From assembly GCF_001619985.1 (NCBI RefSeq), contig NW_017264195.1:1302001-1366000 (forward strand): a DNA stretch of 64,000 bases. Reading direction: 5' to 3'. A model generated the notes under the pieces. That model saw only the letters and a program-made list of their open reading frames with translations. It was not told the DNA's origin and did not search any database. This stretch comes from Xylona heveae TC161 (lineage: Eukaryota > Ascomycota > Xylonomycetes > Xylonales > Xylonaceae). Positions 1-64,000 of the stretch are shown piece by piece. A program made the translations under genes and the position numbers. Every line of letters starts with the position of its first letter. Positions within the stretch are counted from its first letter, which is position 1.

Positions 1-2324
1 GGGAAGCGACAAAGAAGACTATCCAACCACCAAGTTATTCGCCCGATGATGAAAGCTTGCGCTCCTTTGGTTCCGATATCCAGGATCCTGTACCGGGAGA
101 GGATACAGAACTTGCTGAGGAGCACAAGGGTGCTAGTTTCTTTATTCCCATGGTCAAGTGGCGGTTCGGCGGTCAAAAGAGCGACAGGAAACGTCGGCGT
201 GACTCCCGTAGAGAAGCATTCCGCATTCCTGGAAAAGTCCAGGAACGAAAACACCTAGTCAAGGATGAGCTGTCCGATCTGACTCAGACATTTAATGCCA
301 TGTCAGATGAACTCATGATGCAGTACGAACGTTTGGAGGAAAGGGTTAAGATTCGCACCCAGGAGCTGGAGTTGAGCAAAAAAGCTGCAGAGGCTGCAAA
401 TGAAAGCAAGACTCTTTTTATTGCCAATATTTCCCACGAGCTAAAGACTCCTCTGAACGGTATTCTTGGCATGTGTGCCGTTTGCATGCAAGAAGATGAT
501 CAATCCAAAATTCGACAATCGCTCAGGATCATATACAAATCTGGGGATCTTTTACTCCATCTTCTCAACGATCTCCTCACGTTTAGCAAAAATCAAATGG
601 GACAGCAGCTCAGCCTCGATGAACGAGAGTTTCGCCTTGCCGATATTAGCTCGCAAATCATGTCCATTTTCGACAAACAGGCGAAAGAAGGGCATATCAA
701 CCTGAATGTAACCTTTCTCGGACCAATGGAAGTTTTGGAAAAGAATGGTCCCGCCACTGGAGAGAAAGGTTACCATCCCATTGGATTAGGGCGGGTCAGA
801 GACATGTGTGTTTGGGGAGACCAGCATCGGATCCTTCAAGTGATTATCAATTTGGTGAATAACAGCCTAAAGTTTACTCCTCCGGGAGGCTCTGTAGAGC
901 TTCGCATCAAATGCCTTGGCGAAGTTGAAGAAAAGGCAGAAAGCCGCAAAGGCTCTGTGCAGTCAAGGTTTTCCAAGCAACTCTCCTCTCGAAACTCGAG
1001 AAAACGACACGATTCTGGGTCGAATTCGGTTGTCTCGGACCCCGAGAAGCCAAAGAACATGGACACTGTACTCTCCATCAACCCGATGGAAGGCCCTCGC
1101 CTCCCACCTTCAGCTGCGACCATTGAGCGATCGTCCTCGCCTCCGCTAATAAATGCGCGTACCTTGGTGTTTGAATTTGACATCGAAGACACCGGCCCTG
1201 GTATTCCTGAACATCTTCGTGATCGTATATTCGAGCCGTTTATGCAGGGTGATCTCGGTCTCAGCAGGAAGTACGGTGGAACAGGATTGGGACTCAGTAT
1301 TTGCTCCCAGCTTGCGACACTAATGAAAGGTTCAATTCACCTCAAAAGCGAAGAAGGGGTGGGAAGCACTTTCAGTATGAAGATTCCATTAAAGTATACG
1401 AGGGACCGCGCCAATAGTACCACTAGCTCGAGTGTGGACTTGCATTCTGGCCGCAACAGCGTCAACATGACTCGTGGCGTTGATGACTCTCCACCAAAGG
1501 GTGACGTTGATGATGCCAGTACCGCCATAGCGATTACAAACGCTCACAGTGCTACTACCTCTGTGGGGTCTGATACGGGTCCTCGACTGGTCGGATTCAG
1601 CCAGCCTTACTTTGCGCCGGATCCTCCCCTGGATAACGCAAAGGAACAGAAAGCTGCAATTGAACGTGCTACTGCCGAGGCATCAAGTCGATCGGGCCGT
1701 ATCAAGGTCCTTGTTGCAGAGGACAATATTGTCAATCAGGAAGTGGTTTTGCGCATGCTCAAGCTTGAAGACATCTACGGTTCGTGTCTCCCTCTTCACC
1801 TTAGATCATCCACATCATCATCATCGGTGCCTCTAGGCAGTTGCTAATAACCTCTTTTTCTCCTTGATAGATGTTACTGTCGCCAAAGATGGACAGGAAG
1901 CGCTTGATTTGGTCAAGGAAAGCATGGAGAAGAATCAACTATACAATCTGATCTTTATGGATATCCAAGTATGCTCACCGAAGACTGATTTTCTGATTTG
2001 GCCAGCACTAAAACATTCGTCTGTCAGATGCCCAACCTTGACGGACTTCAAAGCACAAGGCTTATTCGCTCAATCGGGTATTCGGCACCCATTGTGGCAC
2101 TTACTGCCTTTTCAGAGGAAAGTAATGTCAAAGAATGCATGGATTCTGGCATGAATTATTTCCTAGCCAAACCGATTCGACGACCTGCTCTGAAGCAAGT
2201 CTTGAAGACTTACTGCGCGCCCATCCCAGAGGTAGAAGAGGGCGAGAGCAGTGCGCATAATTCGAACACAAAGCCACCAGAGGATCGTCCACGGTCACCT
2301 GAGCCTTCACCTCTGTCCTCATGA
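1..2324 (+). CDS. sln1: Sln1-type hybrid histidine kinase, 5' end outside window
   Basis: This is the sensor kinase of the fungal osmotic-stress phosphorelay, which passes phosphate through Ypd1 to Ssk1 and the HOG MAP kinase cascade; it sits in the plasma membrane. The frame is already open at base 1, so the N-terminus and membrane segments lie upstream. Visible in order: the end of a HAMP linker ([17 protein letters not shown]), a coiled coil, the HisKA H-box [12 protein letters not shown] with the phospho-accepting His codon at 435-437, the N-box [14 protein letters not shown], the G-boxes DTGPGIPE and GGTGLGLS, a Ser-rich spacer, and a C-terminal receiver domain. Exons are 1-1779, 1871-1968 and 2028-2324. 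Splicing restores the receiver ([12 protein letters not shown], then FMDIQMPNLDG with the Asp codon at 1960-1962, and the conserved Lys in FLAKP). Family assignment is firm; Sln1 rather than another hybrid kinase class rests on overall layout. Confidence 0.9.
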
Positions 2325-3332
2325 ATGGCATTCGCCACGATGTTTCATTGGCAGCCACCTAACTCTGACCACTGACGCAGCGCTATTTCGCGAAAGCGTC
2401 TACGATAATATCGACCCGATTTGATCTATCATCAACCATCTTCACACACCATATCCTATCCTACACCGCCCTCACCTTTCGCACCATACCTTTGCGCTCT
2501 CTTTGAAGCGGTGCCTTGTTCATTCCCGCATACTTTTTAATCTCCCATGATTCTGTCTTTATCACTTTGCAAAATTGCAGTCATCTCATCAAAAATACTT
2601 TCGGTTATTCACTTTTTTCTTGTCCCCCAAAACAAAAGCCTCTGCCAGAATTTTTATCGACAAAATTGGGCGGTAGGCGTTTCTGGCGATTTCTGCCTCT
2701 CTCGATGAGAAGTCCCGCTGAGCACAGTAAAGGACAAACAAAAATGCAAGATTGGAGACACTGGAGATTTGTACTTTGTTTCATGTTTCTGTCCACCCCG
2801 GGCAAGAACAAGAATCCTGCTATGGGCCTTCTGGAGTCGCCAAAGCCGGGAACATCTTTTCTATTTCATTTATCTCTCGCGATTGTAGATGTCGATTCGA
2901 GTACGAGAGGATATATTCTGGGTTTCTTTTCTTTTATTTTTTTTTTTTCGGGCTGAAATAATAAGAGTTTTACAAAGCAACAAGGGCTGGGCATTTCATT
3001 TGACATTTCATGGCGTGGGCATTGTTTCTTGAGGGAATCATATCATTTCTTACATCTATCATCGTTGATCTTCATTATTTCCTCGAGTTTTTCCTTATCG
3101 TTCCCTTTTTCACTACAGATCATGATTTACGAACAGCCATTTTTAGCATTATTATATGCGACGGAATACGTCTCCATAGATAATACGGTTTTTCGTGGTC
3201 TATTCTATGTTCATTCGGATCAGATCTATCTTTTTTATGATCCTCACCGTCATCATCATCATCGTCATAACAATAATAACTTACAAGCTTGGCTGGGATT
3301 TGCTGAAATCTAATCAGTCGCGTACAAATCCT
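2325..3332. other. intergenic region between convergent genes
   Basis: This is 3' flanking DNA of both the histidine kinase gene (+) and the ferroportin-like gene (-). It is pyrimidine-rich with a T-run near 2936-2949 and a CATCAT/CGTCAT stretch near 3249-3270. Open frames here (for example 2516-2956) have no recognisable domain and are read as chance frames in the 3' untranslated region. Confidence 0.6.
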
Positions 3333-5517
3333 TTACACATCCTCTTCCCACTCATCTGACTGGCGCACGCGTTCCCAGCCTCGCCCACCATCCACTCCCG
3401 CAAAACCCCACCCCCTGCTATTCCCATGAGACAAACCCCTCTCACCATGATGATGATGATGAACCTTGAGGTTCAAACACCGCGGCATATGCAAGAGATG
3501 TCCCCTCCGCTGCCTGACAAACGCAGCATACAGCGCACTCGCAACCAAGACTGCCACCGCACTCATCAGCACAGGATACTTGAACTGGTCCGGCCGCGAA
3601 AAGATCAGCGTCGAGGCATACGACAACAGCTCAAAGCCATTCTGAAACGACGATTCCAGCGTCGAGAATCGCCCGCGGTTCTCCGGCTCGACTTCCTCCT
3701 GCACAATCATCTGCACGCACAGATCAAACGCCCAAAGCCCGACGCGGCTCACTATCACGCCTCCCACGAGTCCTGCCGCCGCCAGTGATGAAGCGGTCGC
3801 GCCATGCGAGCCAGCGCCCGAGAGAGACGCCGCCGCAGCAGCCAGACCAACCCATATTAGTTGCCAATTAATCCCCCAGAGTCCGGCGCGTGTGGGCCCA
3901 AGTCGCGCCATGATTTTGGGCGAGATCCATGTTGCTGAGATTTCGAAAACAACGGACACTGTGCGCATCAGACCAATGTGGCTCGACTGGTAGCCCACGG
4001 ACAAAAGGTAGGTGACCATTTGTCCGGAAAAGGACAGGACAGAGCAGTAAAGCAGTGCGAGGGCCATGGATGGTAGGAAGACTGGGTGGCGGAAGTAGAA
4101 GGCCAGAGAGCGGATAAGACTGTGTAGACCGCAGAGGTTGTGATTGTGATTGCGATTGCGATTGCGGTGTGTCTTGGGTTGGACGCGCGGTGAGGGATTT
4201 TCTGGGTGGTTGAATAGAGGGGAATGTTGGTCCGACGGATGTTGAGGAGCTGCGGCGGGTGTGTGTAGTGGGTCTTCGTGTGGGTGTGGTGAAGAGGAGG
4301 TTAGTTGGAGAGATGGCATGACGTTGTAGACCTGTGTGGAATATTAGTTGAGATTAAGAGAGAGAGAGAGAGGGAGAGAGGGAGTGTGGGAGAGAGACTA
4401 TGGGGGAGAGCTGTGTTGGATCAGGGTTGGAGGGATGCTTGATGGTGATACGCTAGAAGGGAGGGGAAAGATCATAATAAGAGGGAAAGGGAAAATGAAA
4501 GAGGGGCTTATGGGCTTACCTTGACAATGGCAAAATACTCAATAGCTACCGTTGCAAGATTCGATCCCAAAACGAAAAAGATCGCGATTTTGGTGGATAG
4601 ACCGTCCAGCAGCGAAATGGCTAGTGGTCCTGCAAGTTTACACAGCAGATCGATTCGCCGCATTTGGGAGTTGAGTACTATGACACGATTAGATAGATAC
4701 TTCCAAAAAGAAAGGTCTTCCTCTAAGCTTCACGCTGAGACTGGAATTGGCACTGGCTGAGGAGAAAGGAGGAGCAGCCCATGGACTCACCTCGGAGTAA
4801 TTCCTCGTCCTTCTCTGCGATGGTGACTACCTGTTGCGGGGAATCCACATTAGCGCTCATGGCTCTCAAATTAATCTTCCAAGGGTATCCATTGCTTTAC
4901 CCAGTCTCTTTCCACAGATACCAAATTCATGATAGATGCGAGCTTCTCGAAGCAGCCCAGTAGAGAAAGTACCACTAGAATGCATGATCGAGAGGTCAGG
5001 GAAGATGCCCAGCCTGACCATAGGACTATGAGTCCTACGCAGGAGACGATGACAGCAGTTCGCTGGACCACTATCGCGATCAAACATTAGCATATATAGC
5101 ATAGCATATATTTGGCACATTGTTCTCGTGGGATTCATAAGCAAAAGGAAAGAAATCCCAGGACATAACGGAGACTAGTAAAGAAAATCAAGGACAATTT
5201 AATGAGGGCATACAAATTGATAATCGAACGACTTTCAGACGATCCGTGGTGTCAATGTATCGTCCCACTGCGGGAGAAAATGCCACGGCGGAAGCAGCTC
5301 GCGCCAATGCATATGCTGAGGTTGGAAGAAGCGTTCCCGGGAAACATGCTGCCACGAATAGGATCGCGCCGAATTCAAAGGCGCGAGAGTTCCATGTCGA
5401 GAGAAAATGGGAAATGTATAGCCTGTGCTTGATGTCTGGTCTTGAAGTCGACTCCTGCTCGGGCTCAGAATGGACCATGATCTCCACTTCCTCTGAAGGA
5501 TCTTCTGGGTAGGCCAT
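3333..5517 (-). CDS. ferroportin-like (SLC40) metal exporter
   Basis: The product is a predicted polytopic membrane protein of the ferroportin family, whose animal and plant members export Fe2+ (some plant members move Co2+ or Ni2+). The N-terminal signature is clear: RLYISHFLSTWNSRAFEFG at about residues 32-50, followed by a membrane helix, then CFEKLASIMNLVSVERDW and MRRIDLLCKLAGPLAISLL, all family blocks. The last exon holds the C-terminal helical bundle (LLYCSVLSFSGQMVTYLL, GLWAFDLCVQMIVQE). Deduced exons: 5517-5214, 5070-4901, 4830-4791, 4677-4520 and 4331-3333, giving 556 residues. The 40-base third exon is small but its phase fits. Start is the ATG at 5517, the first in frame. The C-terminal tail has a His run near 3445-3460. 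Substrate and membrane (vacuole or plasma membrane) cannot be told from sequence. Confidence 0.85.
4340..4400. repeat. GA-rich microsatellite inside an intron
   Basis: A run of GA dinucleotides with interrupting G residues lies in the fourth intron (4519-4332) of the ferroportin-like gene. Read on the coding strand it is a CT-rich tract ahead of the acceptor, so it may serve as a polypyrimidine stretch. Confidence 0.7.
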
Positions 5518-6229
5518 TGATATGATTCGCCAAATTAATGGCTCCAGAGCAAATTGGTTTTAGCAGATAGTAGAAATACGGGGGAAAAAGAGGTTGCCCA
5601 AGCAATAGCAGTGTCAGTCGAGTTAGGCGATTGAGACGGCTTGGTTTTTCAGTTTCTCAATACATATGTAAATATGCATGGTTTCGGTTTTCAGATGACA
5701 AAGTTGCCATTGACTTTTACGACAGGCGGCCCCACTGCATTGTTGTCAGGAATATCCCAAATTTTGCCCATGAAGGTATTCAAAGTCAGGAATGTATCGA
5801 GCAGAAGGAGCCAGTAAACATTATGCAGTTCTGGTATATATGGTCTACAGTATCGGGTGACAGGCTTCCGGACTAAAGAGACGGCTCGGCCGGGAGACTA
5901 CTAGGAACGCCGACGACATGGAATCAGTGTCACTATCATAGCGTGGTTGGATTTGCAAAAAGTGTCAAATAGCTTATCATTTATGAGATACATAGATTTC
6001 ATGAACCCTCACATGTGCAGCTATGGACATCATTCTTAGACAGACTAGATAGTAAGGCCGAAGGGAACAAGCGTTATTGGAACGCAAAAGGAACGGAATT
6101 TGGCCTGTGAGTACATAGCCAGTATTGGAAGCGTGCAGATTTTCGTACATATTTCTATCTGATCGTGCGCAGTTTGTAAATCAGATCCTCACATTGCGCG
6201 ACAGAAGCATGGCTATCACGTGGGCCGGC
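5518..6229. promoter_or_regulatory. intergenic region, 5' side of ferroportin gene
   Basis: About 0.7 kb lies between the start of the ferroportin-like gene and the stop of the acyltransferase gene, both on the minus strand. It must hold the ferroportin promoter. I see no long supported frame and cannot assign a specific iron-responsive element. Confidence 0.5.
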
Positions 6230-7705
6230 TTAAATTTGCAATTGCTGCAGCAGGATCTGACGCACAAGCTGCAGGTATTGGCCAAGTGTCGAATCCGCAT
6301 GGTATGCCTGATTATAGGTCACGTCAAGCCTGATTTCTTCGTTGAAGGTGGTAAGATGGAAAATTGGCTGCGGCGTGGTCGAGTCGGCGGCAAGCCAAAC
6401 GTCTTGAAGCTTGATGTCCGCACCATAATTATTTTGCAAAATCCCATCCAGAGAGCCGATACTTGAAAGAATCGGGTCAGTAGACGTGACAGGCGCAGCC
6501 AAGAAGAGGTTGGCGAAATTCTCAAAAATGGGAGGGACCAATTGCTTGGTCTCAGGGTTTGTGTAAAGGCCATTGTAAAAATTCTTCAGCTGGGTCGCAA
6601 TGTCAAAGAAGTTTGTCGGATTAATCACCAGCGGCCATACGCTTTCGTAAAACGGAAGCGGTGTCGATTGGAACTGCTGCTCGATGAATTCTCTTGTATC
6701 GACTGCGACCACGGAGACATATTTTGCACCAGAATTGCTCATTTGTGCCGCCGCAGAAATCAAGGCCGCGTGTACGACTTCGGTCAAGCTGTAGCCGTTG
6801 GCTTTTGCCTTGGCAATGATTTGAGACGTTTCGCTCGCCGAGTACTTGCTCCGCTGTCGGGTCGAGCCAACAGGAACCACGCCAGCTTTGCTTACAGGGA
6901 CACCAATCGTGGGCATTTGGGCAGCCCAATCCGCAAGGATCTGCTGGGCCTTGAGCTCGTCTCCAGCTGTGGTCTGAGCCAGATCCGCGGCTACAGGGTA
7001 GGCTGGAGGCTGAAGCTTCTGCCCGAGCTGATTCTGGGAGACGAGCGGGATGGTGGCAGGCTGTGCCATTGCTCGAAGAAATTTGTCCCAAAGGAGGTGT
7101 ATGCCATGGTCATCAATGGCGCTATGGGTTGCTCGAATGACAAGTTCATTGCTTTCTGTCACAATGTACAAGACAGGATGATTGACCGGCTTCAAGCTGC
7201 TGAGCAACTGAGTCGCATTTGGCGCTGTCGAGTCGACGAAGACGGTCCTGGAGACCCAATCATCGCTATTGTAGTAATCATCCAGGCGAAGTACTTTGTT
7301 GACACCCTCCATGGAAGCCATGAGTTGCGGCATTGTCAATGCAAGCTGCTTCCACGCTCCTTTTGCAGCGTCATCGAGCTTTTGGCCCCCGGAGAGGCTG
7401 ATCTTGATCGCGGAAGTAAGTGCGAACTCTTCGACACCGAACGGAGCGCCCTTGACAGACATCCTTTGAAGACCTGCTTCAATAGGGTCCTCCCTCCGCT
7501 CATAAGTGTTCAAAGCTGTCAAATTCCACGCATACTGCTGCCCGACCGAGTCTCTCGGGGACAAGGCCAATGCCTGGACCCCGTCAAGGGGGAGCAGGGT
7601 GCAAAGTGCGAAGCCTAAGCATCTGAGGGGACGCATGCTGGAAGCAAGTCTTTTCAGAAGAAATAAGGAGTATAGTGCTAGAGACGGGGCGGCAAGTATT
7701 CCCAC
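6230..7705 (-). CDS. CAT/condensation-fold acyltransferase with signal peptide
   Basis: This intronless gene encodes a protein with the chloramphenicol-acetyltransferase-like fold used by NRPS condensation domains and by acyltransferases such as trichothecene Tri3. The key motif is HSAIDDHG at about residues 192-199, giving the catalytic HxxxD. The C-terminal block DVWLAADSTTPQPIFHLTTF resembles fungal Tri3-like proteins and lacks the plant BAHD DFGWG motif. The reading frame opens with an ATG at 7705 (491 residues); an in-frame ATG at 7636 gives a textbook signal peptide (MRPLR, then CLGFALCTLLPL, cleavage likely after VQALA) and I prefer it. Secretion is unexpected for a CoA- or carrier-dependent enzyme. 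No polyketide synthase, NRPS or P450 gene is nearby, so the substrate is unknown. Confidence 0.75.
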   Translation of the reverse strand: MGILAAPSLALYSLFLLKRLASSMRPLRCLGFALCTLLPLDGVQALALSPRDSVGQQYAWNLTALNTYERREDPIEAGLQRMSVKGAPFGVEEFALTSAIKISLSGGQKLDDAAKGAWKQLALTMPQLMASMEGVNKVLRLDDYYNSDDWVSRTVFVDSTAPNATQLLSSLKPVNHPVLYIVTESNELVIRATHSAIDDHGIHLLWDKFLRAMAQPATIPLVSQNQLGQKLQPPAYPVAADLAQTTAGDELKAQQILADWAAQMPTIGVPVSKAGVVPVGSTRQRSKYSASETSQIIAKAKANGYSLTEVVHAALISAAAQMSNSGAKYVSVVAVDTREFIEQQFQSTPLPFYESVWPLVINPTNFFDIATQLKNFYNGLYTNPETKQLVPPIFENFANLFLAAPVTSTDPILSSIGSLDGILQNNYGADIKLQDVWLAADSTTPQPIFHLTTFNEEIRLDVTYNQAYHADSTLGQYLQLVRQILLQQLQI

Positions 7706-9662
7706 TGCCTATTGACCGAGGTTTCTCAGAAGGGTTTGTAAGCTCGATTGAGGGGCTGGCTGATGGTACTCTCTTTCCAATTGCTGGGCTTTCCCACTCC
7801 TTAAATGCTGTCACGGGCTTGGTCAGAAATTCAGTCCACAAATTTAATCAAGTTCCTGTTATGTAAAGACATGAACTATCATGCAATGGTGACCTCTGAA
7901 ATGGGCTGCTGACGTCTCCACAGGCCGATGATTACTTGAGATCACCTACATACACGATATCACACATTCCGTCTCACCAGGGGTCTGCAGTTTCAGTCGT
8001 TTTTATCCCATGTCGAGTGTCTTTGCACCGGCGATGACAGTGGAGCTTGCCTTCCAGCCTCGGCCGGGTGGGGGCCATTATTGGCAATCATCTAGGATTC
8101 ATGCATAACATGAACCCAGCAAGATATGCCTCCGTATGACTCGCCAAGTGAGATATAAATACTGATTTTGATGGCGATTGGCGCCTGCTATAGCAGACAA
8201 TCTCGACTCACTGTGTTAGGATTGCATCCAGTATATTGCAATAATTGGTTTGACTTGTGGTTTATTGTATGCTTTCTCATCCTTTTGGATAGATTTAGGT
8301 ATTCCGTTTTCCTGAATTTACCGAAATATGACCTATTAGCAAATATCATCATGCAATGAGAGATGAAATCATCCCTGCAACCAACCATCTCCCTATAGTC
8401 CAATATCGTAGAGTATGCTTCAACCAACACATTTGGGGGTCTTAGCCCCACATAATGGGTCGGCCCGAGACAACCAGCGAGTTAAACCTTGTCAGAATGC
8501 GAGGTCGCCAATCTCAGAGGAGCGGATGACGGTAAAGCCAGTGTTTAGGCTTTTTCTTCACGATCTGGCAGCGGCGAGAAAAAAGTAAACCCCACTTTCC
8601 CTTCGCCTGTCTCCTGCTTGGCCATCTAGATCTGTGCTTTGGTGATGCTTTTAGGTAAGAGGGTAGGGGTATGGCGCTGTTCTTCAGTCTCGATGGGAGA
8701 TCTGCGCCGAAACTATTGAACTTTGTTTTAGCGTGTACTGCAGTAGATTTAAAACAGTATAAGCAGCATTTTGCCAACCCAATGACCAGTTGGCCTAAGC
8801 GACAAAGCCAAATTTGGTCTTCTATGTTTCTCATATTCACATTGCTTTACTAAACAATTCAAGAACTTGTATGTTGTCCAATACAAGCCGTACGGCAAAG
8901 CTTTGAAAGCTGCCAAAGCTGATTTTTGCCTGCGGTCATGGGACAGTTTCCGAGAGAACGACCAAATTGTGTCAAATATGCGAACTTTGACTAGACAATG
9001 GAAATACTTGATGTTGATGCTCCTCCCAAAGATGCTAAATCCCAAAATCTTTTAATGCAGTCGATAAATATGACCTTTCTGAGACAAAAGATGGCTTGCT
9101 TATTCTACTTGTACGTGCGCTTAAGAGATCTGATCCCGGCCCGGGCCGCCTATGATCAGATTAGATTAGATCACGTCAAGTAAACTCCCATTATAGTAAA
9201 GCGCAAACGGGAAAAGCTTTTCTTTAAATTTTTTTTATTTTATTTTATTTTTCTTTGGTGGGGATCCGAAGGACACCAGCTGATAGGGCATGAGAGATTG
9301 GCATGAAGTCTGTAAATGGCACAAAAATTGCCAAGGAATCTGCTAATAACATTGTTGATATGATTTTGATGGGCCATGGGCTCGCCATGTGGCACATGTC
9401 CCCGGGCCGGGTTGCGCCCACCTTGAGAAGGATGTGGGGAAGAGAGGGTGAAGACTAGGTAATTTATATTAAAGATGACGTGCGATATGTTTCCGATTAG
9501 GCGTGCGCGGTGGTGCATGAGTCAAATACACCCCACTTGTAGACAAGTCTAAAGTATCCGCAGATTTTTCAGAAGCACAACGCTTTAAATTGTTCCCCTG
9601 TCCTGCCCGATGAGCCTTTCCAAGTTTGCAGGTCAGGCTTGCGATATTGTACTTTGAAAGGA
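7706..9662. promoter_or_regulatory. long intergenic region between divergent genes
   Basis: Nearly 2 kb separates the acyltransferase gene (-) from the MFS gene (+), so both promoters lie here. Short open frames (for example 8514-8840 and 9240-9518) show no domain and no splice partners. An AT-rich stretch lies near 9225-9250. I recognise no RNA gene or transposon. Confidence 0.5.
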
Positions 9663-11311
9663 ATGGCAGACGTCTATCAACTCACTGATCTCTGCCAGGC
9701 GAGGACCAAGACTCGACATTATGATCCATCACCTAGCCCAAACATCTCCCGTTGGGTTGAACCGAATGAGAGTACAAGCTCTTTGCAGCAACGCTCCCAT
9801 CCTTCTATAACTCAATATGATGCCCAGAAACAGCACAACTTGCTCGGTTATGCGGAGGCAGACCAATACCCTCCAAATCTTTCCTTGGCTCGCGACTCAT
9901 CAAAGGATGACCGCTTCCCCGAAGGTGGGGTCCGCTCATGGTCTGTCGTGTTCGGAAGTCTCTGCGCCTTGACTGCATCAATGGGCTTATTGAATTCCAT
10001 TGGCACCTTTCAAGCGTATATATCGACGCATCAGTTGAATGATTACAGTGATGGTACTGTGGGCTGGATTTTTAGTCTCTACATTTGCCTATCATTCATT
10101 TGTGGAATCCAAACGGGTCCAGTATTCGATGCCAAGGGACCCCGATTACTGATTTTTGCCGGCAGCCTGCTTCTAGTACTGTCCATGTTCCTATTGGGTG
10201 TCTGCACCGGTAAGTCATCCCCTCTGTGACAGTCTGATGAGATTTCACCTCCCGTTTCTTTTTCCGTTCTCATTCCAAATTACCTTTTGCCGTCCCTGCT
10301 AGTTGTGAACTGCAGACAAAGATATACTAACTGTCTGGAATAGAGTACTGGCATTTCATCATGGTATTCGGTATTTTAGGCGGCATCGCTACTTCTCTTG
10401 TATTCACACCAGCTGTATCCTCAGTCGGCCACTTCTTCTTAGTTCGTCGAGGCCTGGCCACTGGCATTGCCATGACGGGTGGCTCTATCGGCGGTGTGAT
10501 TTTTCCTTTGCTCCTTCAATCATTATTTCCAAAGATTGGATTTGCCTGGGCGACGCGCGTTATGGGCTTCATTATCCTGGTCCTCCTGGTATTTGCGAAT
10601 ATCTTTCTTCGCTCGCGGTTACCGCCAAAGACCGGGTCGTCCATTCTCCCCGACCTTAGAATCTTTAGGGATATTGCATTTACTTTCACAACAGCGGGTA
10701 TCTTCTTTGTCGAATGGGGTCTCTTTATTCCCTTGAGTTATCTTACATCTTATGCTCTCAGCCACGGCGTTCCGGTTAATTTGGCCTATCAGCTCATCGC
10801 TATTTTCAATGGCTCTTCATTCTTCGGCCGATGGCTTCCTGGTCTGGTTTCGGATAAGTTTGGGCGTTTCAACATTATGATAGTAACGATTATTTTGTGT
10901 TTGATCACCACCTTTGCATTGTGGTATCCAGCGGGCGGGTCAACGGCAATGATTATTGCTTATGCTGTTTCATTTGGGTTTGCTAGTGGCAGCAATATAG
11001 GTCTGACGCCGGTTTGTGTGGGTCAGTTGGTCGAGACTGAAATGTATGGCCGATATTACGCCACATGTTATACCATTGTTAGCCTTGGGTAAGTGAGATT
11101 CGAATCTATGCTGATTTATTATGTCTAGTACTGATGATATTCTCACAGCACTCTTACCGGCATTCCCATCGCCGGTCAGATTTTGTCCGCAAATCGAGGG
11201 GGCTACTGGGGTCTCATTGTATTTACAGGATCGTCATATGCTGCAGGTCTGGCGTGTTTCGGTATTGCTAGAATTCGCCAGACTGGGTGGAGGCTAAAGG
11301 CCATATATTAA
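9663..11311 (+). CDS. MFS transporter, monocarboxylate porter type
   Basis: This predicted 12-helix plasma-membrane carrier resembles fungal monocarboxylate-transporter-like MFS proteins (Mch family). After a soluble N-terminus of about 90 residues comes the first-helix signature EGGVRSWSVVFGSLCAL, typical of the group, then GWIFSLYICLSFICGIQTGP and the GPRLLIFAG loop. The second exon carries GGIATSLVFTPAVSSVGHFF and RRGLATGIAMTGGSIGG, and the second half has GRWLPGLVSDKFGRFN. Exons are 9663-10209, 10344-11088 and 11149-11311; splice phases fit and give 484 residues. Start is the ATG at 9663. Fungal members of this family often do not carry the substrates their name suggests, so the cargo is open. 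Confidence 0.85.
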
Positions 11312-13050
11312 CTTTTTTTTTTTTTTTTCCTTTTTTGAGTCTCCAGATTGGGGATAGCTAGTTATTGCACATCTACGTTCCAAAACGTTTTGCAAACTTC
11401 AGGTGGACATTGTGTCTAACCATGGCTCTGCTGTATTAGAGTACAGCCAGTAGAACTTTTGAGCGGTTCAAGAGTCTTGGCGGGCTAACATATTGTTTTC
11501 ACAAAGAGTTGGAGAGACGAGCAAGTTCCGATTGCTGTTACTGGTTTTGATACGCAAGCGTGGGCGATAAACCCTAGAAGTATCAAAGTTGCGATTACGT
11601 CATATATTGTTCAGTTTCCTCCGGCCATCGTCGTCGTGTCAGGAAACCTTTGAGGAAATTCAATTGACTCCTATCCAGTTCATATATTTCTTTTCATCCA
11701 CAGCGATAAGCCTCGAAACGTGTCTTCAAAACCACATGAAATACTTTGAAGTGTCCAAATAACTCTTTTGGCTGAGCCTGCTCTCTCGACATTGGAAATC
11801 CACTAGAGCAGAGCCCTAACCACCGGACCGAAGTCGCACTACTCCCCTAACCCGCTTAAGTTAGCGTGGCATGCTTTTTACTGTCTGCCGCCGTCAGGTA
11901 CCTCGACCGAACGCCCTTGTTTTTCGCCGGCTTGGACGGTTAACCAAGGGCTGCAAAACAAAGCACAGAATTTCGGCATGTCAGAGCATGAAAATGCAAG
12001 GCCGGCTGGTTGATCTATAGTTTAATTTTCCTGGAAAGTTATTACAGTAGCAGCCTTAACACAGGAGTCAGCCCTACCCTAAACATGCGTCTCCATAATT
12101 TCTTTCGCAAGTTGGCTGTTGTGGGATCAAAGAAAATTCTAGCGAGTCGCGAAGGACAGACCATCTGGAGTGGAGGAAGGGTCTCAGGTACAAAGGTACC
12201 TTGCATCGAACACGCCGAGAAGCGACCAAACTAGGAGCCGCGGCAAAAGTTTACAGCCAGATATGCACGCGACCAGTAAAAAACGACGTCAAGGAATATA
12301 ATCTAGATATGGCTTCTTGTATTACGAACAGAATTCAATTGTTGACGTTTTGAATTGCATATTTTGCACATAGATACCACCCTCATAATAATAACTCCCT
12401 ACATCAATGCCAAATAAACTGCTTGGAGAGCGAGGAGGAAGAGCTGAGGGTTGAAATGCAATGTGGGGTAAGAGAACCGCAACATCCCAGGAAGACGGTC
12501 TTGGCTGAGAGTTCCTAGGCCCTCTTTTTGCCAGCAATGAGGGGACATCAGGACATCCATATGAAGGGCCTCGTCCTCGGCGCACACATAAGGTGACTTA
12601 CCTGATGTGTCCGTCACCCTCCCTCGTTCCGAAAAGGCCAAACTAAAAAGATCGTCAATTACTTTCGTCTTCGCCTCGCTTCGGGCTTGACCGACCCGCC
12701 GATGAAAATGAATCCCGGTCTTATATCGCCCACATTTCAAAGGGTTTTTGCAATCAACCTAAATCCTCCTACGGCAAAGACACCTGCTCGGCAGAGACAC
12801 CTGGGAAAGAGCGTTGTCCAGGACATGGAGAGATAAGGTACGAAGCTTACTACCTTCTGCTGGATATCCTCGTACATTGGACGGGCCTCAGGAAAAAATG
12901 TGTTCGCATTCGTAACACTACCTGCGCATCCTGCCGAATTATCCTCCTGCCCTGCATTGGCTTCATTAAAATCCCCCTGGCATTTCCGCATCTTGGCATA
13001 TCAGCAATTCACAAGCTGACAAGCTAGGGAATCAAGCCTTTTCATCCAGC
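11312..13050. other. intergenic region upstream of the nucleoside transporter
   Basis: This 1.7 kb stretch starts with a T-run just after the MFS stop and ends at the nucleoside transporter start. Minus-strand frames at 12322-12740 and 12737-12991 overlap each other without a recognisable domain. A tRNA-like fragment near 11805-11850 was examined and rejected. I see no supported gene. Confidence 0.5.
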
Positions 13051-15286
13051 ATGCATTCCCATGAGCACACGCCAGGTCCTTCTGGCCACAACGCATCCAG
13101 CCAGCACAATGTTGTACCAAACCTCGATCCGGCTCTAGATACCTCTCGAGAACATCGCCACCCGCATCTGCATCACGATGCCTTTGCCGTGCAGGGACGC
13201 GAGGAAAACGTCGCATATACTGCAGGAACGACTTTTGAAAAGAGCGCAATCCCAGATGCAAGCCCGCGCGATCACGGTTTGCACCAGCAGCATGTCTCAG
13301 ACGAAAAGGCTGCTGAAATGAGTGATGCGGAACGAGGGGAGGCTATCAGCCCAATTCGCACCGGAGAAACGCTTACCCATCAACGTTATACGTTGGCGAG
13401 TCTGTACCGCCGATATGCGATTTTTGTACACCTTTTTATTTGGCTTGGCTTCACCGGGTGAGGATCACACTTATTCCTTTGACATCAATACTGCTCCAAT
13501 CTAGCACGGGTTTTGCCCTTGGATTTCGGGCGCTCAAGCTACCGTGCTCGTGGCCCACGTGCACGAAGACGTTGCCGAAGCCTGGCTAACGCTTGTGGAC
13601 GACAGATGGTGGATCGCGGGGTTAATTCTTCACCGTTATGACATCGGCTGGATTAAACCCTTTCTGCTATGGCTCGCCATCACGCTTCGTCTAATCTTTT
13701 TCCACGTCCCCATCACCATTGTGTCGAGACCAATGCGTTGGGTTTGGCATCAAACGGGAATCCGCTTCGTGTCCTACTTGCCTGAAAAGTCAAGGACGCC
13801 CCTTGCGGCTCTTCTGGTGGTTGCCGTGATCCTAATTGGATCTTTTGTTACCGAAGAGACGGCGGACAATACCCGAGCCAACCGGGCCGTAAGCCTGTTT
13901 GGCATTGTTGTATTCTTGACTTTGCTGTGGGCCACGTCAAGGAACCGGAAGAAGATTGTATGGCATACTGTGATAACGGGAATGCTCTTTCAGTTCATCA
14001 TTGCCCTCTTCGTGCTGCGAACCAAGGCCGGATACGACATCTTCAGCTTCGTTTCTGAATTGGCCAGGGATCTCCTTGGTTTTGCGGATCAAGGAACCAC
14101 ATTTTTGACAGCCGATTACGTCCCGGAGCTGGGATGGTTCTTGGTCTCGGTCATTCCCGCCATCATTTTCTTCGTCTCCTTTGTTCAGCTGGTAAGATAA
14201 AAACCACACCTTGCTTCTTGGGCCGCTATTGCCCAATAATCAACACGGGAAACGAATACTGACATGTACCCAAATAGCTGTTCTACTGGGGCGTGCTGCA
14301 ATGGTGCATTGGAAAATGTGCCATTTTCTTCCACTGGTCCATGCGCGTGTCAGGTGCTGAGGCGCTGGTCGCCGCCGCGTCGCCATTCATTGGCCAAGGA
14401 GAATCAGCCATGCTGATCAAGCCTTTTGTGGCGCATCTCACCAAGGCCGAGATTCACCAGGTCATGACGTCCGGTTTTGCTACCATTGCCGGTAGTGTCT
14501 TAGTTGCCTACATCAAGAAGGGTGTCAATGGGCAGGCTTTAATCTCATCCTGCGTGATGAGTATCCCGGCAAGCTTAGCCGTGAGTAAGCTGCGGTACCC
14601 CGAGGACGAAGAAACCCTCACCAGTGGTCGATGTGTCATCCCAGATGATGACGAGCATCGCGCAGTGAATGTGCTCCACGCTTTCACGAACGGCGCCTGG
14701 CTGGGTATCAAGATTGCGGCCATGATGGTAACCAATCTTCTCTGCATCATTGCCCTGGTTCATCTCGTCGATGCTCTTCTCACGTGGTGGGGCCACTATT
14801 TGAACATTAACCACCCGACCTTGACCATTGAAACTCTTCTCGGATACGTATGCTATCCTATTGCCTTTCTTCTTGGTGTTCCCCGCCAAAATGGAGATTT
14901 GCTCAAAGTTGGACGGCTCATTGGCGAGAAGATTGTTCTCGTAAGCTGCAATCCCCCCCTTTCCCCCAGGAAGATTTCAGCACAGCCATTGACAATTTTT
15001 TTTACAGAATGAATTTATCGCCTATACCGACCTGCTGAAGACGGATTTGGCCCCTCGCTCTCGCCTGATTGTCACTTATGCGCTCTGCGGATTTGCCAAC
15101 CTCGGCTCTTTGGGAACCCAAATCGGTGTCCTCTCGCAGGTCGCCCCCGGCCGCAGCGGTGACATTTCGCGAGTCGCTGTGTCTGCTTTGTTTTCTGGCG
15201 TGCTCTCGACTTTTATCAGTGCCAGCATTGCCGGTCTGCTTGTCACTGATCAGGCCGCCTTTACTTCGTCCTCCGCGCCGTCATAA
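13051..15286 (+). CDS. concentrative nucleoside transporter (CNT/SLC28)
   Basis: The product is a membrane symporter predicted to take up nucleosides driven by H+ or Na+. The N-terminal 120 residues are hydrophilic and His-rich. The membrane part starts with RRYAIFVHLFIWLGFTG and, after the first intron, WWIAGLILHR. The transport core shows GQGESAMLIKPF and the HQVMTSGFATIAGSVLVAY block, with GNLGT-like FANLGSLGTQIGVLS near the C-terminus, all CNT hallmarks. Exons are 13051-13457, 13606-14191, 14278-14940 and 15008-15286, giving 644 residues. The first acceptor was placed at 13605, not at the nearer AG at 13504, because only the former keeps phase and joins the conserved FTG-WWIAG segment; a CTAAC branch site sits upstream of it. 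Confidence 0.9.
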
Positions 15287-16182
15287 ACCATAAGTGGATA
15301 TTTGCAACTACGGCATCATTTTCTTCTGTTAGCATACTGCTTTTTGGTGTATCGGTCTGGCTTGTTTTCTCTTTGTACGTCTGCCTATGAGCGGCTACAA
15401 CATGTTTGGTGTTAAGGTGCCGGGTTTTGGAATAGCATTTTTGAAGAGTCAAACTATTTCTTGCTCTCCCCTCTGGGCCTCGAAATAGTCTTGTTGTCAT
15501 TCTTTTACATTTTTGCATGATATGAATGCTTGGCGTCTAAAATAGCAGATTTTTTATCGTCATGTACATTGCATCTTTTCATCACATTTTTATACATTCA
15601 TTGTACTGCATATCCAGCATAGCATCTTTTGCTTTATCATCTCTTGGCATTTACAGCCTAGACAAGATTAGAAATCAATCCAATTAGACACAAGGTCATG
15701 AGGAACAGTATTGGAAAAGTACACTGAAAGGACCCATAGATCGATGATGTAAGAAATATATGTCGATAACGTAAAGTACACAAGGTAGATACATATCGAC
15801 AAGGTACATATCCCCGAAGTATTGAAGCTAACTAAGCAATTCGCTGAAAAAGAGACAAAACAGACAATGAAGAGTAACATGATGTAGAGAAAGTCCCCAC
15901 GGAAAGGAAAGCGAAGCATTCACAGGGAAATAGCGACGCGCTGACGTCCGGACGATTTATCGACAGAGTGAAGGAGAGAAAAAAATGGGAGGAGAAACGA
16001 GAAGGAGGGAAACAGGGAAGGGAGAAAGATGGAAAGGTAGGGAGGATAGAGTGAAGGAAAGTGGAATAATTACAATGAAAATGTATGTAAATACGACCAA
16101 AAGGATGATAGGTATGTAAGTACGACCAAAGGGGATGGATAGCTAAGGTAGGTATACAATATACACAAGAAGATGAAAAGGT
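15287..16182. other. intergenic region between convergent genes
   Basis: About 0.9 kb of 3' flank lies between the nucleoside transporter (+) and the DUF155 gene (-). It is AT-rich up to about 15900 and purine-rich after that. No supported gene or RNA. Confidence 0.5.
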
Positions 16183-18185
16183 TCAAATCAAGTCGCTGCC
16201 GCTGCCGCTGCTGAAAAGGAGGGCGGATTTTGATCTGGTCGAGAGCATGCCGAAGCGGATGAGCACTTCGGAGCAAGTGACGCCAATGGAAATGACAATG
16301 AGGACGATGATGATCCAAGTCAGGCCTGTAACGGGGTTGGCAGCTAGTCAGCATATTGTTCCAGGTTGTGATAAGGACAGAACAAGACAAAAGGTTTAAA
16401 AAAACGTACGAGACATCTTCTTATCGGCAATGGCATCGGTAAGGATTGCGGCAAGGTCGAGAAAGACGCGACAACGCTCGTTCAGGACTTGGATACGCGG
16501 CTTGATCTCAAGGTATTCTGCGCGGTAAACATTAGTATGGCAATCTGACAGCTGGAATCTCCTGATCGAATGCAACATACCCCTGACGGCAAAGTATAGA
16601 GGGTGTAGAGTTGGCTCGCTGTCCCAGAAAAAGTTGGGTACGTCGAGCATGTTGGACGCTGGTATCAACACTGTTAGATAGTATTGCAAGAATTTCATGT
16701 TCGACAAAACTTACAAAGATTGACATCCACGCGACTCTTGAATAGCCGGCCAAGAATCCTCATGACCTCTTCTCTTGTCATGCCCAGGTGACCCGTCAGA
16801 GCAAGCCGGCGAGGAACATATTGCGCTTCGAGCATGGTATTCGCCATTCTCTCCTCGAAAAAGGACAACTTGGTGCTCTGCGCAATAGCATGCGACATGG
16901 CCAGCTTGATCATGTGGTCTCCCGAGCGCAGAGTGATCATGTCATTAAACACCCGTGGCCTTGGAATCTCCGGGCGGTACTCGAAATGGAATTCCTCCGT
17001 TTCAAAATCTTCCTCGCGCTGTGGGCGGTATGCTAGCGACAGGCCAGTCTCGGATTCAGAAAAGGTCAAGTCGGCAAGGATATCCTTTTCCTGCTTCTCG
17101 GAAAAGTTCCAAAACACTACGACGCCATATGTGAAGACAAACATTTCAGCAAAGCTGAGTGCATCTGGAGCTATTCGGGCTGGTGAATCGGAGCGCGTAG
17201 AGTCCCGTCGGCCACCCGCACCTCCACTGTCACTCTCTTCGGGTCGTCCCTGGCGATCACCGTCAACACCATCATGGTAGTCGTGATGGTGGTCTGCATC
17301 TTGATCATCATGATCACGATGCTGGAGGGGACTCTCGCGTCCGCCGGCTTCTTCCCCTCCCTTGACGCCATACTGTGCCGCATCCTCAAAGTATCCTTCT
17401 CGGTACGTTCGCTGCTCGCTTCTTTCAATCTCCTCGTCGAGCACCGCTTTTCCTCCCGGACTCTTGATCACCGGACTGCTTCGTATTCGATAGCCATCTG
17501 AGCCAGGAAGTAATGGCAAATGATATGCAGTATAGAGACAATCGTCGTAGAGTTTGGTCTTTGCGCCATGCTTGTCCTTTACGAAGCTCGCTGTCAGCTT
17601 CGTCTTGAACGCCTGCGCGGTACAGTACGCCGTGACACGCGGTAGCTTCTCGGCCCGGCTCGCCTTGGGAAGCCGTTCGGCATAGGATTTTGCTCTCGAG
17701 CTGGGGAATGTGCGGCGTGCTTCCTCGTCATCTCGTAGAGGCGCAGCTTCGTTGTCGACACCAAAGTCTGCTTCTGCCCCCGTCTCATCCTCCTCCGCCA
17801 GCTCCGGTAAAAGAACAAGCTTTTCCGAAAGCTTCGTCGAACGCGATGGCATATGCTGCGGAGTCAGTCGGGCTAGTAGTCTTGGATCTCCTCGAATGGC
17901 CGGTCGTGGACCGGCAGCGACTGGTCGACGGCCTGGCGGACCGCGCTGCTGCTGCGAGGGGATTTCACTTGCATATTGCAGCACATTATCGACACTGATG
18001 AGGCGTGTTGTCGATCTTGGTTCTCTCGCAGGCTGCCGGGGCCGAGCTCGCCGCTGCTGTTCCCTAGAATCGGTGACCTAGAAACGCCGGATATCAGAAT
18101 TATCCTCTGATAGTTTTCTTCTGAGCGATTGACGTCTTACCAGCACAGATGGCCCCCGCTTTGCCCCAAGGCCAGTAGAAGCCAT
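16183..18185 (-). CDS. DUF155/RMND1-family membrane protein (Rmd8/Sif-like)
   Basis: The protein belongs to the YagE/DUF155 family, which includes yeast Rmd1 and Rmd8, fission yeast Sad1-interacting factors and human RMND1. The molecular role in fungi is poorly defined. The domain spans about residues 325-530: FAEMFVFTYGVVVFWNF, then PEIPRPRVFNDMITLRSGDH, MSHAIAQSTKLSFFEER, NFFWDSEPTLHPLY and YLEIKPRIQVLNERC. It ends in a single membrane anchor (LTWIIIVLIVISIGVTCSEV, about 534-553). The N-terminal 320 residues are disordered and contain a His/Asp-rich stretch encoded near 17260-17310. Exons are 18185-18141, 18077-16715, 16658-16581, 16517-16410 and 16325-16183, giving 578 residues. The 45-base first exon supplies the only good start (MASTGLGAKRG). 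Confidence 0.88.
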
Positions 18186-21100
18186 TTTGTTTCCAGTATT
18201 AGGCACCGTGAGAGGGTGCAATAATGCGAGGATGTTTTACTGATCAAGCTTTGATGAGGTTATTGAGGCTACGTATTGAGACTCATCTTTCGGTTGCGAT
18301 ATATCTAGCGTGGACGTCATAGTGCGGTACACATTTATGCATCTCTAGCGACCGCGTACGAACCGTAGTTGGCTTGGTCTGGGGTAATACTGCAAGCAGT
18401 CAATGCTGGTGAACCATATGCTGAGGATATCATAACTGTCACTGATATGGGGTTTTTAATGGACTGTTAAATCTCAAGCAATTGAATATTCAACAATGCC
18501 GACTCATTCCTCCTTCCAGTTCACCTGCTTTAATCGACCCTCTGAAGTATCCCGTATTCCTTCGCATAGCAAAACTCTAGCTTAATATTTGCTTCATTCC
18601 TTTTCTCCCTCTATTTTTTTCTTATTTCGTATTTCTTTTTATCCTTTTATTATTTTTCCCTTCTCTGTCTTCCATATCTCCTTCTCCTTAATTCCATTTC
18701 CTTTTTTATCCGTATTTTTAATTCTTTCCATTTCCCATTTCCTATTCTTCAACCAGTATCCTCGACATGTCAAATAAACCACCCCGAGGACTATAACTCA
18801 TTTCACTCCTCTGCTGCAAACTTGCGTAGATCTTCCATTGGTATATCATCCAATGCCTTTTCATTCGTGGCACTCAGCACGACTCTAAGTCAGATTAGCA
18901 TTCCATTCTCTATCTTCTTTCTGTCTCCCCTTCTGTCTTTAGCTCTCCCGCTTTGTGTCTCCCCTCCCTTCTCTTCCTCCTCTATGCTTGTTTGCAATAC
19001 ATAACAAATACAAAAAAATCACATACCTTGGAACAACATCATCGTTATCACCCTTTCTTGCCAATAGTGCTTCCTTCCATCTACTCGCACAAAGACACCA
19101 TCTACACCCGCCCTTGAGCCCAATCGATCGTAGGTCGTTTCCGCGAGACGCAGAAAAATCAAGAAATTGATCCGTCAGGATTCCTATATTGTCAGTGAAT
19201 CAGTGACTCAGCTGTTTCATTATTTCCTTGTTTCCTTGTTCACTCTTCTTTCTCTTATTTTTCTGTTTTTTATTTTTCTTTTCTTTTCTTTTCTTTTCTT
19301 TTCTTTTTGTTTTCTTTTTGTTTTTTTGTTTTTTGTTTTGCTTTCTTTTTTCCCTTCTGGCTGTATTTTCATCCACTCCTCGCACTGTACACCCTTCCAC
19401 CACATCATGTACAATACACTATACACCATACGCTGAAACTGTAAACATACCAGCAACAGAATGATTCCCGACATCTCCACGTGGAGTCTCGCAATATCCC
19501 GATCTCGTAAACCCAGTCACTGGATTCAGCGAATGGACAGCCAGCGGCTTCTTGAATACTGGATCCAGATCTCATCGTTAGTGATTGCATCCATTGTTGA
19601 ACTGTCTTTGGGTGTAACACTGTAACACTTTAGCCGTGTATTGTCTGTTCTCATCCCATGTTCCTGTTTGACATGCTACATTGTCGTTGCATATTCCCAT
19701 ATTCCCATATTCTCATATATTCATAGGAACCATAACATACTTGGTATCTTCCTCCTCCTCTTAATCTCGTTTTACTTCTTTCTTTTATTTTTCTTTTCTC
19801 TTTTTATTTATATTTTTTGTTTTCTGTTTTCTGTTTTCTGTTTTCTCTTTTTATTTATTTATTTTGTTTTCTTTTCTTTTCATCTCATCTCATTTCATTT
19901 CATTTTATTCAACTTCATTATTTGTTTTCGAAGTACGGGAAGTGAGGTAGAAGAGAACTCAGAACTCAGAAAACAAAACCCAAAACCCAAAACCCAACGA
20001 ACCCTAACAAAAGAAACTTGAAAGGCAGGGCGCAGGGAAAAAGAGATGGGACAGAGTCAGACAGGTCACATACCATTCAAGCTCTTTGATCTTGCAGCCA
20101 TACTCTATGCCGTCCTGTGTTGATGAATTGATGAATCGATGATAGCGTTGACGGTGGACGGTGGACCTGTGGACCTGTGGTATACTGTATACTGTATACT
20201 GTATGACTGTATGACTGTATGTCCGTTGAAATATATCCGTTGACAATCTAAAAGTAGTGAGTAGTGATACAAGCGGGAGTTTAATATGTTATAACTTAAG
20301 TTACTTAACAGGTTAAAAGGTGGTGAGTCGTGAGTCGTGAGTCGTGACGTTATGACTTGCCATGGACCCATGGTGGAGTCGGGGTACGGTGGACTCTGTA
20401 GAGCTGGCCCTCGGCCCTAACTACCTTACCTATGGTAGGTAGGTAGGTATGATAGGTAAAATACTTAGCTTCCGCTGTTTACCTTACCTTGACTAAATAC
20501 CTAAGGTACCTACCCACCTACGTAAAGGTAAGCACCTTTTAATTATCTACAGTACCTCTGTACGCAGGCACGGGGGTCTTATGGGACGGACGGACTAGCT
20601 GCAAACCCAAGTCTCAACGCCCTTCGCCCTTCACCCTTCGCCCCTCGCCCCTCAACGCCCGCTCAAAAGCAGAGAAAAGAGAAAATCATATACAAGTCGA
20701 CGGGCATCGTAGAGCTTGGGTGTGATATATAGCTACCTTAAACCCGAGGTATATGGATAATATATTACAACCAAGATGAACGTACAACCTACTACAACCT
20801 ACAACTTAAAAAACAACCTACAACCTACAACCTACAGTATAAAACGACCTACAAATCAACTTTTACCTACAGAGTACCTTCAAGACACGATAAATCTACA
20901 ATCTACAATCTACATCGACAAAGACACAGAAGACGGGTTAGATAATAATCAAAAGGGCCTATAAAATCAAGACTTTACAGAAAAGCCTTCACAGAAAAGA
21001 CCTCACGTAGAAAAATCGTATTGATTCAATTTGTTCCTGGCTAATCGAATAAAAGGACGTCAAGGTAAAAACATATGTATGTATGCAACTGTTTCCGCGC

Positions 21101-21636
21101 CGGGAAAACTATCCTGGGACTATTGGACAAATCCCTTCCTTGACCTATGTTCTCTGTTTTCTTTTTCTCTCCAAATAATTTTTTTTCCGCCACCGCTAAC
21201 ATGCTCGATGGGGTCTCGAACGAATTGATTCCCAAGTAATTTTTTTTCTTTCTTTTTTCTTGAATGCTCATTGTCCTTCTCCAGAAGTGACTAAATAAAA
21301 GTAAAAGGGAGAGAGAGAGAGAGGCACGTCAGCTTTGGGGGGCTCAGAGCATTGTAGAATAAAATACAAAAAAAAGTGGGTGGCAAGTTTTGAGACCAAT
21401 TCCCAACGCCTAATTCCATGCAAGGAAGGTATGCAATCTACTTTGAGGCTGATAAAACAAGACACAAGCGAAAAGAGAGAGAAAAAAAAAGGACTGTTTG
21501 CTAGTAATAATCAAGAATGAGAATTCCTGGGCTGCATGTCCAATCAGTGGCACTGCTGGTGTAGAGGTCTCGCAGCGAGACAAATCAACATGTGTAGCCA
21601 CATCACACCAATGGATAGTGTTAATAGCAAAGAAGA
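18186..21636. promoter_or_regulatory. 3.4 kb non-coding region rich in simple repeats
   Basis: This lies between the 5' end of the DUF155 gene and the 3' end of the ELL gene, both on the minus strand. From about 18590 to 19370 it is strongly pyrimidine-rich on the plus strand; from 19260 to 20930 it is packed with short tandem repeats. Apparent frames of 60-126 codons here are products of the low-complexity sequence. No supported gene. Confidence 0.6.
19261..20935. repeat. cluster of microsatellite and tandem repeats
   Basis: Separate short arrays lie close together: a TTTTC-type array at 19261-19345, TTTTCTG units near 19815-19845, three AAAACCC units at 19975-19995, TATACTG units then TATGACTG units at 20180-20221, CGTGAGT units at 20322-20347, TAGGTA/TACCTA palindromic blocks at 20418-20535, and ACAACCTAC units at 20782-20838. 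Different unit lengths point to independent slippage events and not to one transposon. Confidence 0.8.
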
Positions 21637-24161
21637 TCAAGGGCTGGATGCGGCTCTCGTAATCTCCATCTTCATAGCCGAAAGACGATGGTGCATCTCA
21701 GTCACTTGCTTCACCTTGTCGGCTGGCGGGTTGGCAGACACCAAGAGCTCTTGGTACAGCTTCGCATATTTGGCATAATACTCCTTGAACCTCTGCGCGA
21801 GTCGCAAGGTTTCATAATTCGAGGGAGGTGGAGTGACACTGCTGCTGCTGTCTGAGTTTGGGCTATTGATATGCTGTGGCTGATGTCGCTTCTTTTGCTC
21901 GCCTCGCGCAACTTCTCGAGCCGTAGTATGGTCATGAATTCCAGACTCAATGTCATTCGCTTTGCGCTTCAGCTTCGAATCCGAATTCTTGGTGGGGTCC
22001 GTGGCTGCCGCGGCAGACTTTCGCGCTGCTAGCTGTGTGATCTCACGAGACGCCATAAGCGGCGAAGAAGACGAAGAAGAAGAAGAAGTGGTTCCATTTG
22101 AGGCTTCGTTGGCATTCTCAAAATCAGAGGCATTAGTGGGAGGCGAGGAGCCTAACGGTGAAGGCTTGGAAGGATACGTATTCGACTTTCGACGAGTGTA
22201 TCCATTTCTCGAGTGGAGCGAACCCGAAGAACTTGAAGATTGGCTTGATTCAGACAGCTTTTGAGGCGAAGTGACATTTGACGCTGCCGAAGCTGGAGCA
22301 GGAGCAGGAGCTGATGCTGGTGCCTTTCGAGCGGCAGGTTTGGTGTTGGGTTTGGCGTTGGGTTTGCTGATTGGTTTTGCCTCGGGCTTGCTGGCTCCAT
22401 TTGCACGCGCAGGCTGAGAGAGCTTGCTGGCCTGTTTGGTGCCCTTAGCAGCTTCCTTGGCCTGAGGCTTCTCCTTGCGTTCATTCTCCTTCTTATCTGC
22501 CACTGGTCGCTGAGCCTTGGACGGATTTTTTCTTGCCGGCTCGGGCGCTGGGGCTTCCTTTTCTGGCTGCACGTCTCCAAAATCAATCTCCTCGTCCGAC
22601 TCCGTCACAAACTCTGCAGATTTCACCTTGGTGCCCGTCTTGCTTGGCTGTACCTTTTCGGGCGCCTCCACTTCCTTCGGCTTTGTCACAGGACGAGCGG
22701 CTTTTGGCGGGTTCTTTGACAAGAGGCGCTTGGATAACGCTTCCTTCTCGCTAACCTTCTTCTTTTTGATTGGGTCCTGGGAAGCAGATCGTACCATGGG
22801 CTCAGCTACTTTTGCATGGCTGGCGCCATTGGTCGGTTGTCGATCTACCCTTTCCTCGGAAGGTTTGCTGCTTGTGCCGCCTGCCTTGCTTTCTTCCGGA
22901 CGTTGAGCCTGAAGTTTAGGGGTTGCAGTCTTCGAGATTGGACCAGCGTGAAGATGAAGCTTTGACAAAACCTTGCCCTTGCCTCTTTCAGCGGCCGGTA
23001 AAAGCAGCTGCCAGAGCTTATCGTCTCGACCAAGCCTCATGCGGTCATATGCCGAGATAGCATTGTCAATCGCAGCCTGACGTACTTGCTGAGACGGGAA
23101 AGGAAATTTCCAGACGTCCAATTCCTTGAAGGCACGGTCGGTTAATTCCCAGGTGTCATTCACTCTGGAGGGCTTTCCAAACTTTTGCAACAGTTCAAGA
23201 ACATCGGCGGTCGAGGAGCGGGTTTGCTTGGCCAAGGCCTGCTCCGAGGCAGGGCGAGTAGCCAAAAGGTGAATGAGTGGCATACGCAAAGCTTGCATCT
23301 TTGCTGCTTTCGCACTTTGGGGAAGCGGTGCCGAAGTCAGAGACTGATGAGAAGGATTGTGGCTCGGCGAACGGGAAGCGCTTAGAGAAGGGCTCGCTGG
23401 CATCGATCGAGTAGTACCATTATTCAAGAGGCGCGGCGGTGCCTTTAGGAAAGCGGGAAGTTTGGAGGACTTTAGAGGAGGACGCTTGCCTGACTTGGCC
23501 GGAGGAAGCGATGAGCCGTCCTTGACGAAGAGAGTTCTACAGCCCAAGTAATGTCAGTTTTCACTTTTCAGGCACAGCGGAGTAGGTTTGGCGAGAACGT
23601 GTTCAGAATAACTCACTTTTTCGATTGCTTCTCTTCCTGAAGAGCAGCCATCTGGCTTTGAAGAGCCAGCATGGCAGCGTCAGCTCCTGCTGTCACTTCC
23701 TCGGCCTTTGGTAGCTCTAATCTGTGAGAGATGAGGCCCGCAAAGGTCAACTCCTTTGTCGTGTCGGAGGACACAGAGGTGTATAGCTCATTGCGGAATT
23801 GTTCTGCTGAGGCAGCGAGATCCAACGTTTTGGTACCATAGCGCAGAGTCTAGAGGGAGGTGAGGGAACGAATGTTAGCATCGTGACCCTTGTCTGGCGG
23901 AGACACGTGCGAGCTACAGAGCCCAGGGGAAATGGGAAATGGGAGTATTATTGTTATTGCTTTCCATACCGGAGATTTGCCAAACGACAGCTTAATTGGC
24001 TTGCCTGAACGAGAGCACCTGGCGAGTTCGGACACTATCTCTTCGTTGAGGTTCAGCCTCATGGCTTGGACAACCTGGGTTTGAGGTTTCGAGGCCCCGA
24101 TTTCCGTATCTGGAGCCCCCCGAAGAATGGCTCCAGATTCCGGAATCTTCATCGTAGCCAT
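21637..24161 (-). CDS. ell1: RNA polymerase II elongation factor ELL
   Basis: ELL suppresses pausing of RNA polymerase II and in fission yeast works with Eaf1. The product is 774 residues from exons 24161-23970, 23849-23617 and 23536-21637. The N-terminal beta-rich ELL domain is split over the first two introns (VQAMRLNLNEEIVSELARC, then TLRYGTKTLDL). A winged-helix segment follows at about residues 222-300 (MPLIHLLATRPASEQALAK ... VNDTWELTDRAFKELDVW). A long disordered Lys/Ser/Pro/Ala-rich linker takes up the middle. The last 55 residues (RLAQRFKEYYAKYAKLYQEL ... MHHRLSAMKMEI) match the occludin-ELL C-terminal helical domain. Donor, acceptor and branch signals (TGCTAAC before the 23850 acceptor) are good, and the start at 24161 is the first ATG in frame. 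Confidence 0.87.
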
Positions 24162-27100
24162 GGTGGTAGAAATGAGAAGGAAGGCAACGACGGGGTGGGC
24201 TCAGGAAAGCGTTGACAGCGGTATTGGCGATGACGTCCCCCTTCAGCTGAGGGTTTGCCAACGACGATGCTTTGCTACCGCCAGATAGGTGACAAAGAGG
24301 AACAGAACCCCATCTGGCGGACAGCGAAACGGTAACAATGAGACCGACGTGGTGAATGGGGAAGGAGCATGAGAAGAATTGAGAATGGCAGGAACAATGT
24401 TGTCTGCTGACAAGGCTTCAAATCACATTACATCGGTTAAAGGTGGGCGTGAATGACAATATTGAGCAAGAAGGGTAGGAACAAAGCGGAGTAGTCAAGT
24501 CACTGGTCGGGCTATCGGGGTGTCGGGGGGGGGTGTGTGAGAGGAAACCAGATGCACATGGACCCAAGGATGACACTACGGTAGCTCTACGGTGCCTTCA
24601 TGGCGTATAGGGAATAAGGGAATAAGGAAAGAGGCAGCGACCAGCCCAAGTCAAGCTCGAGGACCCGTAGTTTGATGTGCTAGTCAGGTTCGTGGCGGGG
24701 ACTCTATTTTCTGGGCCCCCAAGGATTTTTTGGCTGAGTATTCGGTGCCAAACGGGGGGGGGGAGTTAAAAGGTTGGGGGGGGGGGAGGGGCGAGGGGGG
24801 GAACTTGCCGACCCTTTTGGGGAGAGAGTCAAATGCCTATTCGGGTCACCAGAAGAGAGATTGTTCGTACGTTGTTGGTACGGTATGGATCCGAGCACGT
24901 ATCGCTTGGAGAAAATCATTGGGTCGTAGTTAACGACACCTTTAGCGATTTACTGCGGTATCGCCTGCCTACTGCTCGGCATCCAACACTAGCGGCGAGC
25001 GTGGAACGGGAACCAGAGGAACCAAAGGAACCAGAGCGACCCCCCGAGACGGGGCCAGACACTCGGGTTGGAACGACAGTGAAAAGAGCACCAAGAGAAA
25101 GGAGGGCTTCTGTTGAAAGCGTACTGGTGAGACTACTGCGTTTCTCATTGCAAAGACGAAATTTGAAGAAATCGCAGAGGGCTTCACTTCCTACATCGCA
25201 GTTATTAATCAAACACAACTTTGCCCATTGAAAAACTGTAAGTGAACGGGTCGTCATCACAAAAAGGTGATGAGGAATAAGAGGAGAAGCGAGGCGTCAG
25301 AAGGGCAGGTCAGCGGCGTGTGCCAAAAAGCCTTCCCAAGGCACCGCCAAGTCAAGGTAGAGGAGGAGGGGTCGTGAGGGCCAGGCCAAATGTACTCTAC
25401 TCCGTATGCATGGAAGAAGAGCGAGTGGCCCCTCTTTTACGATAATCAATCGATTTAGTAAAAACAACAAAGTACAGCCAGCATCCCTCCATATAGTAGA
25501 GCTTCGAATGTACCTCTCTCAAGGGCGTCTTCTTTTAGTCGACGATAATGCTGCCATGTCAGGTAACTTATGCAGAATGCAATCGCAAAAAGAACAAAAG
25601 AAAGAGAGATCAGCGCCTCGCACATGGAAAAGTACTTCTAAGGGACGAGGGGGCGTCTCACACCCGTCCCCAATCGCTCAGATCCATCGTTCCGGGTTGC
25701 CCGTCGAGGGTAATGGGAGCCGCCCGCCGCCCCCATGTCATGCAAAAGCGTAGGGTAAAAAGGTACCCATTTGGTACCTAGCCCATGTCTCATTGCAGTC
25801 TCAGTACGACAAAAATACCCCCTTTTCCAAACTCTTCATATGTATCTTAGGCAGGTACTTTGCCCTAGCACGTTCGCCGAGATCGACAGAGATGATCCAG
25901 AAGTGTGAAATATAATCGAGTACCTTGTGCTCACTTGCTTTGCTTTTTTTGTGTGTGTGTGTTGATTCTGAGTGTCTGGATCAGGAGATTCCGTCTCACC
26001 CCTCCCGCGGAAGTTGCCCGTACGGTATATATCATTCGTCTGGAAACGCATTTTTCTTTCTGCAGGAGGCTACGGAACAGAGCGACACTTTTTCTAAGGA
26101 ATGTTTCCGATATCATTGGGCCCACGCTTAACTGCTCTTGACGTGGTAACATGCCAAGGGCATCATCAGCAACATCCACCGTACGGCTGTAGACGGACCA
26201 TGTTCCGAGCCCCATAAATCGTCAGCATTGTCGTCCACACATGGCAGCGACGGTATTTCACGAGAATGCCGGTTGAGTCTTATTCGCAGAGGATCACTGA
26301 CAATTAGCAGCTGGTCGGACCGAAACTGGAGCCGTCTCTCTTCTGCGAGACAAGGGAAGTTCTTGTGATAGCCAGTGACGATTCGAAGCATGAATTCTAA
26401 GTCCGAGTCTTAAGAGTGCTAATGTACGGAGGTTCCTACGTAGCCCGTTGTAGGTATAGGTACCTAGGTAGGTAGGGGGCGGATGGGGCCATGGGGCGGC
26501 GCGAGGCGAGTCTTGCCGAAGATGAGTCGGAGTTGGCGAGGAGCCCTGTCCTCAGCATTGGTGCCATGGAGGACATGTGAGCGGACCAATCATGTCATGA
26601 TATTCCTGAGCTCTCGGTCCGGGCAGAGGAGGAGCTTCCTCTCATTGGGTAATCTTACAGTGAAATTATTCCACAAGAGAGTGTGTGAAAAATTGACGAG
26701 TTTGAGTGTAGTCTGAGACCGAATGACCTCAACCTAGGTACTGCATGTGTCGGTGAGGAGCCGGCCTTGACCACTGTTGAGTTGAGATGACGGCGTTGTA
26801 ACATAAAAGAAGCTTGAGCAGCGTCTACTCCCGTAGAGCAACGTTTTCGCGAGTATCCGGGAATGCTGTGCGATTCTGAAATTATCCCACAACTCTATCG
26901 CATGTGCGTCGATGCTCATTCAAATATATAGTGAACGGTCAGACAACTGACGAAGCATCTCCCTTCCTTCGTAAATCACATTTGACATTCCCGTGCTTGA
27001 CCTTGCCTCATATCTCACATATCAAGTATACCATAAAATTACTAGCGGTATAGCGCGCAAATGCAAGGTACCCGCAGAAGACCCCTTGTATAAGCTACCT

Positions 27101-27585
27101 AAGGTAGGTAGATATCCAACCTCGGATGCGGAAGGCAGGTTTTTGGTCCATACCTGCCAATCTCTCTTCATTTGCTAGTTAATTTTAAAACTTGAGCGTT
27201 GTCCCTGTTCAAGTGATGGTCAAGATGGTTGTTGGATTATCAAATAAGAAATTAAATGAAATAAAACTGTGAGAGGCGGCTGAATGACGAAATATAGTGA
27301 GACGGTGCAAGACTAAAACAGAGACAGCAGTGTAAAGATTATACCAAACCCATGAAGAATTGTATCTGAACCGGATACAAAGTTTTGACGGAGATATAAA
27401 AAAAAAATGTGAGAAATAAAAATGCCGTGGATGACCAAATATTTGACAGGGGAAATGAAAAGGCCTGCCGACTAAAATCAGGCCGGCTCCCACCAAACCC
27501 TAAACGCCAGAATAAATAATCCCAGATAAGGATGCACATACGATTCCAATGACCTCCGTTACTGTTGTTACTGCTGTTGTTGGCG
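24162..27585. other. 3.4 kb region with no supported gene
   Basis: This stretch contains the ELL promoter, long G-runs (24525-24533 and 24754-24801), a GT dinucleotide run near 25950-25962 and TAGGTA blocks near 26449-26478 and 27098-27110. The antisense-paired frames at 24833-25231 (+) and 24916-25260 (-) cover the same bases with no domain in either. It ends in the 3' flank of the Och1-like gene. Confidence 0.5.
24754..24801 (+). other. G-run cluster, G-quadruplex candidate
   Basis: Four runs of four or more G lie within 48 bases (runs of about 10, 11, 4 and 7), and another run of nine lies at 24525-24533. They are 0.4-0.65 kb upstream of the ELL start. The pattern satisfies the usual quadruplex rule, but function is inference only. 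Confidence 0.5.
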
Positions 27586-28773
27586 CTACCTCTCCTCTTC
27601 TTGGCGACGCAAACCGTCTTCTTGCCTCTTTTGATTAGCATTTCCTTGGCCGCTGTTGTTTTCGTCCTTTTGGCTCTTTTGCTCTTCCTCCTTCTTCTTT
27701 TGTTCCTCTTCCTCTTCCTTCTTCTTCTTCTCTTCTTCTTCTTTCTTCTTCTTCTTCTCTTCCTCTTCCAATCTCTTCTTCTCGTGATCCTCAAAGTTTC
27801 CTTGCGGGTTGTCTCCCCACCAGGAGCTCTTCCACATATGCTGCACCAGAGACCCATCATCCTCGGGCTTGCCTGCCTTGCTATGACTCTGACCGGGCGC
27901 GAAGGCGTTTACGGGAAGGATGAGAACATCTCCAAGTAGCTTTGGTGACTTCAAGCGCGTAATGTCATGTGCAGTGATGTTCTTGCCGGCCTGCTCCGTA
28001 AGAATTTCAAAGACAGCGTCTGTGAAAGCGCCGGGTCCTGTAGTTGCAATGACATCTTCGCTAAACGTCTTGACGCGGTTAAGCGTGGTATTCTGCTTGT
28101 CTGCCATGTCCCATAGCGACTTGATCACTCTGTCTACAACTGTCTCGATGATAGGGTGACCCGGCTTGGACATGATTGTCCACTGGCAGAATTGGTAGTT
28201 ATAACGCCAGCCAGACCACTTTTGACCATCAGGCTCATCGACCTCGATGCCGACAACAATATTCGTATCTTCGGCATACCAGGAGGGAATCCAATCCCGC
28301 ACGGGCTTGAGGTTCTTGGTGTCGATATCAGAGTAGACGCCGCCATCGCCAAGCAACAGGAGGTAGCGCAAAAAGTCGGAGCGTAGGATAACGCTATGCA
28401 GGGAAAGAAAGACTTCGACAATGTCCGGGCGGGTTGCGAGGAAGGTGTCGAGCACATATGTCTCGGCTGCGGCGTCCGTGAGCAGCTCGTAGCGATATTC
28501 GGGGTTAAGCTTCTTCCACGATCGCACGTTATCGAGGTCACCGCCCTCAAGCATGGACACGGGAGACTTCCAGCTCTGCCATATTTTCTTAGGGAATGGA
28601 ACTTCAGAAAGGTCGACGGTCGCGTTGGGCTTCGAGGTGGACTGAGGTGCTGACGGGCACAGAAATCGTGTCGTCGACGGCAGAATGCCCTGATCTCTCT
28701 GAAACTGGAACACAAATATGGCAAAGAAAAAGCAGGTCAGCAGCGCTATGATGGCGAAGCGCTTCGGAAACAT
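27586..28773 (-). CDS. Och1-like GT32 alpha-1,6-mannosyltransferase
   Basis: A predicted type II Golgi membrane protein that adds alpha-1,6-mannose to N-glycan cores or chains (Och1/Hoc1 family). The start at 28773 is followed by a signal-anchor (about residues 7-23), then the family block PFPKKIWQSWKSP (60-71), the LRSDFLRYLLLLGDGGVYSD block and the catalytic DID motif at 149-151 (the DXD that binds GDP-mannose with Mn2+). The C-terminal segment GPGAFTDAVFEIL and HMWKSSWW are also family features. There is no intron. After about residue 335 comes an unusual 60-residue tail almost wholly of Lys, Glu and Gln, encoded by AAG/GAG-rich DNA at 27590-27780; this tail is outside the catalytic fold. 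Confidence 0.88.
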   Translation of the reverse strand: MFPKRFAIIALLTCFFFAIFVFQFQRDQGILPSTTRFLCPSAPQSTSKPNATVDLSEVPFPKKIWQSWKSPVSMLEGGDLDNVRSWKKLNPEYRYELLTDAAAETYVLDTFLATRPDIVEVFLSLHSVILRSDFLRYLLLLGDGGVYSDIDTKNLKPVRDWIPSWYAEDTNIVVGIEVDEPDGQKWSGWRYNYQFCQWTIMSKPGHPIIETVVDRVIKSLWDMADKQNTTLNRVKTFSEDVIATTGPGAFTDAVFEILTEQAGKNITAHDITRLKSPKLLGDVLILPVNAFAPGQSHSKAGKPEDDGSLVQHMWKSSWWGDNPQGNFEDHEKKRLEEEEKKKKKEEEEKKKKEEEEEQKKKEEEQKSQKDENNSGQGNANQKRQEDGLRRQEEER

Positions 28774-31700
28774 GGCTGGAATTGTTTCCTAGCGATCGAA
28801 GAATCGCGAGGACGAGTAGACGGGCGCGTATCTGAGGAATGTGGCCTGTAGCACTCTTTGCTTCTTTTCCTGGGCAACGCCTACTTTTCTCGAGAGACGC
28901 GACGACAAGAGGAAGAGAACGAAGAGCTGGTGTCCGTTACGGAGTAGGTAGATTCCCTAAACCTCTGGAGGCGAGATTGGAGCAAAAGTGGGGACCGATT
29001 CGCGAGGGGATCAAGGGTGTAAATACAAGAGACAAAAGGGCCCAGAGACCGGGACGATGAAACCCGAACGTAAGCCCGCCCCAAATAAAAACCGATTCAA
29101 AAGAGGGTTTCCAAAACGTCGCGCAAGCAGCGTTAATCTGACTGTCATCAATTTTTGCTCTCCAGGGTACCTTGTCAGGGGGGGACCAACAGGGTCTAGT
29201 CGTGGGCTTGAGGGACGGCTTGTCGACGCTTCACGCACGACCCAACCCAACCCTAGCGCTCTTATCCTTCTTTTCCCTCTTCCCCTTCGCTCCCACAAGC
29301 ACACACGTCGAGCAGATCTTCAAATGTGCGTAAAAGAAAGGTCTTTTTTTTTATTGGCTGGAATATCGACGGTTTCTCTTCAATGTTCGATCGAGTTTGC
29401 CAAATTGTGGGGGAATTACAACCCGGGTGGATTGACCGACTAGAACGACCTCTAGCGCCGGGCAGGGTCGTATGGCTCAGCCTGGTTCAAAGTATAGCTT
29501 TCCGAGGATTTCCTTGTCCGTCGTTCTAAAGGCTCACTCCGGTAGAAGTAAGAGGAAAAAGAGCGAGACGATGAGCAAAAGATTCAAGCGTGCGGGCTAA
29601 TGGGCAAAGTAATATAAATTGCCCATAAATATCAAACGGCTAAAAGAGGGCGGCTTCACTTGGCCACCTAACGCTCAAGGTAAGGGCGAGAGAAGGTAAG
29701 GATTTGGGGGGCTGTCGATGCCTCCTTCGTTCATGGTTTCAGCTACAGTACCAGACGCGTCGCGAGCCCCGCTCAACATTCCTTTCTCTTTTCGCACCCA
29801 AATTGCTATCCTTCCAAACCTTTGACCACATATTATTTATTTGCAAGGAGAGGAAAAAGGAGTCACTAACTTGAGAGGTTGGCCCCAGATATGTTGCTGG
29901 ACCAGTAATATTGTCAGATTGCTCCTTTGAGCTAACTTTAACCGTCAACCTAGAGATACTGCTAACATGGTACTCGTATTCGCAAGCTTACCACAGAGAT
30001 CAACACCACTAAAGTCTTTAGGGAGGACCTTAGGTAAAGTTATATATATATATATCATCAGATGACGAGAGACGAATATGCCCTTTCATCATCTACCCCA
30101 TATCTTGGTTTGTTGAAACCTTTTTGCATCGCTGACCGTCAATTGCGAGTGAGATATTACCCATCTAACTTTCTTCAAGACTCGTAGATTTTGGCGTGGG
30201 GGTCACTAAGAAAGTGTTCAAACGTAGCAAACGATCTACCTACCTAGAAGATTAGTAGCGCTCAAATATAACATCCGATAAAGTTTGGAACTAAAGTTTC
30301 AGGGCTAAAACTCTCGTTGGAAAAGCAATTGCCAATGGAAACAGTCAGCATCTCCTTTCTCATATGCTGAGTGGTGCACGAATTGAGAGCGAACTCCGCC
30401 CGTGCTAATAATTCTTGTCATACCTTTGGTCAGTGGCACTCGTAAGCTCATTTTCACAATGTCAATGTTCATATAAAGTATGTGCGGTAAGCTTTTCGAG
30501 GCTTGTCAATATACCAGTTTTAGCCTCAGTACAATGATACTTTGCATGCCGTATGCAGGTACCGCTTGATACCGAGAAACAGCAGGTTGTACAGAAATGG
30601 GCGGAACGAATTAATAAGACGATAAGGGAGAATTAAGCCTTCTCCAATATTGCCCGCACATAACTTCTCGGTCCCAGCGTCTGCGGCCATATCAATATCT
30701 ACCTAGGGTTAAGCGTCTTCTAGGATTGCTCATGATCTGAGGGGCCCGCGTACAGGCTCCTCCAACCTAACACTTTTCCTCAGAATATTGATTCTGAACC
30801 AGTCGAGACCTACCTAGTATTTGGACATCAAGGTGTCCTTATGAGCCTGCATAAGGAACATTTGCCGCCTTCAGAAGAATGCCCTGTGCTTTCTCCGATC
30901 AGAACAAAAAAAGATTAGAGAACAATCGTTATCGCTGATGCTCTGCGGGGCGTAGCCTTTTACTTCCGTGGCCAAGATGGTCCCTGCAGCGCTCTTGCCC
31001 GTTCCAGAAGCGTCATCGCCAATAGGCGCGCCGCGTTAGATCTTGTGCGGACACAGAAGGGGGAGCGCTCTCAGATTTCCTGGGCCCTTGTAACTAACTG
31101 ATGAAAAGTAGAATACCTACTTAGTCGCAAAAGGTAGTAAAAGGCAGGAGGTAAATAGGGCGAGATACGGAACCACATTAGCTCTGGACGCCGATTCGAA
31201 AGGGCCCCAGTAGATCGATCTTTTAGTATTCCTCCTTAAGCTAACCGTCTGCATCGTAAAATATTTCCCTTTCGGACGTTCCACTGCTTCAAAGAAGACC
31301 GATTAACAAAGTGAACACAAAGATGAGATCTAGAGGGTTTGCGGAGAAATAAAAGGGCTGCGCAGGGGCATCGGAATGCTCCACTTAGTTGACCAGGACG
31401 ACAGGGCTAGTGAACCCCTTCGTTAGTTCCAAGTGAAAGATGAGGAACCTCAATGACGCCCAGAGGATGCTGGGTAAGATAGGGCAACCTACACTCAGGG
31501 GACCCAACTTATTATCCGTAATAGCACTGCACTGGCCGTGGCACAACTGACTACTGCCTGAATTTCCATGTTTCCTCATCCCGACCGTCAATTAAAGGTC
31601 TTAATGGAGTTCATATGCAAACACAGTGTGGGACCCGCCAATAGTCTGCAGGAATCGACATCTGCTGTTGAGCGCACGGGCGCTGAAATGCATCGACATC

Positions 31701-34700
31701 TGCAAGGCTAGCGCGATTGTTTCAAGGGCGGAGAAAGGGTATAAATCAAGCTCATCCCATATCAAGTCAAAACATCCTGCTAGATAAGCCCTGCAGCGTT
31801 ATCTGGCTGATTCGATAGAAAGAGGTCATGGTGAGGTTAGCATGTTCTGCTGCAGTCAGATGTAATTTCCATTCTTGGCTGTGCGAAGGCAGGGTTTATA
31901 AATGGAATGAAGGGTGACACAAATTGGAAATTGGATGCCAATCACGCAAAGAAATGTCATGGCGGACACGAAACTCCGAGGGGGCTTATTCGCTTGAATC
32001 GTGCTTCAAGCCCTGTCGGACACTCACGTATCTCCGTCCTCTGCCATATTGCACCGCTCATGAAGAATCGCTGAAACCAGTGCTGACAATGCACGAAACC
32101 TTGGAATTGTCGTGTTGAAACTGGGAGGCTTTTACGACAAGGTGAGTCCGTCGAGTATGATAATATTAGGAGAAATAATTGTCTAGGAATATTGAACGTA
32201 AGCTGCTCCGACTCTTATCTCTGATTTGGATGAGAGCGCAGGTAATTGCAATGAGTACGTAGACGACCGTTGTCCACCGAAGAGGAGAGTATGTGATATA
32301 GAATAGGAAACGACAAGCGACTAAATTGCTGAAGCCTTGGAAGCAAGCAAGTTTATTCCACATTCTGCACAATCCAAAGAGAAGACTGAATGCGAAAGGC
32401 GTACTCTGCTAGTACTGTGCTTACTACTGGGAGACAACAACGATGAGATTGATGCTGATGCTTCTTCAGTGGAGAAAGACGCAGAGTGATTTGACTTAAG
32501 TGAACACAATTAACAAGCACTTTTCGCGGCACATATCACATTATGAGCTTCTTAAGGGTAACAGTACGCGATATGATCCAGCTGTTCGTCTCACCTTGTC
32601 TTGCTTTTCGAAATTGGACATCCTTCTTCCCTAGACCAGCCAAACCTGTCTTGCATATGATCAACTGCGCTCAAGCAGTCTATAATTGAAGCGACTTGCA
32701 GAACATGCCAATTTACTGGGACCACCATCCAGGACTAATCTTCTCGTAGAAAGTGCCAGTAAGAACATCGTTCCGCATCTCTCTGATGATGGTTGACCAA
32801 ATTTTGGGCTGTACGCATATGATACATTTCGTCTCTTCGCTCTCGCACTTTTCAACTGAAATGTTTTCAGGGAGCCGGGTCATTTGGCTCCATCTTACTA
32901 AGAAGCGTGACAGGAAAAGCGACAAAGAGTAACTTTACTTTATTCATGAGAAGGTCCATTATATTGGATTCATGTCTTGTCAATCGACCAAGGCGACGTT
33001 GGCGATTTGCCACATGACGCGGGAAAGTATCTGCCATGTCTAGTCCTTTGCAGTCTTCGATGTTGCTGCGTCTAGGGCGAGGACTTCTCGTACTTGATTG
33101 AAGGATAGATGGATCCTTCGTCACGAACATTGCGTCAAAATCCATGAGAAGTTTACCATGCTGACACAATATCAAACAATTTTTATGGTGTGGACGTCTA
33201 TTTGTCTAGGCAATCTCACCCTCTGGCACTTGTATACATGAACTTTGCACGAACCACTTCTACTGAATCGGATGATGCAATATACAAGATTCATGGTAGT
33301 GTGGGTATGTAACCTTTTTCTATTGGGTCAAATGCGGACATGGGACACATGATGATATGCCTAAAGAAGAAATAGACGACGGAAACTTCCCACAGGCCTT
33401 GGGAGGCGAGAAAGGCTTAGCCAGGTCAGTGACCAGGAAATGAACAAGTCAGTTTGACTTCTTTTTCCCTCAACGATATTGGCTGCCGATGACAATTGTT
33501 TGATCGCAATCTCGGGACTAACAGGGCAATGATGAGTCTGCTATAGGACAAGTAAGTGCAAAGCCAAAAGAATCTCTGACAGCGCTAGGGAAGGGACTAA
33601 TGTCACGGCGGGTGTATGGTAAGATGTGGATGCTGACTTTTTCGGAGACTTTCCTGAAGACAGCCTATCTGTGTCGTCAACTCAAAGAATGGGGCACGCA
33701 CCAGGCTGGAGGTGGAGCCGGCTTGACAGGGTCAAAGCAACGGCCCCACTCAACAGATTCGAGAGTCGTGATCGACACTCTTACGGAGCTTAGGATTAAC
33801 TTCAATCCGGACGGTCAAACCCGCAGCGGAAGAACCGTGCCGTCGAGCATCGTTGACCACCAAGTTTCGTCGATAGCCGAAAATCCTACCAAGCAATCTT
33901 GTCGGAGGTTTCATCGACGGATAATTCTTGATTGGCATGCACGGTTGTTGTGGCCCATCAGATATTCTGTGACGACCCATAATCTCTTACCTTCTGGGTT
34001 GAGGCCTCACAGTTGCCTCTAACTCGGCGCCACGGACGTATAAGGACTCAAACGATTCTCCTGTTTTTTGGGCCTGCAACGTTATCCGAGGTAAAGAGCA
34101 CATGGGAACGGGCCGGAGTCTCCACTATGAATTCGTCGAATCCCAAAACGAGCTATAGTCTAGATGGTCGATGAAGCGGGTCGAGAGATGATAACGTTCA
34201 TATGATGACCAAACGATAAGACTGCGGGGTAGGTTTCGTGTGGGGAAAGCGCTATCTTGAAGAGAGGTTGATGCCTTGGTTTGCGAGGTGGAAGCTCGAC
34301 ATCCTTGCAAAATGTCCATGACCTGTCTCAAATTAATTTATCCGAGGAGTGATGGCAGTGCCGATGGAACCATGCTTTCTCCAATCAAATCACCATTGTC
34401 GACTTGATTTATCGGATGCCGGTCAGGTTATGAGTCGGTTCGGATAAACATTTCGATGTCAAGTTCCTAGATCCCGTGGGATTAACCAGTCCGGATGATT
34501 GAACCCCGGAGCTCGGAGCAAATACGAGGTGGATTGGATAGCAGAAGCTACATGATCCAATCAGTACGCAAAAGAGGTCAGCAACTTTTTGGAATCCAAG
34601 CATGTGAGTAAATCCGGGGCGAACGCCGGGGTTGACATGCGACGTGGGGAGAATAATTACTAGCCCTCTTGGTTCATTAGGACGGACCTGCGTGAGGGGT

Positions 34701-35589
34701 ACAATGGCCCCGGATTAACCTAGAGCTAAGAGGACGACCCTGAATTGCCAATCACTGGCTCGTTACTGAGCGATTTCATGCTTGCCCCGGTTGACTTTAA
34801 GGTTTGACGATGACCGGCGTTTACGGGCATGCGGAGAATAATAGGTAGTCACCGAAGCCCCCACGCTACTCGGTCAGGATTCGTACGAGGGCCCATGTAC
34901 ACAATATTATCTCGTTGATGCGACGGCTAAAGAAGAAGAAGAAGGCAGGATGACGGAACTGACAAGGTTATCCCAGTTGATCGACGGCTCTTTTCACTCT
35001 CTCGGAATGAGATTAATGAATGCGGGGTATGACATCGGCTATAAAGACAGAGGGGTTGCTTTGTAGCATTTGAAGAGAAGGTTTGAGAAAAGAGCGTCGA
35101 GGTTCATCAAATTGATCAACGGGAGAGTAGAAACCGGCGTGTTGAGACCAGACAAGTGCAAATCACGGCGCGTGCAACGAAAGATAAGGTAAGTTGAAGT
35201 TACGTTTGATAACGAGAACCTTAACGGTCTCCGCTAGAGAGCGAGAGATGACCGACCTGAGACCCAATCCTTCGCAAAAGAGCGTCGAGGGGCACGTCCC
35301 CTTAGTGCGAATATCATGCTGGTACCGAGCCCGCGGGAGCTACCTTGCAGCTAACGCCGATTAGGTGCAAATCGTAGGTATCGACAGAGGGGCCGATACT
35401 TGAGCTTCCCGAACAAGCATCGGTTCAGGTACGCCCACAAATCGTCCTGGTTCCGACATCCCGCCAAGTCCACCCGCAGCTTAAGCCGTTCGGTACTTTC
35501 ACTTGTACCTGGCCCCATCCCCCCCCCAATCCATCAATTAAGCTCTTCTATTCGTAAAATTTCCCGCTCTCGTGCGACGACCATCCATT
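28774..35589. other. 6.8 kb gene desert
   Basis: No frame longer than about 150 codons and no chain of short frames with matching splice sites is visible on either strand. The 5' end holds the promoter of the Och1-like gene and the 3' end that of the sugar transporter. Small frames at 28988-29443, 32713-33175 (-) and 33600-34022 lack recognisable domains. I see no terminal repeats or transposase remnant. TAGGTA-type words recur (for example near 30236-30250). Decayed sequence or unrecognised non-coding RNA cannot be excluded. Confidence 0.5.
34082..34973. promoter_or_regulatory. cluster of GGATAA/TTATCC words upstream of sugar transporter
   Basis: Four copies lie at 34082-34087, 34338-34343, 34442-34447 and 34968-34973, the first three extended to CGGATAA; the first two share the ten-base word TTATCCGAGG. 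They are 0.6-1.5 kb upstream of the sugar transporter start. The word contains a GATA core and also resembles half of the GGRTAARYRYTTATCC site known for the quinate activator Qa-1F, but no full palindrome is present. Regulation is inference. Confidence 0.3.
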
Positions 35590-37797
35590 ATGTCGCCAAT
35601 GGATGAGACCCCAAACGCTCAAGAGCTTCCCAAGGAGCCAATGGTTGTGGATGGCGACAAGAAGGACGAGACCATCTCCCCGTCCGATCGTATAGTTGCT
35701 ACGCATCATGATCGCGCTGTGTGGGAAAAGCGAGAAATTTACGGCCCTCCAGGTATGAGCTTCTCCTACAATTTCATTGTTGACATTCTTGGGGGGTGTG
35801 TGTGTTCATTGTTATTTGCTGACAATTATCTAGGCTTCCGAGGCTTGTTCAGTTCGACCTATGTGGCCTTGTGTGCTATTTCCTGTGCCGTTGGAGGTCT
35901 GCTCTTTGGATACGAGTATGCATATGACGCCTCCCGAATCATCTCTACCTTTAGCTGACGATCCCTTAGCCAAGGTGTCATTTCGATCATCTTGACCGAG
36001 TCTCAGTTTCTCGACCGAATTGGCCGCGTCGCCGACAATGCACCAGGATCAGGTTTCTGGAAAGGATTTCTCACGGCCATGATCGAATTGGGTGCTCTGA
36101 TCGGTATTTAATCCAATGGCATCACGCGAGACCGTCAGGACGGACACGTGCTCACCGAGTCGCTAGGTTCTTTTAATACGGGCTGGATGGCCGACAAGTT
36201 CTCCAGAAAATATACTGTTTTCATTGCAGTCTGCGTCTTTCTTGTCGGTTCGGCACTGCAGACTGGAGCTGTCGATTATGCCATGCTTGTCATCGCCCGA
36301 CTCATTGGAGGCCTTGGAATTGGAACGTACGTCTTTCCTCCATGTTGAGAGATTCGGATCAATATCGCTGACGGAACTTTACCCGCAGTCTGTCCACTGT
36401 CACACCCTTGTATATTTCTGAAATTTCTCCGCCAGAGATTCGAGGCGCGCTTTTGGTCTTGGAAGAACTCTCAATTGTGTCAGGAATTGTCATCGCCTTT
36501 TGGATTACATATGGCACCAGATATATTGCCAGTGAATGGGCTTGGAGACTACCATTTCTCATCCAAATCCTTCCAGGAATGTGAGTTTCTCATCCTCGGA
36601 GCATTTGTTGCATACCCTGGGCGTTCAGTTGACCAACGTACCAGTTTCCTCGTCGTTGCCGTCGTTTTTCTTCCCTTTTCTCCCCGATGGCTTGTCGCAG
36701 AGAAACGCGACACGGATGCTCTGGAAACACTGGCAAAGCTCCGCCAGCAATCCATTTCAGACGCGCGTGTGCAGCAAGAGTGGTATGATATTCGGGCCGA
36801 AGTTGCTTTCCACCAGGAGATTAGCCGCGAACGTTACCCGCGGTTTCAAGACGGCAGCCGGTCGAGTCGTATCAAGTTGGAACTTGCCTCTTGGACCGAT
36901 TGCTTCAAGCGAGGGTGCTGGCGGAGAACACTGGCCGGTACTGGGTTGATGTTTTTCCAACAGGTAAGGACTCCTTCAATCTTTTGGTCATCTCCTCTGC
37001 GACGATTACGGGACGTCTAATCGGCATCACTAGTTTGTGGGAATCAATGCTTTAATCTACTATTCGCCAACACTCTTTCAGACCATGGGTCTCGACTATT
37101 CGATGCAGCTGGTCATGTCTGGTGTGCTTAATATCACACAACTCGTTGGTGTCGCGAGCACTTTGTGGACCATGGACAAGGTTGGCCGTCGGCCTCTTCT
37201 ACTCTGGGGCAGCGTCTTGATGACCATTGCGCACATCATCATTGCCGTGCTTGTGGCCCTGTTCTCGGACAATTGGCCGGTGCATCGGCCAGAAGGCTGG
37301 GCCAGTGTGGCGCTCCTGCTTCTTTACATGCTCGCGTTTGGCGCCAGCTGGGGCCCGGTGGCGTGGGCGATGCCGGCAGAGATCTTCCCCTCCTCGGTGC
37401 GAGCCAAGGGAGTCGCCTTGTCCACGTGCTCCAATTGGCTCAACAACTTTATCATTGTAAGTGCTCCAATGCGATGGCCGGGCATTCTTCACGCAAGCTT
37501 CTGACAATTCGCGCTCCCTTGTAGGGTCTCGTTACACCACAACTGATTCAACACACCAATTATGGCACCTACATCTTCTTTGCCGTCTTTTGTTTGCTCT
37601 CGGGCGTCTTCACCTACTTTTATGTTCCTGAAACCAACGGTCGCACGCTCGAACAAATGGACCATGTCTTCAAGGACCTGGGCAACGAGGAAGAAGAAGC
37701 CCGTCGCCAACGCATCGAAACTCAAATTATGGGACACGAGGCCGCTGGCGCTGTCATTGCTGAAGCGACAGAGCGGTTGAGCAATCACGCCGTTTAA
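35590..37797 (+). CDS. MFS sugar transporter (sugar porter family)
   Basis: A 12-helix plasma-membrane sugar/H+ symporter of the fungal hexose/pentose type. Hallmarks appear after splicing: GGLLFGYDQGVISIIL in helix 1, NTGWMADKFSRKYT between helices 2 and 3, ARLIGGLGIG, PLYISEISPPEIRGALL, FLPFSPRWL after helix 6, QQFVGINALIYYSPT in helix 7, DKVGRRPLLLWG, and the closing PETNGRTLEQMD. Eight exons: 35590-35752, 35834-35915, 35970-36103, 36167-36326, 36389-36580, 36645-36963, 37034-37456 and 37525-37797. All phases close and the product is 581 residues. In-frame stops seen in genomic translation (for example near 36108) fall inside introns. It stands alone at the edge of the gene desert; the sugar it carries cannot be read from sequence. 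Confidence 0.9.
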
Positions 37798-39660
37798 GTT
37801 TTAACGACTCATGACCTCTCTCCCTTTTTACGGCCCGACTGATGTGTTTTTTCAACTATCATGATTCATGTCGACGTGTTATGATTGAGGTGCTGCATTT
37901 TGATATTTTGATATATCCAACATGCAACAATCTCATATGTTGTTCAACACGGATGAGACGCTCCTTTCGGCGCAAGACCAGGCGTAAGATCAGGCGCTAG
38001 GATGATGAAATTTAATTCTTTTCTTTTTGGACTAGTCGATTGGGCTCTGTGGCGATACAGCCCTTTTTTGATGCTCCATCTGTATAATGGACAGTGGATT
38101 TGTTGTGCTGGACTGGGTTTATCGTTTGCAGGAAGCATTTTGTTTGGCACTCAGTGTTGCATCATCCCATTGCATTTGGTCAGAAGCATATAACGTGGCA
38201 TGGTATAGCGTTTGTCGTCGTTCGTTTGGATCTGTTTTGAGGAATCATGGACCGCGCTTAACATTTTTATTATTTTTTCGACTTCTTCGGTATTGGATGG
38301 ATCGGATGAGACTGGATCCATTTAACCCGTCTGTCTGACCTTTACTACACGGCGGATAGACTTTTCTGTTAGTACGATGGGAAAAGTCGGTTCTTCTGGG
38401 CCGTATCCATGGGTGGTATTTTAACTCATTCATTGTACATAATTGTTTCAGGCCGTTAATATTCCACGAGCCTAGATTTACATAATACATAATATAGATG
38501 GTATAATATGATGAGATATAAGGTATGCAATAGATGTATTAGAATGGTTAAATTGATTTATGGCCGAGTCTGGAGGTGGAGTCTCGTAGTGTTGATAAGC
38601 AAGACTACCGATCGACCCCGCGACGCTCCTTGCTCACTTGAGTCAATCGGAGCGGAGCTGGGGCACCTCCGCTTCACCGCCTGCTCGCCCTTTGCAACGC
38701 CAACAACTCACTCAAAACGACACGGTACACGACAGACAAGAGAACAGAAAGACAATACTTGCCGTCGGGTTTGTCGTCCTTTGTCGCTTGAGCCTTCAGT
38801 TGGCGCTCCCGTTCCTGACGACTTCACTGCTCGTTTCTTTGGCCGGTGTCACATTCTCCTCTTGTACGACCTTTCGAATGAGCTAGGAACAGGATAATAG
38901 AATCCGTGGCTATTCTGTCCGCTGCGCATTTTCTATCCAACAGCCAGCTTCGCAAAATACTTTGCCCTTGCAGAGTATAGTCTCTTCTTATTTACTAAAG
39001 ACTAGCGCCAGAATCCCTCCCTTGGAAATCAAGACTTTGTGAATCCTAAGGATCTGAAGCACAGAGACGCAATTCGAATCGGGCGAAACTCTGCAGCGAC
39101 TACTGCAACTTCGAAAGAAGAGCTACACAAGCCGATACGTCACGAAGCGCTCTCCAGGCGCTGATAGTGAGAGCTACGACGGTCCCACAGCACTTGATCT
39201 CACTACGACACTCGTTCTTCGTCGAATACATACTAAACCACTCTCGTTTGCGAGTAGAGTCGATCAACAAGAGGGCCAAACATACTCAATCGAGTTAAAG
39301 CATCAATTAGCCTGGGAAAGTCCAATTCCAAGGCGAACCACAACGACAGAAGGAATCAATAACAAACAATCTGAGCTTCGAATTTCGAGGCCGATACCAA
39401 GGAAGCCCCTCGGGTTGGTTACAATTCCCGAGACGTGTCGTCAGATATACTGCATCTTTGAGCGCGCAACTGTGGCTTAGACCTTTTCTTTCGTGGGAAC
39501 TGCACTTCTCGTTGCCTTCTTAACAATAGCGACAAAAGATTTGCACTTGGCGCATACGAGTGCATCACATAATCAAGCAAGCAGTGCGTCTGTGTTTTCA
39601 TCTTGGATCATCTCACACGCGTCATTTGCAAGAGCGTTTGGTTCTAGAATCGACTTCACC
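37798..39660. promoter_or_regulatory. intergenic region, sugar transporter 3' flank and Pkr1 leader
   Basis: About 1.9 kb between two plus-strand genes. AT-rich to about 38500, then more balanced. Frames at 38508-38897 and 38638-38886 overlap in different phases and have no domain. The Pkr1 frame stays open upstream to 39493, but homology begins at 39661. Confidence 0.5.
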
Positions 39661-40278
39661 ATGGCATCCTTTCTTACGGACCTGTGGACCTCCATCTTCA
39701 CTCCCGGGCCAACGCCTACTCTTCTCGTGGCCACCAATGCAACTTTTGCTGCCCTGCAATCTCTCCTCCTCGTACTCCTCATCTCAACATACAGCATCCA
39801 TTTTCTGGTTTTATCCTTTCTATCCGGGGGTCTGTGGTGGGCTATTAATTGGTTTGCTGCAGAGCTCAGGGCCGCAAATCAAAAGGAGGAGGAAGCACAG
39901 CGGCTGAGAGACTTACGGAGACAAAGGTCTGGAGGGAACAACGGTGCAGATAATGGCGAAGCGGATGATGAAACTGAGAACGATACAGAAGTTGAAGCCG
40001 CTGCGAAAAAGGACACAGTCGCTGCTAAAAGTGGCTCCCGTGAAGATACCCCACTCCCGGCCTCTACAGTAGCAGCGCCAAGTTCTGAAGGAGCTGACGA
40101 GCCTGTGCGGGTCGACCCCGGCTCTGTCTCTAGCTCAGGATTCCTCTCGGCGTCATTAGATGAAGCAAATCTCAACGCGCTCCGAAAGCGGTTCAGCATC
40201 GGGGATCGCTCTGGCGGCGAGTTTAGCACTGATAGCGAGTGGGAGAAGGTGGAGGGTGAGAATGATAGAGAGAGGTAG
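39661..40278 (+). CDS. pkr1: V-ATPase assembly factor Pkr1
   Basis: Pkr1 is a small ER membrane protein needed for assembly of the V-ATPase Vo sector. The N-terminus ASFLTDLWTSIFTPGPTPTL matches the family signature, followed by two membrane segments (about residues 28-42 and 46-66, ending in GGLWWAINWFAAEL). The remaining 135 residues are acidic, Ser-rich and probably cytosolic and disordered, longer than the yeast tail. I chose the ATG at 39661 (205 residues) because the family signature begins right there and the context CACCATGG is strong; the frame is open further upstream to 39493 but that part shows no similarity. No intron. Confidence 0.88.
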   Translation: MASFLTDLWTSIFTPGPTPTLLVATNATFAALQSLLLVLLISTYSIHFLVLSFLSGGLWWAINWFAAELRAANQKEEEAQRLRDLRRQRSGGNNGADNGEADDETENDTEVEAAAKKDTVAAKSGSREDTPLPASTVAAPSSEGADEPVRVDPGSVSSSGFLSASLDEANLNALRKRFSIGDRSGGEFSTDSEWEKVEGENDRER

Positions 40279-41282
40279 ACTAGATTGACTCTGTTCTTGA
40301 TACCCGTCTGACCTTGCACACCCTTGCCTGTTGATTACGGTTATATGCTATTGGTAAGATCTTTACGTATTGATATCATTGACAAGTAATATCCTGCTCG
40401 TGATATGGAGACTATCAATTTATCATATTGTGATACATATTACGATTACTATGTCTAGCTACAACGAATGGAGTGCCATAACATTGTTTTTGTATCATCG
40501 TATCGTATTGAAGGACCTAGGGACGTATGATATGCTGCAATCACCACCAAGAAATAAATACGCAGGCAATCCAGAAGATGAATAACCTTTAAACGTGATA
40601 TATAATTTTCCTGAAAGAATAATTCTCTTGATTTCATCCTTATACTAACTTCCTGATCCTAGCCCTGATGTTGTTGCTCATGTTTGCTGTCTGGTACTGG
40701 TCCACGGTGCACGGAACAAACCCATCAAACTAGCCGCATACGGCAATCGTCACACCTCTGCTTTCCATCGCTCAAGTTCACCAACCGCGAACTGCTCATA
40801 ATTCTACGACTTTGAGCTCATCACCATCATCACCGTCTCCATTGGCTGGTGTATTTGAGAGAACTTACTCGGTCGCACGAATTGCATCGAAATCGGTCGC
40901 TTCATCCAGCGCTGCAGTTCAAGTTCAGCAATCGTTACTTCCAAACGACTGAAGTGAAACTTTACCAGAGCTCAAGCTCGTACAATTGCGCGCTGCAACG
41001 TCCACTTGCAGAATACCCGCTTCGTCATAAGCGCTTGAGTCAAATTCATCAACTTGCAGACCTCGAAAATTCTCAGTCCTCTGTCAATCCCTCGCCGGAC
41101 CTTTTGGACAAGAAACCGTCTGCGGACTTAACCACCTCGTTCGTGGATTCAAACGCGACTTTTGATATAGCGAGAGAAGAGACAAGGAAAAACCGAAAGC
41201 ACAGCATAAGAAAATACCCGTATCGCCCGCGGAAACAAATTCTCCGAAAAACCGTTTTCAAAGTTTAAAGACATACGTCAAG
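40279..41282. promoter_or_regulatory. intergenic region and SmD1 leader
   Basis: One kilobase upstream of the SmD1 start. A frame at 40849-41268 ends 14 bases before the SmD1 ATG, but its composition is unremarkable and no domain is visible, so it is taken as leader or promoter sequence. Confidence 0.45.
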
Positions 41283-42339
41283 ATGAAGCTCGTTAGGTAT
41301 GTCGTAGCGCTGTTTCAACGGAAAATATCACATTATACCTTGATTGGAGTATATTCTGGGGGCATTCTGAGGCAGAGTGTTGTTGCGCGGGGCTTGTGGG
41401 TTTCTGGCCTGGGTCTATGTCGATGCGTGTACAGGTTGAGTGAATGGAGTATGACGGAGGCACTGGGGGATGGGCTCTACAACCAGTCCAGAGTGCAGTA
41501 CAAGAGCGCAATAGATGCAGACTTGAAGGAGCGTATTAGCCGGAGCAAGCAAAGGCTGAGCTGCCCTGGTCATGAGCACTTGAGTCTGATGACATTCAAG
41601 TCTACACTGCTGGGTGGGAATTACTCGCAGCTTGATTCTAGGATGCGCGTCTAGCTTTGGTGTACTCGCTCTGGATTGCTGGTCCACGTTTACTTGGAAA
41701 TCAAGATTCGAGGCCTTCTTGACTCTGGACTTACTCAGTCATTTCCACGCCTGTGCCATTCTGCCGCTCGAGACTACTCCCGCTCTTTCTCTTCTGCTCA
41801 CTTGCACTTCTCTCGAACCTACTTGAACACTGCTCAACGGAACAACCATTGCTAACGATATGTTGTTTCTTGCAGATTTCTCATGAAATGCGCCAACGAG
41901 ACGGTGACTATTGAATTGAAGAATGGTTAGTCTTCCCCCTATCACTCTTTCCCTGAAAACCCGCTGTATTGGCTCCTCTCCTCCCTGCCCACAGCTAACA
42001 TGTCCTCTCGTAGGAACCATTCTTCACGGCACCATCGCCTCGGTCACCCCTCAGATGAACACTGCCCTGCGTGCCGTCAAAATGACACCCAAGGGTCGCG
42101 ACCCCATCTCGCTCGACACCATCAACGTCCGCGGCTCCACCATCCGGTACTATATACTACCGGACTCGCTCCCTCTCGATACGCTGCTTATCGACGACGC
42201 GCCCAAGCCTAAGAACAAGGCGCGCAAAGAAGCCGAGCGAGGCGGCGGCGGCGTCGGCGGCGGCCCCCGTGGCGGTCGGGGCGGACCTCGTGGTCGCGGA
42301 AGAGGCAGAGGACGAGGACGCGGTGGAAGAGGATTCTAA
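41283..42339 (+). CDS. smd1: core snRNP protein Sm D1
   Basis: SmD1 is one of seven proteins in the Sm ring around the U-rich site of spliceosomal snRNAs in the nucleus. The 129-residue product starts [20 protein letters not shown], goes on [17 protein letters not shown] (Sm1 motif) and has [20 protein letters not shown] (Sm2). The C-terminus is a run of Arg-Gly repeats, the target of symmetric dimethylation in Sm proteins. Exons are 41283-41296, 41876-41925 and 42014-42339. The first coding exon is only 14 bases and is followed by a 579-base intron, by far the longest in this window. Phases fit exactly (AG|A and AAT G|GA). Confidence 0.95.
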
Positions 42340-43676
42340 GCCTGTTACTTTTCAACTCCTTGATTGATGTTGCTGTACCCCTTTTCCTTTTTATCACATC
42401 TCTTTATCACACCTTTTCACCTTTCCATCTCCGCCGTATCGCATCATCCTCACCCCTCACTTCCCTTGGCTCCAGGAATTCCTTCTGGCTTGTTCGCTTT
42501 TCGCCTCGTCGAGCGACTAGTTTATCTACGTCATTTCTCTTTCCTCCATTTTCATTTTTTTCTTTGTCTTTTCCTTCTCTTTTTTTTTTTTTTCTTTTTG
42601 TCTAGAAAATAAGTGGAATTATTTTCCTCTTATCGCTTCAAAATTTCTTTTTATCTATTAGTGCCTCCCCTTTTCGCCCCGTGTCCGAGGCAAGTTTGTC
42701 ACTCTCGCTTCAAGACTATCTATGGCGAGAAAATTTGTGAGAAGAGAAAAAGAAATAGGAAAGATGGAAAAAAGCGAGATCAGGGTTTTGTATTGTATTC
42801 TAGAATTCTTCTCTTCTTCTTTCTCTTTTTTAAATAAAATCTGTTCATTGTGTTTATCATCGTTCACTAGTGTATCTCAGAGATGACTAAACAGGGTTGT
42901 GTAGTTAAGGTATGTTTGCATTTGATTTTGTTTCTGGATTTGGATTTCTTGCTTTTAGCCTCTACTGGTATAGCGTTTCTGCTCTCTTTGCGACCATGAG
43001 GTGCTTCCATTTCTACTTCCTATGTCTGTCTCGTGGGCCTGTCTCTCTTATGGCGGACTTCGATATGACTCCTATGTCTGCGTGTACGTCTGTGTGCGCG
43101 TGCAGTCCGCGTCACATTCACGGCCACTCTAACACTCCCGGTTGTCCATAAGTAGCAAGATAATATACCGCGCTTATGTCGTAGTCTCGTAGTCTCGTAG
43201 TCTCGTAGAGCTTAGAATCCGGGTTCGCCACTGACTGACCGCCTGACTGACCGACTGACTGACTGACTGACTGACTGACAGGTGTTTTGGGTATCGGGTC
43301 TTGGGGTATCAAATTAAGGGTATACTGATATTTGGTGTTTCAGTTACCCCACGTTGTACGATTTGTACATAATCCTTGGTAATATTGTATCGGCGCGGCT
43401 GCGGAAGGACGGAAATAGGGAATAAGACGAAAAGGGGGGCGTTGTAGCGTCTGTCTAGGTAGCTAGATCCCTAATGTCCCATGTTTTCCGTTGCAAGGGC
43501 GTATTGCGTATTGCGTATTGTGTTTTGGGTGTGTGATGGAGGACTGAGACAGGAAACGGGAAAGGTCCCTTTTCGATCTCTAATGATGATGAGACGAAAG
43601 GATGTCTGGCCGAGATGAGCCGTAAAAAGGTACATGAGGCACATAGAGGAATAAATCAAACGGCTCCTTGACTCAG
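42340..43676. other. intergenic region between convergent genes
   Basis: 3' flanks of SmD1 (+) and Mtq2 (-). Contains a T-rich stretch at 42545-42600 and two tandem arrays near 43181-43280. No supported gene. Confidence 0.5.
43181..43280. repeat. two adjacent short tandem arrays
   Basis: Three and a half copies of GTAGTCTC lie at 43181-43208, followed at 43230-43280 by an ACTG tetranucleotide array whose first half has interruptions. A further three copies of GCGTATT lie near 43499-43519. Confidence 0.85.
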
Positions 43677-44507
43677 TCAAGGCCGCCATATCCTCACAAT
43701 CTGCAGCCGCTCCCACCCCGCAGTCTTGCCGCTAGTCGCAACCGTCTCCGCCGCCCAGCCATTTCCCCACGCGCGGATGCGCGCCTTGACGTCTTCTGGC
43801 CTATTCTGTGCGCAGAGCAAGAGATACGCGACGCCGCGCTCCGGATGAAGAATCGTGGGGATCTGCTCGAGCAGGCGGTCAGTCGTTTCCATTCCATCAG
43901 CGCCGCCCGCGTAGGAGAGCGACAAGAGGTACGAGTCGCGCTCGAAGATACTGTGCGAGCTGACGCCCTGGTTGGAGCCTGCTGATGTGTCGATGGAGTG
44001 CGTGCTAGGCAGGATGGGTAGTTCTTCGGTCGGTACGTAGGGCGGGTTGAATATCAGCATGTCGATTTCGCCGGGGCGTATGGCGGATGTGAGATCGGAG
44101 AGGACGGGGGAGAGGAATGCGGCTGATGAGGCGGGAGCAGCGGAAGTAGTAGGGGTTTGAGTGTCGGAGTCGCAAACGTCCTTGATTGCTGTCTGGACGG
44201 TGCGTTGTGCGGCCTCGCATGCGAAACGGTTGACGTCTGTCGCGAGTGTGAGGACGTTTGTATGCCCGAATATCGTCTTGGCGTGGGCGGTCACGAATGC
44301 GAGGACCACGCCGGAGCCTGTGCCGACTTCTACGACAAGTGGCGCGGGTGTTGCTGCTCCTGATGAAGCTGTAGCCGCAGGAAAACGGTGCTGGAGAAAA
44401 GCGGTCTCGCTGGGCGCGGAGAGGGCGTCGAGAAGGAGAAAGGAGTCTTCGGCGGGTTCGTACACATTGTCGAATGAAACGTGAGACGTTGATGGCGTAG
44501 GTAGCAT
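43677..44507 (-). CDS. mtq2: eRF1 glutamine methyltransferase Mtq2 (HemK2)
   Basis: Mtq2, with its zinc-finger partner Trm112, methylates the Gln of the GGQ motif in release factor eRF1 using S-adenosylmethionine, in the cytosol and nucleus. The 276-residue intronless product shows VYEPAEDSFLLLDAL at about 15-29, the SAM-binding motif VEVGTGSG at 59-66, and the catalytic NPPY at 154-157 in the block DMLIFNPPYVPTEELP. Length matches the family apart from an Ala/Ser/Thr-rich loop at about 115-132. It is divergent from the SDH assembly factor gene, with 284 bases between the two start codons. Confidence 0.93.
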   Translation of the reverse strand: MLPTPSTSHVSFDNVYEPAEDSFLLLDALSAPSETAFLQHRFPAATASSGAATPAPLVVEVGTGSGVVLAFVTAHAKTIFGHTNVLTLATDVNRFACEAAQRTVQTAIKDVCDSDTQTPTTSAAPASSAAFLSPVLSDLTSAIRPGEIDMLIFNPPYVPTEELPILPSTHSIDTSAGSNQGVSSHSIFERDSYLLSLSYAGGADGMETTDRLLEQIPTILHPERGVAYLLLCAQNRPEDVKARIRAWGNGWAAETVATSGKTAGWERLQIVRIWRP

Positions 44508-44791
44508 TGTCTTGAGTTCCTGTCCCAGAGTCTGCTACTATCTGACCGACAATTGTGTCTCCTGTGTCTCAATTGACTGTGATTATTGTTTCTTGGTGGT
44601 TGGTTTGTTTTCATTTGGGCCCTTTTTTTGTGAAATTCGCGGGAACAGATAATATGACGGAGATTGCCGCAGATAGCGCTCCCGCTTCACCGCAGCACGA
44701 GAACCAATTAATGAAGCTAATGACATTGTGTTGTTGGATATTATCTGAGGGTAACAACTGACGGTTCCGACCAAACATTTCAGAAATCACA
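44508..44791. promoter_or_regulatory. shared divergent promoter region of mtq2 and sdhaf3
   Basis: Only 284 bases separate the start codons of two divergently transcribed genes, so their promoters must overlap or abut. No TATA box or named site is convincing. Confidence 0.6.
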
Positions 44792-45348
44792 ATGAGATTA
44801 AGTCCCAGACTGCTTCTGGCAACGCCCACCCCGGCCGGAGTGAGCGCGGGTATCAAGGCGGCCCCAATGGCGCTGCTCCCGCCCATCCCGCTGTACCGCC
44901 GCTTGCTCCGCGCTCATCGGCACAAGTTACCGCCAGAGATGCGCCTGCTGGGAGACCAGTACGTGAAGAGCGAGTTCCGAGCACATCGCAGTGTGGATAA
45001 TCCGGTGCATATTGTATGTTTTATTGATCTCTTGGAGAAGTGAGCCAATTGAGAGGATTTGGGAGCTAACGCGGTGATGTGTGAGTAGATTGGTTTCTTG
45101 ACGGAGTGGCAGCTCTACGCCCAGCAGCTTGAAGGCGAGGCATGGAAGGATGACAAGCTAGATAAGGCCAAGATTGATAAAATGAGCGGTATGCATGCGT
45201 TGATTCATTGCTGGTTTGTTTCGTGTCAGCAAGCACAGCAAAAGGATTGTTTGCTAATGGTTGTGTAAATACAGATCAACAGCTCGGTCAGCTATATGAA
45301 CTCATGCAATCGATTCGCGATCCGGATACAGGGAAGTCTGGTTCGTGA
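44792..45348 (+). CDS. sdh7: succinate dehydrogenase assembly factor 3 (Acn9/Sdh7, LYR protein)
   Basis: This mitochondrial matrix LYR protein helps mature the iron-sulfur subunit Sdh2 of complex II. The 131-residue product has a basic targeting N-terminus, then LYRRLLRAHR with the LYR motif at residues 34-36, LPPEMRLLGDQYVKSEFRAH, and HIIGFLTEWQLYAQ spanning the first splice junction. Exons are 44792-45013, 45089-45188 and 45275-45348. The stop lies in the first copy of a 13-base direct duplication (unit AGTCTGGTTCGTG, about 45336-45361), so the last residues Ser-Gly-Ser are in a recently duplicated stretch. Confidence 0.92.
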
Positions 45349-45756
45349 GTCTGGTTCGTGAGTTTGTCTCGTCTTTGAAACAAATTTGAAAGAAATAGAC
45401 GTCGTTTGCTGGTATCGCTGCCGCCAAGGCAATTGTGGAGATCAGTACCGTGTGTCGAATTGGATAAAAGTACATGTATAGATACCTATTCATCTGGGGA
45501 TTTAATTATGTGGGTGTTTGGCGGCATTGGCTTGATAGAGGTTCGTTTTCAGGTACATATTATTCACAAAGGACTGTTTTACAGAAATATATATTGGTTG
45601 TCCTTGCAAGTGGAAGACCCGAAATACGGAGCTGGGAGTCTTGATTTCATTTCAATTGCAGAAAATATTTTGATCGCCCCAGGAGTTCGGGATCAACATA
45701 TTCTGTCACTCGTCGATAGTCTTTCGTGGAGAAAGCAATATACAAGACTGCTCAAT
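45349..45756. other. intergenic region upstream of the Cys-rich protein gene
   Basis: About 400 bases between two plus-strand genes. A frame is open from 45406 into the downstream gene, but its translation up to 45756 has no family features. Likely promoter and leader. Confidence 0.5.
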
Positions 45757-46065
45757 ATGTGCGAGGTGAAATTCTACAAATCGGAAGAATGCGGTCATGA
45801 ATGGGCTATTCTCTCTGAGCCTTGCAAGGAGGGCCGCGACTTGCTCAACTGTCCGACAGTCCAGAACAAGTGTCGAAAGATACGGCCACCACGAGGCCCT
45901 CCTACGGCTGCTTCCTGCAAAGAGTGTCCATTGCATGGCTTACAAGGAGATTATGACATGAAAAACACCAGAATGGTCAAAAAAACGCGGACAGGCTATC
46001 GAATCGGGTTTGGTCCGGGCAAGCGCCAGCCAGGCACAGACTTTGTCTGCTGTGTCATTCAGTGA
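45757..46065 (+). CDS. small Cys-rich protein with C-terminal CaaX box
   Basis: A 102-residue hypothetical protein without intron. It begins MCEVKFYKSEECGHEWAILS and has ten Cys, at 2, 12, 23, 32, 39, 54, 57, 98 and 99 plus His at 14 and 60 (nine clearly placed Cys by my count). The spacing resembles small fungal proteins with a CxxxxxxxxxCGHxW start, probably zinc-binding. The C-terminus is CCVIQ: C99-V-I-Q fits a CaaX box, and Gln at the last position favours farnesylation; the preceding Cys could be palmitoylated. The 15-residue stretch before it is basic. The start at 45757 is chosen because conserved-looking sequence begins there, although the frame is open from 45406 (219 codons). Function is unknown; membrane association is inferred. 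Confidence 0.6.
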   Translation: MCEVKFYKSEECGHEWAILSEPCKEGRDLLNCPTVQNKCRKIRPPRGPPTAASCKECPLHGLQGDYDMKNTRMVKKTRTGYRIGFGPGKRQPGTDFVCCVIQ

Positions 46066-47079
46066 TGCTTGACATGGACCATGTTTCGTATTAATGGAGC
46101 TTTGAAGAGCTCCTGGTAGCTTGCATCGCCTGGGGCATTGAGCTAGTCTGATATCGACGTGACTGCGATCAATAGAGCAGCCACTCAGCATGATAAGACC
46201 TTTTTCCTCTATGCTACGGTATCAGGTTTACACGACATCTTTGCGTTATCACTTACACTGACTCTTTGATTACGCGACGATCATGCAATTGCACGTTGGC
46301 TTGGCTGGCTTGTCAAGCAACGACTAATCTCCCCCGAGTACAATCACGCATACACCTACCAAATGTATCTGGAACAGATATTCGAGCTATTTGCAATGGC
46401 GCGAGATATCCTTTTTCTCCGGTAACGGCCGAATAATAATGGGTTTACCTGATTCCGTTTGATCCGGTTGTGATTGAGATTCTCATCGAGTTACGTGCTT
46501 GATGGTGGTTAAACTGTCGACCTGGGGCCCGTCACGCAATCGTCTCCTCCAACGATGCAACCACCACCAAGATAGCAATGTAAACACCACAAGAGCGCAG
46601 TAATCAACCAACCAATCAATCCCTGCCAATCATTTCTCGGCACTCACTCTAAACATGATCAGATCTTCATCCGGACTATCACCATGTGCGCAATCTGTAA
46701 GTTACCCCGCTCTTTTTTCGAGCACCACCATTATCAATACCTTACGGAGTATGGCTGATACAGGTGCCTCGATAGGCCGGGAGTGGTGCAATTGTAGCTT
46801 TGTTGCGCAATATCCTTGCTTGTTGACATTTTCGGTACATTTGCTCCGATAGCACGTTTTCTGACTTTCGCTGTTTCAATGCTTCCATTTAAATGCCTGC
46901 CCTTTCCCTTTCTTTTGTTCTTTTGCTTTTTTGTTGTACATTCCATATTACTTGCTTCTGATTTTCAAGGCTAAAAAGAAAGCTCATTCAATTCAATCCA
47001 ATTGATATCTTATTACTTTGATACTTTATTGCCTTTTCCCTGGAGCTATCTTAGCTATACAGCTACCCAGCTACAAAAC
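46066..47079. promoter_or_regulatory. intergenic region upstream of the dioxygenase gene
   Basis: One kilobase between two plus-strand genes. The last 220 bases are T-rich and AT-rich and look like a leader. No supported frame or RNA. Confidence 0.5.
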
Positions 47080-48452
47080 ATGGCAGCTCAAGTTCTGTCC
47101 GCTGCTCCTATCCCCTCCATTCACACCCCTCGGCCTATAATTCGGACACCCACGCCTTCCTCATCCAAGCCAAACAGTACTCCTAGTACTCCCTTTACTT
47201 CCCGTTTCCCCGACGGCATCAAGACATCCGGCCAGCACGCGCCGCTGTACGACTTGCTGCGTCCGTACGAGCAGTTCCCGAAACACATCACGGGACCTAC
47301 AGTATGGAAGGCAGAAGACTACAAAGACCAGCCCGGGCGCTGGACGCATCGGTTCACGCCCGAGCAGATTGAAGAGCTGAGCGATGCCGCTGATGCCTTT
47401 TTGGCAAACGGTCTCCCCTTGACTGGTATCTCAAAGGTATGCCTTCCTCATCCTACCTTTCTTTCTCTCCCACCCCTTTCCTCTTCTCCCCCAAATTTCT
47501 CCAGTTCCCCCTATATACCCTACATATATACCTATACTAAACACCAACGTCGCAGGAAACCTTCCCCCTCCCGCACCTCTCCGCCTTCCTCGAGTCCGTG
47601 CGCTCCGAGCTCGTCGACGGCCGGGGCTTCATCCTCTTCAAAGGCTTCCCGACATGGGCCTGGGGCAACCACAAGTCCGCCGTGGCGTACATGGGCCTGG
47701 GCACGTACCTAGGCTACTTTGTCAGCCAAAACGGCCGGGGCCACGTGCTCGGCCACGTCAAGGATCTCGGCGAGGACCCGACCCAGATCGATAAAGTGCG
47801 CATCTACCGCACCAACGCGCGCCAATTCTTCCACGCCGACGACGCTGATCTCGTCGGGCTGCTGTGCATCGCGCGGGCCCTCGAGGGCGGCGAGTCCGAC
47901 ATTGTCTCCTCCCATCACGTCTTCAACGTCCTGCAGGCCGAGCGGCCCGACGTGGTGCGCACCCTGACGGAGCCTATTTGGTATTTTGACCGCAAGGGCG
48001 AAACCTCCCGCGGCCAAGACGACTATATCCGCACAAGTGTGTTTTATCTCGAGAAAGGAGAAAACGGCAGGGTATATACTAAATGGGACCCCTACTACGT
48101 CCGGTCCCTCACGCGCTTCTCCGACGCGGGAATCATCCCGCCGCTATCCGCGGCGCAGCAAGAAGCGCTACAAGTCCTCGAGCAAACGTGCCTGCGGCTC
48201 GCGCTGCACATGATTCTCGAGGTGGGCGATATCCAGTTCGTGTCGAACAGCCAGGTGCTGCACGCGCGCACGGAATACAAAGACCACCCGCCGACCTCGT
48301 CGTTCCCGCGGCGCCACTTGATGCGCCTGTGGCTGGCGACGCCCGAGGGCGAGGGCGGCTGGAAACTGCCGTTCCATGATAGTTTCGAGAAGAAGAGAGG
48401 AGGGATCCAGGTGGATGATACGCCGCCGGTTTGTCCGCTGGATGCGGAATAG
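47080..48452 (+). CDS. TauD/TfdA-like Fe(II)/2-oxoglutarate dioxygenase
   Basis: A predicted non-haem iron oxygenase of the TauD/clavaminate-synthase-like superfamily, probably cytosolic. Exons 47080-47436 and 47556-48452 give 417 residues. The iron triad is visible as HAD at 212-214 (block ARQFFHADDADLVGLLC) and the distal His355 in NSQVLHARTEY; Arg376 in RRHLMRLWL is placed to bind 2-oxoglutarate. Another conserved block is GRGFILFKGFP. The first 45 residues are Ser/Thr/Pro-rich and may be disordered. The start at 47080 has a good AAACATGG context. Substrate is unknown; fungal members are often annotated only as TauD-like. Confidence 0.85.
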
Positions 48453-49111
48453 CCTTTTTTAACCGCTTTATTTTTTATATCATTTCGAGCTTTCGGTTAA
48501 GAAGAAAATCATTTTAGGGATATCGGATATTGGGAGCGGGTTGGGTTTTTAGTTTTTTTATTGGGAGTTCTGTTATGGCTGGGTTGGGTTTTACCACGTG
48601 CTTGTCACTTGTGTAAAAATATAAGTACATGTCCTTTCATAGACGTGGACAGAAAGTATCATGAAATATATGAAACACATCAAGATTACAACATCGTTAT
48701 GACATGGAGGGCGAGTGGATGAGTGAAGCCTTTGATAGATGGATATGAATGTGTATGCATTGATGGAGTAAAAGTACACTTCTGTATCACGAGATGTCAT
48801 GATCACTAAGACGAGGAAAAGTAGAAAGAGATGAGGGCAGGGGAAAATTTTTTGGAATAATTGAGGGGAAAAGATTGAATAATTTAATAAATGATATCAT
48901 TCTCCAGATTTCCCGGACAAAGAAATATATGATATGAATCGAATGGACAAAAAAGAAATACATGATGGAGATAAAGTGAATAGAGTAATAGCAAACAAGA
49001 AATAGAGAAACACCTCCGATAAATAAAAGAACCCATCAGGTCAATACCATTAGAATCATATCATGCCAAACCATTAACCATTTGAAACAGACAACATCAA
49101 CACACCGACTA
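48453..49111. other. intergenic region between convergent genes
   Basis: 3' flanks of the dioxygenase (+) and Nup159 (-). AT-rich, with A-rich stretches at 48840-49030. No supported gene. Confidence 0.5.
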
Positions 49112-52100
49112 CTATACAGCGTCTGCAGCACCGGCACCTCGGACTTTCGGTCCCGCCTTGACCAGGGCATCTTTGAGCAGGCGACTGACCTCCTTTCGGC
49201 GGGCAATTTTGGCTTGATAGCGTTGTAGATCTTCCGGGTCAAAAGACGCAGCAGCGACGCTTGCGGCGCGATAAGGAGAAGGTGACTGACCAGCATGTGA
49301 TCCCGAGACAGATCCCATGAATCCAGATTTTCGGAAAGACGAATTTGTCAGGGGTGTCTCTTGCAGCCCAGCAGATCCATTGACAGCACTGCCATTGATG
49401 GACGCAGACAATGGGTGCGCTCGAGGTGTACTTCTTGAGCTGTCAGGTGTGTAGAACAGGCCGGTGCCGCTCGTTCGCGGGGTTCCGTACGCGCCTGCGC
49501 CAGTACCAGGCGTACGCGGGGTCCGGCAAGCGCCGCGCGATCTGATCGATGAAGAGAGCGGGTGGTACGAGGACTGGGCCTGTGGAGGTGGACTCGACAT
49601 TCGGCTCCCACCAAACGGAGAAGATTCACGCGAGGATCCAGGCGCACTGCTGTTACTTGTGACCGAAGAGAAACGCAGCTTCCGCATTTGGTTCTCAAGC
49701 ACGTCAATGTCGCCCGATTTGCGCTCCACCATGCTCGTCATTTTGTTGATGGTGTTCATTACCGCTTCCATGGTGGGCTGAGCTTGCGGGCGGGATGTTG
49801 ACAATGCGCTACCGGTCATGGAAGGCGAAGGAGTAGCGCGTCCAGCACCCTGAGCGACAACCTTAGCCTTGAGCACGGAAATACCTTCTTCGACTTCAGT
49901 AAGAAGTTTTTGGAATTTCTGAAGGTCTCTACGGAGATCATGTTGCTGGACGGCTTGCTCGGCGCTGAGCGGGGCCGATCTGTGCATGGCAAGCTCGTCC
50001 GGGTCGGATCGAGCGTCGATGAGTTTCTTGATGTCGTGGTGTTTGGCTCGCAGCCGAACAAGATCTCGTTGCAGCTCGCGGCATGCGTTGAGTTTGCCCT
50101 GGACATCGTGGATACGACCTGATTCAAGATCCCTTTCTAGTTTGGTCTCGGTAAGGGTCAGGTCTTCAATCTCGATGAGGCACCAGCCTTCGGCATCCTC
50201 GAGGTCATCGCGGCTCCGCCCGCCTTCTTTGTAGTTCTCCGTATGGCCTTTAATAAAAGCTTCCAGCGAACGTGCATTGAGGCCGAGCGTGTCAATCATC
50301 GAGTTGATATCTCGGTACACGCGTTCGATTTGGCCGGGAATGCCGGGTTTTTCGACATGTCCAATGTAATCTTGGTGTGCAAGGAAAGGAGAAAGCTCCA
50401 AAGCCCCTTGAACGTCAGTCGAGAGTTCTTCCCGGACCTTTTCGTCTTCACGGTCGCTGAGCTCTTGCTCTTCTTCAGCCCTTCTTGCCAGTTCCGCAGT
50501 TCTTCTCTCTTCCGCTCTCTTCCGCTCCTCCTGTCTTTGAGCGAGATCGTCCGGAAGAGGGGGTTGCACAACCGTTCTTCGAGGCCCTGTCTTTTGCGAC
50601 GGCAGTCCAGACGTGCTGAGAGACGCAAAACCCTCAGCCCTTGTCTTGTCATTTTGTATGCTATTCCGGAACGGGCTTGGTGAGCGTGGACTGGCCTCGA
50701 GCGGCTTTGTGGGCTGCGCGAGCTTTGGTGGCTGTCCAAAACTTCCAAAGAGTGGCTTAAGTGGTGCTTGTTGCTGCTTTTGCTGCTGCTTCGGCTCTTG
50801 GAACCAGCCAGAAGTAGTTGGACTCTCCTCCGATCTGCCATACAAGCTCTGAGAGCTTTGAGCCTGATCATCGATGGGACTGAGATCCTTGCCGACGTCC
50901 ACACCGCTTCCTTCATCGTCAAAAGGCTCTTCTTCCCTCGATTCCGCCTCAGATTCGCGTCGAGCAGGCGACTCTTCCTCGGGTGACTGAGGCACAGACT
51001 CAGCTGTCTCTTGCGGCAGTGGTATATTGTTCGCAGAACTCCTGCGGACGGCTGGTGAAGACGCAAATGGGGAAGACCACGGCACCTCACTCTTTTCAGT
51101 AGCTGGTGTTTTAGCCGATCCTGGCGGCAACGAAGGTGACGGTATTGCTCTATCAACGATCGGGGTTTCCGGCTCCTCTGGTTCACGTTTAACCTCTGGC
51201 GACGAAGGTACTGAAACTGGCGGGGGTGTCGGCTCCTTGGGAGGCGGTGTTGGCTCCCTTCTCGGTTCTTCCACGGGCTTTTCCGTAGGTGGTTGCTCAA
51301 TCGAGTCCTTGACAGGTTCCTCGGGCGTTTCCGCCGGCTTCTCCGGCCCCTTCTCTTGTGGTTCCTCTTTTGGCTTCTCAGGCTCCTTTGCGGCTGGCTT
51401 GATGAATGAAAAGGGCGCTGAGGGCGTCGAGGGCTGGCCAAATATTGACGTGGGCTTACTACTTTGCACCGTAGCAGGTGTTGTTGACGTTTGTGCCTGC
51501 GTACCAAAGAGACCAGTAGTGGCGGGTGGCGCAGTAGGGAGGCCAAAAGTTGGCGCGGCTGGGGCAGCTGCCGGTGTTGTTGGTTCTGGCTCCTTGGGTG
51601 CAGGCTCAGCCGGGATGGCATCGCTGACATCTGCATCCATATCCGCTTCTGGGGCTTCGGACTCGGCCGATTTGGCTGTCGCGGCTTCACCAAGCACATT
51701 TCCAAACCCTGATCCAAACAAAGAGCCATCAGTTGAGGCAGGCTTTTGTGCGTCATCTTTTGCAGTATCATCTCCCTGGAAGGTTGAACCCAGCTTAAAG
51801 CCGCCACCAGATCCAAAAGCGCCGCCAGGCGTTTGGCCTGTCTTGTTACTAGCGCCAAAAGCGCTGTCGTTGGCAGTGGTGCCGGAGAATCCAGTTCCAG
51901 AAGTGCTTTGGCCAAAAATGCTGCCACCTGTACCTTGGTTTTGGGCAGCTGCAGCAAAGCCCCCTTTATTCGCAAATGATGCAAAGCCTGAGCCGGCGCT
52001 AGAAGCACCACTGCCAAAGATTCCTCCGCTGCCGGCCCCAGTAGAGCTTCCAAAAGGTTTAGGCGCTGAATTTGCACCAAGACCAAAACTGCTGGTCTGT

Positions 52101-54075
52101 CCAAACGCTGCACCACCTCCACCAGGTGACGTCGTAGATGCGGGAGCGCCCCATGGCGACGGTCGGTTTCCTAATCCTCCGGGGGTGCCAAAAGCGCCGC
52201 CCTGCGCAGGTGCCCCAAATGCCGTGGATGAGCCAAAGGTAGGCTTACCAAAACCTGGTGCTGCTGTTGGCGATGCTGTGTTATTGCTTCCCCATGGGCT
52301 CGCCTTGGCCCCCAAGCTAGCGGGCGAGCCAAAAGCGCCATTGGTAGCGGGCATGCTCGGAGAGCCAAAGGAAGGCGCAGAAGGTTTCCCAAAAGCTCCT
52401 GCGCCGCCAAAAGAAGAACTTGGAGCCGGGCCGCTGCCGAAACTTGACTGTCCAAAAATTGATTTTGTTGGTTGCGGACTGCTAGCCGCAGCGAATGGCG
52501 AGGCGCTTGCGGCGGGTTGTGGGGTTGCCTGAGCTGCCGCCTGCTGACCGCCGCCAACGATAGTGAGCTCCGGATATGCTGTTCCTTCCCGTACTGATTC
52601 GGAATAAACGAACCACCACGCCGACAGAACACCCTCGTTGTTGAGTACCATGAGCGCTGGCAGCGGTGTCTGTGACTGGTCAATTTCTTCACCGGGAATT
52701 GGACGATCAACCTTTTCCTTGGACGAGAGATCTAGAGCAACACCAATAGGAGACGTATCGGATGCCGTTTCCGACATGGGCAACTGCGCTCGTCGTTCAT
52801 CCTTTGCCATTCCAGTGAGGGTAAAGATGTTGGTAATTTCCCCAGCGGGTAGGTCGCTCGACAGGGGTACACTTGAGCTGGTGAAAAGATTGATATCAGG
52901 AGAAGCGGTAGAGGATACGATCAGGACATCTTGAAGGTTCGGAGGGAAATTTTCCATTCGAGCGATGAAGTGGTGCGGCGGAGAACGGGGGAGGCCAAAC
53001 GGTGGGCACGGGTCGACGAATTTTTGGAAGGCAAAGGATGATCGCTCCTTGTTGCTGGTTACAAGGTTATACGTAGATTCAGGAGTTTCTCCTTCCGGGG
53101 ACGACGTAGGGGTATGAATCGTAAGGAAAACAGACGTGTCGAGCCAGAAAATGGAAGAAACTATACGTCCAATTAGCCCTTTTCCCTTGATCTTGTTTCT
53201 CATTAGTGACATTGCCTTACCGTGTTGATCTCCTTCGAGGGCTGGAGGACGCGGAATCTGTGCCTTTCCGGCGCCATCGGGAGTCATTTGGTAGCATGTA
53301 CCGTCACCAAGACCAGCGACTAGCTGCTTGCCGCGCTTACTCCACGAGACGCAGCTCACACCACTTTTGAGAACCTGGCCACCCGGGCCGGTGACAAAAT
53401 TGCGCTCCTTGAGGTTGGCCATCAATAAGTCCCCAGACGTGGTAACCACCGCGAACAGTTCCGCCTTGTCGACCAACGGGTTGGGGGATAACGCGCGAAG
53501 CGCGGCACCATTGGTTGGGAGCTCAAACGCGGATTGAGTATCGCCCTGCATCAGTGCCTGAACATCGTAGACTGCTAGACCGCCTCCATTCTCTGCCGAT
53601 ATCACGAGATAATTTTCATCCGCGGAGAAGACGAGCTGCGATACGCGCATGCCCAAGTCAATTTTTAGCTGAGGCGAAAAGGGCTTGACAGCTTCGGAGC
53701 CTTCAGCTTTGAACGCTTGCCTAACAGCATCTGTTCCAGCAATGACAATCGCATCAGGTCCAGCAGCAGCTATTAAACCCTTTTTCGAAGCAATACTGAA
53801 TAAATTCGAGGTTGGAGGAGGAAGTGAATCTTCCGGCCAAGGGGAGGGTAATAAGCGGACTTTGGCGTCGCCTGCTAATGAAAGGAAGCCAAGTCCCTAT
53901 GTAGACGTCAGAGACAATGCGCATAATTTCTACATGGAAATCAAGAGGGCAATTTTACCTCTGTCAGAATTTCAGCCAGATCTGAGCCGGTTTGAATGGC
54001 AGGTCCAGAGGCGCTCCCGGGCATGGAGGCAGCAAAGGGAGAAGCCCCAGGAGAGCTTCCAAAGCTCAAAGCCAT
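49112..54075 (-). CDS. nup159: nucleoporin Nup159 (Nup214 homologue)
   Basis: This cytoplasmic-face nuclear pore protein recruits the DEAD-box helicase Dbp5 for mRNA export. The deduced product has 1613 residues from exons 54075-53959, 53896-53221 and 53160-49112. The N-terminus forms a beta-propeller (GLGFLSLAGDAKVRLLPSPW, RVSQLVFSADENYLVISAEN, SCVSWSKRGKQLVAGLGDGT). The middle is a long array of FG repeats (FGQSSFG, GAFGKP, FGSGFGN) followed by a Pro/Glu-rich acidic stretch. The C-terminal third has coiled coils (LTLTETKLERDLESGRIHDV, MERKSGDIDVLENQMRKL) that bind Nup82. The 60-base intron 53161-53220 is a multiple of three and free of stops, so the frame also reads through it; removing it restores the expected DQHVSSIFWL propeller sequence. 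Confidence 0.92.
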
Positions 54076-54441
54076 TATAGAAGTTGGAGATTGAGGCGGC
54101 TGATGTCGAAAAGAATGCGAAATGCTTCGAGCTATCGGAGAAGGAGAGGAGCGAGTATTGTTGACATTGAGCGTTACATGCGGTGAAAAGGAGTGTCGTC
54201 TGGGTGTCGTCGGACTCCCACTAAAGAGGTGAAACGTGCGGTTCAGAATCTTGACGACCTAGCTGCTCAAGCAGAGGTCATAATGTGGATGTACGCAGCT
54301 CTCGTGGGAGAGGTGGTGATGGAGGAACGGGTGAGTTTTCTTGTTGGTGTTTTTGGCTTCAACTTCAGCAAAGTAACTTAACTTAGTTGACTTGGTTGTT
54401 TTGCACTTTTTGGTCGTGCACGTGACCACTGCTGATCTGAG

Positions 54442-54555
54442 TGTGGTATTACATAACGCGTATTTAGATTTTGTTTAGTATAGTCATTTGTTAGCCATTC
54501 TCTATATATATCTTGCTAGCTAGCATAATTTACACAACTTAGGCACAATTCTATA
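54442..54555 (+). repeat. left LTR-like direct repeat
   Basis: 114 bases starting TGTGGTA and aligned over its whole length with the copy at 56499-56607 (about 89 percent identity over 109 aligned bases, plus one 5-base gap). Confidence 0.75.
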
Positions 54556-55021
54556 CGGAGTAATTGGTAGTAGTACAAAAAGCTCTTTTAACAGAAGAAA
54601 ACACTAAATATATCTTATTCTAGTAGTCCAAAGGCTTGATTACTTTTTAAGACTATTTAAGAGATAATTCTACCTCTAGAAGAGTTCTTTTAAGAGTTAA
54701 GACGGGTAGAAACTTTTTCTAAGGACAAAAAGAAAGTAGAGTTAGGACCTGTACGGTATACCACAGTCATCACACAATACTAGAATTTGTATAGCAAGTA
54801 GTGAGGATGATTTTATAGCTTTAGTCCCATTTCATGTCCAATAGCGTTCCTCATGTACATATCATGATATATGAAAGGACTAAATTGACTCTCGTGTAAA
54901 ACATCTATAATTAATCAATAACAAGCTTTTAAGATGGATAACAAGTATAACACCTCTCATTCATAACGTAATTGCATAAACAAACTCTAGAGATAATCAC
55001 CTGATAGTTAATTAACCCACC
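54556..55021. other. AT-rich non-coding interior next to left repeat
   Basis: About 470 AT-rich bases between the left repeat and the kinase stop codon. No open frame of note. It may be residual leader sequence of the LTR element or kinase 3' flank. Confidence 0.5.
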
Positions 55022-56227
55022 TCAGGAACTATGCCACTCCAAAGTAAATCCAAGTCTCTCGGGCTCATCCGAAGAAAGCAGACGAGGTAGTTCACACTTC
55101 TCCAAGTTCTGACAGAATGCTTTTTTCGAAAGGAAATCCTCTGTCAAGTAGGCTTGATCCACATTATAGCTGTTGCTGTTGGGCTCCCTGCCATTGGATT
55201 GTTCGGTGTTTGTCACCTTGCCATTCGTCTGGCACACCAATGTCCACCAGTCCCCAAAGCTAGACCATATCCCATTTATGATGCGGCATACAACCATGTG
55301 CAATTGAGTGATGAAGGTTGTGTCAGGTGGGGTTCCTTCCTGGTTGGTTCTGTAAGTAAGAAGCGTTGCAGTGTGTGCAGCCAATTCCACAACCGTAGCA
55401 TATTTGTTGTGCCAGCACTTGTCGATGATATCGTCAATCAGTGGATCACCATCTAGATTTGGAAATTCCATATTTTGCAAGAAGTCCACGACCTTAGGGC
55501 CATGCTCCTTAGAATCCTCGGTAAGGCATCGATCTTCATAAACCTCAAAGCCATAGTTTATCAAATAGTACAAGGAACCAAGGGCGAACTGCTCTGTTCT
55601 AGGACCCAGGAAGCCGGAAGTCCCACGTTGTCCTTGGTCCGTCTCGTTACCGTTGAGTATTCTTCCATACGGGGCCACACAGGCTTCGAAGTTTGTCCCG
55701 ATTTCTGCCGCACAATCAAAATCGGACAGTTTCAGCCGGTTGCCATCGAGCAGTATATTTTCAGGCCGTAGGTCACCATGAGCGAGATTGAGCGATTCGA
55801 GGAAAGCGACGGCTTGAGCAAGGTCATTAATCCATTCCTTTCGCAGGGACAGAGGCTCCAATTTTTCCACTTTAGTAACTATCCTTGTTTGACAATCCCG
55901 AATATGATTGTTTTGTATCCTAGCAGAAAGGGAGACATCTGGTGATGCAATCAATGGACGCACCAGTTAACTGCCAAGTGGGGCCGCACCTCTCATGTAC
56001 TCAAGGAAGATGCCATTGTCTGAGTAGAAAAAACACTGCACCACAGAGGGACATGGCGGATGTCGCGAGAAGATCTGATAGATTTCGAGTTCCCTATCAA
56101 ACTGCTCTCTCTCAAACTCTCCGGACTTTGGGACCTTGACCACGATGCAACGGTGGACTTTATAGACGTAGGAGATGGCTCCAAACCCGATCCAACGCAC
56201 ACCAGGAAATTGGCACTGGATAGACAT
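55022..56227 (-). CDS. divergent serine/threonine-type protein kinase
   Basis: A 384-residue kinase from exons 56227-55990 and 55938-55022, with a 51-base intron. Visible motifs: a Gly-loop-like GFGAISYVYKV, the ATP-anchoring Lys in IVVKVPK, the catalytic loop HGDLRPENILL (HGD in place of HRD, Asp and Asn kept), and DFD in place of DFG, still with the metal-binding Asp. APYG and GFLGPRTEQFALGSLYYLI fit the activation segment and the alpha-F helix Asp region, though the usual APE is altered. This matches a lineage-expanded group of fungal kinase-like proteins with unclear substrates. The C-terminal 130 residues have no domain I recognise. The frame is intact. It is the sole gene between the two LTR-like repeats, so it may be a captured or carried gene copy. 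Confidence 0.8.
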
Positions 56228-56498
56228 AACAGAACGACGTGAGAAGTGTTATCCTTCAAGAGTAGGTGTGGAAAAGAGCACTCTGTGTTCTAGGAGAGAG
56301 GTGAAATAAAGAGGGAGGAGGCCCGGGGAAATGAGGGGTCTCAATCGTCTAATGCATTCTGATTGGCTCAAGCTTTCTAATTGTCGGACCAGCAAAGTCT
56401 CATTTGTAGTTGTGCACTTTGAATAGATAGATATCACCAGGCGGACAAGCAACAAGGGTTCTTGAGGAGCTACGAGCCACGACCCTTTACAGTTGGTT

Positions 56499-56607
56499 TG
56501 TGGTACTACATAACAAGTATTTAGATTTTGTTTAGTCATTAGTTAGTCATCCTGTACATATATCTTGCTAGCCAGCATAATTTACACAACTCAGGCACAA
56601 TTCCACA
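56499..56607 (+). repeat. right LTR-like direct repeat
   Basis: 109 bases in the same orientation as the left copy, starting TGTGG and ending CCACA, followed at once by TGAG. Confidence 0.75.
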
Positions 56608-56934
56608 TGAGCTCGGGCCCTCCCTTTGCTCTCATTGGTTCGCGCTGACTGTAGAGCTTCAGGCACCGTCGGCGTCGTCACTTTGGAGAGAGAGAGAGAG
56701 TCCTAAGCTACGATTATCATCATCGCCTTTCATCTTCTCCAAAACACATCAACACCATCACCATCGTCGGTTTCTTCTGTCACTTCAGTGGCAGCACGAC
56801 CTGCAGATTTACCAAACGAAAGGTAAAACTGCACACCAACGCTCCGCTCTCACTCCCCATCTCCGGCGTGCGAGCTTAAACCACCACTTCCACTCATCAA
56901 CGCCCATTCATATCTATATCTCTCGTACGCCACC
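56608..56934. promoter_or_regulatory. promoter and leader of pup1
   Basis: 327 bases between the right LTR-like repeat and the Pup1 start, with a short GA run near 56690-56700 and CATCACC-rich leader. If the LTR block is an insertion, it landed just upstream of this essential gene's promoter. Confidence 0.5.
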
Positions 56935-57980
56935 ATGGTTGGCTTCGACTTCTCCAACCACAACCGGAATCTGGCCCTGCATGCCCGGGGTGTCCCTCTT
57001 CCCCAGGCTACTAGCACGGGTACTACCATTGTAGGATGCATATTTGACGGGGGTGTAGTTGTACGTATTCCCAAAAATCTTGAGCCAACCGCGGCTTTAG
57101 CTCCCGAATGGTCCATCTCTTGAGCTACAAATAAAAGTTATTCTCAAAGGATCATCTGCTAACACATCATGCCTACAGATTGCCGCCGATACTAGAGCCA
57201 CGAGCGGTCCCATTGTCGCTGACAAGGTACCTTCTTCTGCCCCACGCATTCACTCCTTCTCCAGAACCCATCTCCCGACGAAAAGACCCATAGAAACTAA
57301 CAACGCGTTTTCCGAAAAAATAGAACTGCGAGAAGTTGCACTACATTGCTCCACAAATCTGGTGCGCGGGTGCCGGAACCGCCGCCGACACGGAATTCAC
57401 CACGGCACTCATCTCATCGAACCTGGAATTGCACTCACTCAGCACCGGCCGGAAGCCTCGCGTCATAACATGCATGACGATGCTGAAGCAGCATCTGTTC
57501 AGATACCAGGGACATATCGGAGCTTATTTGGTCGTTGCCGGCGTGGATCCCACAGGAGTTGGACTCTTCACCGTGCACGCGCACGGAAGCACTGACAAGC
57601 TACCCTACGTGACAATGGGTAGTGGTTCATTGGCAGCCATGTCCGTTTTTGAGACGCAATGGAAGCCGGAGTTGACCCGGGACGAGGCCGTCAAGCTGTG
57701 CGCAAACGCCATCCAGGCCGGTATTTGGAACGATCTCGGTTCCGGATCCAACGTCGACGTCTGTGTCATCACCGAGAACAATTCGACCCTACTCCGAAAC
57801 TACATCACACCCAACGTGCGCGAGAAGAAACAGCGCAACTACCGCTTCCCCAGAGGCACAACGGCCGTGCTTAACGAGAAGGTTATCAAGCGCGAAGATA
57901 TCAGCAAGTACGTCACTGTGCATGAGCTCAAGGATGATTCGGAAACGGCAGTGGCAGAGAAGATGGAGTTGGATGCTTAG
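56935..57980 (+). CDS. pup1: 20S proteasome beta-2 subunit Pup1
   Basis: This is the catalytic subunit with trypsin-like activity in the 20S core. The 276-residue precursor has a propeptide ([19 protein letters not shown]...) cleaved before Thr30 in [14 protein letters not shown]; that Thr becomes the N-terminal nucleophile. Other catalytic features follow: [15 protein letters not shown] (with the conserved Asp and Lys) and [13 protein letters not shown]. Exons are 56935-57060, 57179-57226 and 57324-57980, all in phase 0. Start context CACCATGG is strong. The C-terminal extension after the catalytic fold matches the beta-2 arm that wraps beta-3. Confidence 0.95.
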
Positions 57981-58547
57981 ATGTCTTAGACTTGGTCTGA
58001 ATATGGGTTAGCGAAGCAGTGAGCAATGGGGGTATTCAACTAAATCAGGGCCCCTTTTCAACCTTTTTTTCTCGTCTCGCGGAGAAAGGCAGCGGTGTAT
58101 CAGACGGGCGTTGGGCTTAGCGTTTGAGTTTGAATCCGAACTTGAACTCGAGCTGAAGTCTGTTATGCGCGATTGAAACACTGCATATTATCATATCATG
58201 TCACCGGATGATTTCGTCTGTACTGTACTTTATTTCTTCTTTTTTCTATTTTTCATTTCCAATTTCCATACAAGCTTTCCTTGTTTCCTTTTAACCTACC
58301 TCGCAATAGAAGGTAAACATTTGTGCCCTTAATGTGTCTTCCCTCTCTACCTCTCTTTCTCCATGAATCTCTGCCGCTTCAAAAAATTGAATCGTGAATC
58401 ACGTGTAATCCGAAGCCTGGAGTATGAAGCATGAAGCACAATAACCACATTATATACACAGGGTCGTAGTACCAGTATTATTATTCGTTCATTCATTCAT
58501 TTATCTCGTTCATTTAACGTATTCCGTCATCGGGATGGTTTCAGCAG
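57981..58547. other. intergenic region between convergent genes
   Basis: 3' flanks of pup1 (+) and the unknown mitochondrial gene (-). T-rich near 58230-58260 and an ATTC/CATT run near 58485-58515. No supported gene. Confidence 0.5.
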
Positions 58548-60973
58548 TCAGGACGGCTTACTTCCGAGAACCTCTTCCTCCCCGGGCCAATTCCCCTCTC
58601 CCGAAAATCCAAACCCCGTTCGTCGTCGAAACTTGCTTCGTTCCCAAATACATTTCCCTCTCCACACCCAGACGGCATGGTCCAATTTATCCGCGACCTC
58701 TTGTCCCTCGAGGTCCCTTACTTTTTGCAGGATCCAGCGCACCTTCTCCATGCCCACGTGATTGCCTTCTTGCAGAGCGCGTGTGATGCCGGCATGTGCC
58801 AAGGCGCGCGACATTTCGTGCGTCATGCCAGCGCCGTGGCGGTGTAGGTACGTGTAGCAGCGGAGAATATTGCGGAGGGCGACGCGCGGAGTAAGATGCG
58901 GAGCGTGAGCGAATGCTGTGGCGAGGGAGTGCAGCAGGGCGATGCGGGATTTGGAGAGGGAAGGAAGGGTTGGAGTAGGAGTCGGTGAAAGGGACGAATG
59001 TGGATATGATTTTGGAGAGGCGGATAATGAAGAAGTGGAAGAAGAGAAAAGAGAAGTCTGTTGATGAGATGGATTTCGATGTAATAGTTTGAATATCTTG
59101 GTAGCGGGGAAAGAAGGGAGATGGACAAGTGCGATCGCAAGGTCTTTGCAGCCTTCGAGCTGCAGACTCCAATGCAAGTGGAAGAGGTCAAGAGCTATTC
59201 GAGGATGAGATTTGCTCCAGTATCGGATTTCCGCGCCGATTGACTTTGGATCAATGGAGATTTCGCTCTGCGCAAGAAGCTGGACAGTTCGTCGCAATGC
59301 GTCTGGTTGTTTAAGGAGTCGAAAAATGCGGAAGAGGTCCCGGAGAGTGTCGGTGCTGAGTCGTTTGTGCTTGTGAAGGGTTGAAATGAGGTGAAAGTAG
59401 ATTTGGTCCTTCGGAAAAGAAGGCGGCAAGTTTGCAAAGTCATCCAAGATGTGAGCAGTTGAGGGAGAATATTTCCATGATTTTGATTTGCTCCAGTACG
59501 AAAGCAGAAATGTGCATATTTGTCTCTCATTGGCGGAACTCAGGTGAGGCGCAATTGACTTAAAGTTGTCCGCATCGAGGACTTTCCCAAGGAGAGCGCA
59601 GTAGTCAGGGAGGAAAACGTCTCTATCTCCAGAGATGTGTTGCAACGTCGCTAACCACGAAAATAGAGCTGCTGAAGAGTCGGTCTTTTGTTCTTCAAAG
59701 CCTCGAGTACTGGACTTCAAAGCTCTTGTGGTCGCACTTATAATTGATTCGGAGAGACAGGATTGTAATGTGATTAAAAAATCTGACATATCGGGGATAG
59801 AGGATGTCTGTTGCTGCGCATTGGTAGCGAATTGTTTTGCCCATGCGCTCATAAAGGAAGAGATGCCCATTTCAATGCCCCTCAGCTGCTTCTTCGAAGC
59901 GGACCCGATAATGCTCTTGGCAAGGGACGTTGACAGACTAGATATCGGTAATTTTGAAAGCTGAACAAGCATGGTATCGAATGTTTGGGAAGACAAATCA
60001 TGAGGCAAGAGCACTGGGCTGGTAGCAATGCTCTCCCATAAAGATTGATAAAACTCTACAAGCTCCGTCGGGCCAGTTCGGACATGTTCAGGAATCTCTC
60101 TCCATAAGACTCTCACTTCTTTCTCCATCATGTGTCCTTGGACTAAGGCCTGCTTAGCCATTCGGAGAATAAACGTGAATGTTCCTGGATCAGAACTCTT
60201 CTGATTCAAAGAAGATACAATGCGCACCAAATTGCATGCAGCAGGATTGTTGAGATAATGATCACCCAGAAACTCCTCCAATTCTTCATGACTTCTGGCT
60301 GTCAACAAGAAATTCTCACAGATAGATCGGCTATATGCAGGATTCTGTCTTTCAGCAAAGTCAATTTGATGCATGTTGCGTCGCAGCTCTTCTATCCTCA
60401 TATCAGGAATAAGGCGGCCCTTAAACCGTAATAAGATTTCATTCCGTTGCTGTGGCGCTCCGCTTCTTATAGCAGACCCAAGGCCTCTTAAAATCGGTTT
60501 GCGAGGCTTCGCTGTAGGCTCGATTACAGGCGGACTATAGTCGGTCAACCAAGAAGGAAGAGGCGATTGTTTCTCTGGTTTGAATTAGATTTGACTCGAC
60601 TGGGTTCAATAATCTTGGCGGAGCTTTACATACCCAGCGTCGCAGGAACTGGTCTAGCCGAAGGCAAGCTTGGAGCTTCCCATTTCCATCCCTGTCGACC
60701 AGATAACTCTGTCATGCCAAGTATTGGTGGACAATCCACAGGAGACGATCCTATAGCTACAGCAATATTTGCTATTCGTCTCCTCGCCAGCCTCCTTCGT
60801 GCCTCCATTGGACCCGGGACATTGCTGCTATATCTTTTCCGACATGAGCACCCAATGCCAACAAATCGGTGCAACACATTATTCAGCAACTCGTCACCTA
60901 TCCATACGTAGTCTGGAGGTGAAACGAATTTTTGCTGCACCGCCTGGCGGTACGCAGCTGGTCGGGCAAACAT
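58548..60973 (-). CDS. unknown, probably mitochondrial helical-repeat protein
   Basis: I do not recognise a named gene. Exons 60973-60634 and 60574-58548 give 788 residues. The N-terminus (MFARPAAYRQAVQQK, then CRKRYSSNVPGPMEARRRLA) is basic, with few acidic residues, like a mitochondrial targeting sequence, and the VPGPxEARRRL block is a feature I associate with conserved fungal mitochondrial proteins. The rest is almost entirely alpha-helical with repeating amphipathic segments (for example FTFILRMAKQALVQGHMMEK), suggesting PPR- or TPR-like repeats and perhaps RNA binding; this is inference. A Ser/Pro/Thr-rich loop lies near 58980-59060. An upstream in-frame ATG at 61018 would add 15 residues; I prefer 60973 because it begins the basic leader. 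Confidence 0.65.
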
Positions 60974-61572
60974 GAAAGCGTGAGAGCTTGGGCAAGCATT
61001 CGGAATCGTATCGCGCAAGGCAGCTTCTCGTTATATATATTAGATATATTTGGAGTACTCAAGTCGCAGCCATGAGATAAGACCATTAAATTGTCAACTG
61101 ACGTCGTGAAAGCTGTCAAAATGACATGAAGCTGGTGTCAGGATGAATGGGGATAGTGTGTTGACCAGCAGCTGTTGCGGGAGTAGCCGCCCCAAAGCGG
61201 AGAAGGGCAACTCTCTCCCCATCCGATTTCCCCACGCCAACCGGCTCGCCCCATTTTGTGGGGAGAGAGACCCACACTGCCGAGCTTTAGTCTGACAACG
61301 GGGTTCGACTAACAGCGCAACAGTTAACTACAAAAGTGTTCAGGTCGAGTTAAAAATAATGTCTAGTTTACACACTATCTGATTCTTTTCTAAATTATGT
61401 GATTAATTGTATAGCTCCATTGATTGTGCCTTTTCATCTCGACAATGGGCTCTCTGCTTCTCATACGAGACCTTGGCTGGCCCCTCGATGAGTGCATGTT
61501 GTCCAGAGTGGTTATTTTCTTCCCAACGAGAAATTTGGAATCTCCTTGCTATCGCGTCCTGCTCAGAGTAGC
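60974..61572. promoter_or_regulatory. intergenic region
   Basis: About 0.6 kb between two minus-strand genes; contains an alternating TA stretch near 61033-61050 and the promoter of the unknown mitochondrial gene. The plus-strand frame from 61492 is antisense to the last exon of the peptidase gene. Confidence 0.5.
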
Positions 61573-63624
61573 TTAATCCAGGACGTCATCGCGAAGCGCG
61601 AACAGTTGCTTGATGACATCCTCCGACTTGCTCCTAATCCCGTCGTGGTAGATGGCATTCGTGATATACTGCTTGCAATTGCCAATCTTGGAGGCCGTTT
61701 CTCGAGACAAATCAAAGTCCACGTACATGTCATCGACAAAGACTACTGCATAGACTGGTACAGTGTTCTTACGCAATTGATTCTCATCGTAAAGGAACGG
61801 CCAGTCCATCTTTTCAGCAATTAGGTTAGCAGCCTCCTTGAGAGGCACCAGTTGGGCATAATCATCGAACATCCCAGGAAAGATCTATACATTGGAATGA
61901 AATATTAGTAATCTCATCTTCGCAAATGAGACCCTTGACTGACCATTTCACCTGTGAAGAAGAAAGGCTCTTCTTTCAGTTCTTCGCTTCGAAATTGGGG
62001 AAATTCAGTAGCTATGCGGCTTGCAGACCACTCTGAGGCCATTCTTGTTTTGCGTCAGCGGAGCAAATTCAATGGCGGGATGATAAAGGCATACCCTTGA
62101 CAGTAGATGCTCTCATGGAGAATAGAATACAAGACATTTTGGTCGAAATGGAAGTAACCGTCAATCGTAGTCAGGGTGGATACAGTCAGAAACCCGAGAT
62201 TTTCAAGCTCGTAATACGCACGGAGCACAATCTCTGAAGGCCTCGTTAGTGAGACTTTCTCCCAAGGGATGGATGCTCTCACCATGTACAACATCTATGC
62301 CGCCTGTTTACCGTCAGAAAATGATATACGCTATATTTGTGTTTCTTTTAAGACTTACCATGAGTGCCAAACGCAAGACCAAACTGCCGAAACCTCAAGA
62401 CAGAGAGATGTCCACCAGAAGGTAGCTTTGGCGAGTGATCGGCGAAGTATTGCACAAGTCTTTTCACCCTCTCGATGTCTTCTGGATATTTTTTATAATA
62501 TGCCTGATTGCGTTGAATGACCTTTTCTGGTATGTGTCAATGACAGGTTCCGTGACTAGTTAAAGAAAGGGCGCCATACTATATGTGTGTCTGTAGACGT
62601 CATCCGGCTGTCTGACCAGCGGCGGAAGTCCACCGCAAGTGAAAACTGCACGCATAAAGTTAGAAATGCTCGGAAGCAATAAAACGAGTCACAATTAACC
62701 TTCTCTCAGAGACGCCGGGCTATGCAATCAATCAACATCTTGGCGGTTCATCAGTTCCACAGGAAACTTACTATTTGGAAAGGTAACAAATGGCGCAGAA
62801 ACCTCCGAAGCTTTGACTCATAAGACTCCATTGCTTTTTACCCTTTGGATAGTAAGCCGTGAGAACCTCTCGAATAGCTTCACAGTCGGCAACTTTGAGG
62901 GCTGTTAGCTATCATTTGAAGCTCAAATGAGTTGTGCCTCACCTATGTTGTCCGCCCGGAAAAACTTTAGGTAATTGGCTTGCTCTTGTGCATTTCCTTT
63001 TTGTGCAAGCGTCGCTGCACTTATCGGGCTGCTTAAGCCAGTGCCACGCTGGTCGAGAAACAGGATCTACGCGTTTTTACAGATCCCAAATTGTCAGTCT
63101 CTTTGTTGGGGACATATCATAATTGAACTTTTCGCCGTACGAACCTGATAGCCTTTGTCCAGTATGGGCTTGACAAAGGAATAGTAGTTTTGAGGGGAGC
63201 TACATTCGAAGCCGGGGCCACCTTGATCAATGAGCTTTTACCAAAGATCTTCATCTCATACTGCATTCAAGGACTGTCCTACCTTGTAAATACACCACTG
63301 CACTCGTTTACATCAGCTAGAGAACCTAGATGGATTCATGCAAGGAAAAGTGTTCAGGTAGATCATACTCCATGGCAATTGCTTTTCTTTCTCGTCCTTT
63401 AGATCTGCATTTACCTCAGCAAGCCTCACGCTTCTTGCAAAAAGCTGCAAAGTGCCGTCTTTAGGCCGCGCATAATCCTTAGGAACACTGAAGAAAAGCT
63501 CCGAAATCTTCAACTTTCCTGAAAGTACGTGCACCCATTAGCGCAAATCACCATGATATGGGTCGCGCAAACTACCTGGCGCAGTGTATGGACCAAAAGT
63601 CCTCAAGAGCTTTGCAGATGCCAT
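61573..63624 (-). CDS. proline iminopeptidase (alpha/beta hydrolase, S33)
   Basis: The enzyme removes N-terminal proline from peptides. The product is 450 residues. Key features: the oxyanion-hole block YLQGGPGFEC at about 69-78, LFLDQRGTGLSSP at 99-111, the nucleophile Ser166 in MSQSFGGFC, and the C-terminal VPVYAVVFVDDMYVDFDLS with catalytic Asp candidate and a closing His in YHDGIRSKSEDV. Thirteen exons: 63624-63576, 63518-63369, 63297-63283, 63221-63145, 63066-62943, 62892-62772, 62719-62700, 62645-62580, 62526-62359, 62294-62283, 62233-62095, 62043-61944 and 61884-61573. Exons 3, 7 and 10 are microexons of 15, 20 and 12 bases. All phases close. The family call is firm; the microexons are deduced from homology plus splice signals. 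Confidence 0.85.
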
Positions 63625-63949
63625 ATTGGGATTGATCTGAGACGATATGAAGCACAGACGGGAACTAGTTGTTTACATGCAGTTGGACTGGCGTTGGTTT
63701 GTATGTACCGTCAGTAGTGCGGGGAATCGACTGTGTGATGTCGGCAGCAACTTTAGACGGGTATCTCGGGTATAACTTCCGTATAGAAATTATGCAAACT
63801 CGTGCACTCTAATGTCGACACTATCAAAATCCCCAAGGTTCTTTCTCTCCAATGATCACGGGAAGCAGCCTGAACAGAGCCGATTAAATTTGGGCATAGA
63901 TCAATTTGCTTGTTTGGAAAATAAATTCTGCCCCTGATAATTCCAAATT
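63625..63949. promoter_or_regulatory. divergent promoter region
   Basis: 325 bases between the start of the peptidase gene (-) and the start of the last gene (+), so it serves both directions. No specific element recognised. Confidence 0.5.
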
Positions 63950-64000
63950 ATGGGTAAAAAGGACAAAAAGTCAAAGGTAGACAAAAAGGCCAGGGTCGCC
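63950..64000 (+). CDS. 5' end of a gene with Lys-rich N-terminus
   Basis: An ATG at 63950 opens a frame running to the window edge (MGKKDKKSKVDKKARVA). Such Lys-rich starts occur in the Kelch-repeat protein Kel3 of filamentous fungi and in several ribosome-associated factors. With 17 codons the identity cannot be settled. Confidence 0.5.
   Translation, partial: MGKKDKKSKVDKKARVA

Follow-up and report, generated by a model that had tools for sequence, protein, structure and literature searches.

The window analysed here is a 64-kb stretch of DNA (C3:1302001-1366000) within a genome that was searched over 24.28 Mb and 17 contigs and that, from its gene content, is probably that of a filamentous ascomycete. 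Between two divergent genes, one NUP159-like and the other PUP1-like, the window contains a block of 2,166 bp (54442-56607) in which a protein kinase gene is enclosed by two short LTR-like repeats. The distance to the inferred start codon of the neighbouring gene is 366 bp on the left and 327 bp on the right. The features of the locus, in window coordinates, are as follows:

49112-54075, minus strand: NUP159-like gene, left neighbour (main ORF 49112-53656 plus an inferred first exon from 54075)
54438-54441: TGAG, left outer flank, candidate target-site duplication
54442-54555, plus strand: left LTR-like repeat, 114 nt, with C-to-T changes when compared with the right copy
54556-54758: AT-rich interior stretch with RIP-like bias, no match elsewhere in the genome
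54759-54954, plus strand: RIP-like copy of a gene end on contig C5, 82% to C5:528317-528500
55022-56227, minus strand: kinase gene, ATG at 56227, coding for 384 aa once the predicted intron is spliced out
56227-55990, minus strand: kinase exon 1
55989-55939, minus strand: predicted kinase intron, 51 nt, phase 1, GT...AG, with a TTAAC branch-like motif
55938-55022, minus strand: kinase exon 2
56437-56473, plus strand: short stretch resembling contig C2, 36/38 (95%) identical to C2:2209195-2209232 (L040 4696-4733)
56499-56607, plus strand: right LTR-like repeat, 109 nt
56608-56611: TGAG, right outer flank, candidate target-site duplication
56935-57980, plus strand: right neighbour, PUP1-like gene for a proteasome beta subunit, with an inferred start

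The left neighbour matches the NUP159/214 propeller (3.7e-99) and the right neighbour the Pfam Proteasome model (8.9e-34, on 57336-57980); we take this proteasome beta subunit to be PUP1. The A. nidulans Nup159 is AN2086 (PMC8399174) and the A. niger proteasome beta 2c is An11g04620 (PMC7804941), and locus tags of both NUP159 and PUP1 for one species were not found in the literature (PMC3944740 gives no tag).

The initial annotation described an intact, spliced kinase gene between the repeats, and that description is confirmed for a 384-aa gene with one predicted intron. The intron was predicted from the reading frame and an alignment of paralogues, and an in-frame TAA lies inside its branch-like motif. 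The encoded protein belongs to the protein kinase superfamily by its match to Pfam Pkinase (PF00069, E 1.5e-13, 51.2 bits against a cut-off of 31.7), and it contains VVKVPK with its lysine, HGDLRPEN, and DFD in place of DFG, all of which we take to be the kinase motifs. The FunK1 fungal kinase Pfam model (presumably PF17667) gave no match to the protein up to E 0.1, searches of solved structures and NCBIfam returned distant kinases alone (best TTK, 5.5e-8), and no relatives were confirmed in bacterial or archaeal genome contigs or in viral contigs.

The repeats themselves are much as first described: they share one orientation and are about 89% identical, with 97 of 109 aligned columns matching, 12 substitutions and one 5-nt gap. 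They match each other at E 5e-31 in the whole-genome BLAST DNA search, and with low-complexity filtering and a threshold of E 1e-4, no other DNA self-match is found in the window. The reported TGTGG...CCACA termini hold for the complete right copy and for the start of the left copy, but not for the left copy's end, which reads CTATA and, judged by its letters, is a C-to-T form of CCACA; at 7 of the 12 differences, a C in the right repeat faces a T in the left. The pair has the form expected of LTR retrotransposon termini, two repeats in one orientation with TG...CA ends, although the end of the left copy is changed to TATA.

The interior of the block is a mosaic. The AT-rich stretch beside the left repeat has a TA/AT ratio of 2.89 and a (CA+TG)/(AC+GT) ratio of 0.32, whereas the kinase part (0.64 and 1.30, respectively) is not RIP-like. 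The adjoining C5-derived piece corresponds to the end of the coding sequence of a 643-aa ORF, with its final codons and the flank 3' to them. This ORF lacks a Pfam match up to E 0.1. Among the 24 substitutions that separate the window copy from C5, 15 lie in the RIP direction, 4 in the reverse direction and 5 in neither. From these base changes, the left part of the block appears to be repeat-mutated, while the kinase and the right repeat do not. A reading of 54556-54758 as the upstream coding part of the same C5 gene was rejected (RIP-aware alignment score 48, shuffle mean 50). On C5 itself (L039, C5:523500-533400, 4476-5657), the 3' half of the ORF is partly duplicated alongside (85% over 243 nt and 71% over 130 nt), giving three copies of the gene end in all, counting the piece inside the kinase block. 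The 38-nt counterpart on C2 lies about 1.4 kb upstream of an ORF (L040 6127-7203) with a borderline APH match (23.6 bits, cut-off 23.2). Elsewhere in the window, a dense tandem-repeat run with several 7-nt units occupies 19246-21006 (TA/AT 1.56 at 20001-21000).

The repeat is a tiny dispersed family, for which two strong copies and one degenerate solo copy were found in 24.3 Mb. A whole-genome DNA search with the repeat returned two places, both within the window pair. A 20-nt core pattern allowing up to 3 mismatches matched 6 places genome-wide, against 4 for its reversed control, and one of these six, at C1:868033, extends to 74% over 82 nt. A second core pattern, at the same tolerance, matched three places (the window pair and the C1 copy, the latter with no mismatch) against zero for the reversed control, and a genome-wide search with a 3'-half pattern recovered the window pair alone. 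The counts are to be read as lower bounds, since DNA searches miss diverged copies: the C1 copy, used as a query, matched itself alone and missed even the window pair. This C1 copy (L045 4860-4972) precedes a 420-aa ORF by about 0.35-0.45 kb, and we take the product of that ORF to resemble a TFIIH subunit; the copy is degraded and has no recognisable flank duplication. We regard it as solo because, within 5 kb, the C1 locus has in common with the window the repeat, plus simple-sequence-like matches elsewhere, and nothing more. The possibility that the repeats are a common interspersed sequence, which was named at the outset as one that would refute the proposal, is not borne out by these searches. 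The chance that two of three copies would lie within 2.1 kb of each other in one orientation is about 2.5e-4, a figure that undetected copies would raise, and pairing of the repeats by chance is unlikely.

The identical four bases previously noted outside both ends are present, as TGAG at 54438-54441 and at 56608-56611, a 4/4 match across the pair that is expected by chance once in 256. Considered singly, the right copy is flanked by TGGTT/TGAGC, with no duplication, and the left copy by CTGAG/CGGAG, a 4/5 match, so that an exact duplication of 4 or 5 bp is seen around neither copy by itself. From the flanking letters, insertion of the repeat pair as one unit would fit best, and solo insertion of the left repeat agrees with its 4/5 match. 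Moreover, the common outer TGAG is no proof that repeats and interior arrived together, because recombination into a solo copy would keep TGAG. The claim that the block entered as one unit survives in part: the exact TGAG across the pair and a pairing unlikely to be chance speak for it, while the weakness of a 4-bp match and the 4/5 flanks of the left copy speak against it. If a single block insertion did take place, the uninterrupted site would read ...CTGATCTGAG to CTCGGG... with one TGAG.

As a positive control for LTR retrotransposon signals, the block was compared with a Copia-type element on contig C11 of the same genome. This degraded element (L043, C11:410500-420400, 1210-6397) contains the one RVT_2 match found in the genome (E 4e-29, 7 stops), and its 252-nt terminal repeats are flanked by TAACC on both sides, a 5-bp target duplication. 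Directly after its 5' repeat lies the primer site GGTTATGAGCCTGG, 13/14 to an initiator-type tRNA-Met, and before its 3' repeat lies the purine tract TAAAGAGGTG, with purines at 8 of 10 positions. The tRNA-Met used as the primer query is, judging by its features, presumably of the initiator type; the Copia primer site is an initiator-tRNA half. The kinase block was scanned with 14-mers at offsets 0-9 inside the repeats, with the initiator tRNA as the primer tested, and the best match in either orientation was 8/14, which is chance level (random stretches averaged 8.4/14, with at least 10 in 10%). A TGGTAG located 9 nt inside the left repeat matches the 3' end of the initiator tRNA at 8/12 positions when counted by eye and is not above chance in the scan. 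A purine tract is likewise absent, both before the right repeat in the plus orientation (5/10 and 5/12 purines) and in the minus orientation of the block (4/12); this absence argues against a block of the present form having been integrated through reverse transcription. Such signals would also set the orientation of the element, on which the earlier suggestion of a kinase antisense to it depends.

Reverse transcriptase models returned no match in the block, in line with the initial statement that it holds no pol: the single RVT_2 and 32 RVT_1 matches of the genome all lie elsewhere. The initial view of the kinase as retrotransposon cargo fares worse, given an initiator-tRNA primer site no better than chance and a missing purine tract where the Copia control shows both; the kinase probably did not enter by this route, which is disfavoured. 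As for the RVT_1 matches, 27 of 32 contain stops and 26 of 32 fall in one cluster per contig, with spans up to 35 kb (C1 1.31-1.35, C2 1.21-1.24, C3 0.566-0.586, C5 0.478-0.486, C6 0.80-0.81, C9 0.41-0.43, C11 0.42-0.45, C14 0.647-0.660 and C16 0.26-0.29 Mb); these clusters are perhaps centromeric or subtelomeric repeat islands.

To place the kinase among its relatives, exon 2 was used as a query and returned 26 kinase matches, namely the window kinase and 25 others, weak ones included (E up to 1); the closest other kinase is 40% over residues 38-202. The repeat was found by blastn at 0 of the 25 other loci with a kinase-like match, each taken with 1.5 kb on both sides, contrary to the expectation that further kinase copies would be bounded by it. 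A flanking pair of direct repeats of at least 28 nt was likewise found at 0 of 8 other kinase loci tested, whereas the window locus, included as a control, had its pair detected; seven of those eight have no direct repeats, and the eighth, L012, has a 13-nt tandem array. These counts do not support the suggested LTR-borne spread of the kinases. The 51-nt intron is missing in 11 of 11 tblastn kinase matches that span its site (L010-L014, L016, L021, L028, L030, L032 and L034), and it may have been gained later in this gene, in which case its presence tells little about how the kinase arrived. The intron is therefore a weak argument against reverse transcription, for which the initial annotation had used it.

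Several known systems offer partial likenesses. Gene-bearing TRIMs resemble the block in their short LTRs, their host sequence inside (some with more than one host gene) and their absence of retrotransposon proteins, which in the block holds as to reverse transcriptase, by RVT_1 and RVT_2 genome-wide. In the available text of the plant survey, however, the 30 gene-bearing TRIMs hold exon fragments without introns, have 5-bp duplications in 30/30 cases and occur in at least two copies in 28/30 (PMC4717578), whereas the kinase block has a whole gene with a predicted intron, a single copy and a 4-bp flank match. At 2,166 bp it also exceeds the survey's size limit of 1,500 bp, and the copies to be set against TRIM criteria are one pair and the degenerate C1 solo without recognisable duplication. 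A 4-bp duplication does not by itself argue against an LTR element, since TRIMs are given 4-6 bp in the same text (PMC4717578). Maize Bs1 also has an LTR pair around captured host sequence, but in the text available it captured exons only (PMC4717578), unlike the kinase block with its predicted intron and lack of detected element signals. Gene-capture routes described in the accessible part of one account are transduction, by which full-length genes are possible, and abnormal template switching (PMC13317346). The C11 Copia element shares with the block LTR-type terminal repeats and partial degradation; its repeats are unrelated, and it differs further in its 5-bp TAACC duplication, primer site, purine tract and pol remnant. 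Among other fungi, Coccidioides transposable elements lie preferentially near kinase genes (PMC5872316, available text), and Paracoccidioides kinases are enriched in non-syntenic regions, with FunK1 diversity ascribed to lineage-specific duplication (PMC3203195, available text). These cases are alike in their proximity to transposable elements and non-syntenic setting, but they are statistical associations, and the window kinase has no FunK1 match. No fungal LTR-bounded kinase appeared among the literature matches listed, by their titles and the starts of their abstracts, although one could be in print.

The reading that we tentatively favour, at a probability of about 0.42, is that the repeats are relict LTRs around a kinase that was brought in at the DNA level, through recombination or insertion. 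The repeat pair with its common TGAG would go back to one LTR-type insertion in the NUP159-like/PUP1-like intergenic region, and the kinase, rather than being reverse-transcribed as cargo, would have followed a DNA-level route. As a conjecture, a DNA circle carrying one repeat and the kinase could have crossed into a solo repeat, adding the second repeat while keeping the outer TGAG; other DNA, such as the C5-derived fragment, would have arrived along with the kinase. The pairing of so rare a family and its TGAG argue for this reading, as do the primer-site and purine-tract results set against Copia and a mosaic interior in which the C5 piece is RIP-directed (15 vs 4) and the kinase part is not RIP-like. 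It is weakened by an interior that abuts both repeats at TG/CA-type ends and shows no recognisable element remnant, where a later insertion would be expected to leave one, by the lack of a kinase donor locus among those found, by the 1-in-256 flank match and the left copy's fit to solo insertion, and by a missing primer site that was judged with the initiator tRNA alone as primer. Close behind, though unlikely, is the reading that the kinase belongs to the NUP159-PUP1 interval as a resident gene, with two LTR relicts of the same family inserted independently on either side of it. The left copy's flanks, the lack of an initiator-tRNA primer site or purine tract inside the block, the deep paralogy of a kinase that is not RIP-like (closest relative 40%, over part of its length) and the existence of a solo copy on C1 all suit residency, but the proximity of two of three copies in one orientation, the right copy's unduplicated flanks and the exact TGAG across the pair do not.

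Improbable by comparison is a non-autonomous LTR retrotransposon with the kinase as cargo, integrated once and mobilised by enzymes acting in trans. Such an element would account for the repeats, the TGAG on both outer sides, the absence of reverse transcriptase and the intact gene; a 4-bp duplication would lie within the TRIM range (PMC4717578, available text), and plant retrotransposons can transduce full-length genes (PMC13317346, available text). Against it stand the signals that the Copia control has and the block lacks in either orientation, the failure of genome-wide searches to find the block, or a kinase together with the repeat, a second time, and the 5 bp that this genome's Copia duplicates where the block's flanks match over 4. 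It is quite improbable that the repeats are not LTRs at all, but a small repeat of another kind or a locally copied, duplicated regulatory segment; a length of only about 110 nt and a position upstream of both neighbours' inferred start codons, with the C1 relative also upstream of an ORF, point that way, while the coincidence of TG...CA-type ends with the homology borders and the solo relative on another contig point to LTRs.

The evidence pointing away from retrotransposon cargo is useful in itself, and the repeat borders with their matching outer flanks provide a precise, testable junction. The broader proposal, in which an LTR-bounded block containing a complete kinase gene and its predicted intron was brought into a divergent housekeeping promoter region, either as retrotransposon cargo or through LTR-mediated recombination, is doubtful. 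The available texts of PMC3203195 and PMC5872316 name no vehicle for the dispersal of fungal kinases, and if the proposal is true, an LTR-bounded block would represent a concrete travel route for these dispersed genes.
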